DNA of 40,310 nt. Origin: Lachnospiraceae bacterium (GTDB lineage: Bacteria > Bacillota > Clostridia > Lachnospirales > Lachnospiraceae). Every line of letters begins with the position of its first letter. Position 1 is the first letter of the stretch. This document shows, in pieces, positions 1 to 40,310 of this stretch. The position numbers and the translations under genes were made by a program. Where the stretch lies: contig JAFTFD010000328.1 of NCBI GenBank assembly GCA_017449745.1, positions 1 to 40,310 of the forward strand. The letters run 5' to 3'. The notes under the pieces are model-generated. The model had not been told where the DNA came from. It saw only the letters and a list, made by a program, of their open reading frames with translations, and made no database searches.

Positions 1-150
1 GCGACGCTGAAAAGATTTTATAGATATGCTGACACAGTTGTTCTAAGAGCAGAGAATCCAGCCTACAAAGAAATGGAGTTCAGGCCGGAGGATCATAAGG
101 ATATTCGTATCCTCGGGAAGGCTGTCGCTTTTCAGAGTGATATCAGATAA
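1..150 (+). CDS. S24-type phage repressor, C-terminal part (continues from window end)
   Basis: Open frame from base 1 to a TAA at 148-150, 49 residues, without a start. The peptide begins ATLKRFYRYADTVVLRAEN and is typical of the last strands of LexA/CI S24 peptidase domains, where the Lys in TLKRF is the expected catalytic lysine. The window's last gene stops at ...GEIAVVAI, exactly where this piece would continue, so the two are read as one repressor gene split by linearising a circular genome. Directly joining the two ends shifts the frame, so a few bases (1 plus a multiple of 3) must be missing. It lies upstream of the integrase on the same strand. Alternative: the tail of an unrelated LexA-like gene, less likely given the fit. 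Confidence 0.85.
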   Translation, partial: ATLKRFYRYADTVVLRAENPAYKEMEFRPEDHKDIRILGKAVAFQSDIR

Positions 151-314
151 CGTGCAGGAAATAAAAAAGATGCACATTAATTAAAATCATCCCGCCGTGC
201 TGCCAACACAACGGGATGTACAGACACCAGCTCCGCGAAGGGAATACTGAGCCTCTCCAAACACAGTATACTCCTTCCGGGGCCTATTAAGCTATACCCG
301 AAAGGAGTTTTATT
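151..314 (+). other. Structured leader between repressor and integrase
   Basis: 164 bases without a convincing gene. It holds two stem-loops on the plus strand: arms 188-194 and 212-218 (CATCCCG/CGGGATG), and a longer one with arms 237-249 and 264-277 (GAAGG and ATACTG with their complements, internal bulge). Neither is followed by a T-run, so they are not ordinary terminators; they may limit read-through translation or mRNA decay of integrase. The integrase ribosome site AAAGGAG sits at about 301-307. No clear promoter was seen, so integrase may be co-transcribed with the repressor. Confidence 0.5.
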
Positions 315-1376
315 ATGCCCACTGCAAGAAAATTGAAGTCGGGATCCTGGCATTGCTCCGTCTTTTCACATTATGAATGGGTAGATGGAAAGAAGAAGCG
401 AAAGTATGAATCCTTCACCTGCTCCACGCCCGGACGTAAAGGAAAAGCGGAATGCGAGCGCATGGCCTCCGAGTGGCTGTATAACAGCCGCAGAGCAAGG
501 GCCGCTGACTTCACTGTCCAGGAATCATTGGAGCGCTATCTGGCCGCAAAGGAGCACGTTCTGTCTCCGTCTACGATCAAGACCTATACGCAGTATAAAG
601 ACAGTTACTTTGCCGTGATCGGCCCGCTGCTCCTGCGCCAGATCGATGACGAAGATGTGCAGGCATGGGTGTCCGGCCTTGCGGAAACCCGCGCACCAAA
701 GACCGTAAAGAATGTATATAACTTTTTTACTGCTGCCTGTGATATGTTTGGGAAAGGAGATTTTAAAGTGACACTGCCTCAGAAGAAGAAATCGAAGCTC
801 TATACTCCAACTGACGAAGAAATTGAGAAACTGCTCGAGTACTTGAATAAGCCCCAGAAAGCGGAGCTCCGCCGCGCGGTTATGCTCTCCGCGTTCTGTT
901 CCCTGCGCCGAAGTGAGATCTGCGCTCTGACTGATAAGGATATTGTCGGCAACCGGCTGCTGATCAGCAAAGCAGTTGTCCGAGATAAAGACGGTCTCTG
1001 GGTGACGAAGGTGCCCAAAACCACAGATTCTTACAGATATGTCGATGTGCCGGACTTCCTCATGGAAGAGCTCCGGACGATCAAAGGTCCGCTTGTGAGC
1101 TGCAAGCCCAACCAGATCACCAACAGGTTCGTCGACGCTATAAAATACAGCGGATGCCCTCACTTCCGCTTCCACGACCTGAGGCACTACTACGTAAGTA
1201 TATCTCACGCGCTCGGAATCCCGGATGCCTACATCATGGAGAACGGCGGATGGAAGACGGATCATGTCATGAAATCCGTTTATCTCTCTACGATGGATGA
1301 TCGCAGGAAGAAGGAACAAGAGAAGCTCCAGCAGCATTTCAGCGCTATGCAAAACAAAATGCAAAACGGAGCCTGA
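315..1376 (+). CDS. int: Tyrosine recombinase integrase
   Basis: 353 residues. Integrates and excises the phage at attP, which lies directly downstream. N-terminal arm-binding/AP2-like region (about 1-62), core-binding SAM-like domain (about 65-150), catalytic domain (about 165-345). Catalytic set visible: Arg198 in SLRRSE, Lys235 in VPKT, His287 and Arg290 in HDLRH, Trp313 in GGWK, nucleophile Tyr323 in SVYLS. Start ATG preceded by AAAGGAG. The 3' end of the gene (codons for QNKMQN) contains two integrase arm-type repeats, so coding and attP overlap. Family assignment is firm; no excisionase is recognised with certainty nearby. Confidence 0.96.
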   Translation: MPTARKLKSGSWHCSVFSHYEWVDGKKKRKYESFTCSTPGRKGKAECERMASEWLYNSRRARAADFTVQESLERYLAAKEHVLSPSTIKTYTQYKDSYFAVIGPLLLRQIDDEDVQAWVSGLAETRAPKTVKNVYNFFTAACDMFGKGDFKVTLPQKKKSKLYTPTDEEIEKLLEYLNKPQKAELRRAVMLSAFCSLRRSEICALTDKDIVGNRLLISKAVVRDKDGLWVTKVPKTTDSYRYVDVPDFLMEELRTIKGPLVSCKPNQITNRFVDAIKYSGCPHFRFHDLRHYYVSISHALGIPDAYIMENGGWKTDHVMKSVYLSTMDDRRKKEQEKLQQHFSAMQNKMQNGA

Positions 1377-1574
1377 TTTAGTCGATAAATACGGACTTTG
1401 CGTGCAGGTTCAAGTCCTGTTATCCGCACTCGTTTCAAGAATCCCGTATCTATCGGGATTCTTATTTTTTTCCTTAAATAAAGGATTTTCTTTGTTTCAT
1501 TATCGTAACGAAAATTGCTCTAACGCAACTTGTATTGCATATTTGCGATTCTATGCAAAACGTTATGCAAAACG
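1347..1574 (+). other. attP: attP: tRNA-Leu 3'-end core flanked by paired integrase arm sites
   Basis: Core: 1391-1430 reads as the 3' part of a Firmicute tRNA-Leu: variable-arm end, T stem-loop (GCAGG, TTCAAGT, CCTGT at 1404-1420) and the acceptor 3' strand TATCCGCA, but no 5' half of a tRNA precedes it. A tRNA-like terminator follows (1437-1472). Arms: ATGCAAAAC occurs at 1347-1355 and 1359-1367 (inside int) and again at 1553-1561 and 1565-1573, each pair at the same 12-bp step and in direct orientation. This is the layout of arm-type integrase sites around a crossover core. Integration would rebuild the host tRNA-Leu 3' end. The exact core ends cannot be fixed without the bacterial attB. 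Confidence 0.85.
1437..1472 (+). terminator. Intrinsic terminator behind attP/int
   Basis: Ten-base-pair stem AAGAATCCCG (1437-1446) with CGGGATTCTT (1454-1463), seven-base loop, followed by A and a T-run. It would end the repressor-integrase transcript. Because it sits right after the tRNA-Leu fragment it may also be the terminator of the host tRNA gene carried as part of the attachment core. Confidence 0.85.
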
Positions 1575-1603
1575 AAATTGCTCCAGTATCTTCCTTATAT
1601 ATA

Positions 1604-1641
1604 TCAAAATAAGCCCCGGAAGGATTCTCCTGCCGGGGCTT
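1604..1641 (-). terminator. Intrinsic terminator of the minus-strand late operon
   Basis: Arms 1611-1619 and 1633-1641 (AAGCCCCGG/CCGGGGCTT) form a nine-base-pair stem; read on the minus strand it is followed by ATTTTG. It lies 43 bases past the endolysin stop and faces the plus-strand terminator behind int, so the two transcripts converge here. Confidence 0.8.
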
Positions 1642-1684
1642 AAATATGCGAAAAACAGATGCGCGCAGAGCTGCTCTTCTTAAT

Positions 1685-4381
1685 TTATACGGGATAGATC
1701 TTCCTGCCGTAGCTGTCGAATACGCTGTATCCCGGATGCTTGTCGGCCATGTCCAGCGCATTCACAAGGTATTTGTGGGCGCTGATCTGGCTCTTAGCGT
1801 TACCCCAGCTCTTCCGAACACGGAACCACCCGGAATACGAATCCGGATACACCGGTACTCCGTGATCGTCATACAGCTCATAACCGGTGCCACTCTCGTC
1901 AGCTTTCATGATGCCGTTCCTGGGATTGCGGTATGCTCCCTTCTGGGACTTCAGATCAGTCCACGATTTCCGGACACGGAACAGTCCATCAGTGCCCGGC
2001 TTTGCAGATGACTGCTGTGTGGCCGTTGCCGCCGCTGTCGTTCCGGATGTTCCGGCAGCGGAAGGTTTGTAAGTCGTGTTGTACTTTGTAAGATCGTACT
2101 GCTCGATCAGCTTGCACAGCTTGCTGACGTAATCGGTAGCCGTAGCATAACCGCCGTCCTTGATGATCTTGGCGGCCTTCTTATAGTCCGTGCATCCCTG
2201 CAGACCATTGTACCTCAGCGAAGATCCGTTCTTCGCCCCGATCAGGTAAGCGGAGTGATCGTTCACGGACGCCTCCCAGGATCCATACGCCCGGAAGTCA
2301 GCGTGTACCGTTGCCGGCCCGGAAGCGTAGACTTCTTTGGTCTGCTTGCTGTATACAGACTTCCCGTCCCACGATGATCCGCTCCATGTGTTCCCGGACA
2401 GCGATTTCTTCATGCCAAACAAATTGTTGGCATTGACCGCCAGTTCGCTCTTGCCCCATCCGGATTCCAGGATCGCCTGTGCGATCGTGACGCATGCCAG
2501 GATCCCGTTCTTCGCCATGTCAACCTTGGCCATCGGGCCGATCTTTGCAATAAATTTCTCCTGATCAGTCTGCGGATCTGCAGATGCAGCCGGTGTGGTG
2601 GCCGTAGTTGCCGATGTAGTTGCAGGATACACCTGCTTACCGGTCTCATCGAATACCTTGTATCCGGGATTCTTATCTACGCACTCCTTGGCATTGGCCA
2701 GAACTGTATAGGCTCCGATCTGGGAAGCCGTATCACCCCAGGATTTGCGCACCCGATAGAAGATCTTGCCAAAGGGAACGTCAAAGGTTCTTGTCTTAGT
2801 CCCCTGAGAGACGGTCATCTTACCGCCCTTGATCACCGCTTTAATATCCGCATCCAACTGCCAGACCTCAATACCTTCCTCGATCATCCGTCCTGCGCCA
2901 TAACGGGTAAACTCGCAGTTGCCGGGTCCACCCTTGACGTTGTTGCAGCCGACAGCCAGTTTCACGCCCTTCTTTACGAACGTCCTCGCAGATGTCCTGT
3001 TACCGTTGTTCATGTGGTGCCCGGCCTCAACTACATAGATGTCACCGCAGTCATCTACGGCATCCATCCCGGAAGCGTCCCCGACCAGGAGCACATGTGC
3101 CTGACGGTTGTACATGCAGATGGATCCATCGTTCAGATACGCCCATGCGTGGCCGTCATCGTACTCCGATGACCACTTGGTAGGCTGATGCCGGTTGACC
3201 TCGAACTGGATCTCACCGCAGGTGACTATATCGCCTGTCTTGACATAGTGGATCTTCGTACCCTTGGCCTTCGCCTTGTCGATCAGTTTCTGCAGGTATG
3301 CCTTGTCACCTGCCGCAGACCTTCCGTTCTCAGTTCCATCTCCTGCCAATTTCAGCGATGCAGGGTCATACACGTACAGGTGCTCAAGTGTCAGCTTCGG
3401 CGTCTCCAGGATCTGGAAGATGCCTCCGAGATGATCACCATGCGCATGCGTCCCGACTGCGCTCACACTGTAAAGGCCGTTGTCAAGCAGGAAGCTGATC
3501 AGCTTATTGCAGGCTCCGGATCCTTTCGTGTAGGCGTCAACTAAAATAGCATTCTTATTCTGATCATACCAGACAACTCCTGCCCCGTGGGAATCATACG
3601 GGGATTCCTTCCGGGTATAGCCGGGATAAAAGAAGCGCATTTCCTTAACCTTGGATCCGGATCCCTCGGAATAGCGATAGATCTCTTTGCCCTCCCAGTC
3701 GAATACTGCGTACTTGGCACCGGCATTGTTCGCCTCTGCGATCGCATTATCCAGGATCAGGTAAGCGCCGATCTGAGATGCGGAGTCAGCCCATGTCTTC
3801 CGGACACGATAGAACTTCCTCTCCGTGCTTGTAGTGGTTGCTGTGGTAGCTGTCCCGGATCCGATGGACTTCTTGAACTTCTCCCATTCAGAGGATCCTC
3901 CGACCGCTCCCCATCCGGGGACTCTGGGGCAGCTCTTGCCGGTGACATCATAGTGACGGATCACATTATCAGCGGATACCCCGAATTTCTGCATCAGGTA
4001 TTTGGTCAGCTCGATGGCCGCATTGACAGCCTTTTCCGTGAACTCCCAGTTGGAGCCGTTGTTATGCGTACAGATCTCGATCCCGATACTGTTGGCGTTT
4101 GTGCATTTTCCATAGTACGGGTGATGACTGGATTCCAGGGAGCCTCCGCAATGCCATGCGTACCATTTCGCAGGATCGCAATACTCGCAGATGACTCCAT
4201 CCCTGCCGACAAAGTAGTGAGCCGATGCGCTTCTGTTGCCGCCATTGAAGTATGTCACGTTGTTCTGGGCCGTCCCCTCGGATCCCGTGTAGTGGATCAC
4301 GATGTACTTGACCTTCTCAGATCTCTCACGGCAGTTTCTGTAGGCGGTAAAATTACTGTTCTTGATGATATTGATACTCAT
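1685..4381 (-). CDS. Multidomain endolysin: amidase, metallo-beta-lactamase-fold, glucosaminidase
   Basis: 898 residues from the ATG at 4381 (ribosome site GGAGG five bases upstream; an in-frame extension to 4492 would run through a terminator and is rejected). Domains: Amidase_2/PGRP type at about 23-160 with zinc ligands His30, His143 and Cys151; repeat 1 at 189-237; metallo-beta-lactamase fold at about 248-540 with THAHGDHLGG at 311-320, Asp435 in VGDASG and His455/456; repeat 2 at 540-586; Lyz/GH73-type glucosaminidase at about 605-765 with Glu639 in ILESGWG; repeats 3 and 4 at 799-846 and 851-897. The four repeats start [FY]RVRK[ST]W and are probably cell-wall binding. No signal peptide, so release should need the holin. 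The amidase and glucosaminidase calls are strong; the role of the central domain is unknown. Confidence 0.93.
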   Translation of the reverse strand: MSINIIKNSNFTAYRNCRERSEKVKYIVIHYTGSEGTAQNNVTYFNGGNRSASAHYFVGRDGVICEYCDPAKWYAWHCGGSLESSHHPYYGKCTNANSIGIEICTHNNGSNWEFTEKAVNAAIELTKYLMQKFGVSADNVIRHYDVTGKSCPRVPGWGAVGGSSEWEKFKKSIGSGTATTATTTSTERKFYRVRKTWADSASQIGAYLILDNAIAEANNAGAKYAVFDWEGKEIYRYSEGSGSKVKEMRFFYPGYTRKESPYDSHGAGVVWYDQNKNAILVDAYTKGSGACNKLISFLLDNGLYSVSAVGTHAHGDHLGGIFQILETPKLTLEHLYVYDPASLKLAGDGTENGRSAAGDKAYLQKLIDKAKAKGTKIHYVKTGDIVTCGEIQFEVNRHQPTKWSSEYDDGHAWAYLNDGSICMYNRQAHVLLVGDASGMDAVDDCGDIYVVEAGHHMNNGNRTSARTFVKKGVKLAVGCNNVKGGPGNCEFTRYGAGRMIEEGIEVWQLDADIKAVIKGGKMTVSQGTKTRTFDVPFGKIFYRVRKSWGDTASQIGAYTVLANAKECVDKNPGYKVFDETGKQVYPATTSATTATTPAASADPQTDQEKFIAKIGPMAKVDMAKNGILACVTIAQAILESGWGKSELAVNANNLFGMKKSLSGNTWSGSSWDGKSVYSKQTKEVYASGPATVHADFRAYGSWEASVNDHSAYLIGAKNGSSLRYNGLQGCTDYKKAAKIIKDGGYATATDYVSKLCKLIEQYDLTKYNTTYKPSAAGTSGTTAAATATQQSSAKPGTDGLFRVRKSWTDLKSQKGAYRNPRNGIMKADESGTGYELYDDHGVPVYPDSYSGWFRVRKSWGNAKSQISAHKYLVNALDMADKHPGYSVFDSYGRKIYPV

Positions 4382-4395
4382 GCCTTCCTCCATAT

Positions 4396-4419
4396 AAAAA
4401 AAGAGGCCCGAAGGCCTCT
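4396..4419 (-). terminator. Intrinsic terminator between holin and endolysin
   Basis: On the minus strand: AGAGGCC, loop TTCG, GGCCTCT, then seven T residues. It lies between the holin stop and the endolysin ribosome site, so endolysin must be made by read-through, antitermination or an undetected promoter. Confidence 0.85.
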
Positions 4420-4451
4420 CTGCTTTTATCGTTATCTCTCTGCATTTATCA

Positions 4452-4787
4452 TTATTCGTTTTTGGCTGTAGCTCCGATCTCCTTAACCGCATTCATCTGC
4501 TTTACAGCGGCCTCGATCATAACGTCAATCTCCTCATCAGACAGCGCCAGGTTTTTCTGTTCGAGGAGTTGCTTAATAAATCTCGTAACAATTGCCTTAC
4601 GCTCAGCCCCGGACTGCGCCTGATGCGCCTGCTCCGCCGCAAGGACCGCCTGCATGGCCCAATCGATCAGTACCGACATGGTATCGTTTTCGGTCTTGGC
4701 CTTGAGCCAAGGGATCACATATCTTGTGATCAGCATGGCTACGATCATGATGGTTAATTTAAGCAATTCCATAATAATATCTCTCAT
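4452..4787 (-). CDS. Phage holin, LL-H-type
   Basis: 111 residues. One N-terminal membrane segment (about 6-25, ELLKLTIMIVAMLITRYVIP) followed by a charged, helical cytosolic tail rich in Ala, Glu and Lys, the form of the LL-H holin family. Such proteins open the membrane to let endolysin reach the wall. Start ATG at 4787 has AAAGGAG six bases upstream; a second ATG six codons in could act as an alternative start, as in dual-start holins. Stands directly upstream of the endolysin, separated by a terminator. Confidence 0.8.
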   Translation of the reverse strand: MRDIIMELLKLTIMIVAMLITRYVIPWLKAKTENDTMSVLIDWAMQAVLAAEQAHQAQSGAERKAIVTRFIKQLLEQKNLALSDEEIDVMIEAAVKQMNAVKEIGATAKNE

Positions 4788-4822
4788 AATGTCTCCTTTC
4801 TGTGCCCCACTGCGGGTATCTT

Positions 4823-5254
4823 TCAGCTTTCCATTTCTCTCTTATGCGCCTGTTTGTTGATATAGTCCTGTATGGTTTCCTTGGCTGCTTTTGTTGGACC
4901 ATTGGCCCCCAGTTCCTGAAGGCCGCCAAGAACACCGAGCATGGCTTGCATGAGAATTTCGCGCTCTTCCAGCGATTCCGTGACGATCTGCTCCATGCCT
5001 TTCTTCCACCTGTCCATGTCATTGAGGCGCGTATAATCAATGTCGAGTTTGGCTTTGATCTCACTTATGTCTTTCTCGATGACTGTGAGCCTCTCACTTA
5101 CCGTCTTGTCATTGACTTCTTTTACGGCTGCCCCTGATACGCGCCGTTTGAATTCCGGCCACTCCTTATAAATGAAGAATCCGAAAAGAAACGCCATCGC
5201 CAGCCACGCAAGCGCCTGCCCCGATGAAATGAACTGTTCTACAATGTGCTCCAA
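4823..5254 (-). CDS. Membrane-anchored coiled-coil protein of the lysis cassette
   Basis: 143 residues from a TTG at 5254, preferred because GGAGG lies eight bases upstream; a TTG at 5269 would add five residues but has no ribosome site. One hydrophobic segment near the N-terminus (ALAWLAMAFLFGFFIY), then a long charged helical region with heptad-like spacing (about 50-130). No enzyme motif. Size, topology and place next to the holin suggest a holin partner, antiholin or haemolysin XhlA-like protein; this is inference from context. Confidence 0.65.
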   Translation of the reverse strand: MEHIVEQFISSGQALAWLAMAFLFGFFIYKEWPEFKRRVSGAAVKEVNDKTVSERLTVIEKDISEIKAKLDIDYTRLNDMDRWKKGMEQIVTESLEEREILMQAMLGVLGGLQELGANGPTKAAKETIQDYINKQAHKREMES

Positions 5255-5280
5255 TGTTTTATCCTCCAAAGGTTCCCATG

Positions 5281-5305
5281 AAAAGAGCGTCCCGAAGGAC
5301 GCTCT
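5281..5305 (-). terminator. Intrinsic terminator between C39-like gene and lysis genes
   Basis: On the minus strand: AGAGCGTCC, loop TTCG, GGACGCTCT with a TTTT tail. It sits just before the ribosome site of the next gene. A nine-base-pair stem with a UUCG tetraloop is stable, although the T-run is short. Confidence 0.75.
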
Positions 5306-5329
5306 GATTAATAAGTTCTTTTATAATTC

Positions 5330-5343
5330 TTGCGCCGGCGCAA
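5330..5343. repeat. 14-bp palindrome, copy 1 (intergenic)
   Basis: Perfect palindrome TTGCGCCGGCGCAA, starting one base after the stop of the C39-like gene. The same 14 bases occur at 19300-19313 and 31583-31596, and a near copy at 36827-36842. It is too compact to be a usual terminator and has no T-run. A DNA-binding or modification site is possible. Confidence 0.8.
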
Positions 5344-5808
5344 TCATTCCCACGGAAAATCCACGTCAATTACCTTGATATCCTTTTTGTCGAAATCACT
5401 AGGTTCTCCATTGAAGATAGCGACGTTAGAGAAAAATGATTTGACAAGCCCGCGGCTCAGTCTGTAACGTCCTTTGTCCGGATCACAGATCACCACCTTG
5501 CCATTGTCATCAATTCCACAACAGACGACAAAGTGTCTGTATTTCCACCAAAGGATTCCGGGGCGATCAGCGTATATGACATCGTCAACAGTATCCTCTC
5601 CGACACATTTGCAGGTCCAAAGCGGTAAGCCGTGTAGGGCCGCAACTCTCATGATGTCTCCGGCTGTGCATCCAAAAATACGGGTGTTGCATTCTTTAAT
5701 AAGCTGATCGAGCTCTACACTGATATTATAGTATTCAAGCAACATTTTAATCGCCGTAGCTCCGCAGTCGTTCGATCTTTCAGACGTGATCGGTTTAACA
5801 TCATACAT
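5344..5808 (-). CDS. C39-like papain-fold cysteine peptidase
   Basis: 154 residues. The N-terminus has DCGATAIKMLLEYY (from about 14), the Cys-containing helix of C39-like/papain-fold proteins, and residues about 90-113 hold RHFVVCCGID...VVICDPDKG, the expected His and Asp/Asn region. This matches stand-alone Peptidase_C39_2 proteins rather than ABC-transporter fusions. Neither signal peptide nor membrane segment is present. It lies between tail-fibre-type genes and the lysis cassette, so it may process a tail or lysis protein or act on host wall peptides. Start ATG at 5808 has GGAGG upstream. Fold is likely, substrate unknown. Confidence 0.8.
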   Translation of the reverse strand: MYDVKPITSERSNDCGATAIKMLLEYYNISVELDQLIKECNTRIFGCTAGDIMRVAALHGLPLWTCKCVGEDTVDDVIYADRPGILWWKYRHFVVCCGIDDNGKVVICDPDKGRYRLSRGLVKSFFSNVAIFNGEPSDFDKKDIKVIDVDFPWE

Positions 5809-5825
5809 TTGACCACCTCCCTATC

Positions 5826-5984
5826 TCATCTAAGCGGATCAACCGGTGTCGCGATCACATCAAACGTTTCTCGCTTGTGCTCTGCAAGCGCTTTACCTTC
5901 TGCATCAAGCGGCTGCAGCTGCTCCCTGCTGATCTCTTTGGCTTTCTGATTCTGAATTCTTGCCATTTCTGTAAGCCTGTCCAT
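5826..5984 (-). CDS. Small hypothetical tail-region protein
   Basis: 52 residues, MDRLTEMARIQNQ... to ...ATPVDPLR, mostly helical and charged. GGAGG stands eight bases before the ATG at 5984, overlapping the end of the preceding gene, and codon use is like its neighbours. Not recognised. Similar small genes that mention a C-terminal 'P-D-P' are common behind tail genes of Clostridia phages, but no role can be given. Confidence 0.65.
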   Translation of the reverse strand: MDRLTEMARIQNQKAKEISREQLQPLDAEGKALAEHKRETFDVIATPVDPLR

Positions 5985-5985
5985 T

Positions 5986-6357
5986 TTATGTGCCTCCATT
6001 CAAAAATGTTATATATCCGCCAGTCGGATAATTGAGCGCATCAAGCATTTCTTCGAGTGCAAGCAGTTCTTCTGATTTTTGGGCTACGTGATACACATCC
6101 TCTATAGTATAGGGATCTACCTGCTTTACAGATGGGATAATGTAATGTGTCTGTCTGTTGAAGTCGATCTCCTTTACGTCATGATGGATGTGTTTGATCC
6201 ACCCCAAGCGTTTACGTTCTTCAGGATTTTCATCAAACCATGCTCTTACGTTCATAACAATGTGTCCTGTAACACTTCCGTCATAGTCATTTCCGGGGCA
6301 GTAAGTTACAGTCCCTTCTTCACTGTACTTTTCATAGGTGTATTTTTCTTCTGCCAT
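5986..6357 (-). CDS. Hypothetical protein behind tail-fibre gene
   Basis: 123 residues. Begins MAEEKYTYEKYSEE and has many aromatic and acidic residues; the middle (HIVMNVRAWFDENPEERKRL) looks like a small globular domain. Proteins of this type often follow the receptor-binding protein and may be fibre chaperones or accessory tail proteins; this is inferred from position only. Ribosome site GAGGAAA before ATG at 6357. Confidence 0.65.
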   Translation of the reverse strand: MAEEKYTYEKYSEEGTVTYCPGNDYDGSVTGHIVMNVRAWFDENPEERKRLGWIKHIHHDVKEIDFNRQTHYIIPSVKQVDPYTIEDVYHVAQKSEELLALEEMLDALNYPTGGYITFLNGGT

Positions 6358-6367
6358 TTCATTTTCC

Positions 6368-7321
6368 TCATGCCGGTATGCTGCTGTGTGTGTTCATGAA
6401 TCGCCACACCTTCGCCCCGGCGACGGCGGTGTAGTGCAGGTTGATCATATTGATCCCTTTTGTCTCGGCCTGCGAGTGCTCAGATGCGACTTTAACGTCT
6501 TCACTGGGTGGAATTAACGTCATACTGTAAGAGTCTGCATGCCTGCATCTGATTTCATACCAGGCCCCATGTTCATCATCCTCAATCTCCGGCAGCATGA
6601 AGACCATCGGACAATCCACGACTTCATTTAACCTGTAAGTTACATTGCGCGTAAGCCCTTCGATGGTTACTTTGCTGTGAACATAATATGTATCTGCAGG
6701 AACAGATTCGCCAGCCGTAACTTCTGCGTGAGAATATGTCTCTCCATCAAATGTGAAATAGATTTTCCCATCCACAAATTTAGTGTCTGTTGTGAGCACA
6801 AACTCCCAGGATACATACTTGTCTGCGTCATACATGTAGAAAGTCACCCTGTAGTCTAAGTTCCTGACTGCAAGGTCCGTGGCCTTGAATATAAACGTCT
6901 CTGTTGACTCCGACCAGTTAACCACTACCGGAACTGACATGGCTGCCGCTCCAAATTTAACCGCAACTTCCACGAAGTCGCTACCGGGCTCCGCGATGAA
7001 TCCTGCTGCTCCTACAACTGTAGTACTCTCTGTCACCACTTCTCCAGTAGGTGCCTTGATTCTGGCAAACGCATACCATCCTTCATCTGTAAGCCCAAAT
7101 TCAGGATACAGCTCTGTGTTTTCAACATATTCAGGTATTCCCACAACCTCGATTGCGGTACCGGCTGCTATTTTAGTATCACCTATTGGCTTTACGCGAA
7201 TCCCCTTGAGCGAGGCCAGCCATTCCAGTTCCGTCCCATCAAATCCATGTTGTTTGGCTATGTCATACGCCGAGTATCCACGAACCAGCTTTCCTTCCAG
7301 CGTCCCTTCCAGATACTGCAT
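6368..7321 (-). CDS. Tail fibre/receptor-binding-like protein
   Basis: 317 residues. The N-terminus holds the motif GYSAYDIAKQHGFDGTELEW at about 15-34 followed by LASLKG, a short module seen in many fibre-like and surface proteins of Firmicutes phages. The rest is rich in beta-strand-type sequence (Thr, Val, aromatic residues) and is probably a beta-sandwich set. Start overlaps the stop of the gene before it. Located at the distal end of the tail module, it may contact the host surface. Binding target cannot be read from sequence. Confidence 0.7.
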   Translation of the reverse strand: MQYLEGTLEGKLVRGYSAYDIAKQHGFDGTELEWLASLKGIRVKPIGDTKIAAGTAIEVVGIPEYVENTELYPEFGLTDEGWYAFARIKAPTGEVVTESTTVVGAAGFIAEPGSDFVEVAVKFGAAAMSVPVVVNWSESTETFIFKATDLAVRNLDYRVTFYMYDADKYVSWEFVLTTDTKFVDGKIYFTFDGETYSHAEVTAGESVPADTYYVHSKVTIEGLTRNVTYRLNEVVDCPMVFMLPEIEDDEHGAWYEIRCRHADSYSMTLIPPSEDVKVASEHSQAETKGINMINLHYTAVAGAKVWRFMNTHSSIPA

Positions 7322-7659
7322 TAAACCACCTCCTCTGTTACATAAAACAAAGCACGATCGATGAATGTATCAACCGTGCCCGAAGCCGTAGTAAGCTCTA
7401 TATCATAGACGTAAGGCCTTTTTCTCGCTTTGAGTTTCTTGGTGTCTGCAGATTCTAGCCTCAGAATCAGCGAATCATTGGGAATCGTTTTAATGATCAA
7501 TGGCTCCTCATCTCTGTATCTGCTTTTAAGCGCAAACCTGATCACATCTCCGGGTCCCGGAACATATTGATCTCCGAGATCCTTGACAAGTATTTTAACC
7601 TTTGCCTCGAGCGTATCTCCTCGAGTGAGTCTTATTGTGGTCCCATCAATGCTTAACAT
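7321..7659 (-). CDS. BppU-like N-terminal-domain baseplate protein
   Basis: 112 residues. A single beta-rich domain starting MLSIDGTTIRLTRGDTLEAK and ending near TTASGTVDTFIDRALFYVTE. The pattern 'IRLTRGDT...YDIELTTASGTVDTFI' resembles the small N-terminal domain of baseplate upper proteins (BppU-type) in Gram-positive phages. It probably docks the following fibre to the baseplate. Its stop and the next start share a base (translational coupling). Confidence 0.65.
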   Translation of the reverse strand: MLSIDGTTIRLTRGDTLEAKVKILVKDLGDQYVPGPGDVIRFALKSRYRDEEPLIIKTIPNDSLILRLESADTKKLKARKRPYVYDIELTTASGTVDTFIDRALFYVTEEVV

Positions 7660-7718
7660 TGTTAACCTCCACTCTTAATTTCTTACCTCATCTTCACCCT
7701 GACGTGCGGATACGGTTT

Positions 7719-8483
7719 TTACGCCTTAACGTATGATGACTTGACATACATGATCTCGATCGATGCCGTGCCGGATACTGCTGACGAAGCGGTGTTTTTG
7801 ATATTGAGTGCTGTAACGGATCCGGTGACCGAGCCCAGGAACGCGGAAATTTCGCATACAACATTTCCGGTTGTTACACGCCGCACTGCGATCGGGGTAT
7901 ACCCAGCCGGTGTCGCGATCTTAAACATAGTCCCCGTCACCTGCAAATACCCATTCGCTGCCAGATTTGTGTAAGCGTATGTATATGTTTTGACCATGAC
8001 AAGGCCCGTAAGGGCAGTATTGAGCGCGCCGAGGCTTCCCGTCAGCTCACTGATTGCTGTCGAAAGGTCCGAGATGCTGTTTGCCAGGTTCTGGATGTCC
8101 TCCGCCGTTGCAAGGGCGACCGTTTCGCCCTCTCCCGTCTCCGTGGTCGGTACGTGGTCAGCAAAATGTGCCTGTCCTGTAAATTCAGGGCTGGCTGTGC
8201 TGGCCTTGAGCGCCGCGATCAGCTGCACGAAAGCTGTTGTCGCGATCCTGTCATCCTCTGCTGTGTTGTCCGTGATGCTGGGGGCCGTGGGCTCCCCGGT
8301 CAGCGCGGGGCTGTCGAGCTGCGCGAAGAGCGGCTCCAGGATCCTCGAGACGATCTCTGAGATGGGGGTCAGCATGACGTCCCCGTTGCTGCCCGATGTC
8401 TGTGTGAGCAGCATATCATCCGCTACGACACTGCTAAGCTGTGTAAGATCGCTTACCGGCAGCCTTTCCTCTGCGATAGCCAT
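7719..8483 (-). CDS. Tail fibre protein with phage fibre repeat
   Basis: 254 residues. Residues about 58-90 carry the fibre-type motif SPALTGEPTAPSITDN...DRIATTAFVQ, known from trimeric tail fibres, and a second degenerate copy follows (SPEFTGQAHFADHV). Middle region (about 125-165) is a Ser/Leu/Ala-rich helical stretch fit for a coiled coil; the C-terminal third is beta-rich with many Thr and Val, probably the tip. The ATG at 8483 follows one base after the neighbouring stop. Confidence 0.75.
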   Translation of the reverse strand: MAIAEERLPVSDLTQLSSVVADDMLLTQTSGSNGDVMLTPISEIVSRILEPLFAQLDSPALTGEPTAPSITDNTAEDDRIATTAFVQLIAALKASTASPEFTGQAHFADHVPTTETGEGETVALATAEDIQNLANSISDLSTAISELTGSLGALNTALTGLVMVKTYTYAYTNLAANGYLQVTGTMFKIATPAGYTPIAVRRVTTGNVVCEISAFLGSVTGSVTALNIKNTASSAVSGTASIEIMYVKSSYVKA

Positions 8484-8484
8484 A

Positions 8485-8913
8485 TCAGATCACCTCCTCA
8501 TTCTTTTTTACTGCCAGGTCCGGAAACGCGGCTGTGAGCGTCTCCACCGCGGGAGTGCTCACTGTCTTAGCGCTGATCAGCGGCGCTACCAGTGTTTTAA
8601 GTTCCTCGAGCTCCGCTCTTGCGGCTTCCGCCTCCGCCCTTGCTTCGCTCAATACGCTTGCATCGGCCACGTCTTCCGCCCGCAGCGCCCGCATCTTAAG
8701 GACGATCCGTATCGATCCGGGCTTGAGCTCGCTGAGCGTGATCTTGCCTACCGTCTTATCGGCGTAAAGGACGCCGTTGAAGGTATAGGCGCCCATGCCG
8801 CGCAGTGTAAGGTATGCCTCCGCGGCTTCCTCCGCGCTCTCCATGGGAATGTAGATCTCGGAGCTGGTCGATATATCCTCGGTCTCATACGTGATACCTT
8901 TGACTGTAAGCAT
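8485..8913 (-). CDS. Hypothetical tail protein with coiled coil
   Basis: 142 residues. N-terminal half is mixed alpha/beta; residues about 82-115 (LSEARAEAEAARAELEELK) form a clear Ala/Glu-rich coiled coil; the tail is NEEVI. GAGGAGG lies before the ATG at 8913. Position between two fibre/tip genes suggests a baseplate linker. Not recognised as a named family. Confidence 0.65.
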   Translation of the reverse strand: MLTVKGITYETEDISTSSEIYIPMESAEEAAEAYLTLRGMGAYTFNGVLYADKTVGKITLSELKPGSIRIVLKMRALRAEDVADASVLSEARAEAEAARAELEELKTLVAPLISAKTVSTPAVETLTAAFPDLAVKKNEEVI

Positions 8914-10050
8914 TTAAGCGTCCTCCTCGAATGTATAACGACCATAGCATGTGCCAGAGAGCCTGATTCCGGCCGTCATGAGCCCTTCCGGGACCGGCTG
9001 CATGTCTTCACTGGGGTCGAAGGCTGCGGGCGTCCAGAGGCCGTCTACGACCTGCATTGTGACGCCCCTGTCATTGAGCAGGGCACCGGACGCACTGTAT
9101 GCGCGAACAGTCCCGCCCGGCAGGGGATCAATGACCGGGATCTCTTCGTTGAGCTGTCTCATGAGTGCCCTGGAGATCCCGAATGAGTTATTGCCCGTCC
9201 CCGCCGTCGTGATGATCAGGTCGAAGTCGATCTGCGCTACCTCGTTCAGGGTGTAGCTCTGCGTACATACACCCTTGCACTCGACCGTCTCCCCGGAAAG
9301 AACGTTCCCCGCCGCCACGTTGACCTCGGGGATGTTCTCAAAAGAGTACTGCCTCTTGTTCGTGCTGTCGTAGGCGATGTCCCGGCGAACGAGGCGATAG
9401 CCGTGATAGGTGCCGTATGCCGCCCTCAGATAATCCCTCGAGAACGGTTTGATGAGTATCCCGTCCCTGGCAGAGTGGTTATGCGCGAATGTGGGACGGC
9501 TGGCCACATAGCCAGTGCCGACCTCATAATTCTGCATGGCACAGGCGCTCGCGTGGTTGGTATAGCCCAGCCAGATCAGGCCCTTGCGGGTCCATTCCGC
9601 CGTCAGTGAGTCCCTGCCTTCCAGGGCGATCTGTGCGCTCACGTCCTTGGTCTTGTCCTTGCCCACAAGGACTATTCGCATTTTGCCATCGTTGGATTCT
9701 GCCACGACGTTACCCTGGACTTTGCCGCCCAGGTTCAAGTTCTCGAGGACCGCCTCACCTGTATCGAGGTCCAGCATAAAAAGTCCGTTTGCACTCATGA
9801 GGCGCCCGGTCGTGATCTTCCCCGCGTTGACGTCCGCGGCCAGCAGGCGGTTAGTGATGCACGCATCCATGAGCGCCACGCCGGATAGCTCTACTTTTAC
9901 CCAGCGTCCGCCTCTGCGCACGTTCACGCTCCCCGCTGCTGTATCAATCCACAGATCCCCCTCTTTGGCTGTTGCTGCGGGATCTTCATCCTGCACGAAA
10001 TACTGCCCCGCAGAGGGCAGCCGTGTAATCGTAAAAGGTGCTGACTTCAT
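8914..10050 (-). CDS. Tail tip/baseplate protein
   Basis: 378 residues. Opens with [20 protein letters not shown] and a segment [12 protein letters not shown] typical of phage minor structural proteins; residues about 60-110 ([40 protein letters not shown]) match the linker found in prophage tail-tip proteins before their fibre-like C-terminus. The rest is beta-rich. ATG at 10050 overlaps the stop of the large tip protein (ATGA). Probably forms the part of the tip joined to that protein. Confidence 0.7.
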
Positions 10051-13022
10051 GTGAATCTGTACCTCGCTGTCAGATACTGAATCTTAGTTACCGTTCCGGA
10101 CGTGTTTTTGACCTCCCGCACAAGGCATTTTTTGATACCGCCGTAGAGCTTGCCGTCCGTCGTAAGCATGATACCGTTTTCGGTGTTTTCAATGATTTCA
10201 AAAAACACACCTGTCGTCACATCGCAGAGCCGGCCGTTGACCACCAGCGTGATCTCCTTCCCCACTCCGAGATATGTAGGTTTGCTGCTGTTGTCCTTGT
10301 ACTGCCACCATCTGTAAGCATAGATCTCGCCGTCCGGGTCGATGTCTTCGCCGTCCCGCTGAACCTCACCTGTCAGCGTGACGGTGACGGTTCTGTCCGG
10401 CTGCATGACGGAGCCGTTGTCAGAGTTGACGACCAGTGTCAGACCTGCGTCCCCCTGTTCGCCTGGATTTCCTGCCGGGCCCTGTGCGCCTCTGATGCTC
10501 GTCCGGGCACCCATATAGGCGTACGTGGCGTCAACATAGCCGATCGGATAGTGATAATAACTGTACTCTACAATGTCCCCCACAAGGACCTCCTCAGCTC
10601 CTGACTGGGAGATGATCGTGGAAAGGGCCATGCGGTAGGCAGGCGTATAGCCATCCACCGCGATCTTGTAAGCAGTCGGAGCCGTGGTCACTTTGAGGAT
10701 CCCTGTTCCGCGCTCGCCTTCCTCGCCCTGAATGCCCTGCTCGCCCTGTTCACCCTGTGGGCCTTGTATACCCTGCTCACCCTGTTCGCCCTGTTCACCC
10801 TGCGGCCCTTGTATACCCTGCTCACCCTGGGGACCCTGAATACCCTGCTCACCCTGGGGACCCTGAATGCCCTGCTCACCCTGGGGACCCTGAATGCCCT
10901 GCTCGCCTTTGATGCGGGACCAGTTATACTTCGTGGGATTCGTGGAGTCCGCGGCCGTGTGGTCCGTATAGGATCCGAGATGGGTTTTCCCTGTCGAGTC
11001 GCTTGTCGAGAAGCCCTCCGAGCCGTCCGCGCTCGTAGCCCATGCGATATGGACGTATCCGGAATCACCCGGCTGTCCGTCGTCGCCGTCCGTGCCGTCG
11101 TCGATCGTCAGGGTGTGCTCTCCCGATGAATCGACCAGAACAAGGGTTGTCTGGCCATCTGCCTTAGTCGCGGACTTGATCGTGACGCTTGAACCGTCAT
11201 TGATCGTTGCGATGCTCTGACCGTCAACCTTGACGGTTGTCACGCCTCCCGATTTAGTCGCCGTGATCGCGGGAGTGGATCCATCCGCTCCATCGTCCAC
11301 GCTTCCGATCTCCACGCCGTCCGCATAGATCTTTGTGACTGTGCCGATCTTTTCCGTGGTGATCACAGGAGAGTGCCCGGCTTCGCCCTGTTCGCCTTGC
11401 TCTCCTTGCGGGCCCTGTGGCCCCTGGCTTCCCCTGATGGATGTGGCGGCTCCAAGATACACATAAGTGCTGTCCACATATCCCACGGCGTAATGGTTAT
11501 AGCTTCTCTCGATGATGTCACCCACCATTATTTTGGTTGCCCCTGACTGTGATAATACAGTGCTTAATGCAACCCGGAATTTGGGTGTAAAATCGCCAAC
11601 CTTGGTTGTGTAAGAAGACGGAGCTGTGGTGATCTTCCATATTCCTGTCCCACGCTCTCCATCAGCTCCCTGGATACATACGGGATCTGTGTATTCTGTT
11701 GTCCCATCTCCATGATGCAGCGCAAATCTCTGCCATATATACTCCCCCGCGCGATGGGCCGGGGAGTCTTCGCTCCACCCTGACTCAGGTTCTGTCTCGG
11801 GTGAGTCTGATACGGCGTACTCCGGAGTAGTACTCAACAGATAGCCTCCAAGGCACAGCTCATTAGTCGTAAGGTCCCAGTATGTCGATCCGTCTCTGGA
11901 CTCTATTCTGTCAACATTGATCAGGTCGATTCTGGCATATTTTGCAAATAGCCTCTGTACCTCCAGCAGTTCCAACTTCATCTCGCTAACTGCTTTTCCA
12001 AGGCTTCCTTTTATGTTGGTAGATGATTCCGGGTTAGGAGTGCTGACTTCTGTCTGGAAACCGCCGTCAAATGTATGGATTATGCTCATGCACGGCACTA
12101 CATACTGGTTTCCTTTAGTGTCAGTAACACCTAACACATCCTGTGGCTGTATGCGCGGATCTCCCAGTGCAAGAGGCACTGTTGCAGGCCTGTAACTATA
12201 CCCGACAATACGGGCTGCATACGGCGCAAACATGGCTTCCGTCATGTATTCACAATCTACTTCCGTGTCCACATCGCCAGAAGAAAACGAAACTCCCGGC
12301 GTTACATCGCCGTCGTCATCTGTTGTCTCCGCACTGACAACAACTCTAATCCCGTTAATCGTGTTATTGTAATCTGCTGCAGTCGGCAGCTTGGTCATCA
12401 GATCTCCGTCGACATCAATGTTAGGAGTTGATGTATATACACTGACATGCACCGAACCATCCGGCATTTCTGTCGCATAGCCGCCTATTACTGATGCAAC
12501 GACTCCCAACGCATCCCTGCAGGACATCTCCTTAGGCTTTTTTAGGATACACATTGTCTGGTCAAGTCCCGCATCTACGGTAATCCTAAGGTCTGCCTGA
12601 TCTTCCAATGCCGCAATAATCGCTGCAATGCTCAGTGATTCAGGCCAGCGGAACGTTCCTGCCATTTTCGATGTGATCCGGCCTTTTGCCGTGAAAGTCG
12701 TATCATATACGCTTGTTGCCGGATGCTCTACCGTGTAGTATCCCATTCCGATATACTCGTATACGCCTTCCTCCGTCATGAGCCCTATCTGCAATTGCAG
12801 CTCCTGCCCTTCGAGCGTTGATTCATTCCCATCCATTTGGACTTCAATGAACGATGAATATACTGCTCCGAGCACAAGACTGTCCGCTCCGGATGATCCC
12901 CAGTGAATTACGATTCTCCTGATGCTTCCGGCCACTTCAAGACTCCCGGCCAGAAAACGGGCAGAAAAACACCGGGAAGACTCCCTGATCTTCCCGGCAA
13001 ATGCTTCGCTTGTCTGTATCAT
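10047..13022 (-). CDS. Tail tip (Tal/prophage endopeptidase-tail-like) protein with collagen-like repeats
   Basis: 991 residues. The N-terminal part (about 1-340) is a baseplate hub-like region: [10 protein letters not shown] near the start, [17 protein letters not shown] near 165 and [17 protein letters not shown] near 270. Then two copies of an about 85-residue module (ERGTGI[WL]K[IV]TTAP ... ARTSIRG) each followed by Gly-X-Y collagen-like runs, first short ([19 protein letters not shown]), second long (about 18 triplets). The C-terminus is another beta domain. Collagen-like stretches form stiff trimers that carry adhesion parts. Start ATG at 13022 with AGGAG. No peptidase motif was recognised. 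Confidence 0.8.
10718..10911 (-). repeat. Collagen-type tandem repeats (27-bp and 9-bp units)
   Basis: Codes for repeated GEQGIQGPQ. At least four 27-bp units are nearly identical, mixed with 9-bp GEQ units. Units are in frame, so slippage would change the rod length without breaking the gene. A shorter collagen stretch lies at about 11386-11440. Confidence 0.9.
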
Positions 13023-13032
13023 AATTAAGCTC

Positions 13033-13392
13033 CTACTGCTGGATTATTGTCACACTCGCACCTTTTATATACGTTGCACTTCCGGCATGGATGACTGCCC
13101 CGGCGGAGAGCGTACCACGGTATGCTGTTATCGTGATAGTTTCACCGCCAAGCACGAGTTTGAACGGATGAAACCCACTCTTAATGTTCGCCCGGATTTT
13201 TTTATACTCCGCATACGTGATAACTCCCCACTGTATGTCAATAGTCTGCTTTTCGGCCACCACATCCCCGATCATTTTACCGGTCGTAGATCTTCCCGTA
13301 TTTGCAGACCATATGATTTCATCAGCTATTTTTAATTCGTCAGGCGAAGGCAGGGTGACGCCATTTGCCTGTATAGTAGGATATGCCGCCAT
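13033..13392 (-). CDS. Tail protein downstream of tape measure (DUF6711-like)
   Basis: 119 residues. Compact beta-rich protein: [14 protein letters not shown] near the start, [16 protein letters not shown] in the middle, and [15 protein letters not shown] at the end. The pattern is that of small Firmicutes phage proteins between tape measure and tip, thought to be distal-tail components. GGGGGC stands before the ATG at 13392. Family name given with moderate certainty. Confidence 0.65.
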
Positions 13393-13401
13393 ATCTGCCC
13401 C

Positions 13402-16400
13402 CTATACTATGATCTCGCAGACTCCTGTAGCCTGCGTGTTCTCGTTGATCAGCTTTACTATACGATCTTTCAAGCTCTTTCCGTCGATCTTTACATCGAA
13501 ATCCAGCGTTTCGAGCAGTCTCAGAATCTGCCTTAAAATCTGTACCATCTCAGCGATTCCTCCGGATGCCTGGGCGGATTCCGCGCTTCGAGCCAGCTGA
13601 ACAAGCGGTGCAAGGTCCTGACGGATCCCGTTTCCGACATCTGCCAAATGTGGCAGATACCTGTCAGATGTCATGCTTGCTCTATTTTCTCCATAGAACT
13701 TAATGCCTGATATTGCCTTCGCCACACCAGCAGAGACAGATGCAACGATCTGATCATTGTTCATTACTGCTGTATGGCCTCCGAGCGTTCCTACAAGCTC
13801 TGGGCCCTTTTCTCTCGCAATAAACATCTGCCCGCCTTCAGGAGATCCACCGGCAGCATATCTCTGGATCGGCTTCCAGGTTTTATTGTCATAAACGCCC
13901 CCGTCTGCCCTTCTGCCAGTAATATTTGCAACAAACGATATGACTTTATTACTGAGGCTATCCGTCCACGATGTCAGTTTTGCCCGGAAATTGATGACCT
14001 TGTCATTAAGGCTGTCTCTCCAGGTTGTCAGTTTTGCCTGAAAATTGATAATTTTGTTGTTCAGGCTCTCCTTCCAAGTGTTCATCCTTGCCTGAAAGTT
14101 GATCACCTTACTACTCAGGCTCTCCTTCCAAGTGTTCATCCTTGCCTGGAAATTGATGACTTTATTGCTCAGTGCCTCCTTCCAGGTGTTCATCCTTGCC
14201 TGGAAATTGACGACCTTATTTTTCAGCGCCTCCTTCCAGGTATTCATCTTTGCCTGGAAATTGATGACCTTATTGCTCAGTGCCTCCTTCCAGGTGTCCA
14301 GCTTTGCCTGGAATTCTATAATTTTATTCTTTAAGCCTTCTTTCCAAGTGCTCAGCTTTGCCTGGAATTCTATGACCTTATTCTTTAATTCATCTTTGAA
14401 CTGGCAGACCTTTGCTTTTATCTCTGCAGTCTTGTCCTTGATCGAATCCCACTCTTTTTTGACCTTATCAAATAGGCTGCTTTTGGCCAATGAGATCGTT
14501 GTCTTGACATTCTCGGGAATCTTCTTAATCCCGTCCCAAAACTCATTTACCTTTTCGATGATGTCCTCAAACTTTTCTTTTACAGCCTTGACAAAGCCTC
14601 CCAGCTTCGTCCGAATGTCTTTAAATTTGTTCTTGATGTCAGCGACAGCGCGCTTAATGGACTTCCACAGCTTTTCGCCAACAGCTTTGATCTTGTCCCA
14701 GTTTTTACATATCAGGATAATCGGTCCGGAACCACTAAGTACTGCAATAAAAGCTCCTATTGCAGCGGCGGCAATTCTAATTTTATCCGGATTTTTATCG
14801 CACCAGTCTGCAAACTTCGCTAAAAGTTCATTTATTCTATCCCATACCCATATAAAAGCGTCAGCTGTCCATGCCGCAACAGGCTTGAGAACATTGTCCC
14901 AGAACCACTGCCAGAGCGGCTGAAGCGCCACAAGCACGCCGTCAAGTATGTGCAGCACATTGGCCAGCGTGTCAAAAAAGCGAGGGATGACCTCAGTTAT
15001 GGTCCAGTCTGCAAGGGGTACTAGCACATTGTCATAAATCCATTTGAGGCCTTCTCCGAGGTGTCCGCCCAGTTTTTCCAGCTGTTCCCGCAGTCTTTCC
15101 AGGGCTTTCCTTGCCGGATCCAGTTTTTCTTTGAATCGCTCGACAATGGCATCAAGCTTACTCATGCTTTCGCCTGCCGCTTCCGTGGCAGAGGCGAAAT
15201 CTTCCATGGCGCCTGCGTCGGATCCTCCTATTCCTCCGCCGGCGCCGCCTCCTCCACCGCTTCCAGATGATCCTGCAGCCGCATCAGCTGTTTCTTTAAC
15301 CTTCGTGATCTGGTCAAAGCCTTCCAGTGTGCGCTTGAGCTGCTGAACCGCCTTCGTAGCTTTTTTGGCCGCTCCGGATGCCGCATTCCCGACACCGTCA
15401 ATGCCATTGATCGCGTCAGCTGTTCCCCCGGTGATATTGTCAATTGCTCCGGAGACCGCCGACCCCATAGCGCCCGCTGCCGCTTTGACGCCGAACAGCT
15501 TCTGCATAAACGCACTGAACACATTGGCTGCCTTTACCAGCACCGCCATAAAGCGGTTGACTGCATGGATCACAGGGTTAAGCGCAGCGATCAGTCCCTG
15601 GCCTATCGCCGCCTTCAGGGACTGAAACTGCAGAGTAAGAATCCTTACCTGGTTTGCCCACCCGTCTGCAGTCCTCGAAAAGTCTCCGGAAGCCGTTGAC
15701 AGCTGATCCATGACGAAACCATATCTGAGTGTCACCTTCTCAGCTTCCGACATCTGCTGCACCGTCTTGCCAAGTCCGGACCTCAATGCATAATCATCGA
15801 GGGCTGTCTGCGTCATTACCACGCCGAGGTCCTTAAGGCTTTCTGTTTCGCCAGTAAAGACGGATTTTAGCTTTGTATAGGCTTCATCCTGCGTGATGTT
15901 GTAGAACGATGCTACATCGCCGGCAAGGCCGGTCAGAGCCGTGCTCATGTCGTAGGCTTTTTCCTCAGAGAAGCCGAATGCCTTCCCCATAGCCCCGAAT
16001 GTTCCGGCATACCTTTTGGCCATCGTCTCAGAGAGGCCGAACTTAGTTGCCGCATTTTGCGCGAATTCGTCGACCTTGTCCCCCATGCTGGTGAATGTTG
16101 AGTCAACGACATTCTGAACTTCTGACAGATCAGAACCGGCTTCTATTGCAGCTTTTCCAAAGTCAAAAATCTTTTTCCCTGCAAATACTGCCGCCAGTTT
16201 CCCTGCCAGCTTGACAGCTGACGCGATGATTCCGCCCGAACCACCATCGATGCCTTTTTTGAATCCTCCCGTGAACTTTCTGCCAGATTCCGTTCCCGTT
16301 TTCTCTGCAGTCTTTCCAATCTTCTCGGATGCCTTTTTCAGAGTTTCGGTTGATCCTTTGTCTACAGCCTCGCCAATAGATTTGCCCACCTTTTCAGCGG

Positions 16401-16488
16401 TTTTCTCAACTTTTGGGGCCTGTTCCTGCAGAGGATCTGTCGATAGTCCTACTCCAAGCTTAATTTCGCCAGCATTACTCTCTGCCAT
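13402..16488 (-). CDS. Tail tape measure protein with 18-residue repeats
   Basis: 1028 residues. N-terminal helical region (1-70, Lys/Glu-rich), PhageMin_Tail-like core about 105-330 (QNVVDSTFTSMGDKVDEFAQ; LTGLAGDVASFYNITQDEAY), a Gly/Ser-rich linker about 405-425, long amphipathic helices, two hydrophobic stretches (IAAAAIGAFIAVLSGSGPII), then at least eight 18-residue repeats of the type NKVINFQA[KR]MNTWKE[AS]L and a globular C-terminus. It fixes tail length and probably helps DNA pass the membrane. ATG at 16488 with GGTGAGGA. Largest gene, as usual for the family. Confidence 0.93.
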   Translation of the reverse strand: MAESNAGEIKLGVGLSTDPLQEQAPKVEKTAEKVGKSIGEAVDKGSTETLKKASEKIGKTAEKTGTESGRKFTGGFKKGIDGGSGGIIASAVKLAGKLAAVFAGKKIFDFGKAAIEAGSDLSEVQNVVDSTFTSMGDKVDEFAQNAATKFGLSETMAKRYAGTFGAMGKAFGFSEEKAYDMSTALTGLAGDVASFYNITQDEAYTKLKSVFTGETESLKDLGVVMTQTALDDYALRSGLGKTVQQMSEAEKVTLRYGFVMDQLSTASGDFSRTADGWANQVRILTLQFQSLKAAIGQGLIAALNPVIHAVNRFMAVLVKAANVFSAFMQKLFGVKAAAGAMGSAVSGAIDNITGGTADAINGIDGVGNAASGAAKKATKAVQQLKRTLEGFDQITKVKETADAAAGSSGSGGGGGAGGGIGGSDAGAMEDFASATEAAGESMSKLDAIVERFKEKLDPARKALERLREQLEKLGGHLGEGLKWIYDNVLVPLADWTITEVIPRFFDTLANVLHILDGVLVALQPLWQWFWDNVLKPVAAWTADAFIWVWDRINELLAKFADWCDKNPDKIRIAAAAIGAFIAVLSGSGPIILICKNWDKIKAVGEKLWKSIKRAVADIKNKFKDIRTKLGGFVKAVKEKFEDIIEKVNEFWDGIKKIPENVKTTISLAKSSLFDKVKKEWDSIKDKTAEIKAKVCQFKDELKNKVIEFQAKLSTWKEGLKNKIIEFQAKLDTWKEALSNKVINFQAKMNTWKEALKNKVVNFQARMNTWKEALSNKVINFQARMNTWKESLSSKVINFQARMNTWKESLNNKIINFQAKLTTWRDSLNDKVINFRAKLTSWTDSLSNKVISFVANITGRRADGGVYDNKTWKPIQRYAAGGSPEGGQMFIAREKGPELVGTLGGHTAVMNNDQIVASVSAGVAKAISGIKFYGENRASMTSDRYLPHLADVGNGIRQDLAPLVQLARSAESAQASGGIAEMVQILRQILRLLETLDFDVKIDGKSLKDRIVKLINENTQATGVCEIIV
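13933..14400 (-). repeat. 54-bp tandem repeats in tape measure gene
   Basis: Eight well conserved 54-bp units plus degenerate ones at both ends, coding for the 18-residue repeat with one Phe and one Trp at fixed places. Neighbouring central units are almost identical in DNA, which suggests recent copy-number change. Confidence 0.9.
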
Positions 16489-16527
16489 GTCCTCACCTGC
16501 CTTACTTTATCTGCAAGGCCGGTTGAC

Positions 16528-16674
16528 TCAGCTGCTCTTTGGGCGCTCTCTCTGCTCGTTGCCTTTATATTCGTATTTCACAATATGCCCGCACCTGGGG
16601 CACTTGATCTCTCCTTTTCCGTACTCGATCAGCTGGAGTACCCTGCCGCATTTGGGGCACTTCTGCTTAAGCAT
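16528..16674 (-). CDS. Com-like zinc ribbon protein
   Basis: 48 residues with two CPxCG knuckles (KCPKCGR at 6-11, KCPRCGH at 25-30), the arrangement of Mu Com-like zinc ribbons. GGAGGG lies five bases before the ATG at 16674, which overlaps the stop of the Gp15-like gene by eight bases. In Mu, Com acts on translation of a downstream gene; here the downstream gene is the tape measure. That role is only an analogy. Confidence 0.75.
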   Translation of the reverse strand: MLKQKCPKCGRVLQLIEYGKGEIKCPRCGHIVKYEYKGNEQRERPKSS

Positions 16675-17011
16675 CGCTCCCTCCTGCCATTTTGATCAGC
16701 GCCTTCTTCATTGATTCGATGAAGGCATTCACATCTTCCTGTGGCCTTTCTTTGGCCCTGCGGGATCTCCACATAGATCTTATCCGTCTCTGCTCCGGCG
16801 TGAACCTTTTGAGCACTTCCGGGTCATCTTCTGCCCGGATCGAGATGATCCTTCCCAAAGGAGACTTGCCATCAAGTCCCGCCATATATGCGGAGAACTC
16901 CCTCCACTTCATGACGCGGAGCTCCCGCGTAAGCCGTATCCCATACTGGGACTGGAATGATGCCACGATCAGATCCCAGTCCTCATCTAATGAATAGTAT
17001 GGGTCAATCAT
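16667..17011 (-). CDS. Gp15-like tail assembly chaperone
   Basis: 114 residues. Opening MIDPYYSLDEDWDLIVASF and the Trp/Arg-rich middle (MKWREFSAYMAGLDGKSPLG, then RIISIRAEDD) match the bacteriophage Gp15 family that follows the Gp14-like gene in siphophages. Such pairs act on the tape measure during tail building. ATGA overlap with the upstream gene means coupled translation. No convincing slippery site was found. Confidence 0.8.
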   Translation of the reverse strand: MIDPYYSLDEDWDLIVASFQSQYGIRLTRELRVMKWREFSAYMAGLDGKSPLGRIISIRAEDDPEVLKRFTPEQRRIRSMWRSRRAKERPQEDVNAFIESMKKALIKMAGGSDA

Positions 17012-17304
17012 TCCCCCTGATTGTTTTCTCCCGGATCCTCACCAAGCGCCAGAGACACAGCCGCCTCCATCACGCTGATATAATCATTCATTTTCAGGTG
17101 CAGGGAGTTGAGTTTTTCCTGGTCCTCCTTACTGAGCAGGATGGGAATGCACTTGATTGCTGCTTCCATCTCGCCATTATTCTGCAGGATGTCCAGAATC
17201 TGCAGAACATTTTCCGCATCTGATTTGATAGTCAGCTCCGTATCATTGATTTTCAGTTTAGGGTCTGCATCAAAATTCAGCTTCTCTGTGATATCGTATG
17301 TCAC
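17008..17304 (-). CDS. Gp14-like tail assembly chaperone
   Basis: 98 residues. Begins MTYDITEKLNFDADPKLKIN with the short beta hairpin then a helical acid-rich region (SDAENVLQILDILQNNGEM). Place between the major tail protein and Gp15-like gene, and length, fit the first member of the tail chaperone pair. Ribosome site AAAGGAGG before the ATG at 17304. Confidence 0.75.
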   Translation of the reverse strand: MTYDITEKLNFDADPKLKINDTELTIKSDAENVLQILDILQNNGEMEAAIKCIPILLSKEDQEKLNSLHLKMNDYISVMEAAVSLALGEDPGENNQGE

Positions 17305-17334
17305 GTTTTTTCCTCCTTTATTCTGACGAATGCT

Positions 17335-17775
17335 TTACGCTGCCGGCGTAACCGTGGGCTTTCCGTTGGAAAGGACCTCGAACTCAAGCGGAGCAACATT
17401 GGTGCTCTCTCCGGATCCGAGATTGGTCACATTGATAACCGCATCGTTGAACACGATCTTCGTGCCATCCGGGAATGTCCACTGGAACGGTGCCTCAGCA
17501 TCACGGCCATTCTCCCAGGCAAGGCCTGCGATAAAGTCGTTGCCGGTATCGCCCACATTTCGCTTAGCAGTTACGGTGATCGTAACGCCCTTGGCAGTAA
17601 GCAGTCTCCTGATCCAACCCTCCTGCTCGAAAGGATGCCATTCCTCTACGCCATTGTCGAAAGCTACGCCGAACGTCTCGCAGTCAGCGATGTTAGACAT
17701 GGTATTTCCATCAGCACCTGTCCCGATCTGGAACTGGTTTTTATAACAAGGATATACTCCTGTAGTAGCCGCCAT
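17335..17775 (-). CDS. Major tail tube protein
   Basis: 146 residues. Beta-rich protein; motif NIADCETFGVAFDNGVEEWH (about 28-47) and FIAGLAWENGRDAEAP are common in the small tail tube proteins of Clostridia siphophages. Ends TVTPAA. It would assemble in rings around the tape measure. Position between tail terminator and chaperones supports this. GGAGG before ATG at 17775. Confidence 0.85.
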   Translation of the reverse strand: MAATTGVYPCYKNQFQIGTGADGNTMSNIADCETFGVAFDNGVEEWHPFEQEGWIRRLLTAKGVTITVTAKRNVGDTGNDFIAGLAWENGRDAEAPFQWTFPDGTKIVFNDAVINVTNLGSGESTNVAPLEFEVLSNGKPTVTPAA

Positions 17776-17778
17776 ATT

Positions 17779-18171
17779 CTACCTCCGATAATAAAGATTA
17801 AAATTGATTACGTACTCATAAACCCCGCTTCCGTCCGTACCCACGCCGATAGGTTCGGGTACAGTCATCTGCAGGTACTGGATGTGGTTTTCACCTGCAT
17901 CCACGTTATTGACTTCGATCAGCTTATCCCATAAAGATCTGGCCGCTGTCTCGGTCTCGTTCCTATTCCTGTTCCAGTGAAGAAGGAGTGACACTGCCCG
18001 AATATCATACGAACTGTTCTTCAGTCCTCCCAGAGCCATTACAGGGCGTCCTGCCGCCGTCCCTTCGTATACGCCGATCGAGCGCTCCTTCTTGTTCTCG
18101 AGCCGGCCTATATAATAGTTCTCAGCAGCTTCCAGTGTCTTCAGCCAGTCCCTTATCTCAGCAAGTGTCAT
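17779..18171 (-). CDS. Tail terminator / minor capsid-type protein
   Basis: 130 residues. N-terminal helix MTLAEIRDWLKTLEAAENYY then alternating strands, ending VYEYVINFNLYYRR. Fits the tail terminator family (ring on top of the tail tube) in the standard order closure, completion, terminator, tube. Overlaps the previous stop by four bases. Confidence 0.75.
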   Translation of the reverse strand: MTLAEIRDWLKTLEAAENYYIGRLENKKERSIGVYEGTAAGRPVMALGGLKNSSYDIRAVSLLLHWNRNRNETETAARSLWDKLIEVNNVDAGENHIQYLQMTVPEPIGVGTDGSGVYEYVINFNLYYRR

Positions 18172-18554
18172 AATCCCGCCTCCCTTTTGAAAAGCGCCGC
18201 AAATGTCTCCCCGGCAAAGTTCTGATTGGCACCGCCTTCCGCCCAGTCGTCAAACCAGCCTGCTCCGGCGTTCGGGTTCTCTGTCTTATCAAACCGATAT
18301 TCCGGATGGTAGTACAGCCGGCGGGCATACGGAGTACTGGACACAAGATCTACATGACCGCTGCCGGCTTCACTGGAGTCGACAAATGTCGCATCATTCT
18401 GCAGATGGCCTTCTTTGAAAGGCATGACCTGCGCCTGCACAACTTCCGTATGAACAGCTTCCGCTGTCTGCACCAGGGCTCTCTGTGCGGCTTCGTCCAG
18501 TTCTTTAAGGTATTCTGCATGGATCGTCACCTTCACATTAGCCTTACCGCTCAC
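18168..18554 (-). CDS. Minor capsid protein (tail completion, HK97 gp10-like)
   Basis: 128 residues. Helix with AEYLKELDEAAQRALVQTA then the region GHLQNDATFVDSSEAGSGHV and STPYARRLYYHP, characteristic of Minor_capsid_2/HK97 gp10-like proteins that join head and tail. Overlaps its upstream neighbour by four bases. Good family match by eye. Confidence 0.8.
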   Translation of the reverse strand: MSGKANVKVTIHAEYLKELDEAAQRALVQTAEAVHTEVVQAQVMPFKEGHLQNDATFVDSSEAGSGHVDLVSSTPYARRLYYHPEYRFDKTENPNAGAGWFDDWAEGGANQNFAGETFAALFKREAGL

Positions 18555-18889
18555 TGGAATCTCACCTCCGTATAGTTGACTGTTCCATCCGGATTACGGT
18601 TTTTGATCCCCTCGCAGATCTCCCTGCGTTCTCCGAATATGATCCCATATCCGGATGAAATCACCGGCACCTTGGGGCAGATATCACCATTGAACAGTGC
18701 TTTCCCTGTGATCCTCACATACTTCTGCTGGCCGGTAAGAACTGTTTTGGCACTGTCCTGCCAGTTACATTTAAGGTCTGCAGCAAAGGCCTCAATGGGA
18801 GCTCCGTCCTCATCAAGGCCTTCTTCTTCAATCACTATGCGTATCGGTGTCTTACATACACTGTCAGGCACCAGTTTGGGGTAGATCAT
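18551..18889 (-). CDS. Head-closure/head-tail adaptor protein
   Basis: 112 residues. Begins MIYPKLVPDSVCKTPIRIVI; contains YVRITGKALFNGDI and GYGIIFGERREICEG, a pattern of small phage head closure (minor capsid 'Minor_capsid_1'-like) proteins. ATG at 18889. Position between connector and completion genes supports it. Confidence 0.7.
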   Translation of the reverse strand: MIYPKLVPDSVCKTPIRIVIEEEGLDEDGAPIEAFAADLKCNWQDSAKTVLTGQQKYVRITGKALFNGDICPKVPVISSGYGIIFGERREICEGIKNRNPDGTVNYTEVRFQ

Positions 18890-18893
18890 ACCG

Positions 18894-19271
18894 TCACCTC
18901 AGCAATCTGCAGCACAGTCCGGTCTGCTGCAGAAGGGAATACACATCTCTGCGCATGGCCACGCCGTGCTCAACAAAAACATTCCAGCTGGACCCAAAGG
19001 CCATGCTGACTCCATTGATCGAGTAAGACGACAGGACAGAGCTGATCGCGTCCGCATTCTCAACTTCAAACATAGCCTGTCTGCATACCACTTCCTTTAT
19101 GATCTCCTGCTGAAACGGGGTCAGATTACCGAATCCCCGGGCTACGATCCGGTTATAAGTCAGGCTGTCGATGTGCCTTGACGCCTGGAGCAGATCAGCT
19201 TCTTCTACTTCTATCGCATTTTCCAGCAGATCGTCGTAGTCATCTAACGTAGCGTAAGGCTCATAAGACAT
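18894..19271 (-). CDS. Head-tail connector protein
   Basis: 125 residues from the ATG at 19271 with AAGGAGG upstream; a longer frame would add a basic stretch that belongs to another frame of the previous gene. N-terminus SYEPYATLDDYDDLL, then helices including GNLTPFQQEIIKEVVCRQAM, the usual helical bundle of gp6/gp15-like adaptor proteins fixed on the portal. Confidence 0.75.
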   Translation of the reverse strand: MSYEPYATLDDYDDLLENAIEVEEADLLQASRHIDSLTYNRIVARGFGNLTPFQQEIIKEVVCRQAMFEVENADAISSVLSSYSINGVSMAFGSSWNVFVEHGVAMRRDVYSLLQQTGLCCRLLR

Positions 19272-19272
19272 C

Positions 19273-19554
19273 TTACCCCTCCTTTTTTCTGCCCTTCTTT
19301 TGCGCCGGCGCAACTGCCGTCTCTTCTGCCGGTTTATCTGCAGAAGATTCATCTGCTGCGTTTTCCGTAACTGTTCCGGACTGCTTACCCGGATCTGTTT
19401 CCGGCTCTGCCTCGGGCTCTTCGATCACCTCATAACCATGATCATGGAACCATTTGATGAGGTATTCATTGTCAGTGTGTCCCTCTCCGCCGGTGAAGGG
19501 TACGCCGGCACTGACACCGGCGTACTGCTTATTCGGCGCTATGATGCGAGCCAT
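19273..19554 (-). CDS. Acid-rich small protein behind the capsid gene
   Basis: 93 residues. First half a small fold (MARIIAPNKQYAGVSAGVPF, then GYEVIEE), second half low-complexity Glu/Ala/Pro-rich ending in Lys/Arg (KKGRKKEG). Proteins of this shape often follow the capsid gene in Firmicutes phages and may be head decoration or connector parts. Start shares a base with the capsid stop (TGATG). Contains palindrome copy 2, coding for APAQ. Confidence 0.7.
   Translation of the reverse strand: MARIIAPNKQYAGVSAGVPFTGGEGHTDNEYLIKWFHDHGYEVIEEPEAEPETDPGKQSGTVTENAADESSADKPAEETAVAPAQKKGRKKEG
19300..19313. repeat. 14-bp palindrome, copy 2 (in coding sequence)
   Basis: Identical to the copies at 5330-5343 and 31583-31596. 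Here it codes for Ala-Pro-Ala-Gln in the acid-rich protein. Confidence 0.8.
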
Positions 19555-20513
19555 CAGGACACCTTGATCTTTCTGAAGACGCCTGCTGCCTTGGTCGCTT
19601 TCAGGACGATCGCGGCATTCATCTCGACTTCGCCCTTCTTCACTGCTCCTGCCGTAGTGAAATCAGGCAGCCATGTCTGCACAGGCGCGACTCCCGCAAA
19701 AGATACCGCATGGAGGCCGTCAAGGCCGAGGCGGGCCACATACAGGGATGTTGTGCCGGCGGTGCCGTCTGTCGCGATAACATCATCATTGGTGCCGGCC
19801 TTCGTCTTCATGTCGACAAAAGGGATATTGCCGTAAGACTCGACCTGCTCGCCCCAGTTGCCTTTTGTGACCTGATACATGGATGCTCTGCGGGCGCATG
19901 CGCGCAGCCTTGCGATCAGCTTGGTGTTGCCCATGATGCAGGACGGAGTGCCGTCAAGCCCCATCAGGAACTCATCCAGCATGTCGAGGAACATCTTGTA
20001 GTTCGTATCGATCGCTGCGGATGTGGACAGGTCAATCGCGGATCCGGATGCATTGAACTCTGTGGAACTTCCGGTCAGGGCTTTTTCAAGACCGTCGAAA
20101 GCATTGGCATCCGTCGCGGAATCGCCGTTGATAAATGTGTCGTTGAAGAGCGCCTGTGCGGCCTTGATCTTCTGCGCCTGCTGCAGTTCAACCTCGGAGA
20201 CAATACCGCCGAAGTTGGCCAGCACACGATCGATCTCGTACGCACCACCGAACACCTTGATATCGACAGAATGGCGCTGCTTGGTGACTTCCTGAGGCGT
20301 GTACTCAGTGTTGATCGCTCTGAAGGCTGCCGTAGGCTGTGTGAGCAGTCTGGTGTATGCGTATGTCGGCGTCGCGCCGCCTCCCGTAGGAGAGACACAG
20401 TCGTCGAATGTGATGTGCTCGAGGATCCAGTTGTTCTTCTGGAACTCATCGATCACGCCCATCTGCAGGTCATCCTGCACGTTCTTTTTTGCTTCTGCTA
20501 ATGTTACGGGCAT
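19554..20513 (-). CDS. Major capsid protein (HK97 fold expected)
   Basis: 319 residues. Start MPVTLAEAKKNVQDDLQMGV, then a Gly/Thr-rich arm (SPTGGGATPTYAYTRL), a helix-rich part with VKQ-like segment EVELQQAQKIKAAQALFND and the C-terminal strands (DGLHAVSFAGVAPVQTWL, GAVKKGEVEMNAAIVLKA). Follows a scaffold gene and precedes connector genes. Length and pattern fit the major capsid of Clostridia siphophages. AAAGGAG before ATG at 20513. Confidence 0.9.
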   Translation of the reverse strand: MPVTLAEAKKNVQDDLQMGVIDEFQKNNWILEHITFDDCVSPTGGGATPTYAYTRLLTQPTAAFRAINTEYTPQEVTKQRHSVDIKVFGGAYEIDRVLANFGGIVSEVELQQAQKIKAAQALFNDTFINGDSATDANAFDGLEKALTGSSTEFNASGSAIDLSTSAAIDTNYKMFLDMLDEFLMGLDGTPSCIMGNTKLIARLRACARRASMYQVTKGNWGEQVESYGNIPFVDMKTKAGTNDDVIATDGTAGTTSLYVARLGLDGLHAVSFAGVAPVQTWLPDFTTAGAVKKGEVEMNAAIVLKATKAAGVFRKIKVS

Positions 20514-20525
20514 TATTTACTCCTT

Positions 20526-21146
20526 TCATGTGGCACTTCCGCCACCACTCTGTGCATTGAGTTTTGCCGCAATGGCCTCCCTCATGGAGAGCTGCTTATC
20601 TCCATCACCGCCTACACCGCCACCAGCGTTTCCACCCTGTGTGGAGCCGACAGAGAACCCGGCGCCCTGCTTTCCTCCCTTGTCCTGCTCCTTTGCCTTG
20701 AACAGGAAGGGTTTGCTCTCTCTGATGGTCTTGAGCTGTTCTTCAAGCCCTGTCAGCTTTCCGTCATCGCCGAGTATAAGCTTGGACTGATCAACCAGCC
20801 CGGCCACAAGATCTGCGTCCTGTGCATCTGTGATACCGAGCCGGATCGCGTTTGCCATCTTCATGGCTTTGATCTGGGATGCGTACTCGGTGTCCTTCTG
20901 CTTGGCTGCCTCCTGCAGGGCAGAAATCTGCTTAGTAAGGGCTTCATTATCCCCTGCGGTCTTCTTCAGCTCTTCGAGATCATCCTCCGCCTTCTTTTTC
21001 GCGGTCTGAAGGTTCTTTTTCTCCTCGTTGACCTCATCGAAACGAGTCTTAGGCACAAAGCCCTTCAGTTCCTCTGCCGAGGCATCAGCAGCTTTCTTTG
21101 CCAGTTCCTCAGAGATTCCCAATGCGACAAATTCTTCTTTTTTCAT
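20526..21146 (-). CDS. Scaffold protein (Gp20-like)
   Basis: 206 residues. Highly charged, coiled-coil-rich: KKNLQTAKKKAEDDLEELKK at about 43-62, and a Gly-rich tail (GNAGGGVGGDGDKQLSMREA). Typical for the phage minor structural protein GP20 family, which acts as assembly scaffold inside the prohead. AAAGGAG before ATG at 21146. Confidence 0.88.
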   Translation of the reverse strand: MKKEEFVALGISEELAKKAADASAEELKGFVPKTRFDEVNEEKKNLQTAKKKAEDDLEELKKTAGDNEALTKQISALQEAAKQKDTEYASQIKAMKMANAIRLGITDAQDADLVAGLVDQSKLILGDDGKLTGLEEQLKTIRESKPFLFKAKEQDKGGKQGAGFSVGSTQGGNAGGGVGGDGDKQLSMREAIAAKLNAQSGGGSAT

Positions 21147-21236
21147 TTTTTTGCTCCTTTCAGATCATTGTTTTTTCGAGGTTCAGTCCTCGGCTTCTGT
21201 CTCTCCATTTTGCGTCCGGAGATACCAGAGGGACGA

Positions 21237-21306
21237 GGCCGCCTCCGGGATTCGAACCCGGATATGCAGGCAGGAGGAACCTGACCGATCCAATGGCTTA
21301 AGCGGC
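21237..21306 (-). tRNA. tRNA-like gene with unusual anticodon arm (Arg-CCT-like or undetermined)
   Basis: Minus-strand cloverleaf of 70 nt. Acceptor GCCGCTT pairs with AGGCGGC over 7 bp; T arm is canonical (CCGGG, TTCGAAT, CCCGG). D arm is weak (GCC/GGT, loop with GG). The anticodon stem can be CAGGT/GCCTG with loop TCCTCCT (anticodon CTC but C at position 33), or CAGG/CCTG with a 9-nt loop holding TTCCT as in tRNA-Arg(CCT). CCA is not encoded (discriminator C followed by TCG). Either a non-canonical working tRNA, a decayed copy, or a tRNA-shaped element in the capsid transcript. Confidence 0.65.
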
Positions 21307-21311
21307 ATATT

Positions 21312-21346
21312 AAAAGCGCCCACCCGGTAGCAGTTCGGGCAGGCGC
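21312..21346 (-). terminator. Intrinsic terminator upstream of the tRNA-like gene
   Basis: Arms 21316-21326 and 21336-21346 pair over 11 bp (with two G-U pairs) on the minus strand and are followed by TTTT. It lies six bases before the tRNA-like gene, so it would stop the packaging-gene transcript, leaving tRNA and capsid genes to read-through or another promoter. Confidence 0.8.
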
Positions 21347-21380
21347 CGGCGTCGCCAGGATAAAAAGTTCAGGCAACTGT

Positions 21381-21614
21381 TTAGCAAACGATATCAGATT
21401 GTGTCTGGATACAGACCGGTGGCATGGACCGTCCGAAGATGTAAAGATATATCTTCTTCTCTTTCCGGATCTGTTCGACCTCCTCGTCGCTCAGCTCCCA
21501 TACGGTCTCTATCTCCTCTTTACCGTCTGGGCTCACACATCGGGTCGCGGGAAGGTCGTAACAGCCTTCTGCTGTGAATACCACGTTGGCATATTCTGCT
21601 TTTACTGCTTTCAT
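21381..21614 (-). CDS. Small hypothetical protein of the head operon
   Basis: 77 residues from the ATG at 21614 (AAAGGA upstream); the longer frame is rejected because it runs through a terminator and the opposite gene's promoter. MKAVKAEYANVVFTAEGCYD, then an acid-rich WELSDEEVEQIRKEK and IYLYIFGRSMPP. Not recognised; single compact domain. Confidence 0.6.
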   Translation of the reverse strand: MKAVKAEYANVVFTAEGCYDLPATRCVSPDGKEEIETVWELSDEEVEQIRKEKKIYLYIFGRSMPPVCIQTQSDIVC

Positions 21615-21630
21615 TTGGTCCTTTCTTGCA

Positions 21631-21654
21631 TAAGAAAACCACCCTTTCGGGTGG
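21631..21654 (-). terminator. Hairpin terminator on minus strand, overlapping moron promoter
   Basis: On the minus strand: CCACCC, loop GAAA, GGGTGG, then TTTTCTTAT. It lies between the moron and the 77-residue gene. The hairpin also occupies the -35 area of the plus-strand moron promoter. Confidence 0.65.
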
Positions 21655-21656
21655 CA

Positions 21657-21684
21657 TGCTATAATATCCATAATGGAGGATGTT
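21657..21684 (+). promoter_or_regulatory. Extended -10 promoter and ribosome site of the moron
   Basis: TATAAT at 21660-21665 with TG one base before it (TGcTATAAT), the extended -10 form that does not need a good -35; none is seen. GGAGG at 21675-21679 precedes the ATG at 21685 by five bases. Confidence 0.65.
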
Positions 21685-22014
21685 ATGAGAGACAAAATAT
21701 ATGAAATACTAAAGTGGGTTGTTGATAACGGAAATTCCGTGCACAAAAATGACATTGCAAAGCGCAATTCCCCTGTTTATGTAGAATATCTCTTTTCAGA
21801 AAAACTAATATATTCTGAGCTCGATGAAGACGGCGCCCCAACGGACATAATTCACGTGGGAGACAAGGGCTATAAGTACATCGTGGAACATGATGCGGAG
21901 TCGCGCCGCTTCTGGCGTAATTTCTTCGGCCAGTTTGTCACCGGCCTGATAACCGGAGGCATAGGAGCTCTTATCCTTGAGCACATCATTTTATGGCTGT
22001 CAGCACATGTGTAG
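21685..22014 (+). CDS. Moron: small membrane-anchored protein with winged-helix-like N-terminus
   Basis: 109 residues from the ATG at 21685 (GGAGG upstream). It is the only plus-strand gene inside the minus-strand head operon. N-terminal 70 residues look like a small wH/HTH-type domain (RDKIYEILKWVVDNGN, KRNSPVYVEYLFSEKLIYSE); the C-terminus has a membrane segment (FVTGLITGGIGALILEHIIL). Own promoter, own terminator, lower GC than neighbours: the hallmarks of a phage moron expressed from the prophage. Possible functions are superinfection exclusion or defence; function unknown. Its 3' end overlaps a minus-strand peptide gene by 29 bases. Confidence 0.8.
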   Translation: MRDKIYEILKWVVDNGNSVHKNDIAKRNSPVYVEYLFSEKLIYSELDEDGAPTDIIHVGDKGYKYIVEHDAESRRFWRNFFGQFVTGLITGGIGALILEHIILWLSAHV

Positions 22015-22084
22015 CGATCAGTGCTCCTACCATTATCCCCAGTGGCATCGCCAGGCGCTGAAGAATATCTTCAATAAAATCCAT
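21986..22084 (-). CDS. 32-residue hydrophobic peptide
   Basis: MDFIEDILQRLAMPLGIMVG then a further hydrophobic stretch ending HVLTAIK. One membrane helix. A very strong ribosome site (AAGGAGG, seven bases before ATG at 22084). Tail-to-tail overlap with the moron. The form recalls small toxic membrane peptides (type I toxins) or a mini-holin, but also a chance ORF; the strong ribosome site favours a gene. Confidence 0.6.
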   Translation of the reverse strand: MDFIEDILQRLAMPLGIMVGALIATHVLTAIK

Positions 22085-22107
22085 TTCAGACCTCCTTATA
22101 GGTATAA

Positions 22108-22143
22108 TTAAACCACCCGATCCGTTTGGGATGGGTGGTTTAA
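22108..22143. terminator. Bidirectional hairpin terminator
   Basis: Long stem: arms 22108-22118 and 22133-22143 (TTAAACCACCC and its complement) plus an inner ATCC/GGAT, with a GTTT-type loop. Ends the plus-strand moron transcript and, on the minus strand, overlaps the stop of the 48-residue gene. Confidence 0.7.
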
Positions 22144-22286
22144 ATATCTGGCCATTCTGTATAATCTTTTGCTTTTTCAATACCTTCTTCGATAAGCCTG
22201 TCCAATTCCTCCTCTGATAATTCAGGGTGAGTGGGGACAATGTCCGGATAGTCCGGCACAGGTACAATTCTTACATCTCTTGCCAT
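22140..22286 (-). CDS. Small acidic hypothetical protein
   Basis: 48 residues, MARDVRIVPVPDYPDIVPTH then ELSEEELDRLIEEG. ATG at 22286 overlaps the end of the MuF gene; GGAGG eleven bases upstream. Acidic helix in the second half. Not recognised; codon pattern supports a real gene. Confidence 0.65.
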   Translation of the reverse strand: MARDVRIVPVPDYPDIVPTHPELSEEELDRLIEEGIEKAKDYTEWPDI

Positions 22287-24709
22287 GTTATTCCGAACCT
22301 CCTTTCCAATTCCTGCATGGCTTTTTCGAAGCCTTTTCTCTTTTCAATATCATCGTACAACATTCTCGTATATTTATCAATAATTCTATCAAGAGTTAAT
22401 GCGTCAATTGGAGTGCTTGGCGGTGTGTACTTAAACACTTTGAGGTCATGCGTGATTACAATTCCAAACTCATACCCACGTGCTCCGGCAACCACAAAAT
22501 CCGAGCCTGTCGGATATATATTTGTAGGATGATTGTGCATCCCTATTATCCGTCCTTTTTTTGCTCTCACTGCTGCTCTCTCTTCTGCTGTGAGTGCTAC
22601 TTCAAGTGCGTTCTTTTTACCAAGTTTATGTATCACGGAACTCCCAGTATCAAGGTCGATAATATCAAGCATCTCTGTATATGTTCCGCTATTCTTCGTA
22701 AGATTTCCTTGTGCCAGTGTCCTGATCCTGTCATTTATTCTAGAATCATCTGTCAGCTTCTTGAATTTCTTACTGAAAGCAGCTGACTGTATTTCTCTTG
22801 GCTCAACATAAGGATCTCCAATCGTAACACTACTTCTAAGCATGTCTTGAAGTGTTTCTTTTTCCGATGCTCGCTGGACGGCACGCGCAAGCCGACCAGA
22901 TTCAGCTTCAATTGAAACAGTTTTATCACTCAAGAATCTCACATACTCTGGATCTAGCAGATCTGTTTCTCCCTTCATGTATGCCGCAAAACTCTCAGCC
23001 AAGTATTCAGAATTACTTGCGGTAGCATATCCGGAAAGATGTGGCGCATATTTTTGCATCCGAGAAGTAATAGAATTAATTGTCTTGGGATCGAGCATCG
23101 TCCACTGCACGTGGTGCCCAAGTTCATGTGTAAAAAGGCCTTCTACCGTGTCACCGCTGACAAGATCACGCCCTGCTTTGGCATAACGCTCCGCAAGTTC
23201 TCGCTGACGTCCAGATAGCTTGTCCAGATTGTTCATCACAAGATCCCAAGCGTCTTTTGATCGTTGCATATATGCGTCGAGCGTTTTTGGATTCTTTAGG
23301 ACATCTTTATTGATGAAGATTCCATGTTCAATCGGGCTGTACGAGAACAATGCATCCGCACCGTCCTTGAATGCCTTCTTTCCCTGTCTGGATCCCGGAG
23401 CCACTGCTTTTATACCGGACAGCTTCTCCATTTCGGGAAATCTACTGTAGGCTTCAGTCAGAGAACGGTTGATTGCATTGGCGTGCTCCAATGAGATGCC
23501 CTTGAAATCCACTTGCCCCTTGAATGTCCGATCCATGAAGTTCTGCTTGCAGAACTGCTTTGCATATTCCTGTGCCTCTTCGATTGTCTTCGCCGGTTTG
23601 AATGGAGCTGCCTGTTCCTTCCACTGGTTTGCACGATGGCGGGCAGTCTGCCGGTTCTCCGGGTCAAGGTTGTGCTTTGCAAGCCGATCCTGTCTGTCTG
23701 CCTGCCGTTCTACATAGTTCTCTCTGGCTTCTTTCTTTTCTGCCTCGGCCGCTTCCTTCAGCTCCTTCTTGGTCGCGTCCGGATCCGGCGTTGAGCTGAT
23801 GCCCGGGAAATATGTGGTGAATCCGTCCTTGCATCTTGGATGAAGGAAGCCCGCTGCCATCGCTTCACTCAGGAGCTTGTGTTTCCCATCAGGTTTCCCA
23901 CCAGAATACACATCGTCGATCAGAACCTTGCCGAGCCATGGAATGCACTGCGGGCAGGCGGTACCGTAATCGCCGTCCCTCATGGATCCCCGCTTGTTCA
24001 CAAGGACAAGGCTCATTCCCCATTCCTTGCGCTTATTGCCCTCTCCCATGAGGTAGGCCCTGCGCTCTGCCGTGCGGATGTACATGTCCGCATAGTCTTT
24101 TATGGTGTGCCTTGTGCCGTTCTTGTATTCGATCGAGTCTATTCCACGTGACAGAAAATCTTTTGTGGCCATGTCAATGGCTTTCTCAATAGTCCCGGCG
24201 CCGGTATTGGCGTACACCTGCGCATCGAATATGATCTTGCGGTACTGGTCATTGGCGCGCCTCAGAACAGCCTGTTCGGCCTTTTCCATATCGTTCTGCG
24301 TGGCCGTCATCAATGCTTCCAGCTTATTGTCATTTACCCGGAAGAAGGCGTCTCCCTGTGCCTCGATTGATGCTTTATGCTGGTTCGCATATCTGCGCTG
24401 TATCTTCTTATTCGCGGCCAGGTCCTGCAGGATCCGGATCTCCTCATCCTTCTGGCCTCTGTCCACTGCATCCTGGATTGCCTCCTGCATTTTCTGATTA
24501 ATGTCAGCGAATTGCGGCCCGAATTTCTCTTTATTCCGCTTCCTGTACTCCTCAAGGTACTTCAGCTGTTCGACCTGCCACTGGCTCCAGTCAAACCCCT
24601 CGTCGGACTCTTCTTTGAGGTGGTTTGCCAGGTTGCGCATCATGGAGGAAATCAGTTCTTCCTCGATCCTGGCAAAAGCCTGTTTCACATCATAATCTTC
24701 AAATGCCAT
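22271..24709 (-). CDS. MuF-type minor head protein fused to zincin and JAMM-like domains
   Basis: 812 residues. Residues 1-305 are a minor capsid protein 2/MuF-type region with CPQC at 252-255 and HPRC at 290-293, ending in TTYFPG. A charged linker follows (about 310-375). A zinc metallopeptidase-like domain is at about 380-600: HELGHH at 528-533 and probable third ligand Glu572 in AESFAAY. The C-terminal domain (about 640-790) holds HNHPTNIYPTGSD at 725-737, close to the JAMM/MPN pattern. Minor head proteins of this kind sit in the virion near the portal; fused C-terminal enzymes can be delivered with DNA. ATG at 24709. Head role strong, enzyme activities inferred. Confidence 0.88.
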   Translation of the reverse strand: MAFEDYDVKQAFARIEEELISSMMRNLANHLKEESDEGFDWSQWQVEQLKYLEEYRKRNKEKFGPQFADINQKMQEAIQDAVDRGQKDEEIRILQDLAANKKIQRRYANQHKASIEAQGDAFFRVNDNKLEALMTATQNDMEKAEQAVLRRANDQYRKIIFDAQVYANTGAGTIEKAIDMATKDFLSRGIDSIEYKNGTRHTIKDYADMYIRTAERRAYLMGEGNKRKEWGMSLVLVNKRGSMRDGDYGTACPQCIPWLGKVLIDDVYSGGKPDGKHKLLSEAMAAGFLHPRCKDGFTTYFPGISSTPDPDATKKELKEAAEAEKKEARENYVERQADRQDRLAKHNLDPENRQTARHRANQWKEQAAPFKPAKTIEEAQEYAKQFCKQNFMDRTFKGQVDFKGISLEHANAINRSLTEAYSRFPEMEKLSGIKAVAPGSRQGKKAFKDGADALFSYSPIEHGIFINKDVLKNPKTLDAYMQRSKDAWDLVMNNLDKLSGRQRELAERYAKAGRDLVSGDTVEGLFTHELGHHVQWTMLDPKTINSITSRMQKYAPHLSGYATASNSEYLAESFAAYMKGETDLLDPEYVRFLSDKTVSIEAESGRLARAVQRASEKETLQDMLRSSVTIGDPYVEPREIQSAAFSKKFKKLTDDSRINDRIRTLAQGNLTKNSGTYTEMLDIIDLDTGSSVIHKLGKKNALEVALTAEERAAVRAKKGRIIGMHNHPTNIYPTGSDFVVAGARGYEFGIVITHDLKVFKYTPPSTPIDALTLDRIIDKYTRMLYDDIEKRKGFEKAMQELERRFGITWQEM

Positions 24710-24926
24710 TGCAGTAGACCTTTATTCCCTGGCTTCGCAGCTTATTCCTGTAGTGTTTAATCTCTGACTTGCTGGATGCAGGCAGGTTCATCAGCTCATA
24801 ATAATCGGCGCCTTTTCTGATGGCATAAACACCAAACGGTACTTTCTCACTTGCCAGCTTCAGGAGCTCCTTTACCTGCGCCTGGCTCATCTTCCAGGCT
24901 CTTTTCCTGATCACTACTGTTGCCAT
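24699..24926 (-). CDS. Small protein between portal and minor head genes
   Basis: 75 residues from the ATG at 24926 (GAGGAGG upstream). MATVVIRKRAWKMSQAQVKE, then ASEKVPFGVYAIRKGADYYE and ELMNLPASSKSEIKHYRNKL. A basic small domain. Overlaps the portal 3' end by 80 bases in another frame. Not recognised. Confidence 0.7.
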   Translation of the reverse strand: MATVVIRKRAWKMSQAQVKELLKLASEKVPFGVYAIRKGADYYELMNLPASSKSEIKHYRNKLRSQGIKVYCNGI

Positions 24927-26400
24927 CGTCACCCTCCTCTGCATCAAGGTTTACTGCCGGCTCGTCCATTTCAACGATTCCCTGCTCCGCTTTGAGCCTG
25001 GCCACTTCGGCGTCCTTTTCTTCCCTGGTCCACGTGTCGCCGTAGAGCTCCTCAACAGACTGCTCAATGCTCATTACGCCGCCCTGTTTGGCTTTGACCA
25101 CAGTCTCAACTGTTGAGTCAAAATCCGGAGACGCATATTCGCCGAACTTGACCGAGACTTCATACTCGCCTGCTGCCGGGCCGCTGATCAGGTCGTTTAC
25201 CATCATGATCCTCTCGATCAGCTGGGGAAGAGCTTTGCTAAGCGCCTCTACGATCTTTCCGCGCACGTGCAGCGTGACCTTTTCTTTTTCCCTTTGCGCC
25301 TCCGCATTGTCGGTCTTCTTAAGGTCGATGCCCAGTGTGGCCGGACTCATGATTCCCTGCAGGACCAGGTCCATGAAGGATGAATATGAGTTCACATAGG
25401 CTTCATAGCTGATCTGCGGCTGTGATACATCGATCTTGTCCTGTGCTCCTTCCAGTTTCATGGAGCCGACAGCTATAAAGTCATTGTCGAATGCGTTCGC
25501 TTCGATCAGCTGGCCAGTGTTCGGATCCCGCGGAACCATGTCCTCCGGGATATACCTTTTGACACGGCCCATCCTGACAGCATCAAGCCATTGGCTGATC
25601 ACTTCGTCCAGTGCGTCGAGTGCGTCCGTCTTGGAATCAAATAATGCCTTGCCGCGGCCCTTCCACTTCCCCGATCGCAGGATGACCAGAGGAACCGCCA
25701 TCATAAAATCGCCGTTGAAGGTCGTATCCTTCAAACTGGCGATTTCTTCCACTTCGGACATGTCCACCTGCTTTCCGTCTTCGCTGAACAGACGGTAACG
25801 GACATATCCGATTCCATATTCTTCCTCGAGCCTGTACTCCTTCGTATCGACCTTGTATGGCGTATAGAATTTAACGGCGGTGACTTTCCTGCCCTTAGTA
25901 ACAAACTCCACGCTGTCGGCCTCGTAGAAGGCTACAATTGGGTACTTGCTCTCTGCATCGATTGATATTTTGAACGCTCCATCAGCTGAGGATAGGGCGC
26001 CGGCGATGGCGTCACCCATGAGCCCTGCGAAATCACAGTCCTTGGCTATCTCTTCCCATGTGTCCGCGATAGGATGAGAATCTTCAGACTCCCCGAAGTC
26101 CACACCATCAAAATCGGCCGTGATTATATCCTTGTACCTGTCTATGACGATCGCTACAATCCCGCTGTGGATCTTCCTGACTTTTCCGTGCGGCACCGCT
26201 GCCCAGAACCTGTTCGTGTCCGTATCTCCTGCTCCTGCCTGTTTGAAGAACTGGCTGAGCTCTTGCGGATCCCCTCTGTACCAGATCTGATTCTTGAGCA
26301 CATTTCCCCGGAAGGACAGCGGCTCTTTGATCATGATCCGCCTTTCCGGTGCCGGCTGAATTTTTAAAAGCTTAAATACAAAATCTCTGAACCAGCCCAT
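24847..26400 (-). CDS. Portal protein
   Basis: 517 residues. Start MGWFRDFVFKLLKIQPAPER; then FRGNVLKNQIWYRGDPQELS and QFFKQAGAGDTDTNRFW, the SPP1 gp6-like portal pattern of Firmicutes phages; DALDEVISQWLDAVRMGRVK in the middle; acidic, Gly-rich tail. Forms the dodecameric DNA channel at one head vertex and docks terminase. ATG at 26400 shares a base with the terminase stop. Confidence 0.93.
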   Translation of the reverse strand: MGWFRDFVFKLLKIQPAPERRIMIKEPLSFRGNVLKNQIWYRGDPQELSQFFKQAGAGDTDTNRFWAAVPHGKVRKIHSGIVAIVIDRYKDIITADFDGVDFGESEDSHPIADTWEEIAKDCDFAGLMGDAIAGALSSADGAFKISIDAESKYPIVAFYEADSVEFVTKGRKVTAVKFYTPYKVDTKEYRLEEEYGIGYVRYRLFSEDGKQVDMSEVEEIASLKDTTFNGDFMMAVPLVILRSGKWKGRGKALFDSKTDALDALDEVISQWLDAVRMGRVKRYIPEDMVPRDPNTGQLIEANAFDNDFIAVGSMKLEGAQDKIDVSQPQISYEAYVNSYSSFMDLVLQGIMSPATLGIDLKKTDNAEAQREKEKVTLHVRGKIVEALSKALPQLIERIMMVNDLISGPAAGEYEVSVKFGEYASPDFDSTVETVVKAKQGGVMSIEQSVEELYGDTWTREEKDAEVARLKAEQGIVEMDEPAVNLDAEEGDDGNSSDQEKSLEDEPGAGKGAPEAGK

Positions 26401-27815
26401 CAGGTCTGTTTCCTCCTTCCGATTCCGATCTTCTCCTCATACGGCAGCCAGCCGTACTGAACAGAGTTGACCATATGGTCGTTCTTGTCTTCCGGCTCGT
26501 TGTCCTTATCCTCTTTCCAGCTGTAGACTTCGAGCTCGTGAATATAGTTTGTGCAGTGCTCCAACACATAAAAACACGGCTCGGAGCCTGCGTCCGCAAA
26601 CCATCCGAGCTGTGTGTTTATCCTGTCTATTATCTTTTCTTTCTTCCAGGCATCTCCAAATGTGTAAAGGCAGCCATAGATTCTCTTATACTTGGCACAT
26701 TCGGTGATCGTTGCCTGGTCAGCTGAGTCTATGAACACATTCTTGGAAAAACCCCATTCTCGCCGGTTCCTGTCCAGAAAGTCTATTAGGTTTTTGACAG
26801 TGTCTGATGGCGCGATCGGCACTGACAGTTCCGCATTGTTATAGACTCTCTCATCGAGGACAATGCAGCGCCCCTTGTTCGTGATCCCGAGGAAGGACAT
26901 CGCAATTGTATCCGGTGACTTCTGTGAATACGATGTGTCGACCGCTGCCGAGAAGTACATAAACCGCTCTGTCCTGCGCAGCTGCTCCCTCGTGAGGCGC
27001 CGATCAGAGTCTCTCGACTTGAACTGCTCTGCCCACGCTTTTGTTCTGACATGCTTCTTACGGTCGAAGTTGCTGAACACGAGGCCTGTTGCCTTGCCCC
27101 GCAAGCCCTGGATCTTATTCTTCCATAGCTTGGTCCCAGGAGGCACGCTCTCGATAATCTGCTTTTGTTTTTCTTCCGGAAGGCCCCAATTATCCTTAAA
27201 GCCAAAAAACCAATGAGTCCATCCATCGTGAGGCTTCTCCACAAGCTCTGATAGTATTTCCTCCGGTGTATCCTTCGTCCACTCCTGTAATGGTCTGCAT
27301 CTGTTAATGTATTCAGCGTAAACAGGAAGGTTGGGATCGTCCGGGTTGAGCGTCATCATCGTGTAATCAGCACGCATAACCGCTTCACGGACAAAGTCCA
27401 TGTTGGCCGTATTGACCTCGTCGATATACAAGCATCCGTACTGGCCGCCCAGGGCGTCCTTCCACCTTGCTTTATCTCTGTAACCAACGATGAACACAAT
27501 CTTTTCGCCGCGAAGTGTATGTATGAGCAAATGCGGCATTTTATACTCTGCAGACCCGTTTCCTTTGTATTCGACGAGCGTGGGAGGGAACAGATCTGTA
27601 ATCCCCAGGTCCTTCTGTATGATGTTTTTCTCCGCCGCACCGGTATCATCCGCAGCCAGGATATGCAGGTGTTTTGCAGACGCCATTACTTTGCAGACGA
27701 ACTTATAGGCACCAACCGTAGTCTTACCCGCTGCCGTGGTGCCCTCCAGCGCTTCCAATTGGGCAGAGTGTTTTAAAAATGCCCTATACTTCGGGGACAG
27801 TACCAGACTGCTCAT
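26400..27815 (-). CDS. terL: Terminase large subunit
   Basis: 471 residues. ATPase with Walker A EGTTAAGKT at 24-32 and Walker B CLYIDE at 128-133; coupling motif MTLNPD after it; nuclease domain starts about 285 with AAVDTSY and ends near DHMVNSVQYGW (an Asp-His pair usual for the last nuclease motif). Cuts and pumps DNA into the prohead. Start overlaps the small subunit gene by 32 bases. Confidence 0.96.
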   Translation of the reverse strand: MSSLVLSPKYRAFLKHSAQLEALEGTTAAGKTTVGAYKFVCKVMASAKHLHILAADDTGAAEKNIIQKDLGITDLFPPTLVEYKGNGSAEYKMPHLLIHTLRGEKIVFIVGYRDKARWKDALGGQYGCLYIDEVNTANMDFVREAVMRADYTMMTLNPDDPNLPVYAEYINRCRPLQEWTKDTPEEILSELVEKPHDGWTHWFFGFKDNWGLPEEKQKQIIESVPPGTKLWKNKIQGLRGKATGLVFSNFDRKKHVRTKAWAEQFKSRDSDRRLTREQLRRTERFMYFSAAVDTSYSQKSPDTIAMSFLGITNKGRCIVLDERVYNNAELSVPIAPSDTVKNLIDFLDRNRREWGFSKNVFIDSADQATITECAKYKRIYGCLYTFGDAWKKEKIIDRINTQLGWFADAGSEPCFYVLEHCTNYIHELEVYSWKEDKDNEPEDKNDHMVNSVQYGWLPYEEKIGIGRRKQT

Positions 27816-28146
27816 CTGTCATTCCCATCTGTTTCAGGATCTCCTCCATCTTGGCCATGTCGTCCTGCTGGGAGGATAGCTGCACCCTGTTCTGCGGTTT
27901 TTCCCCGAGACCATCTCTGATCAGCTCATATGCGCGCAAATTCCCATGCTCTGCCATAGCGATAATTCGCTCATTCATCTTGCGTACCCGTTCCGGAGTA
28001 CAACACTCTTTCAGGTCCTCGTTAAGAGACCTGTAGACCGCCTTTGCTTTGTCGCTCTTTTCTTTCGCTTTCCTCGCTGTTTCGGCGTCAAACGGTTTTC
28101 CCTTCTTTAAATTAGCCCTGCTCTTTGGGTTTTCTCCTCTCGGCAT
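27784..28146 (-). CDS. terS: Probable terminase small subunit
   Basis: 120 residues from ATG at 28146 (GGAG eight bases upstream; a GTG three codons earlier is less good). Basic N-terminus RGENPKSRANLKKGKPFDAE, as in small terminase-type proteins where it serves DNA recognition, followed by helices (LNEDLKECCTPERVRKMNER, IIAMAEHGNLRAYELIRDGL). Directly upstream of the large subunit. Fold too divergent for certainty. Confidence 0.75.
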   Translation of the reverse strand: MPRGENPKSRANLKKGKPFDAETARKAKEKSDKAKAVYRSLNEDLKECCTPERVRKMNERIIAMAEHGNLRAYELIRDGLGEKPQNRVQLSSQQDDMAKMEEILKQMGMTDEQSGTVPEV

Positions 28147-28537
28147 CTCTCTCACTCCAATGCAGCCCCTGCTCGTCTATAATCGCCCAAAATTCCTCTA
28201 CATCATGAGGTACGACATAATACTTTAGTCCTTTGTCAGTGTATTCTATTCCTACATGGTGAAGCTCGTGTCTGATTAGCGTCTCCAATTGTTCCTCGCT
28301 GAAGTCGACCACGTTTGGTTCGTACACGACAATATAAAAATCATACGGACAGCACCAGCTATATTCCGATGACACTTTGTGGCACTCACCGAATATAATG
28401 CAGTGATTTTTCTTCTTTTCCTTCTCGCTGGACAAATATGCTATCCTGACATCCGAGTCCAGTATCTCGGCAAACTCTTCTGGCCGCTGCCGCATCAGCC
28501 TCTTGGCTATTGTTCTGTATTTTCTTTCGTGCCTCAT
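28112..28537 (-). CDS. Putative phage metallopeptidase
   Basis: 141 residues. Zincin motif HELHHVG at about 90-96 in the helix LIRHELHHVGIEY; Cys-rich centre (FGECHK, WCCPYD). Matches the phage metallopeptidase family that often sits just ahead of the small terminase in Clostridia prophages; its role (anti-host or processing) is not known. First gene of the late transcript, close behind a terminator. ATG at 28537 with GGGAAA upstream, weak. Confidence 0.8.
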   Translation of the reverse strand: MRHERKYRTIAKRLMRQRPEEFAEILDSDVRIAYLSSEKEKKKNHCIIFGECHKVSSEYSWCCPYDFYIVVYEPNVVDFSEEQLETLIRHELHHVGIEYTDKGLKYYVVPHDVEEFWAIIDEQGLHWSERDAERRKPKEQG

Positions 28538-28545
28538 TTTCCCAT

Positions 28546-28579
28546 GAAAAAGACGCCGTTCCTCTGTGGTACGGCGTCT
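28546..28579 (-). terminator. Intrinsic terminator between early and late genes
   Basis: On the minus strand: AGACGCCGT and ACGGCGTCT with an 11-nt loop, followed by TTTTTC. It stands between the sigma-like regulator and the first late gene, as expected for a block that late expression must pass. Confidence 0.85.
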
Positions 28580-28591
28580 TGCGATTTGATA

Positions 28592-28619
28592 TTGACACTA
28601 ATTTCAGCTTACATATTAT
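28592..28619 (+). promoter_or_regulatory. Candidate plus-strand promoter (antisense to late regulator)
   Basis: TTGACA at 28592-28597, 16-bp spacer, TATTAT at 28614-28619. It reads into the 3' end of the sigma-like regulator gene on the opposite strand. No plus-strand gene follows, so a product would be antisense RNA. Consensus match only. Confidence 0.4.
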
Positions 28620-28658
28620 CAGCTTTTGAGCGGACAATACGGACAAAACGGACAAACT
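28615..28658 (-). promoter_or_regulatory. Candidate activated late promoter with three 9-bp repeats
   Basis: Three tandem repeats, plus-strand GGACAATAC, GGACAAAAC, GGACAAACT at 28632-28658, in the gap between regulator and late genes. On the minus strand a GATAAT (-10) lies at 28620-28615; the repeats cover the -35 area, where no consensus exists. This fits a promoter needing the regulator encoded just upstream. Confidence 0.5.
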
Positions 28659-28659
28659 T

Positions 28660-29082
28660 TTAATTTTCACAAAAAAATCTTTCGAATTCCTTCCTCACAC
28701 TATCAGCAGTTGCCTTTCTCCCTATTTTTTTTGCCGTGTTTTCCCACGTCAGCTCCTGGAAGAATCGGTACCGAATGATCCGCTGCATCCTGATCGGGAT
28801 CCCATTCATCCAGCTCTCCACTTCTGCTTTGATCTCCTCGGCCTGCTGCCGGCGCTGCTCCAGAATTTTTCTCTGTCTATCCAGTCTCACGGCATCACCA
28901 CAGGAAAAGATCACTCCTTCGATCTTGAATCTTCTCTGCTCATAGGGGTAATCCGGATTGCTTCCCGTCACAGAGTCTTGTGCCATCTGAACCTGCATGT
29001 TCTCAAGCCGCAGGATCTCCATTTCAGTCTCTTTAATGAGCTCGCAGGCATCAATATACTGATCCAGTATGTTCTTGTCCAA
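28660..29082 (-). CDS. Sigma-like late transcription regulator (RinA/ArpU-like)
   Basis: 140 residues from TTG at 29082 with AAGGGGGTGA upstream; a GTG three codons earlier overlaps that ribosome site. N-terminal coiled coil (LIKETEMEILRLENMQVQM), C-terminal sigma-70 region-4-like HTH (PIRMQRIIRYRFFQELTWEN then KKIGRKATADSVRKEFE). Such DUF1492/ArpU-type proteins end the early operon and switch on late genes. Place and sequence agree. Confidence 0.8.
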   Translation of the reverse strand: MDKNILDQYIDACELIKETEMEILRLENMQVQMAQDSVTGSNPDYPYEQRRFKIEGVIFSCGDAVRLDRQRKILEQRRQQAEEIKAEVESWMNGIPIRMQRIIRYRFFQELTWENTAKKIGRKATADSVRKEFERFFCEN

Positions 29083-29103
29083 TTCCGTCACCCCCTTTTT
29101 CGT

Positions 29104-29280
29104 TTATCCGTCAATAGTAATTCCTTTGTTCGGCTGATCGTTCCTTGTTACCCAAATACAGAAGGTGTCGCTTGTAAAATCACATCTTTCCGGACACTCT
29201 CTTTCCTGACAATCCAGGCAGCACGGTGATAATTCTTTCTCGCCGCCACATTCATTGAACATACACCTTCTATCCTTCAT
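29104..29280 (-). CDS. Small cysteine-rich protein
   Basis: 58 residues from ATG at 29280 (GGAGG upstream, within the end of the previous gene). Contains eight Cys in the pattern CMFNEC, CCLDCQERECPERC, then FCIWV: likely zinc-binding. Not recognised. Confidence 0.7.
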   Translation of the reverse strand: MKDRRCMFNECGGEKELSPCCLDCQERECPERCDFTSDTFCIWVTRNDQPNKGITIDG

Positions 29281-29536
29281 GTGACCCTCCATATTTCTTC
29301 CTGTGCTTATCTGCATTCGGACACGTGGTGAAGTGTGATATGTATCCGAGGCCTGTTGCTTGGCTCAGGTTCCCTTCGAACACACAACTGTAAACTTCTC
29401 CGTTTGGAGTGACCACCTTACCTGCTGCCCCCGGCCTCGCCCAGTAAGTTACCGGATCAGGGTCTACGGGCATCGACTTCCCGGATGCCATCTTGATCCA
29501 TCTGATCTCTGCCCCGCATGATTTGCATTTAGCCAT
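29270..29536 (-). CDS. Zinc-ribbon phage protein
   Basis: 88 residues. N-terminal CKSCGAEIRWIKMASGKSMP is the typical start of a small phage zinc-ribbon family; a Cys at about 51 and a Cys at about 72 (FTTCPNADKH) can complete the site. Overlaps its neighbours on both sides, so tightly coupled. Confidence 0.8.
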   Translation of the reverse strand: MAKCKSCGAEIRWIKMASGKSMPVDPDPVTYWARPGAAGKVVTPNGEVYSCVFEGNLSQATGLGYISHFTTCPNADKHRKKYGGSHEG

Positions 29537-29924
29537 TGTCCTTTTTCTCTCCTTTTACGCCAAATGTCCTTGACTGTTCGTCGGTCAGCATATCTTCCAT
29601 CCCTGTGATGTGAAGCACATAATACTGCTCGCCTTCAGCTGCTCCCCACTCAGGGCGCCCTGTTGATATTGTGATATAGCCGCTTATCATGGTGGCCGGA
29701 GCGAACTCTCTGTATCCTGCGCGAAGGATTATGTTCTTAAACGGTACGCTGCCCCTTTCCCGAAGTACTCTTTCAACCTGAGCCTGAGGTGCAGGAATAA
29801 ATTCCCAGCCAAGGAATCTTTTGAAACGAGCTGCATAATATGGCGACAACGACCGGTATTCCTCTTTCTTTTCCCCGCTCCTGATCATTTCCAGCCATTT
29901 GCGCTTGATCGGTAGTGTTAACAT
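29529..29924 (-). CDS. ASCH-like domain protein
   Basis: 131 residues from ATG at 29924 (GAGGAGG upstream). [20 protein letters not shown] then EEYRSLSPYYAARF; this beta-barrel entrance with Gly-Glu-Lys-x-x-Glu-x-R is the pattern of ASCH/PUA-like proteins that bind RNA or modified nucleotides. Ends FGVKGEKKDNG. Possibly counteracts host RNA-based defence; inference only. Confidence 0.75.
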   Translation of the reverse strand: MLTLPIKRKWLEMIRSGEKKEEYRSLSPYYAARFKRFLGWEFIPAPQAQVERVLRERGSVPFKNIILRAGYREFAPATMISGYITISTGRPEWGAAEGEQYYVLHITGMEDMLTDEQSRTFGVKGEKKDNG

Positions 29925-30061
29925 GTTTCCTCCTCGTAGTCCGTGCACAGCGGAACAAATCCCGCTGCCGTCAGTTCGTTATTCGAGATGCACACTTCAT
30001 CCAACTCGCAACATCCATCTTTGTTGTTCTTGCATTCTTCGCAATGGCATATTACATACAT
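29918..30061 (-). CDS. Small cysteine-rich protein
   Basis: 47 residues, [20 protein letters not shown] then DEVCISNN and [11 protein letters not shown]. Eight Cys plus His: zinc-binding mini-protein. ATG at 30061, GAGGTGA upstream; stop overlaps the ASCH-like start. Common type in Clostridia phages, function unknown. Confidence 0.75.
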
Positions 30062-30243
30062 TCAGTCACCTCTTCATATGTTTTCTCAAAAATGTCCGGT
30101 TTACATGGATACTGTTCACCATTTACGCCTGTGATGATATAATCTCCGACAGATGCGTGCATTGTACCTTCAAGCGTTTCAATATCCATTTCCTTATCAG
30201 TCTGATATGCTTCGACAATTACTGGTTTCTTTCTGTATTTCAT
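30052..30243 (-). CDS. PGDYG-type small phage protein
   Basis: 63 residues. Start [20 protein letters not shown], then [20 protein letters not shown] and IFEKTYEEV: a widespread small phage family ([12 protein letters not shown] ... GDYI). Single beta-rich fold, role unknown. AAAGGAG before ATG at 30243. Confidence 0.85.
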
Positions 30244-30457
30244 TCAGTCTCCTTTCTCCACTTCCCGGCACTCTTTCATCTCTATGAAGCCATATCTTCC
30301 ATGCTTCTTTATTGTCTATATATGGACAATCACAGTCCTCTTGCACATTCTGTTCGCATTCATTACAAAGGCCCGGCGGTGATTCCGCACCAATATCATC
30401 TATAAACGACGCCAGCTCCTCCACGGACATCTGCCGTATCTTTTCGAAGTTCGTCAT
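30197..30457 (-). CDS. Small zinc-finger-like protein
   Basis: 86 residues from ATG at 30457 (GGAGATG upstream). [20 protein letters not shown] is a helical start seen in small phage/plasmid proteins; [16 protein letters not shown] holds four Cys. Overlaps the next gene by 47 bases. Role unknown. Confidence 0.75.
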
Positions 30458-30463
30458 TCGCAT

Positions 30464-30572
30464 CTCCTTTCCGGGCGGCCAGCGCAGCCGCCCTTGTTAT
30501 TATGCGCAGAATTAGGTATTCACATGAGCTCTCCCTTTTGGGGTGTTGTATATGCGTTTGCGCTGTATTTAT
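30464..30572 (-). other. Short gap with hairpin in the early operon
   Basis: 109 bases without a gene. On the minus strand a hairpin GGGCGGC, loop of seven, GCCGCCC lies just before the ribosome site of the 86-residue gene; no T-run, so it may influence translation or mRNA cleavage rather than stop transcription. Confidence 0.5.
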
Positions 30573-30932
30573 TTACAAGTAACTCCTGCCGATCAGCGCC
30601 ATGAACTCTTCCCTCGTGTGGGTCTTCTCGAATCGGCGCTGCACATCCTGCTGGATGATCAGACATGTTTCACGGTTTCGGTGAACCGCTTCAGGACCTC
30701 CGAAATGTTCATGGTGCTCCAAACAGAGATAAGCCTTGAATCCATTTGCCTCTGAAACTGCCCGTTGCCCGCAGCCAAAATATACATGATGCTCTTCTGT
30801 ATATTTGACCGAGTAGTCTGCATGAAGCTTCATGCACAGATAGCACCTTCCATCCTTCTCCTGGATGATGCTTTTCATGTGCTTCCTTTGCTTTTTCTTC
30901 CGCCCCTGTTTCGGAAAGAGCAGCTCAGCCAT
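30573..30932 (-). CDS. HNH-like zinc-binding protein
   Basis: 119 residues. Basic start (PKQGRKKKQRKHMKS), then CYLCMKLH, EEHHVYFGCG and CLEHHEHFGG: Cys and His pairs arranged like HNH nucleases of the phage recombination type, with C-terminal helix RRFEKTHTREEFMALIG. Could be a structure-specific nuclease helping recombination or packaging. Catalytic identity uncertain. Confidence 0.7.
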   Translation of the reverse strand: MAELLFPKQGRKKKQRKHMKSIIQEKDGRCYLCMKLHADYSVKYTEEHHVYFGCGQRAVSEANGFKAYLCLEHHEHFGGPEAVHRNRETCLIIQQDVQRRFEKTHTREEFMALIGRSYL

Positions 30933-31290
30933 AGGAGATGTTCTCCATCCTGCTCTTCTCCGTCACGATGATGCACAGGCCCTTATCCTTCATCTTGAGC
31001 CCCAGTGTCTTCTCTTCTGACTGCTTAACGCTCAATGTTTTGATCTTTCCATCCATGATCATCTCGCCGGCCGCACTGAACAGCTTCTTAATTCCCTCGT
31101 TTTCCTGTCCGAATACTACTTCGAGGTCTTGAGAGAAGACTGCGAGTACTGATTCTCTCCATGCGTACTGCAGGGCTCCGTCACAGCGGCATTTGCTTGT
31201 GGCTATTTCGTTCAGCTCTTCCTCGGTTGCTTCCGGATCGGCGTCAATCATATATGCCTGTCCGCAGAATTTACAGAATCCGTGTGCCAT
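30925..31290 (-). CDS. Zinc-ribbon phage protein
   Basis: 121 residues. N-terminal CKFCGQAYMIDADPEATEEE and KCRCDGAL form a four-Cys site; the rest is alpha/beta with GLKMKDKGLCIIVTEK. Frequently found in early regions of Clostridia phages; not characterised. AAAGGAG before ATG at 31290; four-residue overlap with the HNH-like gene. Confidence 0.75.
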   Translation of the reverse strand: MAHGFCKFCGQAYMIDADPEATEEELNEIATSKCRCDGALQYAWRESVLAVFSQDLEVVFGQENEGIKKLFSAAGEMIMDGKIKTLSVKQSEEKTLGLKMKDKGLCIIVTEKSRMENISYG

Positions 31291-31303
31291 TTGTTCTCCT
31301 TTC

Positions 31304-32497
31304 TCATTCCGCTGTCGCGGCTAATCCGACCATTTTGATCCTCAGGTGCTCCAGACGCTCGATCGTCTGTGCCATTCCCGCGAAATTGTCGCAATCGAGC
31401 ATGATCTTGAGGCTGTTCATTTCTGCCATGAAGCGGTCTTTGAGGTCTCTCATAGGATCCTGCTCTACCGGCGGCGGCAGGATCTCGTCGATCTCCACCT
31501 GCTCGGGCTCTTCCGGAGACTGGTTTTCTGCGGTCTCGGGAGCCGGTTTTACATTGGTCTTTTCAATGGCGGGCTCCTCTTTTTGCGCCGGCGCAATTGT
31601 TTCTTTTTCTGCAGTGCCCGCTGCCGGCTGTTCTTCCACAGGATCCGCTGCAGGCGCAGGCTCATCTGTAGCGGATTCTTTGTGTATTTCTGGCTCATTA
31701 ACAAGTTTTTTGTCTCCCTCCGTGGGCACTTTCTGCTCTTCCGCGGGCATTTCCGGCTCTGTTTCGGGCATTTCTTCTGTATCTGCGGGCATTTCCTGCT
31801 CCGCTTCGAGCGCCTTCTCTTCTGCCCGTCTCTCCAGTTCTGCCCGCACCACTTTGAAGAAATCGCTCCACGCCATATTCTCGGGAGGGTTTGGGAACTC
31901 CCTGACCATGATCTTGGCCGGGAACATGGAGGCCATGATCTTCTGGAAGCGGAACGTCCCGGCTCCCGAAGGGATCACTTCCTCAATCATGGCGGTAAGG
32001 TTGTCGTCCTTATAGGCCTTGGTCTCTGCCAGCCTTTCCAGCCCCTTCGCATTGATGTATTCGACGATCCACTGATTTTTGTCATCCGGTCCATCTGTCG
32101 GGGCCTGCTTCTCGAATGCCCTGATCTCCCGGATGTCTTCCCGCTTCATTTCGGGCGAAACCATCTCCAAGCCCTCATCGGAGAGTGCAAGCATTTCAGT
32201 CAGCTTGCTCTGGCCATAATTGGCATATTCCAGTTTCAGCTGCTTGGAATAGCCGTCGATGCTGTACCGCTCGTTGATCTTTTTGAATCTGGATACCTGC
32301 GAGGCGCTCAGCCCATAGTTGTGCAACGCCCACTCCGCAAGGGTCTTGTATCCATCTTTCTTGTATCCTTCCTGCTCCTCTATCCTTCTGAGCAGGTATC
32401 CGATGCGGACAAAGCCTGCTGCCGCATTGCGGAGCTCCTGCTCCAGCTCGTTCTTCATGCTCATCCAGTCGTTGAGCGTCATCTGTACATACTCCAT
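31304..32497 (-). CDS. DNA-binding protein with HTH and acidic tail
   Basis: 397 residues from ATG at 32497 (AAGGAG upstream; longer frame rejected). N-terminus with coiled helix (MSMKNELEQELRNAAAGFVR) and HTH-like ALHNYGLSASQVSRFKKINE, as in DUF3102/ParB-like DNA-binding proteins; then a globular middle (VVRAELERRAEEKALEAEQE) and a long Glu/Pro-rich linker of about 110 residues with palindrome copy 3 coding APAQ, ending in a short helix. Neighbour of PcfJ-like gene; possibly replication or partition related. Confidence 0.7.
   Translation of the reverse strand: MEYVQMTLNDWMSMKNELEQELRNAAAGFVRIGYLLRRIEEQEGYKKDGYKTLAEWALHNYGLSASQVSRFKKINERYSIDGYSKQLKLEYANYGQSKLTEMLALSDEGLEMVSPEMKREDIREIRAFEKQAPTDGPDDKNQWIVEYINAKGLERLAETKAYKDDNLTAMIEEVIPSGAGTFRFQKIMASMFPAKIMVREFPNPPENMAWSDFFKVVRAELERRAEEKALEAEQEMPADTEEMPETEPEMPAEEQKVPTEGDKKLVNEPEIHKESATDEPAPAADPVEEQPAAGTAEKETIAPAQKEEPAIEKTNVKPAPETAENQSPEEPEQVEIDEILPPPVEQDPMRDLKDRFMAEMNSLKIMLDCDNFAGMAQTIERLEHLRIKMVGLAATAE
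31583..31596. repeat. 14-bp palindrome, copy 3 (in coding sequence)
   Basis: Third perfect copy of TTGCGCCGGCGCAA; codes for Ala-Pro-Ala-Gln in the Glu/Pro-rich linker. Confidence 0.8.
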
Positions 32498-32507
32498 ACT
32501 TTTCTCC

Positions 32508-34688
32508 TTACATTGCTTCCATAAGGTCCGCTTCCAGGACATCCGCGAGGAGCTGACCCTTGAGCAGTCCGTTGCGGATTGGCTCCTTCCTTGCACGCAG
32601 CTGACCATATTCTTCGAGCCTTGCTTCCTTCGAGGCCTGTGCCAGTGCCTTGTCTTCCCTGTTCATCTTCCGGAGCACGTTTTTCTGCCACTCCCGGAGG
32701 AAAGGCGTGAAGGCCTTGATATCTGAATCCCTCTGTGTGTTTCCTACGGTCCTCTTCTGTCTGATTGTCCCGCCTGGCTCAATCTCCAACGTGTACCACG
32801 GGGCTTCCGGCCTCTCGGCCTTTCTGAGGAAGACCAGATAAGACGTCCTGTTCTGGATCCTCTCGAAGTATATGTCTGTCCTGTCGATGCAGTGGCCAAG
32901 CGTTGAGCCTTCTACAATGATGTCTTCAATGTTTTCCGGTACGATGATCAGATACTCATCATTTCCGAAGTTGTACTTATCCGCGATCAGCTGGAGGTTC
33001 GGCTCTGCATCCGGGAATTTCTCCCTGACCTCTGCCGCACGCTTTCCTGCGTCTTCTCTTTTGAGCAGTGCCAGACACTCATCGTGTGCCAGGTTCACGT
33101 CCTTCGGCTTATAAACTATCTCGGCGTCCGTCTGCTTATTAAGGCGCCGGCACATGTCCCTATAGTCGAGCCATGTACTCAGGACTGTCGACGCGGCGTA
33201 TCCGGTCTTCTCCATCTGCTTTTTCAGATAGTTGGCCATTCTGTTCGGTGATCCTATCGCCTTGAGCATCTTTGCCGTGGTATTTTCCCACGGACTGATC
33301 CTGTTTACGGTCAGGAATTCCAGTGATTCCTGTGAGATCCTCCTCCCCGTCTTTTTCTCCACTCTCAGCCACTCCAGTGTTGCTCGGCCGCCGTTGAGCT
33401 GCTTGAGTCTGTTCACACCTGCCGCGTCAAGCATCAGGCACTCCTGCAGGTTCCGGCCGGAAGTCCTGACCACTGATTCGCCGCTGTATCCCCAGCTGTT
33501 ATTCACGATGTCCTGCACGAGCCTGTAGAGTCCTGCCTTGATCAGGTACTCGATCCACGTCATAGACGGGTAATTCACGATGAAGTAGTCCACGTTTACC
33601 GGTATTTTCTTCCTGGCGAGTATGTCGATCCCGCTGTGTTCCATGCCTGCTGCCGGCAGGACCTCGCCGAGGTTGTTCGGGTACAGGTACGACATCTTCC
33701 ATCTCCTGTTCATCGGGTTCGTATCCCGGAAGAACTGGTGCTCCGGTGTCCCGTCCGCAAACTCTCCGTAATACACATTTCCCCAGTGCTCTCCCTTTGG
33801 GACGACGGCCCTTATGTGCTCGTATATCCGCAGCTCTTTTCGGCCTTCCAGCGGCCTGCATTCTACCGTCATCTGGCGCTCGACATATACGTCATGCTCC
33901 GGGAATAGCCCTTTCAGCGGGTCCTTCCTGTCCCTTGGCATTGTCGCCGTCTGAAGGAGCACAACAGCAGCTGTCTGTGCTTTATACTTCCTGTTACGGC
34001 TCCTCACCTTCACGGCCCTGCCGCATCTCGGGCAGACCGTCTCTTCTCCGACTCTGGCCAACGAGCTCCGCTTCCCTGTCTTTCCGCAGGCTGTGCAAAT
34101 GTATTCCGTCTTTCCTCCCTGTTTCCTGACATAGAGGAAATCTTCCGGGAAGATCTCTTTTTTCAGCCAGTCTTCAAAATCGTCCGGCAGCGCCGGCACC
34201 CTGTCCATAAGCTCGTTTATCCTGTTTCTGTGTCTCGTCACGGCCATTTCCCTCTTTGCGTCCCTGCATTCTGTCTCCCATTGGCTGATTTTCCACTCTG
34301 TGTCACCAACCCATCTGCTGTGCTGTCCCCAAAGGTACTGTTCCACAGTATTCGACGATTCCCAGTCGAATTCCGGCTTGCTCTGGATCCTGTACAGCCT
34401 GTAATTTCCCCAGCTGTATCCTTCGAAATCTCCCCGGCTCAGTTCGAAGTTAACTGCGCTGCCAAGCCCCATCTGGTTCCATCCGCTATGCTGGCCATAA
34501 CACAGCCACCTGTTAGCCGGACGGTCGGCGAAATACCTGAGGATCACCTTTCCCGATTCCGACACATCGATGTGAAGGATCCTGTTGTCTCCGATCTCCG
34601 CGATCTCCGCCCTTGCAATAATTACGGCCCGCTCCTCATCCTGGCCGCCGATCAGCTCCGGGAGCGCCCTTAGTTCGTTCTTTCTCAG
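32508..34688 (-). CDS. PcfJ-like protein, probable CTG start
   Basis: 726 residues if it starts at CTG 34688, which overlaps the previous stop as CTGA with GGAGGG nine bases upstream. A GTG at 34565 gives 685 residues but drops RKNELRALPEL, which is in frame, coding-like and resembles the N-terminus of PcfJ-like proteins. Zinc ribbon with CTAC and CPRC at about 198-222; PcfJ core with GSTLGHCID at 594-602. PcfJ was named from conjugative plasmid pCF10 and is common in phages; function not established. Paired here with a PcfK-like gene. Confidence 0.85.
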   Translation of the reverse strand: MRKNELRALPELIGGQDEERAVIIARAEIAEIGDNRILHIDVSESGKVILRYFADRPANRWLCYGQHSGWNQMGLGSAVNFELSRGDFEGYSWGNYRLYRIQSKPEFDWESSNTVEQYLWGQHSRWVGDTEWKISQWETECRDAKREMAVTRHRNRINELMDRVPALPDDFEDWLKKEIFPEDFLYVRKQGGKTEYICTACGKTGKRSSLARVGEETVCPRCGRAVKVRSRNRKYKAQTAAVVLLQTATMPRDRKDPLKGLFPEHDVYVERQMTVECRPLEGRKELRIYEHIRAVVPKGEHWGNVYYGEFADGTPEHQFFRDTNPMNRRWKMSYLYPNNLGEVLPAAGMEHSGIDILARKKIPVNVDYFIVNYPSMTWIEYLIKAGLYRLVQDIVNNSWGYSGESVVRTSGRNLQECLMLDAAGVNRLKQLNGGRATLEWLRVEKKTGRRISQESLEFLTVNRISPWENTTAKMLKAIGSPNRMANYLKKQMEKTGYAASTVLSTWLDYRDMCRRLNKQTDAEIVYKPKDVNLAHDECLALLKREDAGKRAAEVREKFPDAEPNLQLIADKYNFGNDEYLIIVPENIEDIIVEGSTLGHCIDRTDIYFERIQNRTSYLVFLRKAERPEAPWYTLEIEPGGTIRQKRTVGNTQRDSDIKAFTPFLREWQKNVLRKMNREDKALAQASKEARLEEYGQLRARKEPIRNGLLKGQLLADVLEADLMEAM

Positions 34689-35248
34689 CCTTCTCGTCCC
34701 TCCACGGCATACCAGAGGTGTGGTTTCGTACTTATCCCGTCCACGTAGAACAGGCCCGCTGCCTCGATCTCTTTCCCGTTCTCAGGGTTTTCTTTGAGCA
34801 GACCAATGTACTGTCCTATCCTCGACGCCTTTGCTGTAGGATAATAGTTCCTTACGATGACGAACTTATCCGAGTCCGTCATCTCTGTGGCGTCAGTCTT
34901 TACTCTCTGATTCATTTTCAGCGCCGGGTGCTCGTAGATGTACGAGATTGCGTGCGACAGGAACTCGGGCAGGGTGAGGCGCCTGACCAGCTTGATCTTT
35001 GTCGCTGAGATCTTTGTATCGGTGCCGTCCTCGTCGATATCTCCGTCAATCGCCACGATCCAATACTGGTGATTATCCCAAGAGCCGTAGTAGTTCATGC
35101 AGTCCAGCGGATTACTCGCACAGTGGAAGCCGTTTTTCACGCAGTTTGCTTCTTTTTCTTCGTACCAAATCCCGGGCTCATATTGGAATACTCCTTTTCC
35201 CATCGTACAGGTCAGGTCCGCATTGAACGCCTTATATGCCAGTCTCAT
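34685..35248 (-). CDS. DUF7666-like phage protein
   Basis: 187 residues from ATG at 35248 (GGAGG upstream, TGATG coupling). MRLAYKAFNADLTCTMGKGV, then YEPGIWYEEKEANCVKNGFH and CASNPLDCMNYY: pattern of a domain often found in phage and plasmid proteins of 'Fxx...GFH' type (pentapeptide-like/DUF7666). Between PcfK- and PcfJ-like genes, with overlap at both ends, so one functional unit is likely. Confidence 0.75.
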   Translation of the reverse strand: MRLAYKAFNADLTCTMGKGVFQYEPGIWYEEKEANCVKNGFHCASNPLDCMNYYGSWDNHQYWIVAIDGDIDEDGTDTKISATKIKLVRRLTLPEFLSHAISYIYEHPALKMNQRVKTDATEMTDSDKFVIVRNYYPTAKASRIGQYIGLLKENPENGKEIEAAGLFYVDGISTKPHLWYAVEGREG

Positions 35249-35790
35249 CACTTACCTCCCATGTAGTATTCCCGGATGATCTGCCTTGTCCTCGCGGATC
35301 CGGGAGCACCTGTTTTTGTGTAGCGGATCCACCGCTGTTCGATCCCCGCTGCCTTCAGTTCCTTCTCGCGTCCCTTGCCGGCTTTCTCCATTGCTTTGAT
35401 GATGTTGTCCGACAATGGCTGCGCGTGGATCAGTGACCATATGGCGATCTCGGCAATGCATCCTTCGAGGCTCTTGCCTCTTCTGCGGACCTGTCTGCAG
35501 AAGATGTCGTCTTCCATGCACTGGGCCTTGATATAGTCGGCCCAGTCTGCGAGGATCTCGATCGGCTTCATCTCGTCAATTTCCATGTCAATCTTTCCCA
35601 TCGCTGCCGTCTGGTCATCACAGAGCTGCTCTGTCTCCCCTTCGATATACATCTCCGTAAAATCATCCGGGATCCCATTCTCACAGGCCATATTCCTCAA
35701 GCCGTCCAAGTCTCCCGCATTGAATAACTCCTCTGCTTTCCGGTTAATCTCTGCGGCAGAATAAAATTCTCCAAATTTTTCGTACAGCAC
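35248..35790 (-). CDS. PcfK-like protein, AcrIIA9-family candidate
   Basis: 180 residues from GTG at 35790 with AAGGAGG six bases upstream. N-terminus LYEKFGEFYSAAEINRKAEE and C-terminus with KSLEGCIAEIAIWSL and ARTRQIIREYYMGGK match the PcfK-like family. Some members of this family (AcrIIA9) have been reported to inhibit Cas9. Members are common beside PcfJ, as here. Which role applies is not readable from sequence: family call strong, anti-CRISPR activity only possible. Confidence 0.85.
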   Translation of the reverse strand: MLYEKFGEFYSAAEINRKAEELFNAGDLDGLRNMACENGIPDDFTEMYIEGETEQLCDDQTAAMGKIDMEIDEMKPIEILADWADYIKAQCMEDDIFCRQVRRRGKSLEGCIAEIAIWSLIHAQPLSDNIIKAMEKAGKGREKELKAAGIEQRWIRYTKTGAPGSARTRQIIREYYMGGK

Positions 35791-35791
35791 G

Positions 35792-36271
35792 TTAGACCTC
35801 CTTTATTTGCTTTTCTATTTCCTGAATGATCCTGTTTTTGTTATGGTCATCCTTTTCAAGTGTCTCGAATCTAAATTTTCCGCCCGCCTGTTCAAAGACG
35901 CGGAGCTTGTTATAGAGCCGCTGCCAGTCATCCTTGTTCTTGACCGCCGTGCCCCTCTTTGTCTTCCAGCCGTTTTCCTGCCACAGCTCCAGCTGACTTT
36001 TCATTGACTTATCCGTCTGTTCGAAGCGGATCAGGTTTCCCACTATCCAGCCGTTTTCTATGTGCATTGTGATGTCGGCCGGGCGTGTAAAGCAGTCAAG
36101 GGCCCGGATGATCATTATGATCGTCGCTTTGTAACACGTGGCATCAATCGACTCTGCGCCGCAGCGCTCGCCGCGCCGGCCATATCCCTCCGCCTGGATC
36201 AGGTACCCCATCCACCTTTCTTCCGCTTTTGGCTGCCGGTTACTCCCAGCGATGTAAATGTCTACTTTCAC
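35792..36271 (-). CDS. RNase H-like protein
   Basis: 159 residues from GTG at 36271. MKVDIYIAGSNRQPKAEERW is the first strand with Asp4; GAESIDATCYKATIIMIIRA with the helix; ITMHIENGWIVGNLIRF near the third strand; KDDWQRLYNKLRVFEQAGG at the end. This is the layout of phage RNase HI-like proteins (MKVDIYIA... RPxxI...), though the acidic active-site set looks incomplete. May remove RNA during DNA copying. Overlaps rep by 32 bases. Confidence 0.75.
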   Translation of the reverse strand: MKVDIYIAGSNRQPKAEERWMGYLIQAEGYGRRGERCGAESIDATCYKATIIMIIRALDCFTRPADITMHIENGWIVGNLIRFEQTDKSMKSQLELWQENGWKTKRGTAVKNKDDWQRLYNKLRVFEQAGGKFRFETLEKDDHNKNRIIQEIEKQIKEV

Positions 36272-37058
36272 TTTTCTTTTTCCTCCTGCCCGCTGCCGGC
36301 GGCCGCCATGATCGATCCCTCGGCGGCAGTGGCTTTAGTCTGGCCAGCTTGAATGTCCTGTATTTGTACCCGTCCATGTTGGTACCCTCGAAGTAGCTCT
36401 CTTTGATCAGGTACCAGCCCTTCGGTATCCTCGGCGCGTCCTTCAGCTTCCACCCGCTGATCGGCTTCTCCTCCGCTTTCGGGATGATCAGGTTCTTCGA
36501 GTGCGTCAGCTTTGCCTCGACCACCTTGTGCTCGCCTTCTGACGTGCTGTCCGGAGTCTTGGCCATGTAAGAGCCGAGATCCTTTCCCGTGCGCGTGATG
36601 TCTCTGATCAGCTGATCGTATACGCCGCCATGCTGCCAAAGCTCTTTGATGATGTCCGAACCACCGAAGATCGCATTGCAGATAAAGTGGATATGCCATG
36701 CCCCTCGAGGAGTGCATTCAATGTTTGCGATCCAAAAGAGGTCAAAGTACCGTTTGCGGTACTCCCGTCTGAGGAGCTGATAGAAATCTTTAAATATCCT
36801 CTGTGCCTCTTTCATGTCCGCAGGCCTTTGCGCGGGCGCAAATGTTAGAGTCCTTACATAGTCGCCCTCGACAAAGTTCGCGCCTATGATCCTGGCTACC
36901 TTCTCCTCCTTCCGACGCTGGTTCTGCTTTTTGACTGCCTCCGGAGTAGGCTTTGTCTTCTGATGCCTGGGCTGCCCGGGCGCTCCGTATCGGGCGGTAT
37001 GATATTGCTTAACTTCTATTTGGTTTCCATACCTATATTTCTTTTGCATGTAGCTCAT
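36240..37058 (-). CDS. HUH-type replication initiator (rolling-circle-like Rep)
   Basis: 272 residues. Motif 1 RTLTFA at 69-74; HUH motif WHIHFI at 121-126; candidate catalytic tyrosine Tyr164 in SYMAK with following Lys. Basic N- and C-termini (KKQNQRRKEEKVARI; GRRKKKSESRH). HUH Rep enzymes nick an origin strand and stay bound through a 5' phosphotyrosine. In the absence of other replication genes it is the likely initiator of this phage. Contains a near copy of the 14-bp palindrome. ATG at 37058, spacing to GGGAGAG 12 bases, so initiation may be weak or regulated; a second ATG three codons on is possible. Confidence 0.85.
   Translation of the reverse strand: MSYMQKKYRYGNQIEVKQYHTARYGAPGQPRHQKTKPTPEAVKKQNQRRKEEKVARIIGANFVEGDYVRTLTFAPAQRPADMKEAQRIFKDFYQLLRREYRKRYFDLFWIANIECTPRGAWHIHFICNAIFGGSDIIKELWQHGGVYDQLIRDITRTGKDLGSYMAKTPDSTSEGEHKVVEAKLTHSKNLIIPKAEEKPISGWKLKDAPRIPKGWYLIKESYFEGTNMDGYKYRTFKLARLKPLPPRDRSWRPPAAGRRKKKSESRHLHRWE
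36827..36842. repeat. Degenerate palindrome, copy 4
   Basis: TTTGCGC, two-base spacer GG, GCGCAAA, inside rep, again coding for Ala-Pro-Ala-Gln. Related to the three perfect copies. Confidence 0.6.
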
Positions 37059-37199
37059 CTGGCCCGTATCTCTCCCAGGTTTAATATTCTTATGGACTTG
37101 AAAACGGGCGGATTTGCCCGTTTCCCCTCGACAATTTCCGCCCGCTGTGCTACACTTTTCTTTGGTTAATGTGCTCGGAAACGGGCTGGCCGGCTGCTA
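37059..37199 (-). promoter_or_regulatory. rep leader with mutually exclusive hairpins
   Basis: On the minus-strand mRNA three 8-base elements occur in order: GCCCGTTT (37186-37179), AAACGGGC (37123-37116), GCCCGTTT (37109-37102). The middle one can pair with either neighbour. Pairing with the third forms a tight 8-bp hairpin with six-base loop followed by TTTTC-like bases just upstream of rep; pairing with the first would prevent it. AT-rich TTTAATATT at about 37080-37088 lies between hairpin and rep. It looks like an attenuator and/or origin. Confidence 0.5.
37128..37156 (+). promoter_or_regulatory. Candidate plus-strand promoter antisense to rep leader
   Basis: TCGACA at 37128-37133, 17-bp spacer, TACACT at 37151-37156. 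Directed against the rep transcript and followed by a strong plus-strand terminator 32 bases later. Confidence 0.5.
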
Positions 37200-37215
37200 T
37201 CAGCCGGCCTTTTTT
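37164..37215 (+). ncRNA. Candidate countertranscript RNA controlling rep
   Basis: About 52 nt from a likely start near 37164 to the T-run at 37210-37215. It includes AAACGGGC at 37179-37186, complementary to the first arm of the rep leader, and ends in a nine-base-pair terminator hairpin. No ORF of note. Form and place match countertranscript RNAs that cause rep attenuation in rolling-circle plasmids (pT181 type); inferred from sequence only. Confidence 0.5.
37188..37215 (+). terminator. Strong plus-strand terminator
   Basis: GGCCGGCTG (37188-37196), loop CTAT, CAGCCGGCC (37201-37209), then six T. It is oriented against the surrounding minus-strand genes and overlaps the stop codon of the 78-residue gene, so it must end a plus-strand RNA. 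Confidence 0.85.
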
Positions 37216-37436
37216 ATTGTCCGCGTTATCATCGCCTCGGCGTTCGCGATCGCCACCTGCAGCTCAGCATCCGTTCTTCCAAATTCGCTGATCAGCCGAT
37301 GCTTGCGGTTGTTCATGCTCCCGTAGTAGAGATTGGTCATGTATCCGTCTTTCTGCAGGACCGCTGCCCGGTACGACAGGTAATCCGCGATCATCTTTCT
37401 GATCAAGATTTCTTCTCTTTCTGCTGGCTTTCTCAT
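37200..37436 (-). CDS. Small helical hypothetical protein
   Basis: 78 residues. MRKPAEREEILIRKMIADYL then SMNNRKHRLISEFGRTDAEL: all-helical, basic. ATGA overlap with the previous gene. Not recognised; early-region position suggests a host-takeover or replication accessory role. Confidence 0.7.
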   Translation of the reverse strand: MRKPAEREEILIRKMIADYLSYRAAVLQKDGYMTNLYYGSMNNRKHRLISEFGRTDAELQVAIANAEAMITRTIKKAG

Positions 37437-37684
37437 ACCTGCCCAGCCTCCCCGGCCTTCGCGATCAGCGCCAGACCAATCTTTTTTCGGTCAATCTTTT
37501 CGCCTTTTGCGTTCAATGCCTCGACCGCCGCATTTGTGATTCCGAAAATGATTGTTTCTCTGCTTATGTCTTTCTTTTCATGTGCGAGAGCCATTACTAA
37601 CATCTCAAATGCCACGACTATGTCCGTCATGAGTTCTATGGGCTTTCCAGATGCTTCGCATCTACCACCGTTCACTTTTATCAC
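37433..37684 (-). CDS. Small hypothetical protein
   Basis: 83 residues from GTG at 37684 (AAGGAGG upstream). Begins with MIKVNGGRCEASGKP and has an amphipathic helix IVVAFEMLVMALAHEKKDIS. Not recognised. Coupled to its neighbours by short overlaps or gaps. Confidence 0.7.
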   Translation of the reverse strand: MIKVNGGRCEASGKPIELMTDIVVAFEMLVMALAHEKKDISRETIIFGITNAAVEALNAKGEKIDRKKIGLALIAKAGEAGQV

Positions 37685-37686
37685 TG

Positions 37687-37851
37687 CTAATCCTCCTTAC
37701 TTCCGAGTGCTATCGCACACAAAATGGCGACAATAACGGCCACGATCAACGTGATTGCGCTTTTCGGACTGTCAAAAAAGCTGTCCACGCCGCATCCGCA
37801 GATCACCAGCGCCGCCCAGAATATCGTCCCGATCACTGTTTCCTTATCCAT
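37687..37851 (-). CDS. Small membrane protein with two membrane segments
   Basis: 54 residues. MDKETVIGTIFWAALVICGC then a short loop SFFDSPKSA and a second segment ITLIVAVIVAILCAIALG. AGGAGG before ATG at 37851. Early-expressed small membrane proteins in phages often act in exclusion or lysis timing; no family recognised. Confidence 0.7.
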   Translation of the reverse strand: MDKETVIGTIFWAALVICGCGVDSFFDSPKSAITLIVAVIVAILCAIALGSKED

Positions 37852-38365
37852 ATGTCCTCCTGTGCATTTCGCTGCAGGCCTTGGCCGACCTGCCTATTCG
37901 GTCTGAAATCTCGCCGAAGTTCAACCCAGCGTCTCGTAACTGTTTCATCGTCTCCAGCTCGTCCTTGGTCCATGATGAGATGTGCAGCCTGTGTTCCAGG
38001 CGTCCCTCGTTGACCAGCTTCTCGATCCTCGACGAGATCCCGCCTCGGCTCCTGTCGAACACCTTGCCCATCTCGTCATACATGGCTCCGTCTTTGTACA
38101 TCTGGATCAGCTTTTCCTCTTTTTCCGGTGTCCAGAATCCCGCGTTCTTCCTCGGCTTTCTCTGCCGTGGTTCCTTCGGCTTCCTCTCTTTTACCTTCGG
38201 CTTTTTCCGAGGTGCCGGCATCGGCGCAGGCTTCGGATGATAAACGCTCGGGATCTCAATCACCCTCATTCCCGGAGCGTAGGTTCCCACTACCGGCTTT
38301 TTGTATACTGCTCTCGTCGGAGCCGGCGCATCCGGGAGCACGATATTTTTGATTGATGCTTTCAA
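37844..38365 (-). CDS. SANT/Myb-like DNA-binding protein
   Basis: 173 residues, TTG start at 38365 with GGAGG 12 bases upstream; an internal start is possible. Basic Pro/Lys-rich linker (about 45-74, PRKKPKVKERKPKEPRQRKP) and two Trp-led tri-helix repeats: FWTPEKEEKLIQMYKDG with RSRGGISSRIEKL, and SWTKDELETMKQLRDAG with GRSAKACSEMHRR. This is the pattern of phage SANT/Myb- or GcrA-like HTH proteins. Probable regulator of early genes or replication. Confidence 0.75.
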   Translation of the reverse strand: MKASIKNIVLPDAPAPTRAVYKKPVVGTYAPGMRVIEIPSVYHPKPAPMPAPRKKPKVKERKPKEPRQRKPRKNAGFWTPEKEEKLIQMYKDGAMYDEMGKVFDRSRGGISSRIEKLVNEGRLEHRLHISSWTKDELETMKQLRDAGLNFGEISDRIGRSAKACSEMHRRTYG

Positions 38366-38465
38366 TTTGTCTTCTGACCTCCTCCCTCGACCTGTATTCC
38401 GTACATTGCCCCCTCTGCTCCCAGCATTCCCACTGGTGGAGGCGGAGGCAGTCGTCGCAGATCAC
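38256..38465 (-). CDS. Possible small cysteine-rich protein
   Basis: 69 residues from GTG at 38465, whose first base overlaps the stop of the previous gene (GTGA). N-terminal part (ICDDCLRLHQWECWEQRGQC) has Cys pairs like the other zinc mini-proteins of the phage. The last 110 bases lie inside the SANT-like gene in another frame, and the ribosome site is poor, so it may be shorter or not translated. Confidence 0.5.
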   Translation of the reverse strand: MICDDCLRLHQWECWEQRGQCTEYRSREEVRRQIESINQKYRAPGCAGSDESSIQKAGSGNLRSGNEGD

Positions 38466-38641
38466 GGGAGCTCATTCAGGAGCCTCTGTGCCTGTGCACC
38501 GCTAATCTGATGATTTGCATGGGCTTCCCGTATCTCTTTTTCCAGCCTTGCATGCTCCTCTGCAATTTCGGTCCAAGGCAGCTTCCCCTCGCCCTCCTGC
38601 AAATCTCCGATAAAGGTTTTCAGTTCTTCGTATTTCGTCAT
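38462..38641 (-). CDS. Small acidic helical protein
   Basis: 59 residues, MTKYEELKTFIGDLQEGEGK then TEIAEEHARLEKEIREAHAN. Clear GGAGG six bases before ATG at 38641. Coiled-coil-like. Not recognised. Confidence 0.7.
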   Translation of the reverse strand: MTKYEELKTFIGDLQEGEGKLPWTEIAEEHARLEKEIREAHANHQISGAQAQRLLNELP

Positions 38642-38650
38642 AACATCCTC

Positions 38651-38866
38651 CTACTTAATATCCAGTACCATTTGCCCTATCTGCTCTGCGGTCATATTCC
38701 TGGCTCGGCATGCCCTGCAAAATATCTTCACGTTTTCGGGCAAACCGTATTTTCTCCACCGGCAAAGCGTAGCAGCACTTGTTCCTAATACCGGAGCGAG
38801 TTTTGTGAGATTGATTTCTTTGAAATCTTCCGATCCCAAAAGAATTGATTCGGCTGTTCTCCCCAT
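38651..38866 (-). CDS. HTH DNA-binding protein (excisionase-like size)
   Basis: 71 residues from ATG at 38866 (AAAGGAG upstream). Central HTH TKLAPVLGTSAATLCRWRKY followed by GLPENVKIFCRACRA. Size and single HTH with 'Trp-Arg-Lys-Tyr-Gly-Leu-Pro' wing recall MerR/Xis-like or XRE-like early regulators; a role as excisionase or transcription factor is possible but not shown. Confidence 0.75.
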   Translation of the reverse strand: MGRTAESILLGSEDFKEINLTKLAPVLGTSAATLCRWRKYGLPENVKIFCRACRARNMTAEQIGQMVLDIK

Positions 38867-38880
38867 CTGATTCTCCTTTC

Positions 38881-39138
38881 TCACTCTGCATCGCAGCCCT
38901 CGGGCATCGCTGTAGCTTTTTCCGCTATGCATTTAATTTCATCTACTTTTGACGTTGCCCACCTAAGCTTAGCGGTGAGCGCTTTTACGGTCTCGCGGAG
39001 GTCTGTATTGCTCGACGTTTCCGCCGCTTCGCGCAGCGCGTGCGTAATCTGGTCCAAATCTGGCGCCACAGCACTTCTAATGCTGATCTTTGCCAGAGCT
39101 GTTCCCATCTCTTTGAGCAGTTTTTCTTCCCAGCTCAT
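38881..39138 (-). CDS. Small helical hypothetical protein
   Basis: 85 residues. MSWEEKLLKEMGTALAKISI, then DLRETVKALTAKLRWATSKV: helical throughout. AAAGGAGG before ATG at 39138. Not recognised. Confidence 0.7.
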   Translation of the reverse strand: MSWEEKLLKEMGTALAKISIRSAVAPDLDQITHALREAAETSSNTDLRETVKALTAKLRWATSKVDEIKCIAEKATAMPEGCDAE

Positions 39139-39152
39139 GGTCTCCTCCTTTC

Positions 39153-39347
39153 TTAGTTGTCTTCTTTAATCAAGCTATCCACTGTCGTATCCAGAACTCT
39201 GGCCACCCTTACCACCGCATTCACATTTGGATTGTGCTTATTCCACTTGTATATGCTGTTTCTGGCGAGTCCTGCTTTTTCTTCCAGTTCCGACACGGCA
39301 ATTCTTCTCTTTTCGCACAACTGCTTTATGTTCTCTACCAGTGCCAT
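39153..39347 (-). CDS. XRE-type regulator 2
   Basis: 64 residues from ATG at 39347 (AAAGGAG upstream; longer frame would cross the operator region). HTH SELEEKAGLARNSIYKWNKH, then ARVLDTTVDSLIKEDN as usual for a one-domain XRE repressor. Controlled region upstream contains a 16-bp operator copy and a 32-bp inverted repeat. Likely second early regulator. Confidence 0.85.
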   Translation of the reverse strand: MALVENIKQLCEKRRIAVSELEEKAGLARNSIYKWNKHNPNVNAVVRVARVLDTTVDSLIKEDN

Positions 39348-39375
39348 TCTCACTCCTTTCTGTTGGCAAGTTTTT

Positions 39376-39407
39376 TTTATAGAGGTTGTCAAGACAAGCT
39401 CTATAAA
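39376..39407. repeat. 32-bp inverted repeat upstream of XRE 2
   Basis: TTTATAGAGGTTGTC, AA, GACAAGCTCTATAAA. Differs from the phage operator consensus, so a target of another dimeric protein, perhaps the XRE 2 product itself. Not followed by a T-run on the minus strand. Confidence 0.7.
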
Positions 39408-39433
39408 ATCTGGTACTCGTAGAGTAGCAGTGC

Positions 39434-39449
39434 GTTTAACATGTTAGAC
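39434..39449. promoter_or_regulatory. Operator O5
   Basis: GTTTAACATGTTAGAC, differing from O3 at two bases. Lies between the two XRE genes. Confidence 0.65.
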
Positions 39450-39451
39450 GT

Positions 39452-39643
39452 TTAGTTTAAAAAAATATCGCTGACTTTTAATCCGAGAGCTTCTGCGATT
39501 CGCAAGAGCGTTTTGGTCGTCGTTGTCGTAATACTCCCGCTTTCAAGTCCAGAAATGATTGTGCGAGAAACTCCTGATTTTTTTGCAAGCTCTTCCTGAG
39601 ACATGCCCGCTTCTTCTCGGCATTCCTTAATCCTGTATTCCAT
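39452..39643 (-). CDS. XRE-type regulator 1 (Cro-like)
   Basis: 63 residues from ATG at 39643 (AAAGGAGG upstream). HTH SQEELAKKSGVSRTIISGLE with SGSITTTTTKTLLRIAEALG, C-terminal KVSDIFLN. Divergent from the S24 repressor across an intergenic region with four operators, the place of Cro. First gene of the long minus-strand programme. Confidence 0.88.
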   Translation of the reverse strand: MEYRIKECREEAGMSQEELAKKSGVSRTIISGLESGSITTTTTKTLLRIAEALGLKVSDIFLN

Positions 39644-39664
39644 CACTCCTCCTTTCAGTGATTT

Positions 39665-39680
39665 GTCTAATTTGTTGTAC
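39665..39680. promoter_or_regulatory. Operator O4
   Basis: GTCTAATTTGTTGTAC, in the leader of the Cro-like gene. Confidence 0.55.
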
Positions 39681-39686
39681 ATATGA

Positions 39687-39716
39687 AGTTTAACATGTTG
39701 AACATAATTCTGTCAA
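39687..39716 (-). promoter_or_regulatory. Early minus-strand promoter (PR-like)
   Basis: Minus-strand TTGACA (39716-39711), 18-bp spacer, TAAACT (39692-39687). Drives the Cro-like gene and early operon. Operator O3 covers its -10. Confidence 0.65.
39688..39703. promoter_or_regulatory. Operator O3
   Basis: GTTTAACATGTTGAAC, near-perfect 16-bp palindrome over the PR-like -10. Confidence 0.7.
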
Positions 39717-39725
39717 TAATTACTT

Positions 39726-39741
39726 GTTTAATTTATTTGAC
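39726..39741. promoter_or_regulatory. Operator O2
   Basis: GTTTAATTTATTTGAC, overlapping the -35 of the repressor promoter. Confidence 0.6.
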
Positions 39742-39765
39742 ATATATTCTTAATGATTGTACAAT
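39737..39765 (+). promoter_or_regulatory. Repressor promoter (PRM/PL-like)
   Basis: TTGACA at 39737-39742, 17-bp spacer, TACAAT at 39760-39765. Close to consensus; it reads into the repressor and possibly on into int. Covered at both hexamers by operators. Confidence 0.8.
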
Positions 39766-39774
39766 ATATTAAAC
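39759..39774. promoter_or_regulatory. Operator O1
   Basis: GTACAATATATTAAAC; the reverse complement (GTTTAATATATTGTAC) fits the same consensus GTYTAAnnTnTTnnAC. Overlaps the repressor -10. Confidence 0.6.
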
Positions 39775-39801
39775 AGCCGATAATACGTAAGGAGATAAGC
39801 A

Positions 39802-40310
39802 ATGACATTAGGTGAAATAATAAAGAAATATCGCTCCGAACACGAAATGAGCATGGATGAGTTTGCTCAGAAGAGCGGAATCAGCAAGGCTTACGTCTCC
39901 TTGCTCGAAAAAAACAAACACCCCAAGACCGGGAAACCGATTGCCCCTTCTGTTGACAGTATTAAGAAAGCGGCCATCGGCATGGGGATTGATTTTAATG
40001 TCCTGTTCAGCATGATCGATGGAAATGTTGACCTATCCCCTGACGCAGAATTATTTACGTCTTACCCCAACATCCACCCGATCGGCACACAGCGCTTCCC
40101 AGTCCTTGGATCTGTGGCCTGCGGTGAGCCTGTCTATATGAGTGAAGAGCGAGAGTTATATGTAGACTCTACTATTGCTGTGCATGCCGACTTCGTCCTG
40201 ATCGCGAAGGGCGACAGTATGATAAATGCTCGAATCCATGACGGCGATATTGTATTTGTGCATAAACAGGAAACTGTTGAGAATGGTGAAATAGCGGTTG
40301 TTGCCATTGA
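39802..40310 (+). CDS. S24-type phage repressor, N-terminal part (continues at window start)
   Basis: 169 residues to the window end, open. XRE HTH (MSMDEFAQKSGISKAYVSLL, then EKNKHPKTGKP), linker, and S24 peptidase domain with the cleavage-site pair Ala-Cys-Gly (VACGEPV; Gly here where LexA has Ala-Gly) and catalytic Ser in GDSM at about 138. Ends GEIAVVAI. RBS AAGGAG before ATG at 39802. Completed by 1-150, giving about 220 residues, normal for CI/LexA-like repressors. Induction by RecA-linked self-cleavage is the expected mode. Confidence 0.92.
   Translation, partial: MTLGEIIKKYRSEHEMSMDEFAQKSGISKAYVSLLEKNKHPKTGKPIAPSVDSIKKAAIGMGIDFNVLFSMIDGNVDLSPDAELFTSYPNIHPIGTQRFPVLGSVACGEPVYMSEERELYVDSTIAVHADFVLIAKGDSMINARIHDGDIVFVHKQETVENGEIAVVAI

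What the first reader, a model, noticed from the sequence alone, without database searches (positions are those of the whole stretch)
37059..37215. Countertranscript-RNA and attenuator control of an HUH rep gene in a siphophage
Opposed to all nearby genes, a promoter-like TCGACA-17-TACACT is followed by a short RNA with a near-perfect terminator. The rep leader has three 8-base elements able to form alternative hairpins; the RNA is complementary to the first. This is the logic of pT181-type rolling-circle plasmids and would give this phage a plasmid-like copy control. The AT-rich TTTAATATT next to the hairpin may be the nick site.
Basis: partly seen in the sequence, partly recalled or inferred. 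Interest (0 to 1): 0.8.

Follow-up and report, generated by a model that had tools for sequence, protein, structure and literature searches.

The report
Antisense RNA controlling phage replication gene
In front of its rolling-circle replication gene this temperate phage carries what looks like a short antisense RNA gene of the kind that sets plasmid copy number, and the same layout, with its variable pairing parts changing together, stands in front of many related replication genes, which suggests a plasmid-style brake on phage replication.

Summary
In this window alone the promoter and terminator are no better than chance, but loci encoding the same HUH Rep family (144 examined) repeat the layout. 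An antisense promoter plus terminator sits at one fixed slot in 67 of 113 loci that have the origin motif, against 0-5 of 113 in control slots. The predicted RNA spans about 37164-37215. The leader holds an A element that pairs with a B element inside the antisense promoter's spacer. A and B have almost no sequence conservation, yet pair with their own partner far better than with other loci's (z -14.8; later-found set z -7.4). This fits a countertranscript-controlled leader switch. The family-wide partner of A is B, not the 8-base element named. The hairpin 37100-37125 with CTTGATA-like motif M looks like the rolling-circle origin. The OFF output is unsettled: a B:D terminator is supported in this phage, start-codon masking in part of the family, neither family-wide. 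No RNA was measured. Verdict: a widespread phage version of a known plasmid mechanism, apparently undescribed.

The parts
36240..37058 (-). rep: HUH, single-Tyr replication initiator, 272 aa
   Evidence: PF23343 1e-11, phrog_3584 2.9e-44; HIH and Tyr columns conserved in homologs
37072..37098 (-). motif M, predicted double-strand-origin nick region (AGTCC^ATAAGAATATTAAACC), CTTGATA-like; its end holds a Shine-Dalgarno-like GGGAG (by eye)
   Evidence: motif at 6 bits or more in 113 of 144 loci, in 73 of 2880 shuffled regions; matrix fitted on these same loci; CTTGATA is the Rep_1 dso nick site in PMC10378824 (passages)
37100..37125 (-). C:D hairpin directly upstream of M (likely origin hairpin; terminator-like T run in many loci)
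   Evidence: better than 90% of 50 shuffles in 95 of 113 loci
37128..37133 (+). -35 of antisense promoter (TCGACA)
37134..37150 (-). B element, in the 17-nt spacer of the antisense promoter; can pair with A, with D, or (with the -10 stretch) with the rep start
   Evidence: swap tests; p-values
37151..37156 (+). -10 of antisense promoter (TACACT, preceded by TGC)
37164..37215 (+). predicted countertranscript RNA, about 52 nt with the T run (46 nt to the hairpin end)
   Evidence: promoter to terminator; by the measure to the hairpin end the family median is 59 nt, interquartile 52-62
37177..37187 (-). A element of the rep leader (target of the antisense RNA)
37188..37215 (+). intrinsic terminator of the antisense RNA (hairpin 37188-37209 and T run)
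   Evidence: terminator in 67 of 75 loci with the promoter, 6 of 75 in sense orientation, 14-22 of 75 in control stretches
37200..37436 (-). upstream gene of unknown function; its stop codon lies in the terminator hairpin
   Evidence: no Pfam or PHROG match at E<=1

Best explanation
A temperate phage makes a short countertranscript RNA (about 37164-37215, +) from the leader of its HUH rep gene. Shown by comparison: promoter, terminator, spacing and a co-varying A:B pairing recur in many leaders. Inferred: in the nascent rep leader A pairs with B (ON). When the countertranscript has paired with A first, B is freed and forms the OFF structure; in this phage the long B:D hairpin, which ends in TTTTC, together with pairing of the -10 stretch next to B with the rep start codon; in part of the relatives the start region. 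Rep synthesis then falls as the number of phage copies, hence of countertranscript genes, rises: a copy-dependent brake, which would also keep rep off in a resident prophage. The adjoining C:D hairpin and motif M are the likely rolling-circle origin, so origin and control leader share the same 140 bp.
For: Promoter plus terminator at the fixed slot: 67 of 113 vs 0-5 of 113. -35-to-M distance 29-33 nt in 49 of 75. A:B with own partner: z -14.8 (49 loci), z -7.4 (26 loci found later), 0 of 10000 permutations each, while the A region and the B spacer carry 0.06 and 0.14 bits per position against 1.3-1.4 for -35 and -10 (65 loci). The 75 leaders fall in 64 sequence groups. B:start z -10.4 against -2.9 for a coding control; 23 of 75 vs 6 of 75 at p<=0.05. 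In the window's nascent leader, A:B plus C:D changes to B:D when the antisense-covered part is masked, and in the full masked leader GUGUAGC pairs with GCUACAU at the start. T-rich tail after C:D (4 or more T in 6) in 38 of 75 with, 7 of 38 without, a promoter at the slot. Three of three sampled distant loci lie among tailed-phage structural genes.
Against: No RNA data. Masking the antisense-covered part in all 75 leaders does not lower start-region openness significantly (31 lower, 25 higher, p 0.17). In the window's complete unmasked leader the best fold already holds B:D, with A paired to the stretch before the start, not to B. B:start and B:D are near chance in the later set (3 and 4 of 26). 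The window's own A:B duplex is not significant against shuffles (p 0.26). The coding control also gives z -2.9, so part of the B signals is base composition. By longest T run (4 or more) the tail contrast is weaker, 33 of 75 vs 9 of 38. 38 of 113 loci lack the promoter at the slot, and 31 of 144 lack motif M.
Confidence: 0.72

Rival explanations
1. Strict pT181-type transcriptional attenuation: the antisense RNA forces a terminator (B:D or C:D) upstream of rep, and translation plays no part.
For: Window B:D p about 0.01; long B:D in L015, L018, L022; T-rich tail in 38 of 75 vs 7 of 38.
Against: B:D in 16 of 75, later set 4 of 26, z -0.8 there. The C:D hairpin is also present in most loci without a promoter at the slot (34 of 38). 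No A:C signal. Start-codon pairing is left unexplained.
Confidence: 0.3
2. Single-strand origin: the displaced strand folds A:B into a hairpin promoter from which host RNA polymerase makes a primer for the second strand; the antisense RNA is a by-product.
For: Orientation and position suit an sso (upstream of the predicted nick on the same strand); A pairs with the promoter spacer, and -35 pairing is somewhat in excess (30 of 65 loci; 19 with shuffled, 23 with other loci's A).
Against: -10 pairing is barely above control (27 of 65 vs 22). A conserved terminator is not needed for priming. Butyrivibrio phage Arawn has the Rep and motif M but no promoter at the slot, though a 9/12 site with a 16-nt spacer lies 106 nt upstream in the preceding gene. 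Does not explain B:start.
Confidence: 0.15
3. Transcriptional interference only: the convergent promoter lowers rep transcription by collision, and the RNA sequence does nothing.
For: The promoter points against the rep operon.
Against: Does not predict co-varying A:B pairing or a conserved terminator right after A.
Confidence: 0.07
4. Chance promoter and terminator.
For: In the window alone their numbers are at the shuffled level.
Against: 67 of 113 vs 0-5 of 113.
Confidence: 0.01

Closest known systems
pT181 RNAI / repC countertranscript attenuator (PMC5703833, passages seen)
   Same: Short antisense RNA against the leader of a rolling-circle initiator gene; a pre-emptor competes with an OFF structure next to the start codon.
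   Different: RepC is Rep_trans, not PF23343; here B sits inside the antisense promoter, the terminator is not significant family-wide, origin motif and control share the leader, and sampled carriers are tailed prophages.
pSK41 RNAI (RepA_N plasmids; PMC5703833, passages seen)
   Same: Antisense binding is proposed to make a leader element close the ribosome-binding site, like B:start here.
   Different: RepA_N plasmid with a two-stem-loop RNA; another Rep family.
pMV158 RNAII and the predicted pC194/pUB110 antisense RNAs (PMC5703833, passages seen; PMC4485353, search listing only)
   Same: 48-nt antisense RNA whose 5' tail contacts the target, acting on rep translation; for pC194/pUB110 predicted only.
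   Different: RNAII starts inside the rep coding region and binds beside the ribosome-binding site; here the RNA lies about 100 nt upstream of the start.
Rep_1 / phiX174-type double-strand origin with CTTGATA nick site (PMC10378824, passages seen; phiX174 origin letters recalled)
   Same: CTTGATA-like motif downstream of a hairpin in front of rep.
   Different: The window clade reads TCC^ATAAG; Rep is PF23343; nicking not tested.
RNA-based replication of extrachromosomal mycobacterial prophages (PMC7157519, passages seen)
   Same: Plasmid-like, RNA-based replication functions carried by temperate phages.
   Different: There an initiator RNA starts replication without RepA; here an antisense RNA would restrain an HUH rep gene.

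Membership tests
countertranscript (antisense) control RNA of a rep gene | promoter and intrinsic terminator antisense to the rep leader | tested here: met
   67 of 113 vs 0-5 of 113 in control slots
countertranscript (antisense) control RNA of a rep gene | alternative leader pairing that involves the antisense target | tested here: met
   A:B z -14.8 and -7.4 family-wide; the window's own A:B is not significant alone (p 0.26)
countertranscript (antisense) control RNA of a rep gene | RNA is made and lowers Rep synthesis in trans | not testable with these tools
   no expression data held
pT181 attenuator | Rep_trans (RepC) initiator | tested here: not met
   Pfam gives PF23343, and DUF7773 below its cut-off
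pT181 attenuator | freed element pairs with a terminator 3' arm next to the start | tested here: inconclusive
   window p about 0.01; 16 of 75 family-wide; 4 of 26 in the later set
pSK41-type RBS sequestration | freed element pairs with the ribosome-binding site or start | tested here: inconclusive
   z -10.1 first set, -2.1 later set; 23 of 75; masking test p 0.17
Rep_1/phiX-type dso | CTTGATA-like nick motif next to a hairpin | tested here: met
   motif 113 of 144, hairpin 95 of 113; the window itself reads TCCATAA
Rep_1/phiX-type dso | nicking there by Rep | not testable with these tools
   needs purified Rep
HUH endonuclease | His-hydrophobic-His and catalytic Tyr | tested here: met
   His 144 of 144 at both places, Tyr 142 of 142 aligned
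Rfam antisense families (ctRNA_p42d and others) | score above the gathering threshold | tested here: not met
   best in the window region ylbH 25.3 of 50 bits; ctRNA_p42d 27 of 50 at L004; window region and 13 loci searched
single-strand origin (RNA-polymerase-primed) | promoter -35 and -10 double-stranded in the folded strand | tested here: inconclusive
   -35 in slight excess, -10 hardly

The most novel reading that the evidence does not exclude
A large, undescribed family of phage countertranscript RNAs in which rolling-circle origin and rep control share one leader, and the fast-changing A:B sequence is an incompatibility code: a resident prophage's RNA blocks rep of an incoming phage with the same A element, giving RNA-based superinfection immunity as well as copy control.
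Probability: 0.25. Interest if true: 0.82.

Novelty: new variant of a known kind. Interest (0 to 1): 0.68.

Why it matters
Plasmids limit themselves with antisense RNA, whereas phages are usually thought of as replicating in bursts. An antisense gene in front of rep in dozens of separate leader groups would mean that many temperate phages keep a plasmid-like brake on initiation. It could explain how a resident prophage with a nicking Rep and its own origin stays harmless, and it predicts prophage incompatibility groups that can be read from sequence.

Tried and rejected
Rfam search of the window region and 13 loci: nothing at gathering level. Nucleotide search of phage records: no match. PDB sequence search with Rep: one match at E 0.35, of no use. 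C:D as an antisense-specific terminator only: rejected, since it lies next to M in 95 of 113 loci and in 34 of 38 without a promoter at the slot. That second group is not clean: 31 of the 38 have some promoter-like site of 8/12 or more within 140 nt, 17 of them 9/12 or more, some displaced upstream; of the 7 with none, 5 keep the hairpin. A conserved U-turn (YUNR) in the antisense 5' end: not above shuffles (64 of 75 vs 67.3), though GGTT is enriched (26 vs 11.8). Masking test for start-region opening: not significant. Eight paper searches listed no description of antisense control of a rolling-circle rep in a tailed phage; the library lacks most subscription journals, so this is weak evidence of absence.

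Rows dropped before counts: 12 duplicate or window-derived loci before the 144; one further pair at the same place (L070, L085) stayed in the 144 but neither has motif M. Not fetched: four weak or partial places (in G686, G476 contig 3, G688 near base 2,659,341, and G409), three of seven phage hits (records of Arawn or its near copies), and two of four plasmid hits. The 31 of 144 loci without motif M are not in the 113; the 38 without the promoter are not in the pairing tests; 10 of 75 with spacers other than 17 are not in the position profiles. L041 counts among the 75 with a doubtful -35 (CTTCCA).

Full report
What is there. The window is a whole contig of genome G000; its host is probably a Lachnospiraceae bacterium, inferred only from the title of a record whose Rep is 84% identical (L045). 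It looks like a temperate tailed phage: an integrase at 315-1376, a phage minor capsid protein, an endolysin with amidase and glucosaminidase domains, Cro/CI-type regulators, and an S24 repressor split over the two contig ends (Peptidase_S24 positions 1-72 at the right end, 77-116 at the left end). Pfam named neither the protein at 26400-27815 nor that at 24847-26400. The gene at 36240-37058 (-) is an HUH initiator: PF23343, phrog_3584, His-x-His in 144 of 144 and Tyr in 142 of 142 aligned homologs.

The observation. By themselves they are not beyond chance (4 promoter-like and 7 terminator-like sites in 6.3 kb where shuffles give 5.5 and 5.7). The four nearest relatives, with Rep identities of 92, 82, 61 and 53%, keep the layout, and three of them have a better promoter than the window: 10/12 in L002, 10/12 in L003, and TTGACA-17-TATACT, 11/12, in L004.

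Family test. Homologs came from viral contigs, genome contigs, 397 genomes of the family (48 with a match), 392 of the order (65), 398 of the phylum (13), and phage and plasmid records. After removal of 12 duplicates 144 loci remained. Of these 113 have motif M, CTTGATAAG-x3-ATTAA, in front of rep; 73 of 2880 shuffled regions do; the matrix was fitted on the same loci. In these 113, an antisense promoter of at least 9/12 lies at one slot in 75, against 3-11 in six shifted slots and 7 on the other strand. With a terminator within 120 nt downstream it is 67 against 0-5. The distance from -35 to M is 29-33 nt in 49 of 75. By origin, of all 144 loci: 52 of 87 from the family or from viral, phage and plasmid records, 11 of 47 elsewhere in the order, 4 of 10 outside the order. 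From the expected start to the hairpin end the RNA has a median of 59 nt, interquartile 52-62, and 46 nt in the window, or 52 with the T run. Three distant loci were examined for their surroundings: all three lie among phage structural genes (terminase, portal, capsid or minor capsid protein), two of them with an integrase or recombinase.

Pairing. In the leader, A lies upstream of the stretch that holds the antisense -10, and B inside the 17-nt spacer. Both vary freely (0.06 and 0.14 bits per position) while -10 and -35 carry 1.3-1.4 bits. Each A pairs with its own B better than with other loci's B: z -14.8 for the first 49 loci and z -7.4 for 26 loci fetched after the hypothesis was formed, 0 of 10000 permutations reaching the native mean in either. 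Per locus against shuffles 40 of 75 reach p<=0.05; the window does not (p 0.26), its A, B, C and D sharing one GC-rich repeat. The 75 leaders form 64 sequence groups.

What B does when A is taken. Two partners have support, neither throughout. B with the rep start region: z -10.1 in the first set, -2.1 in the later one, while a coding control gives -2.9 through base composition; 23 of 75 at p<=0.05 (20 of 49, 3 of 26) against 6 of 75 in the control. B with D: 16 of 75 (12 of 49, 4 of 26), p about 0.01 for the window. In the 15 loci where A:B and B:start are both significant, at least half of the B bases used are shared, so the two exclude each other. In the window's nascent leader, up to the end of D, the free fold is A:B plus C:D, and masking the antisense-covered stretch gives B:D; in the full masked leader GUGUAGC also pairs with GCUACAU at the start. 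Against this, the complete unmasked leader already folds with B:D, A being paired to the stretch before the start, so the switch would have to be set during transcription. Over all 75 leaders the same masking does not close the start region significantly (31 lower, 25 higher, p 0.17); masking the C/D hairpin instead opens it (30 higher, 11 lower); native A gives a more open start than another locus's A (0.453 vs 0.408, p 0.003).

The origin. A hairpin a few bases upstream of M is better than 90% of shuffles in 95 of 113 loci, among them 34 of the 38 without a promoter at the slot. That group is not clean, since 31 of the 38 have some site of 8/12 or more within 140 nt; of the 7 with none, 5 keep the hairpin. 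Butyrivibrio phages Arawn and Idris, seen only in lytic growth though with lysogeny-associated genes (PMC7372960, passages), have homologous reps; Arawn, whose leader was read, keeps hairpin and motif and has no promoter at the slot, only a 9/12 site 106 nt upstream. The plasmids pGTG5 and pYA01-2 have ACTTGATTA upstream of their rep stretches. CTTGATA is the conserved nick site for Rep_1-like proteins (PMC10378824, passages), and the phiX174 origin holds ACTTGATA as I recall. So C:D plus M is most likely the double-strand origin; the window clade reads AGTCC^ATAAG, with the nick predicted between 37094 and 37093 on the minus strand. A T-rich tail after the hairpin is commoner with the promoter at the slot (38 of 75 vs 7 of 38; T counts p 0.007; by longest run 33 of 75 vs 9 of 38), so the origin hairpin may also end transcription in the controlled leaders.

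Reading. The simplest account is a countertranscript RNA that sets Rep synthesis through a leader switch, as in pT181 or pSK41 (PMC5703833, passages), but in phages, with another Rep family, with B inside the antisense promoter, and with the origin in the same leader. Existence of the RNA gene is strongly supported by comparison; that it lowers Rep is inferred; the output step is open. The main rival of another kind is a single-strand origin, in which A:B would make a hairpin promoter on the displaced strand. It does not need the conserved terminator, and the -10 is hardly paired, but it is not excluded.

Novelty. No Rfam family reaches its threshold in the window region or the 13 loci searched, and eight paper searches listed no such phage system. 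The kind (antisense copy control) is known; the phage setting, the layout and the breadth look new.

Noticed in passing
window 1-147 and 39802-40308: The two contig ends hold the two parts of one S24 (CI-type) repressor domain (positions 77-116 and 1-72), so the contig was probably assembled from circular or terminally redundant phage DNA.
   Followed up: partly
L047 (G000:C305:4274-4987): The same genome has a second phrog_3584 Rep with motif M and hairpin but no promoter meeting the criterion at the slot (best 8/12).
   Followed up: partly
L161 682-1467 and L157 2744-4168: A ParA-like gene lies just downstream of rep in one prophage and a ParB_N protein in another, which may point to plasmid-like maintenance.
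   Followed up: no
L004 1847-1881 (-): The antisense terminator stretch gives a sub-threshold match to Rfam ctRNA_p42d, 27 of 50 bits.
   Followed up: no
window 32508-34565: PcfJ-like protein, also downstream of rep in another prophage (L159 2602-4509).
   Followed up: no
window 1685-4492: Endolysin with amidase and glucosaminidase domains; between them a HAHGDHLGG stretch that recalls metallo-beta-lactamase-fold hydrolases (motif recalled, no Pfam match there).
   Followed up: no
L074 3158-3889, L075, L076: A homologous Rep is found in an inovirus record (bajarodino virus 41) and in two plasmids of about 1.5 kb, so this Rep family crosses tailed phages, filamentous phages and plasmids.
   Followed up: no
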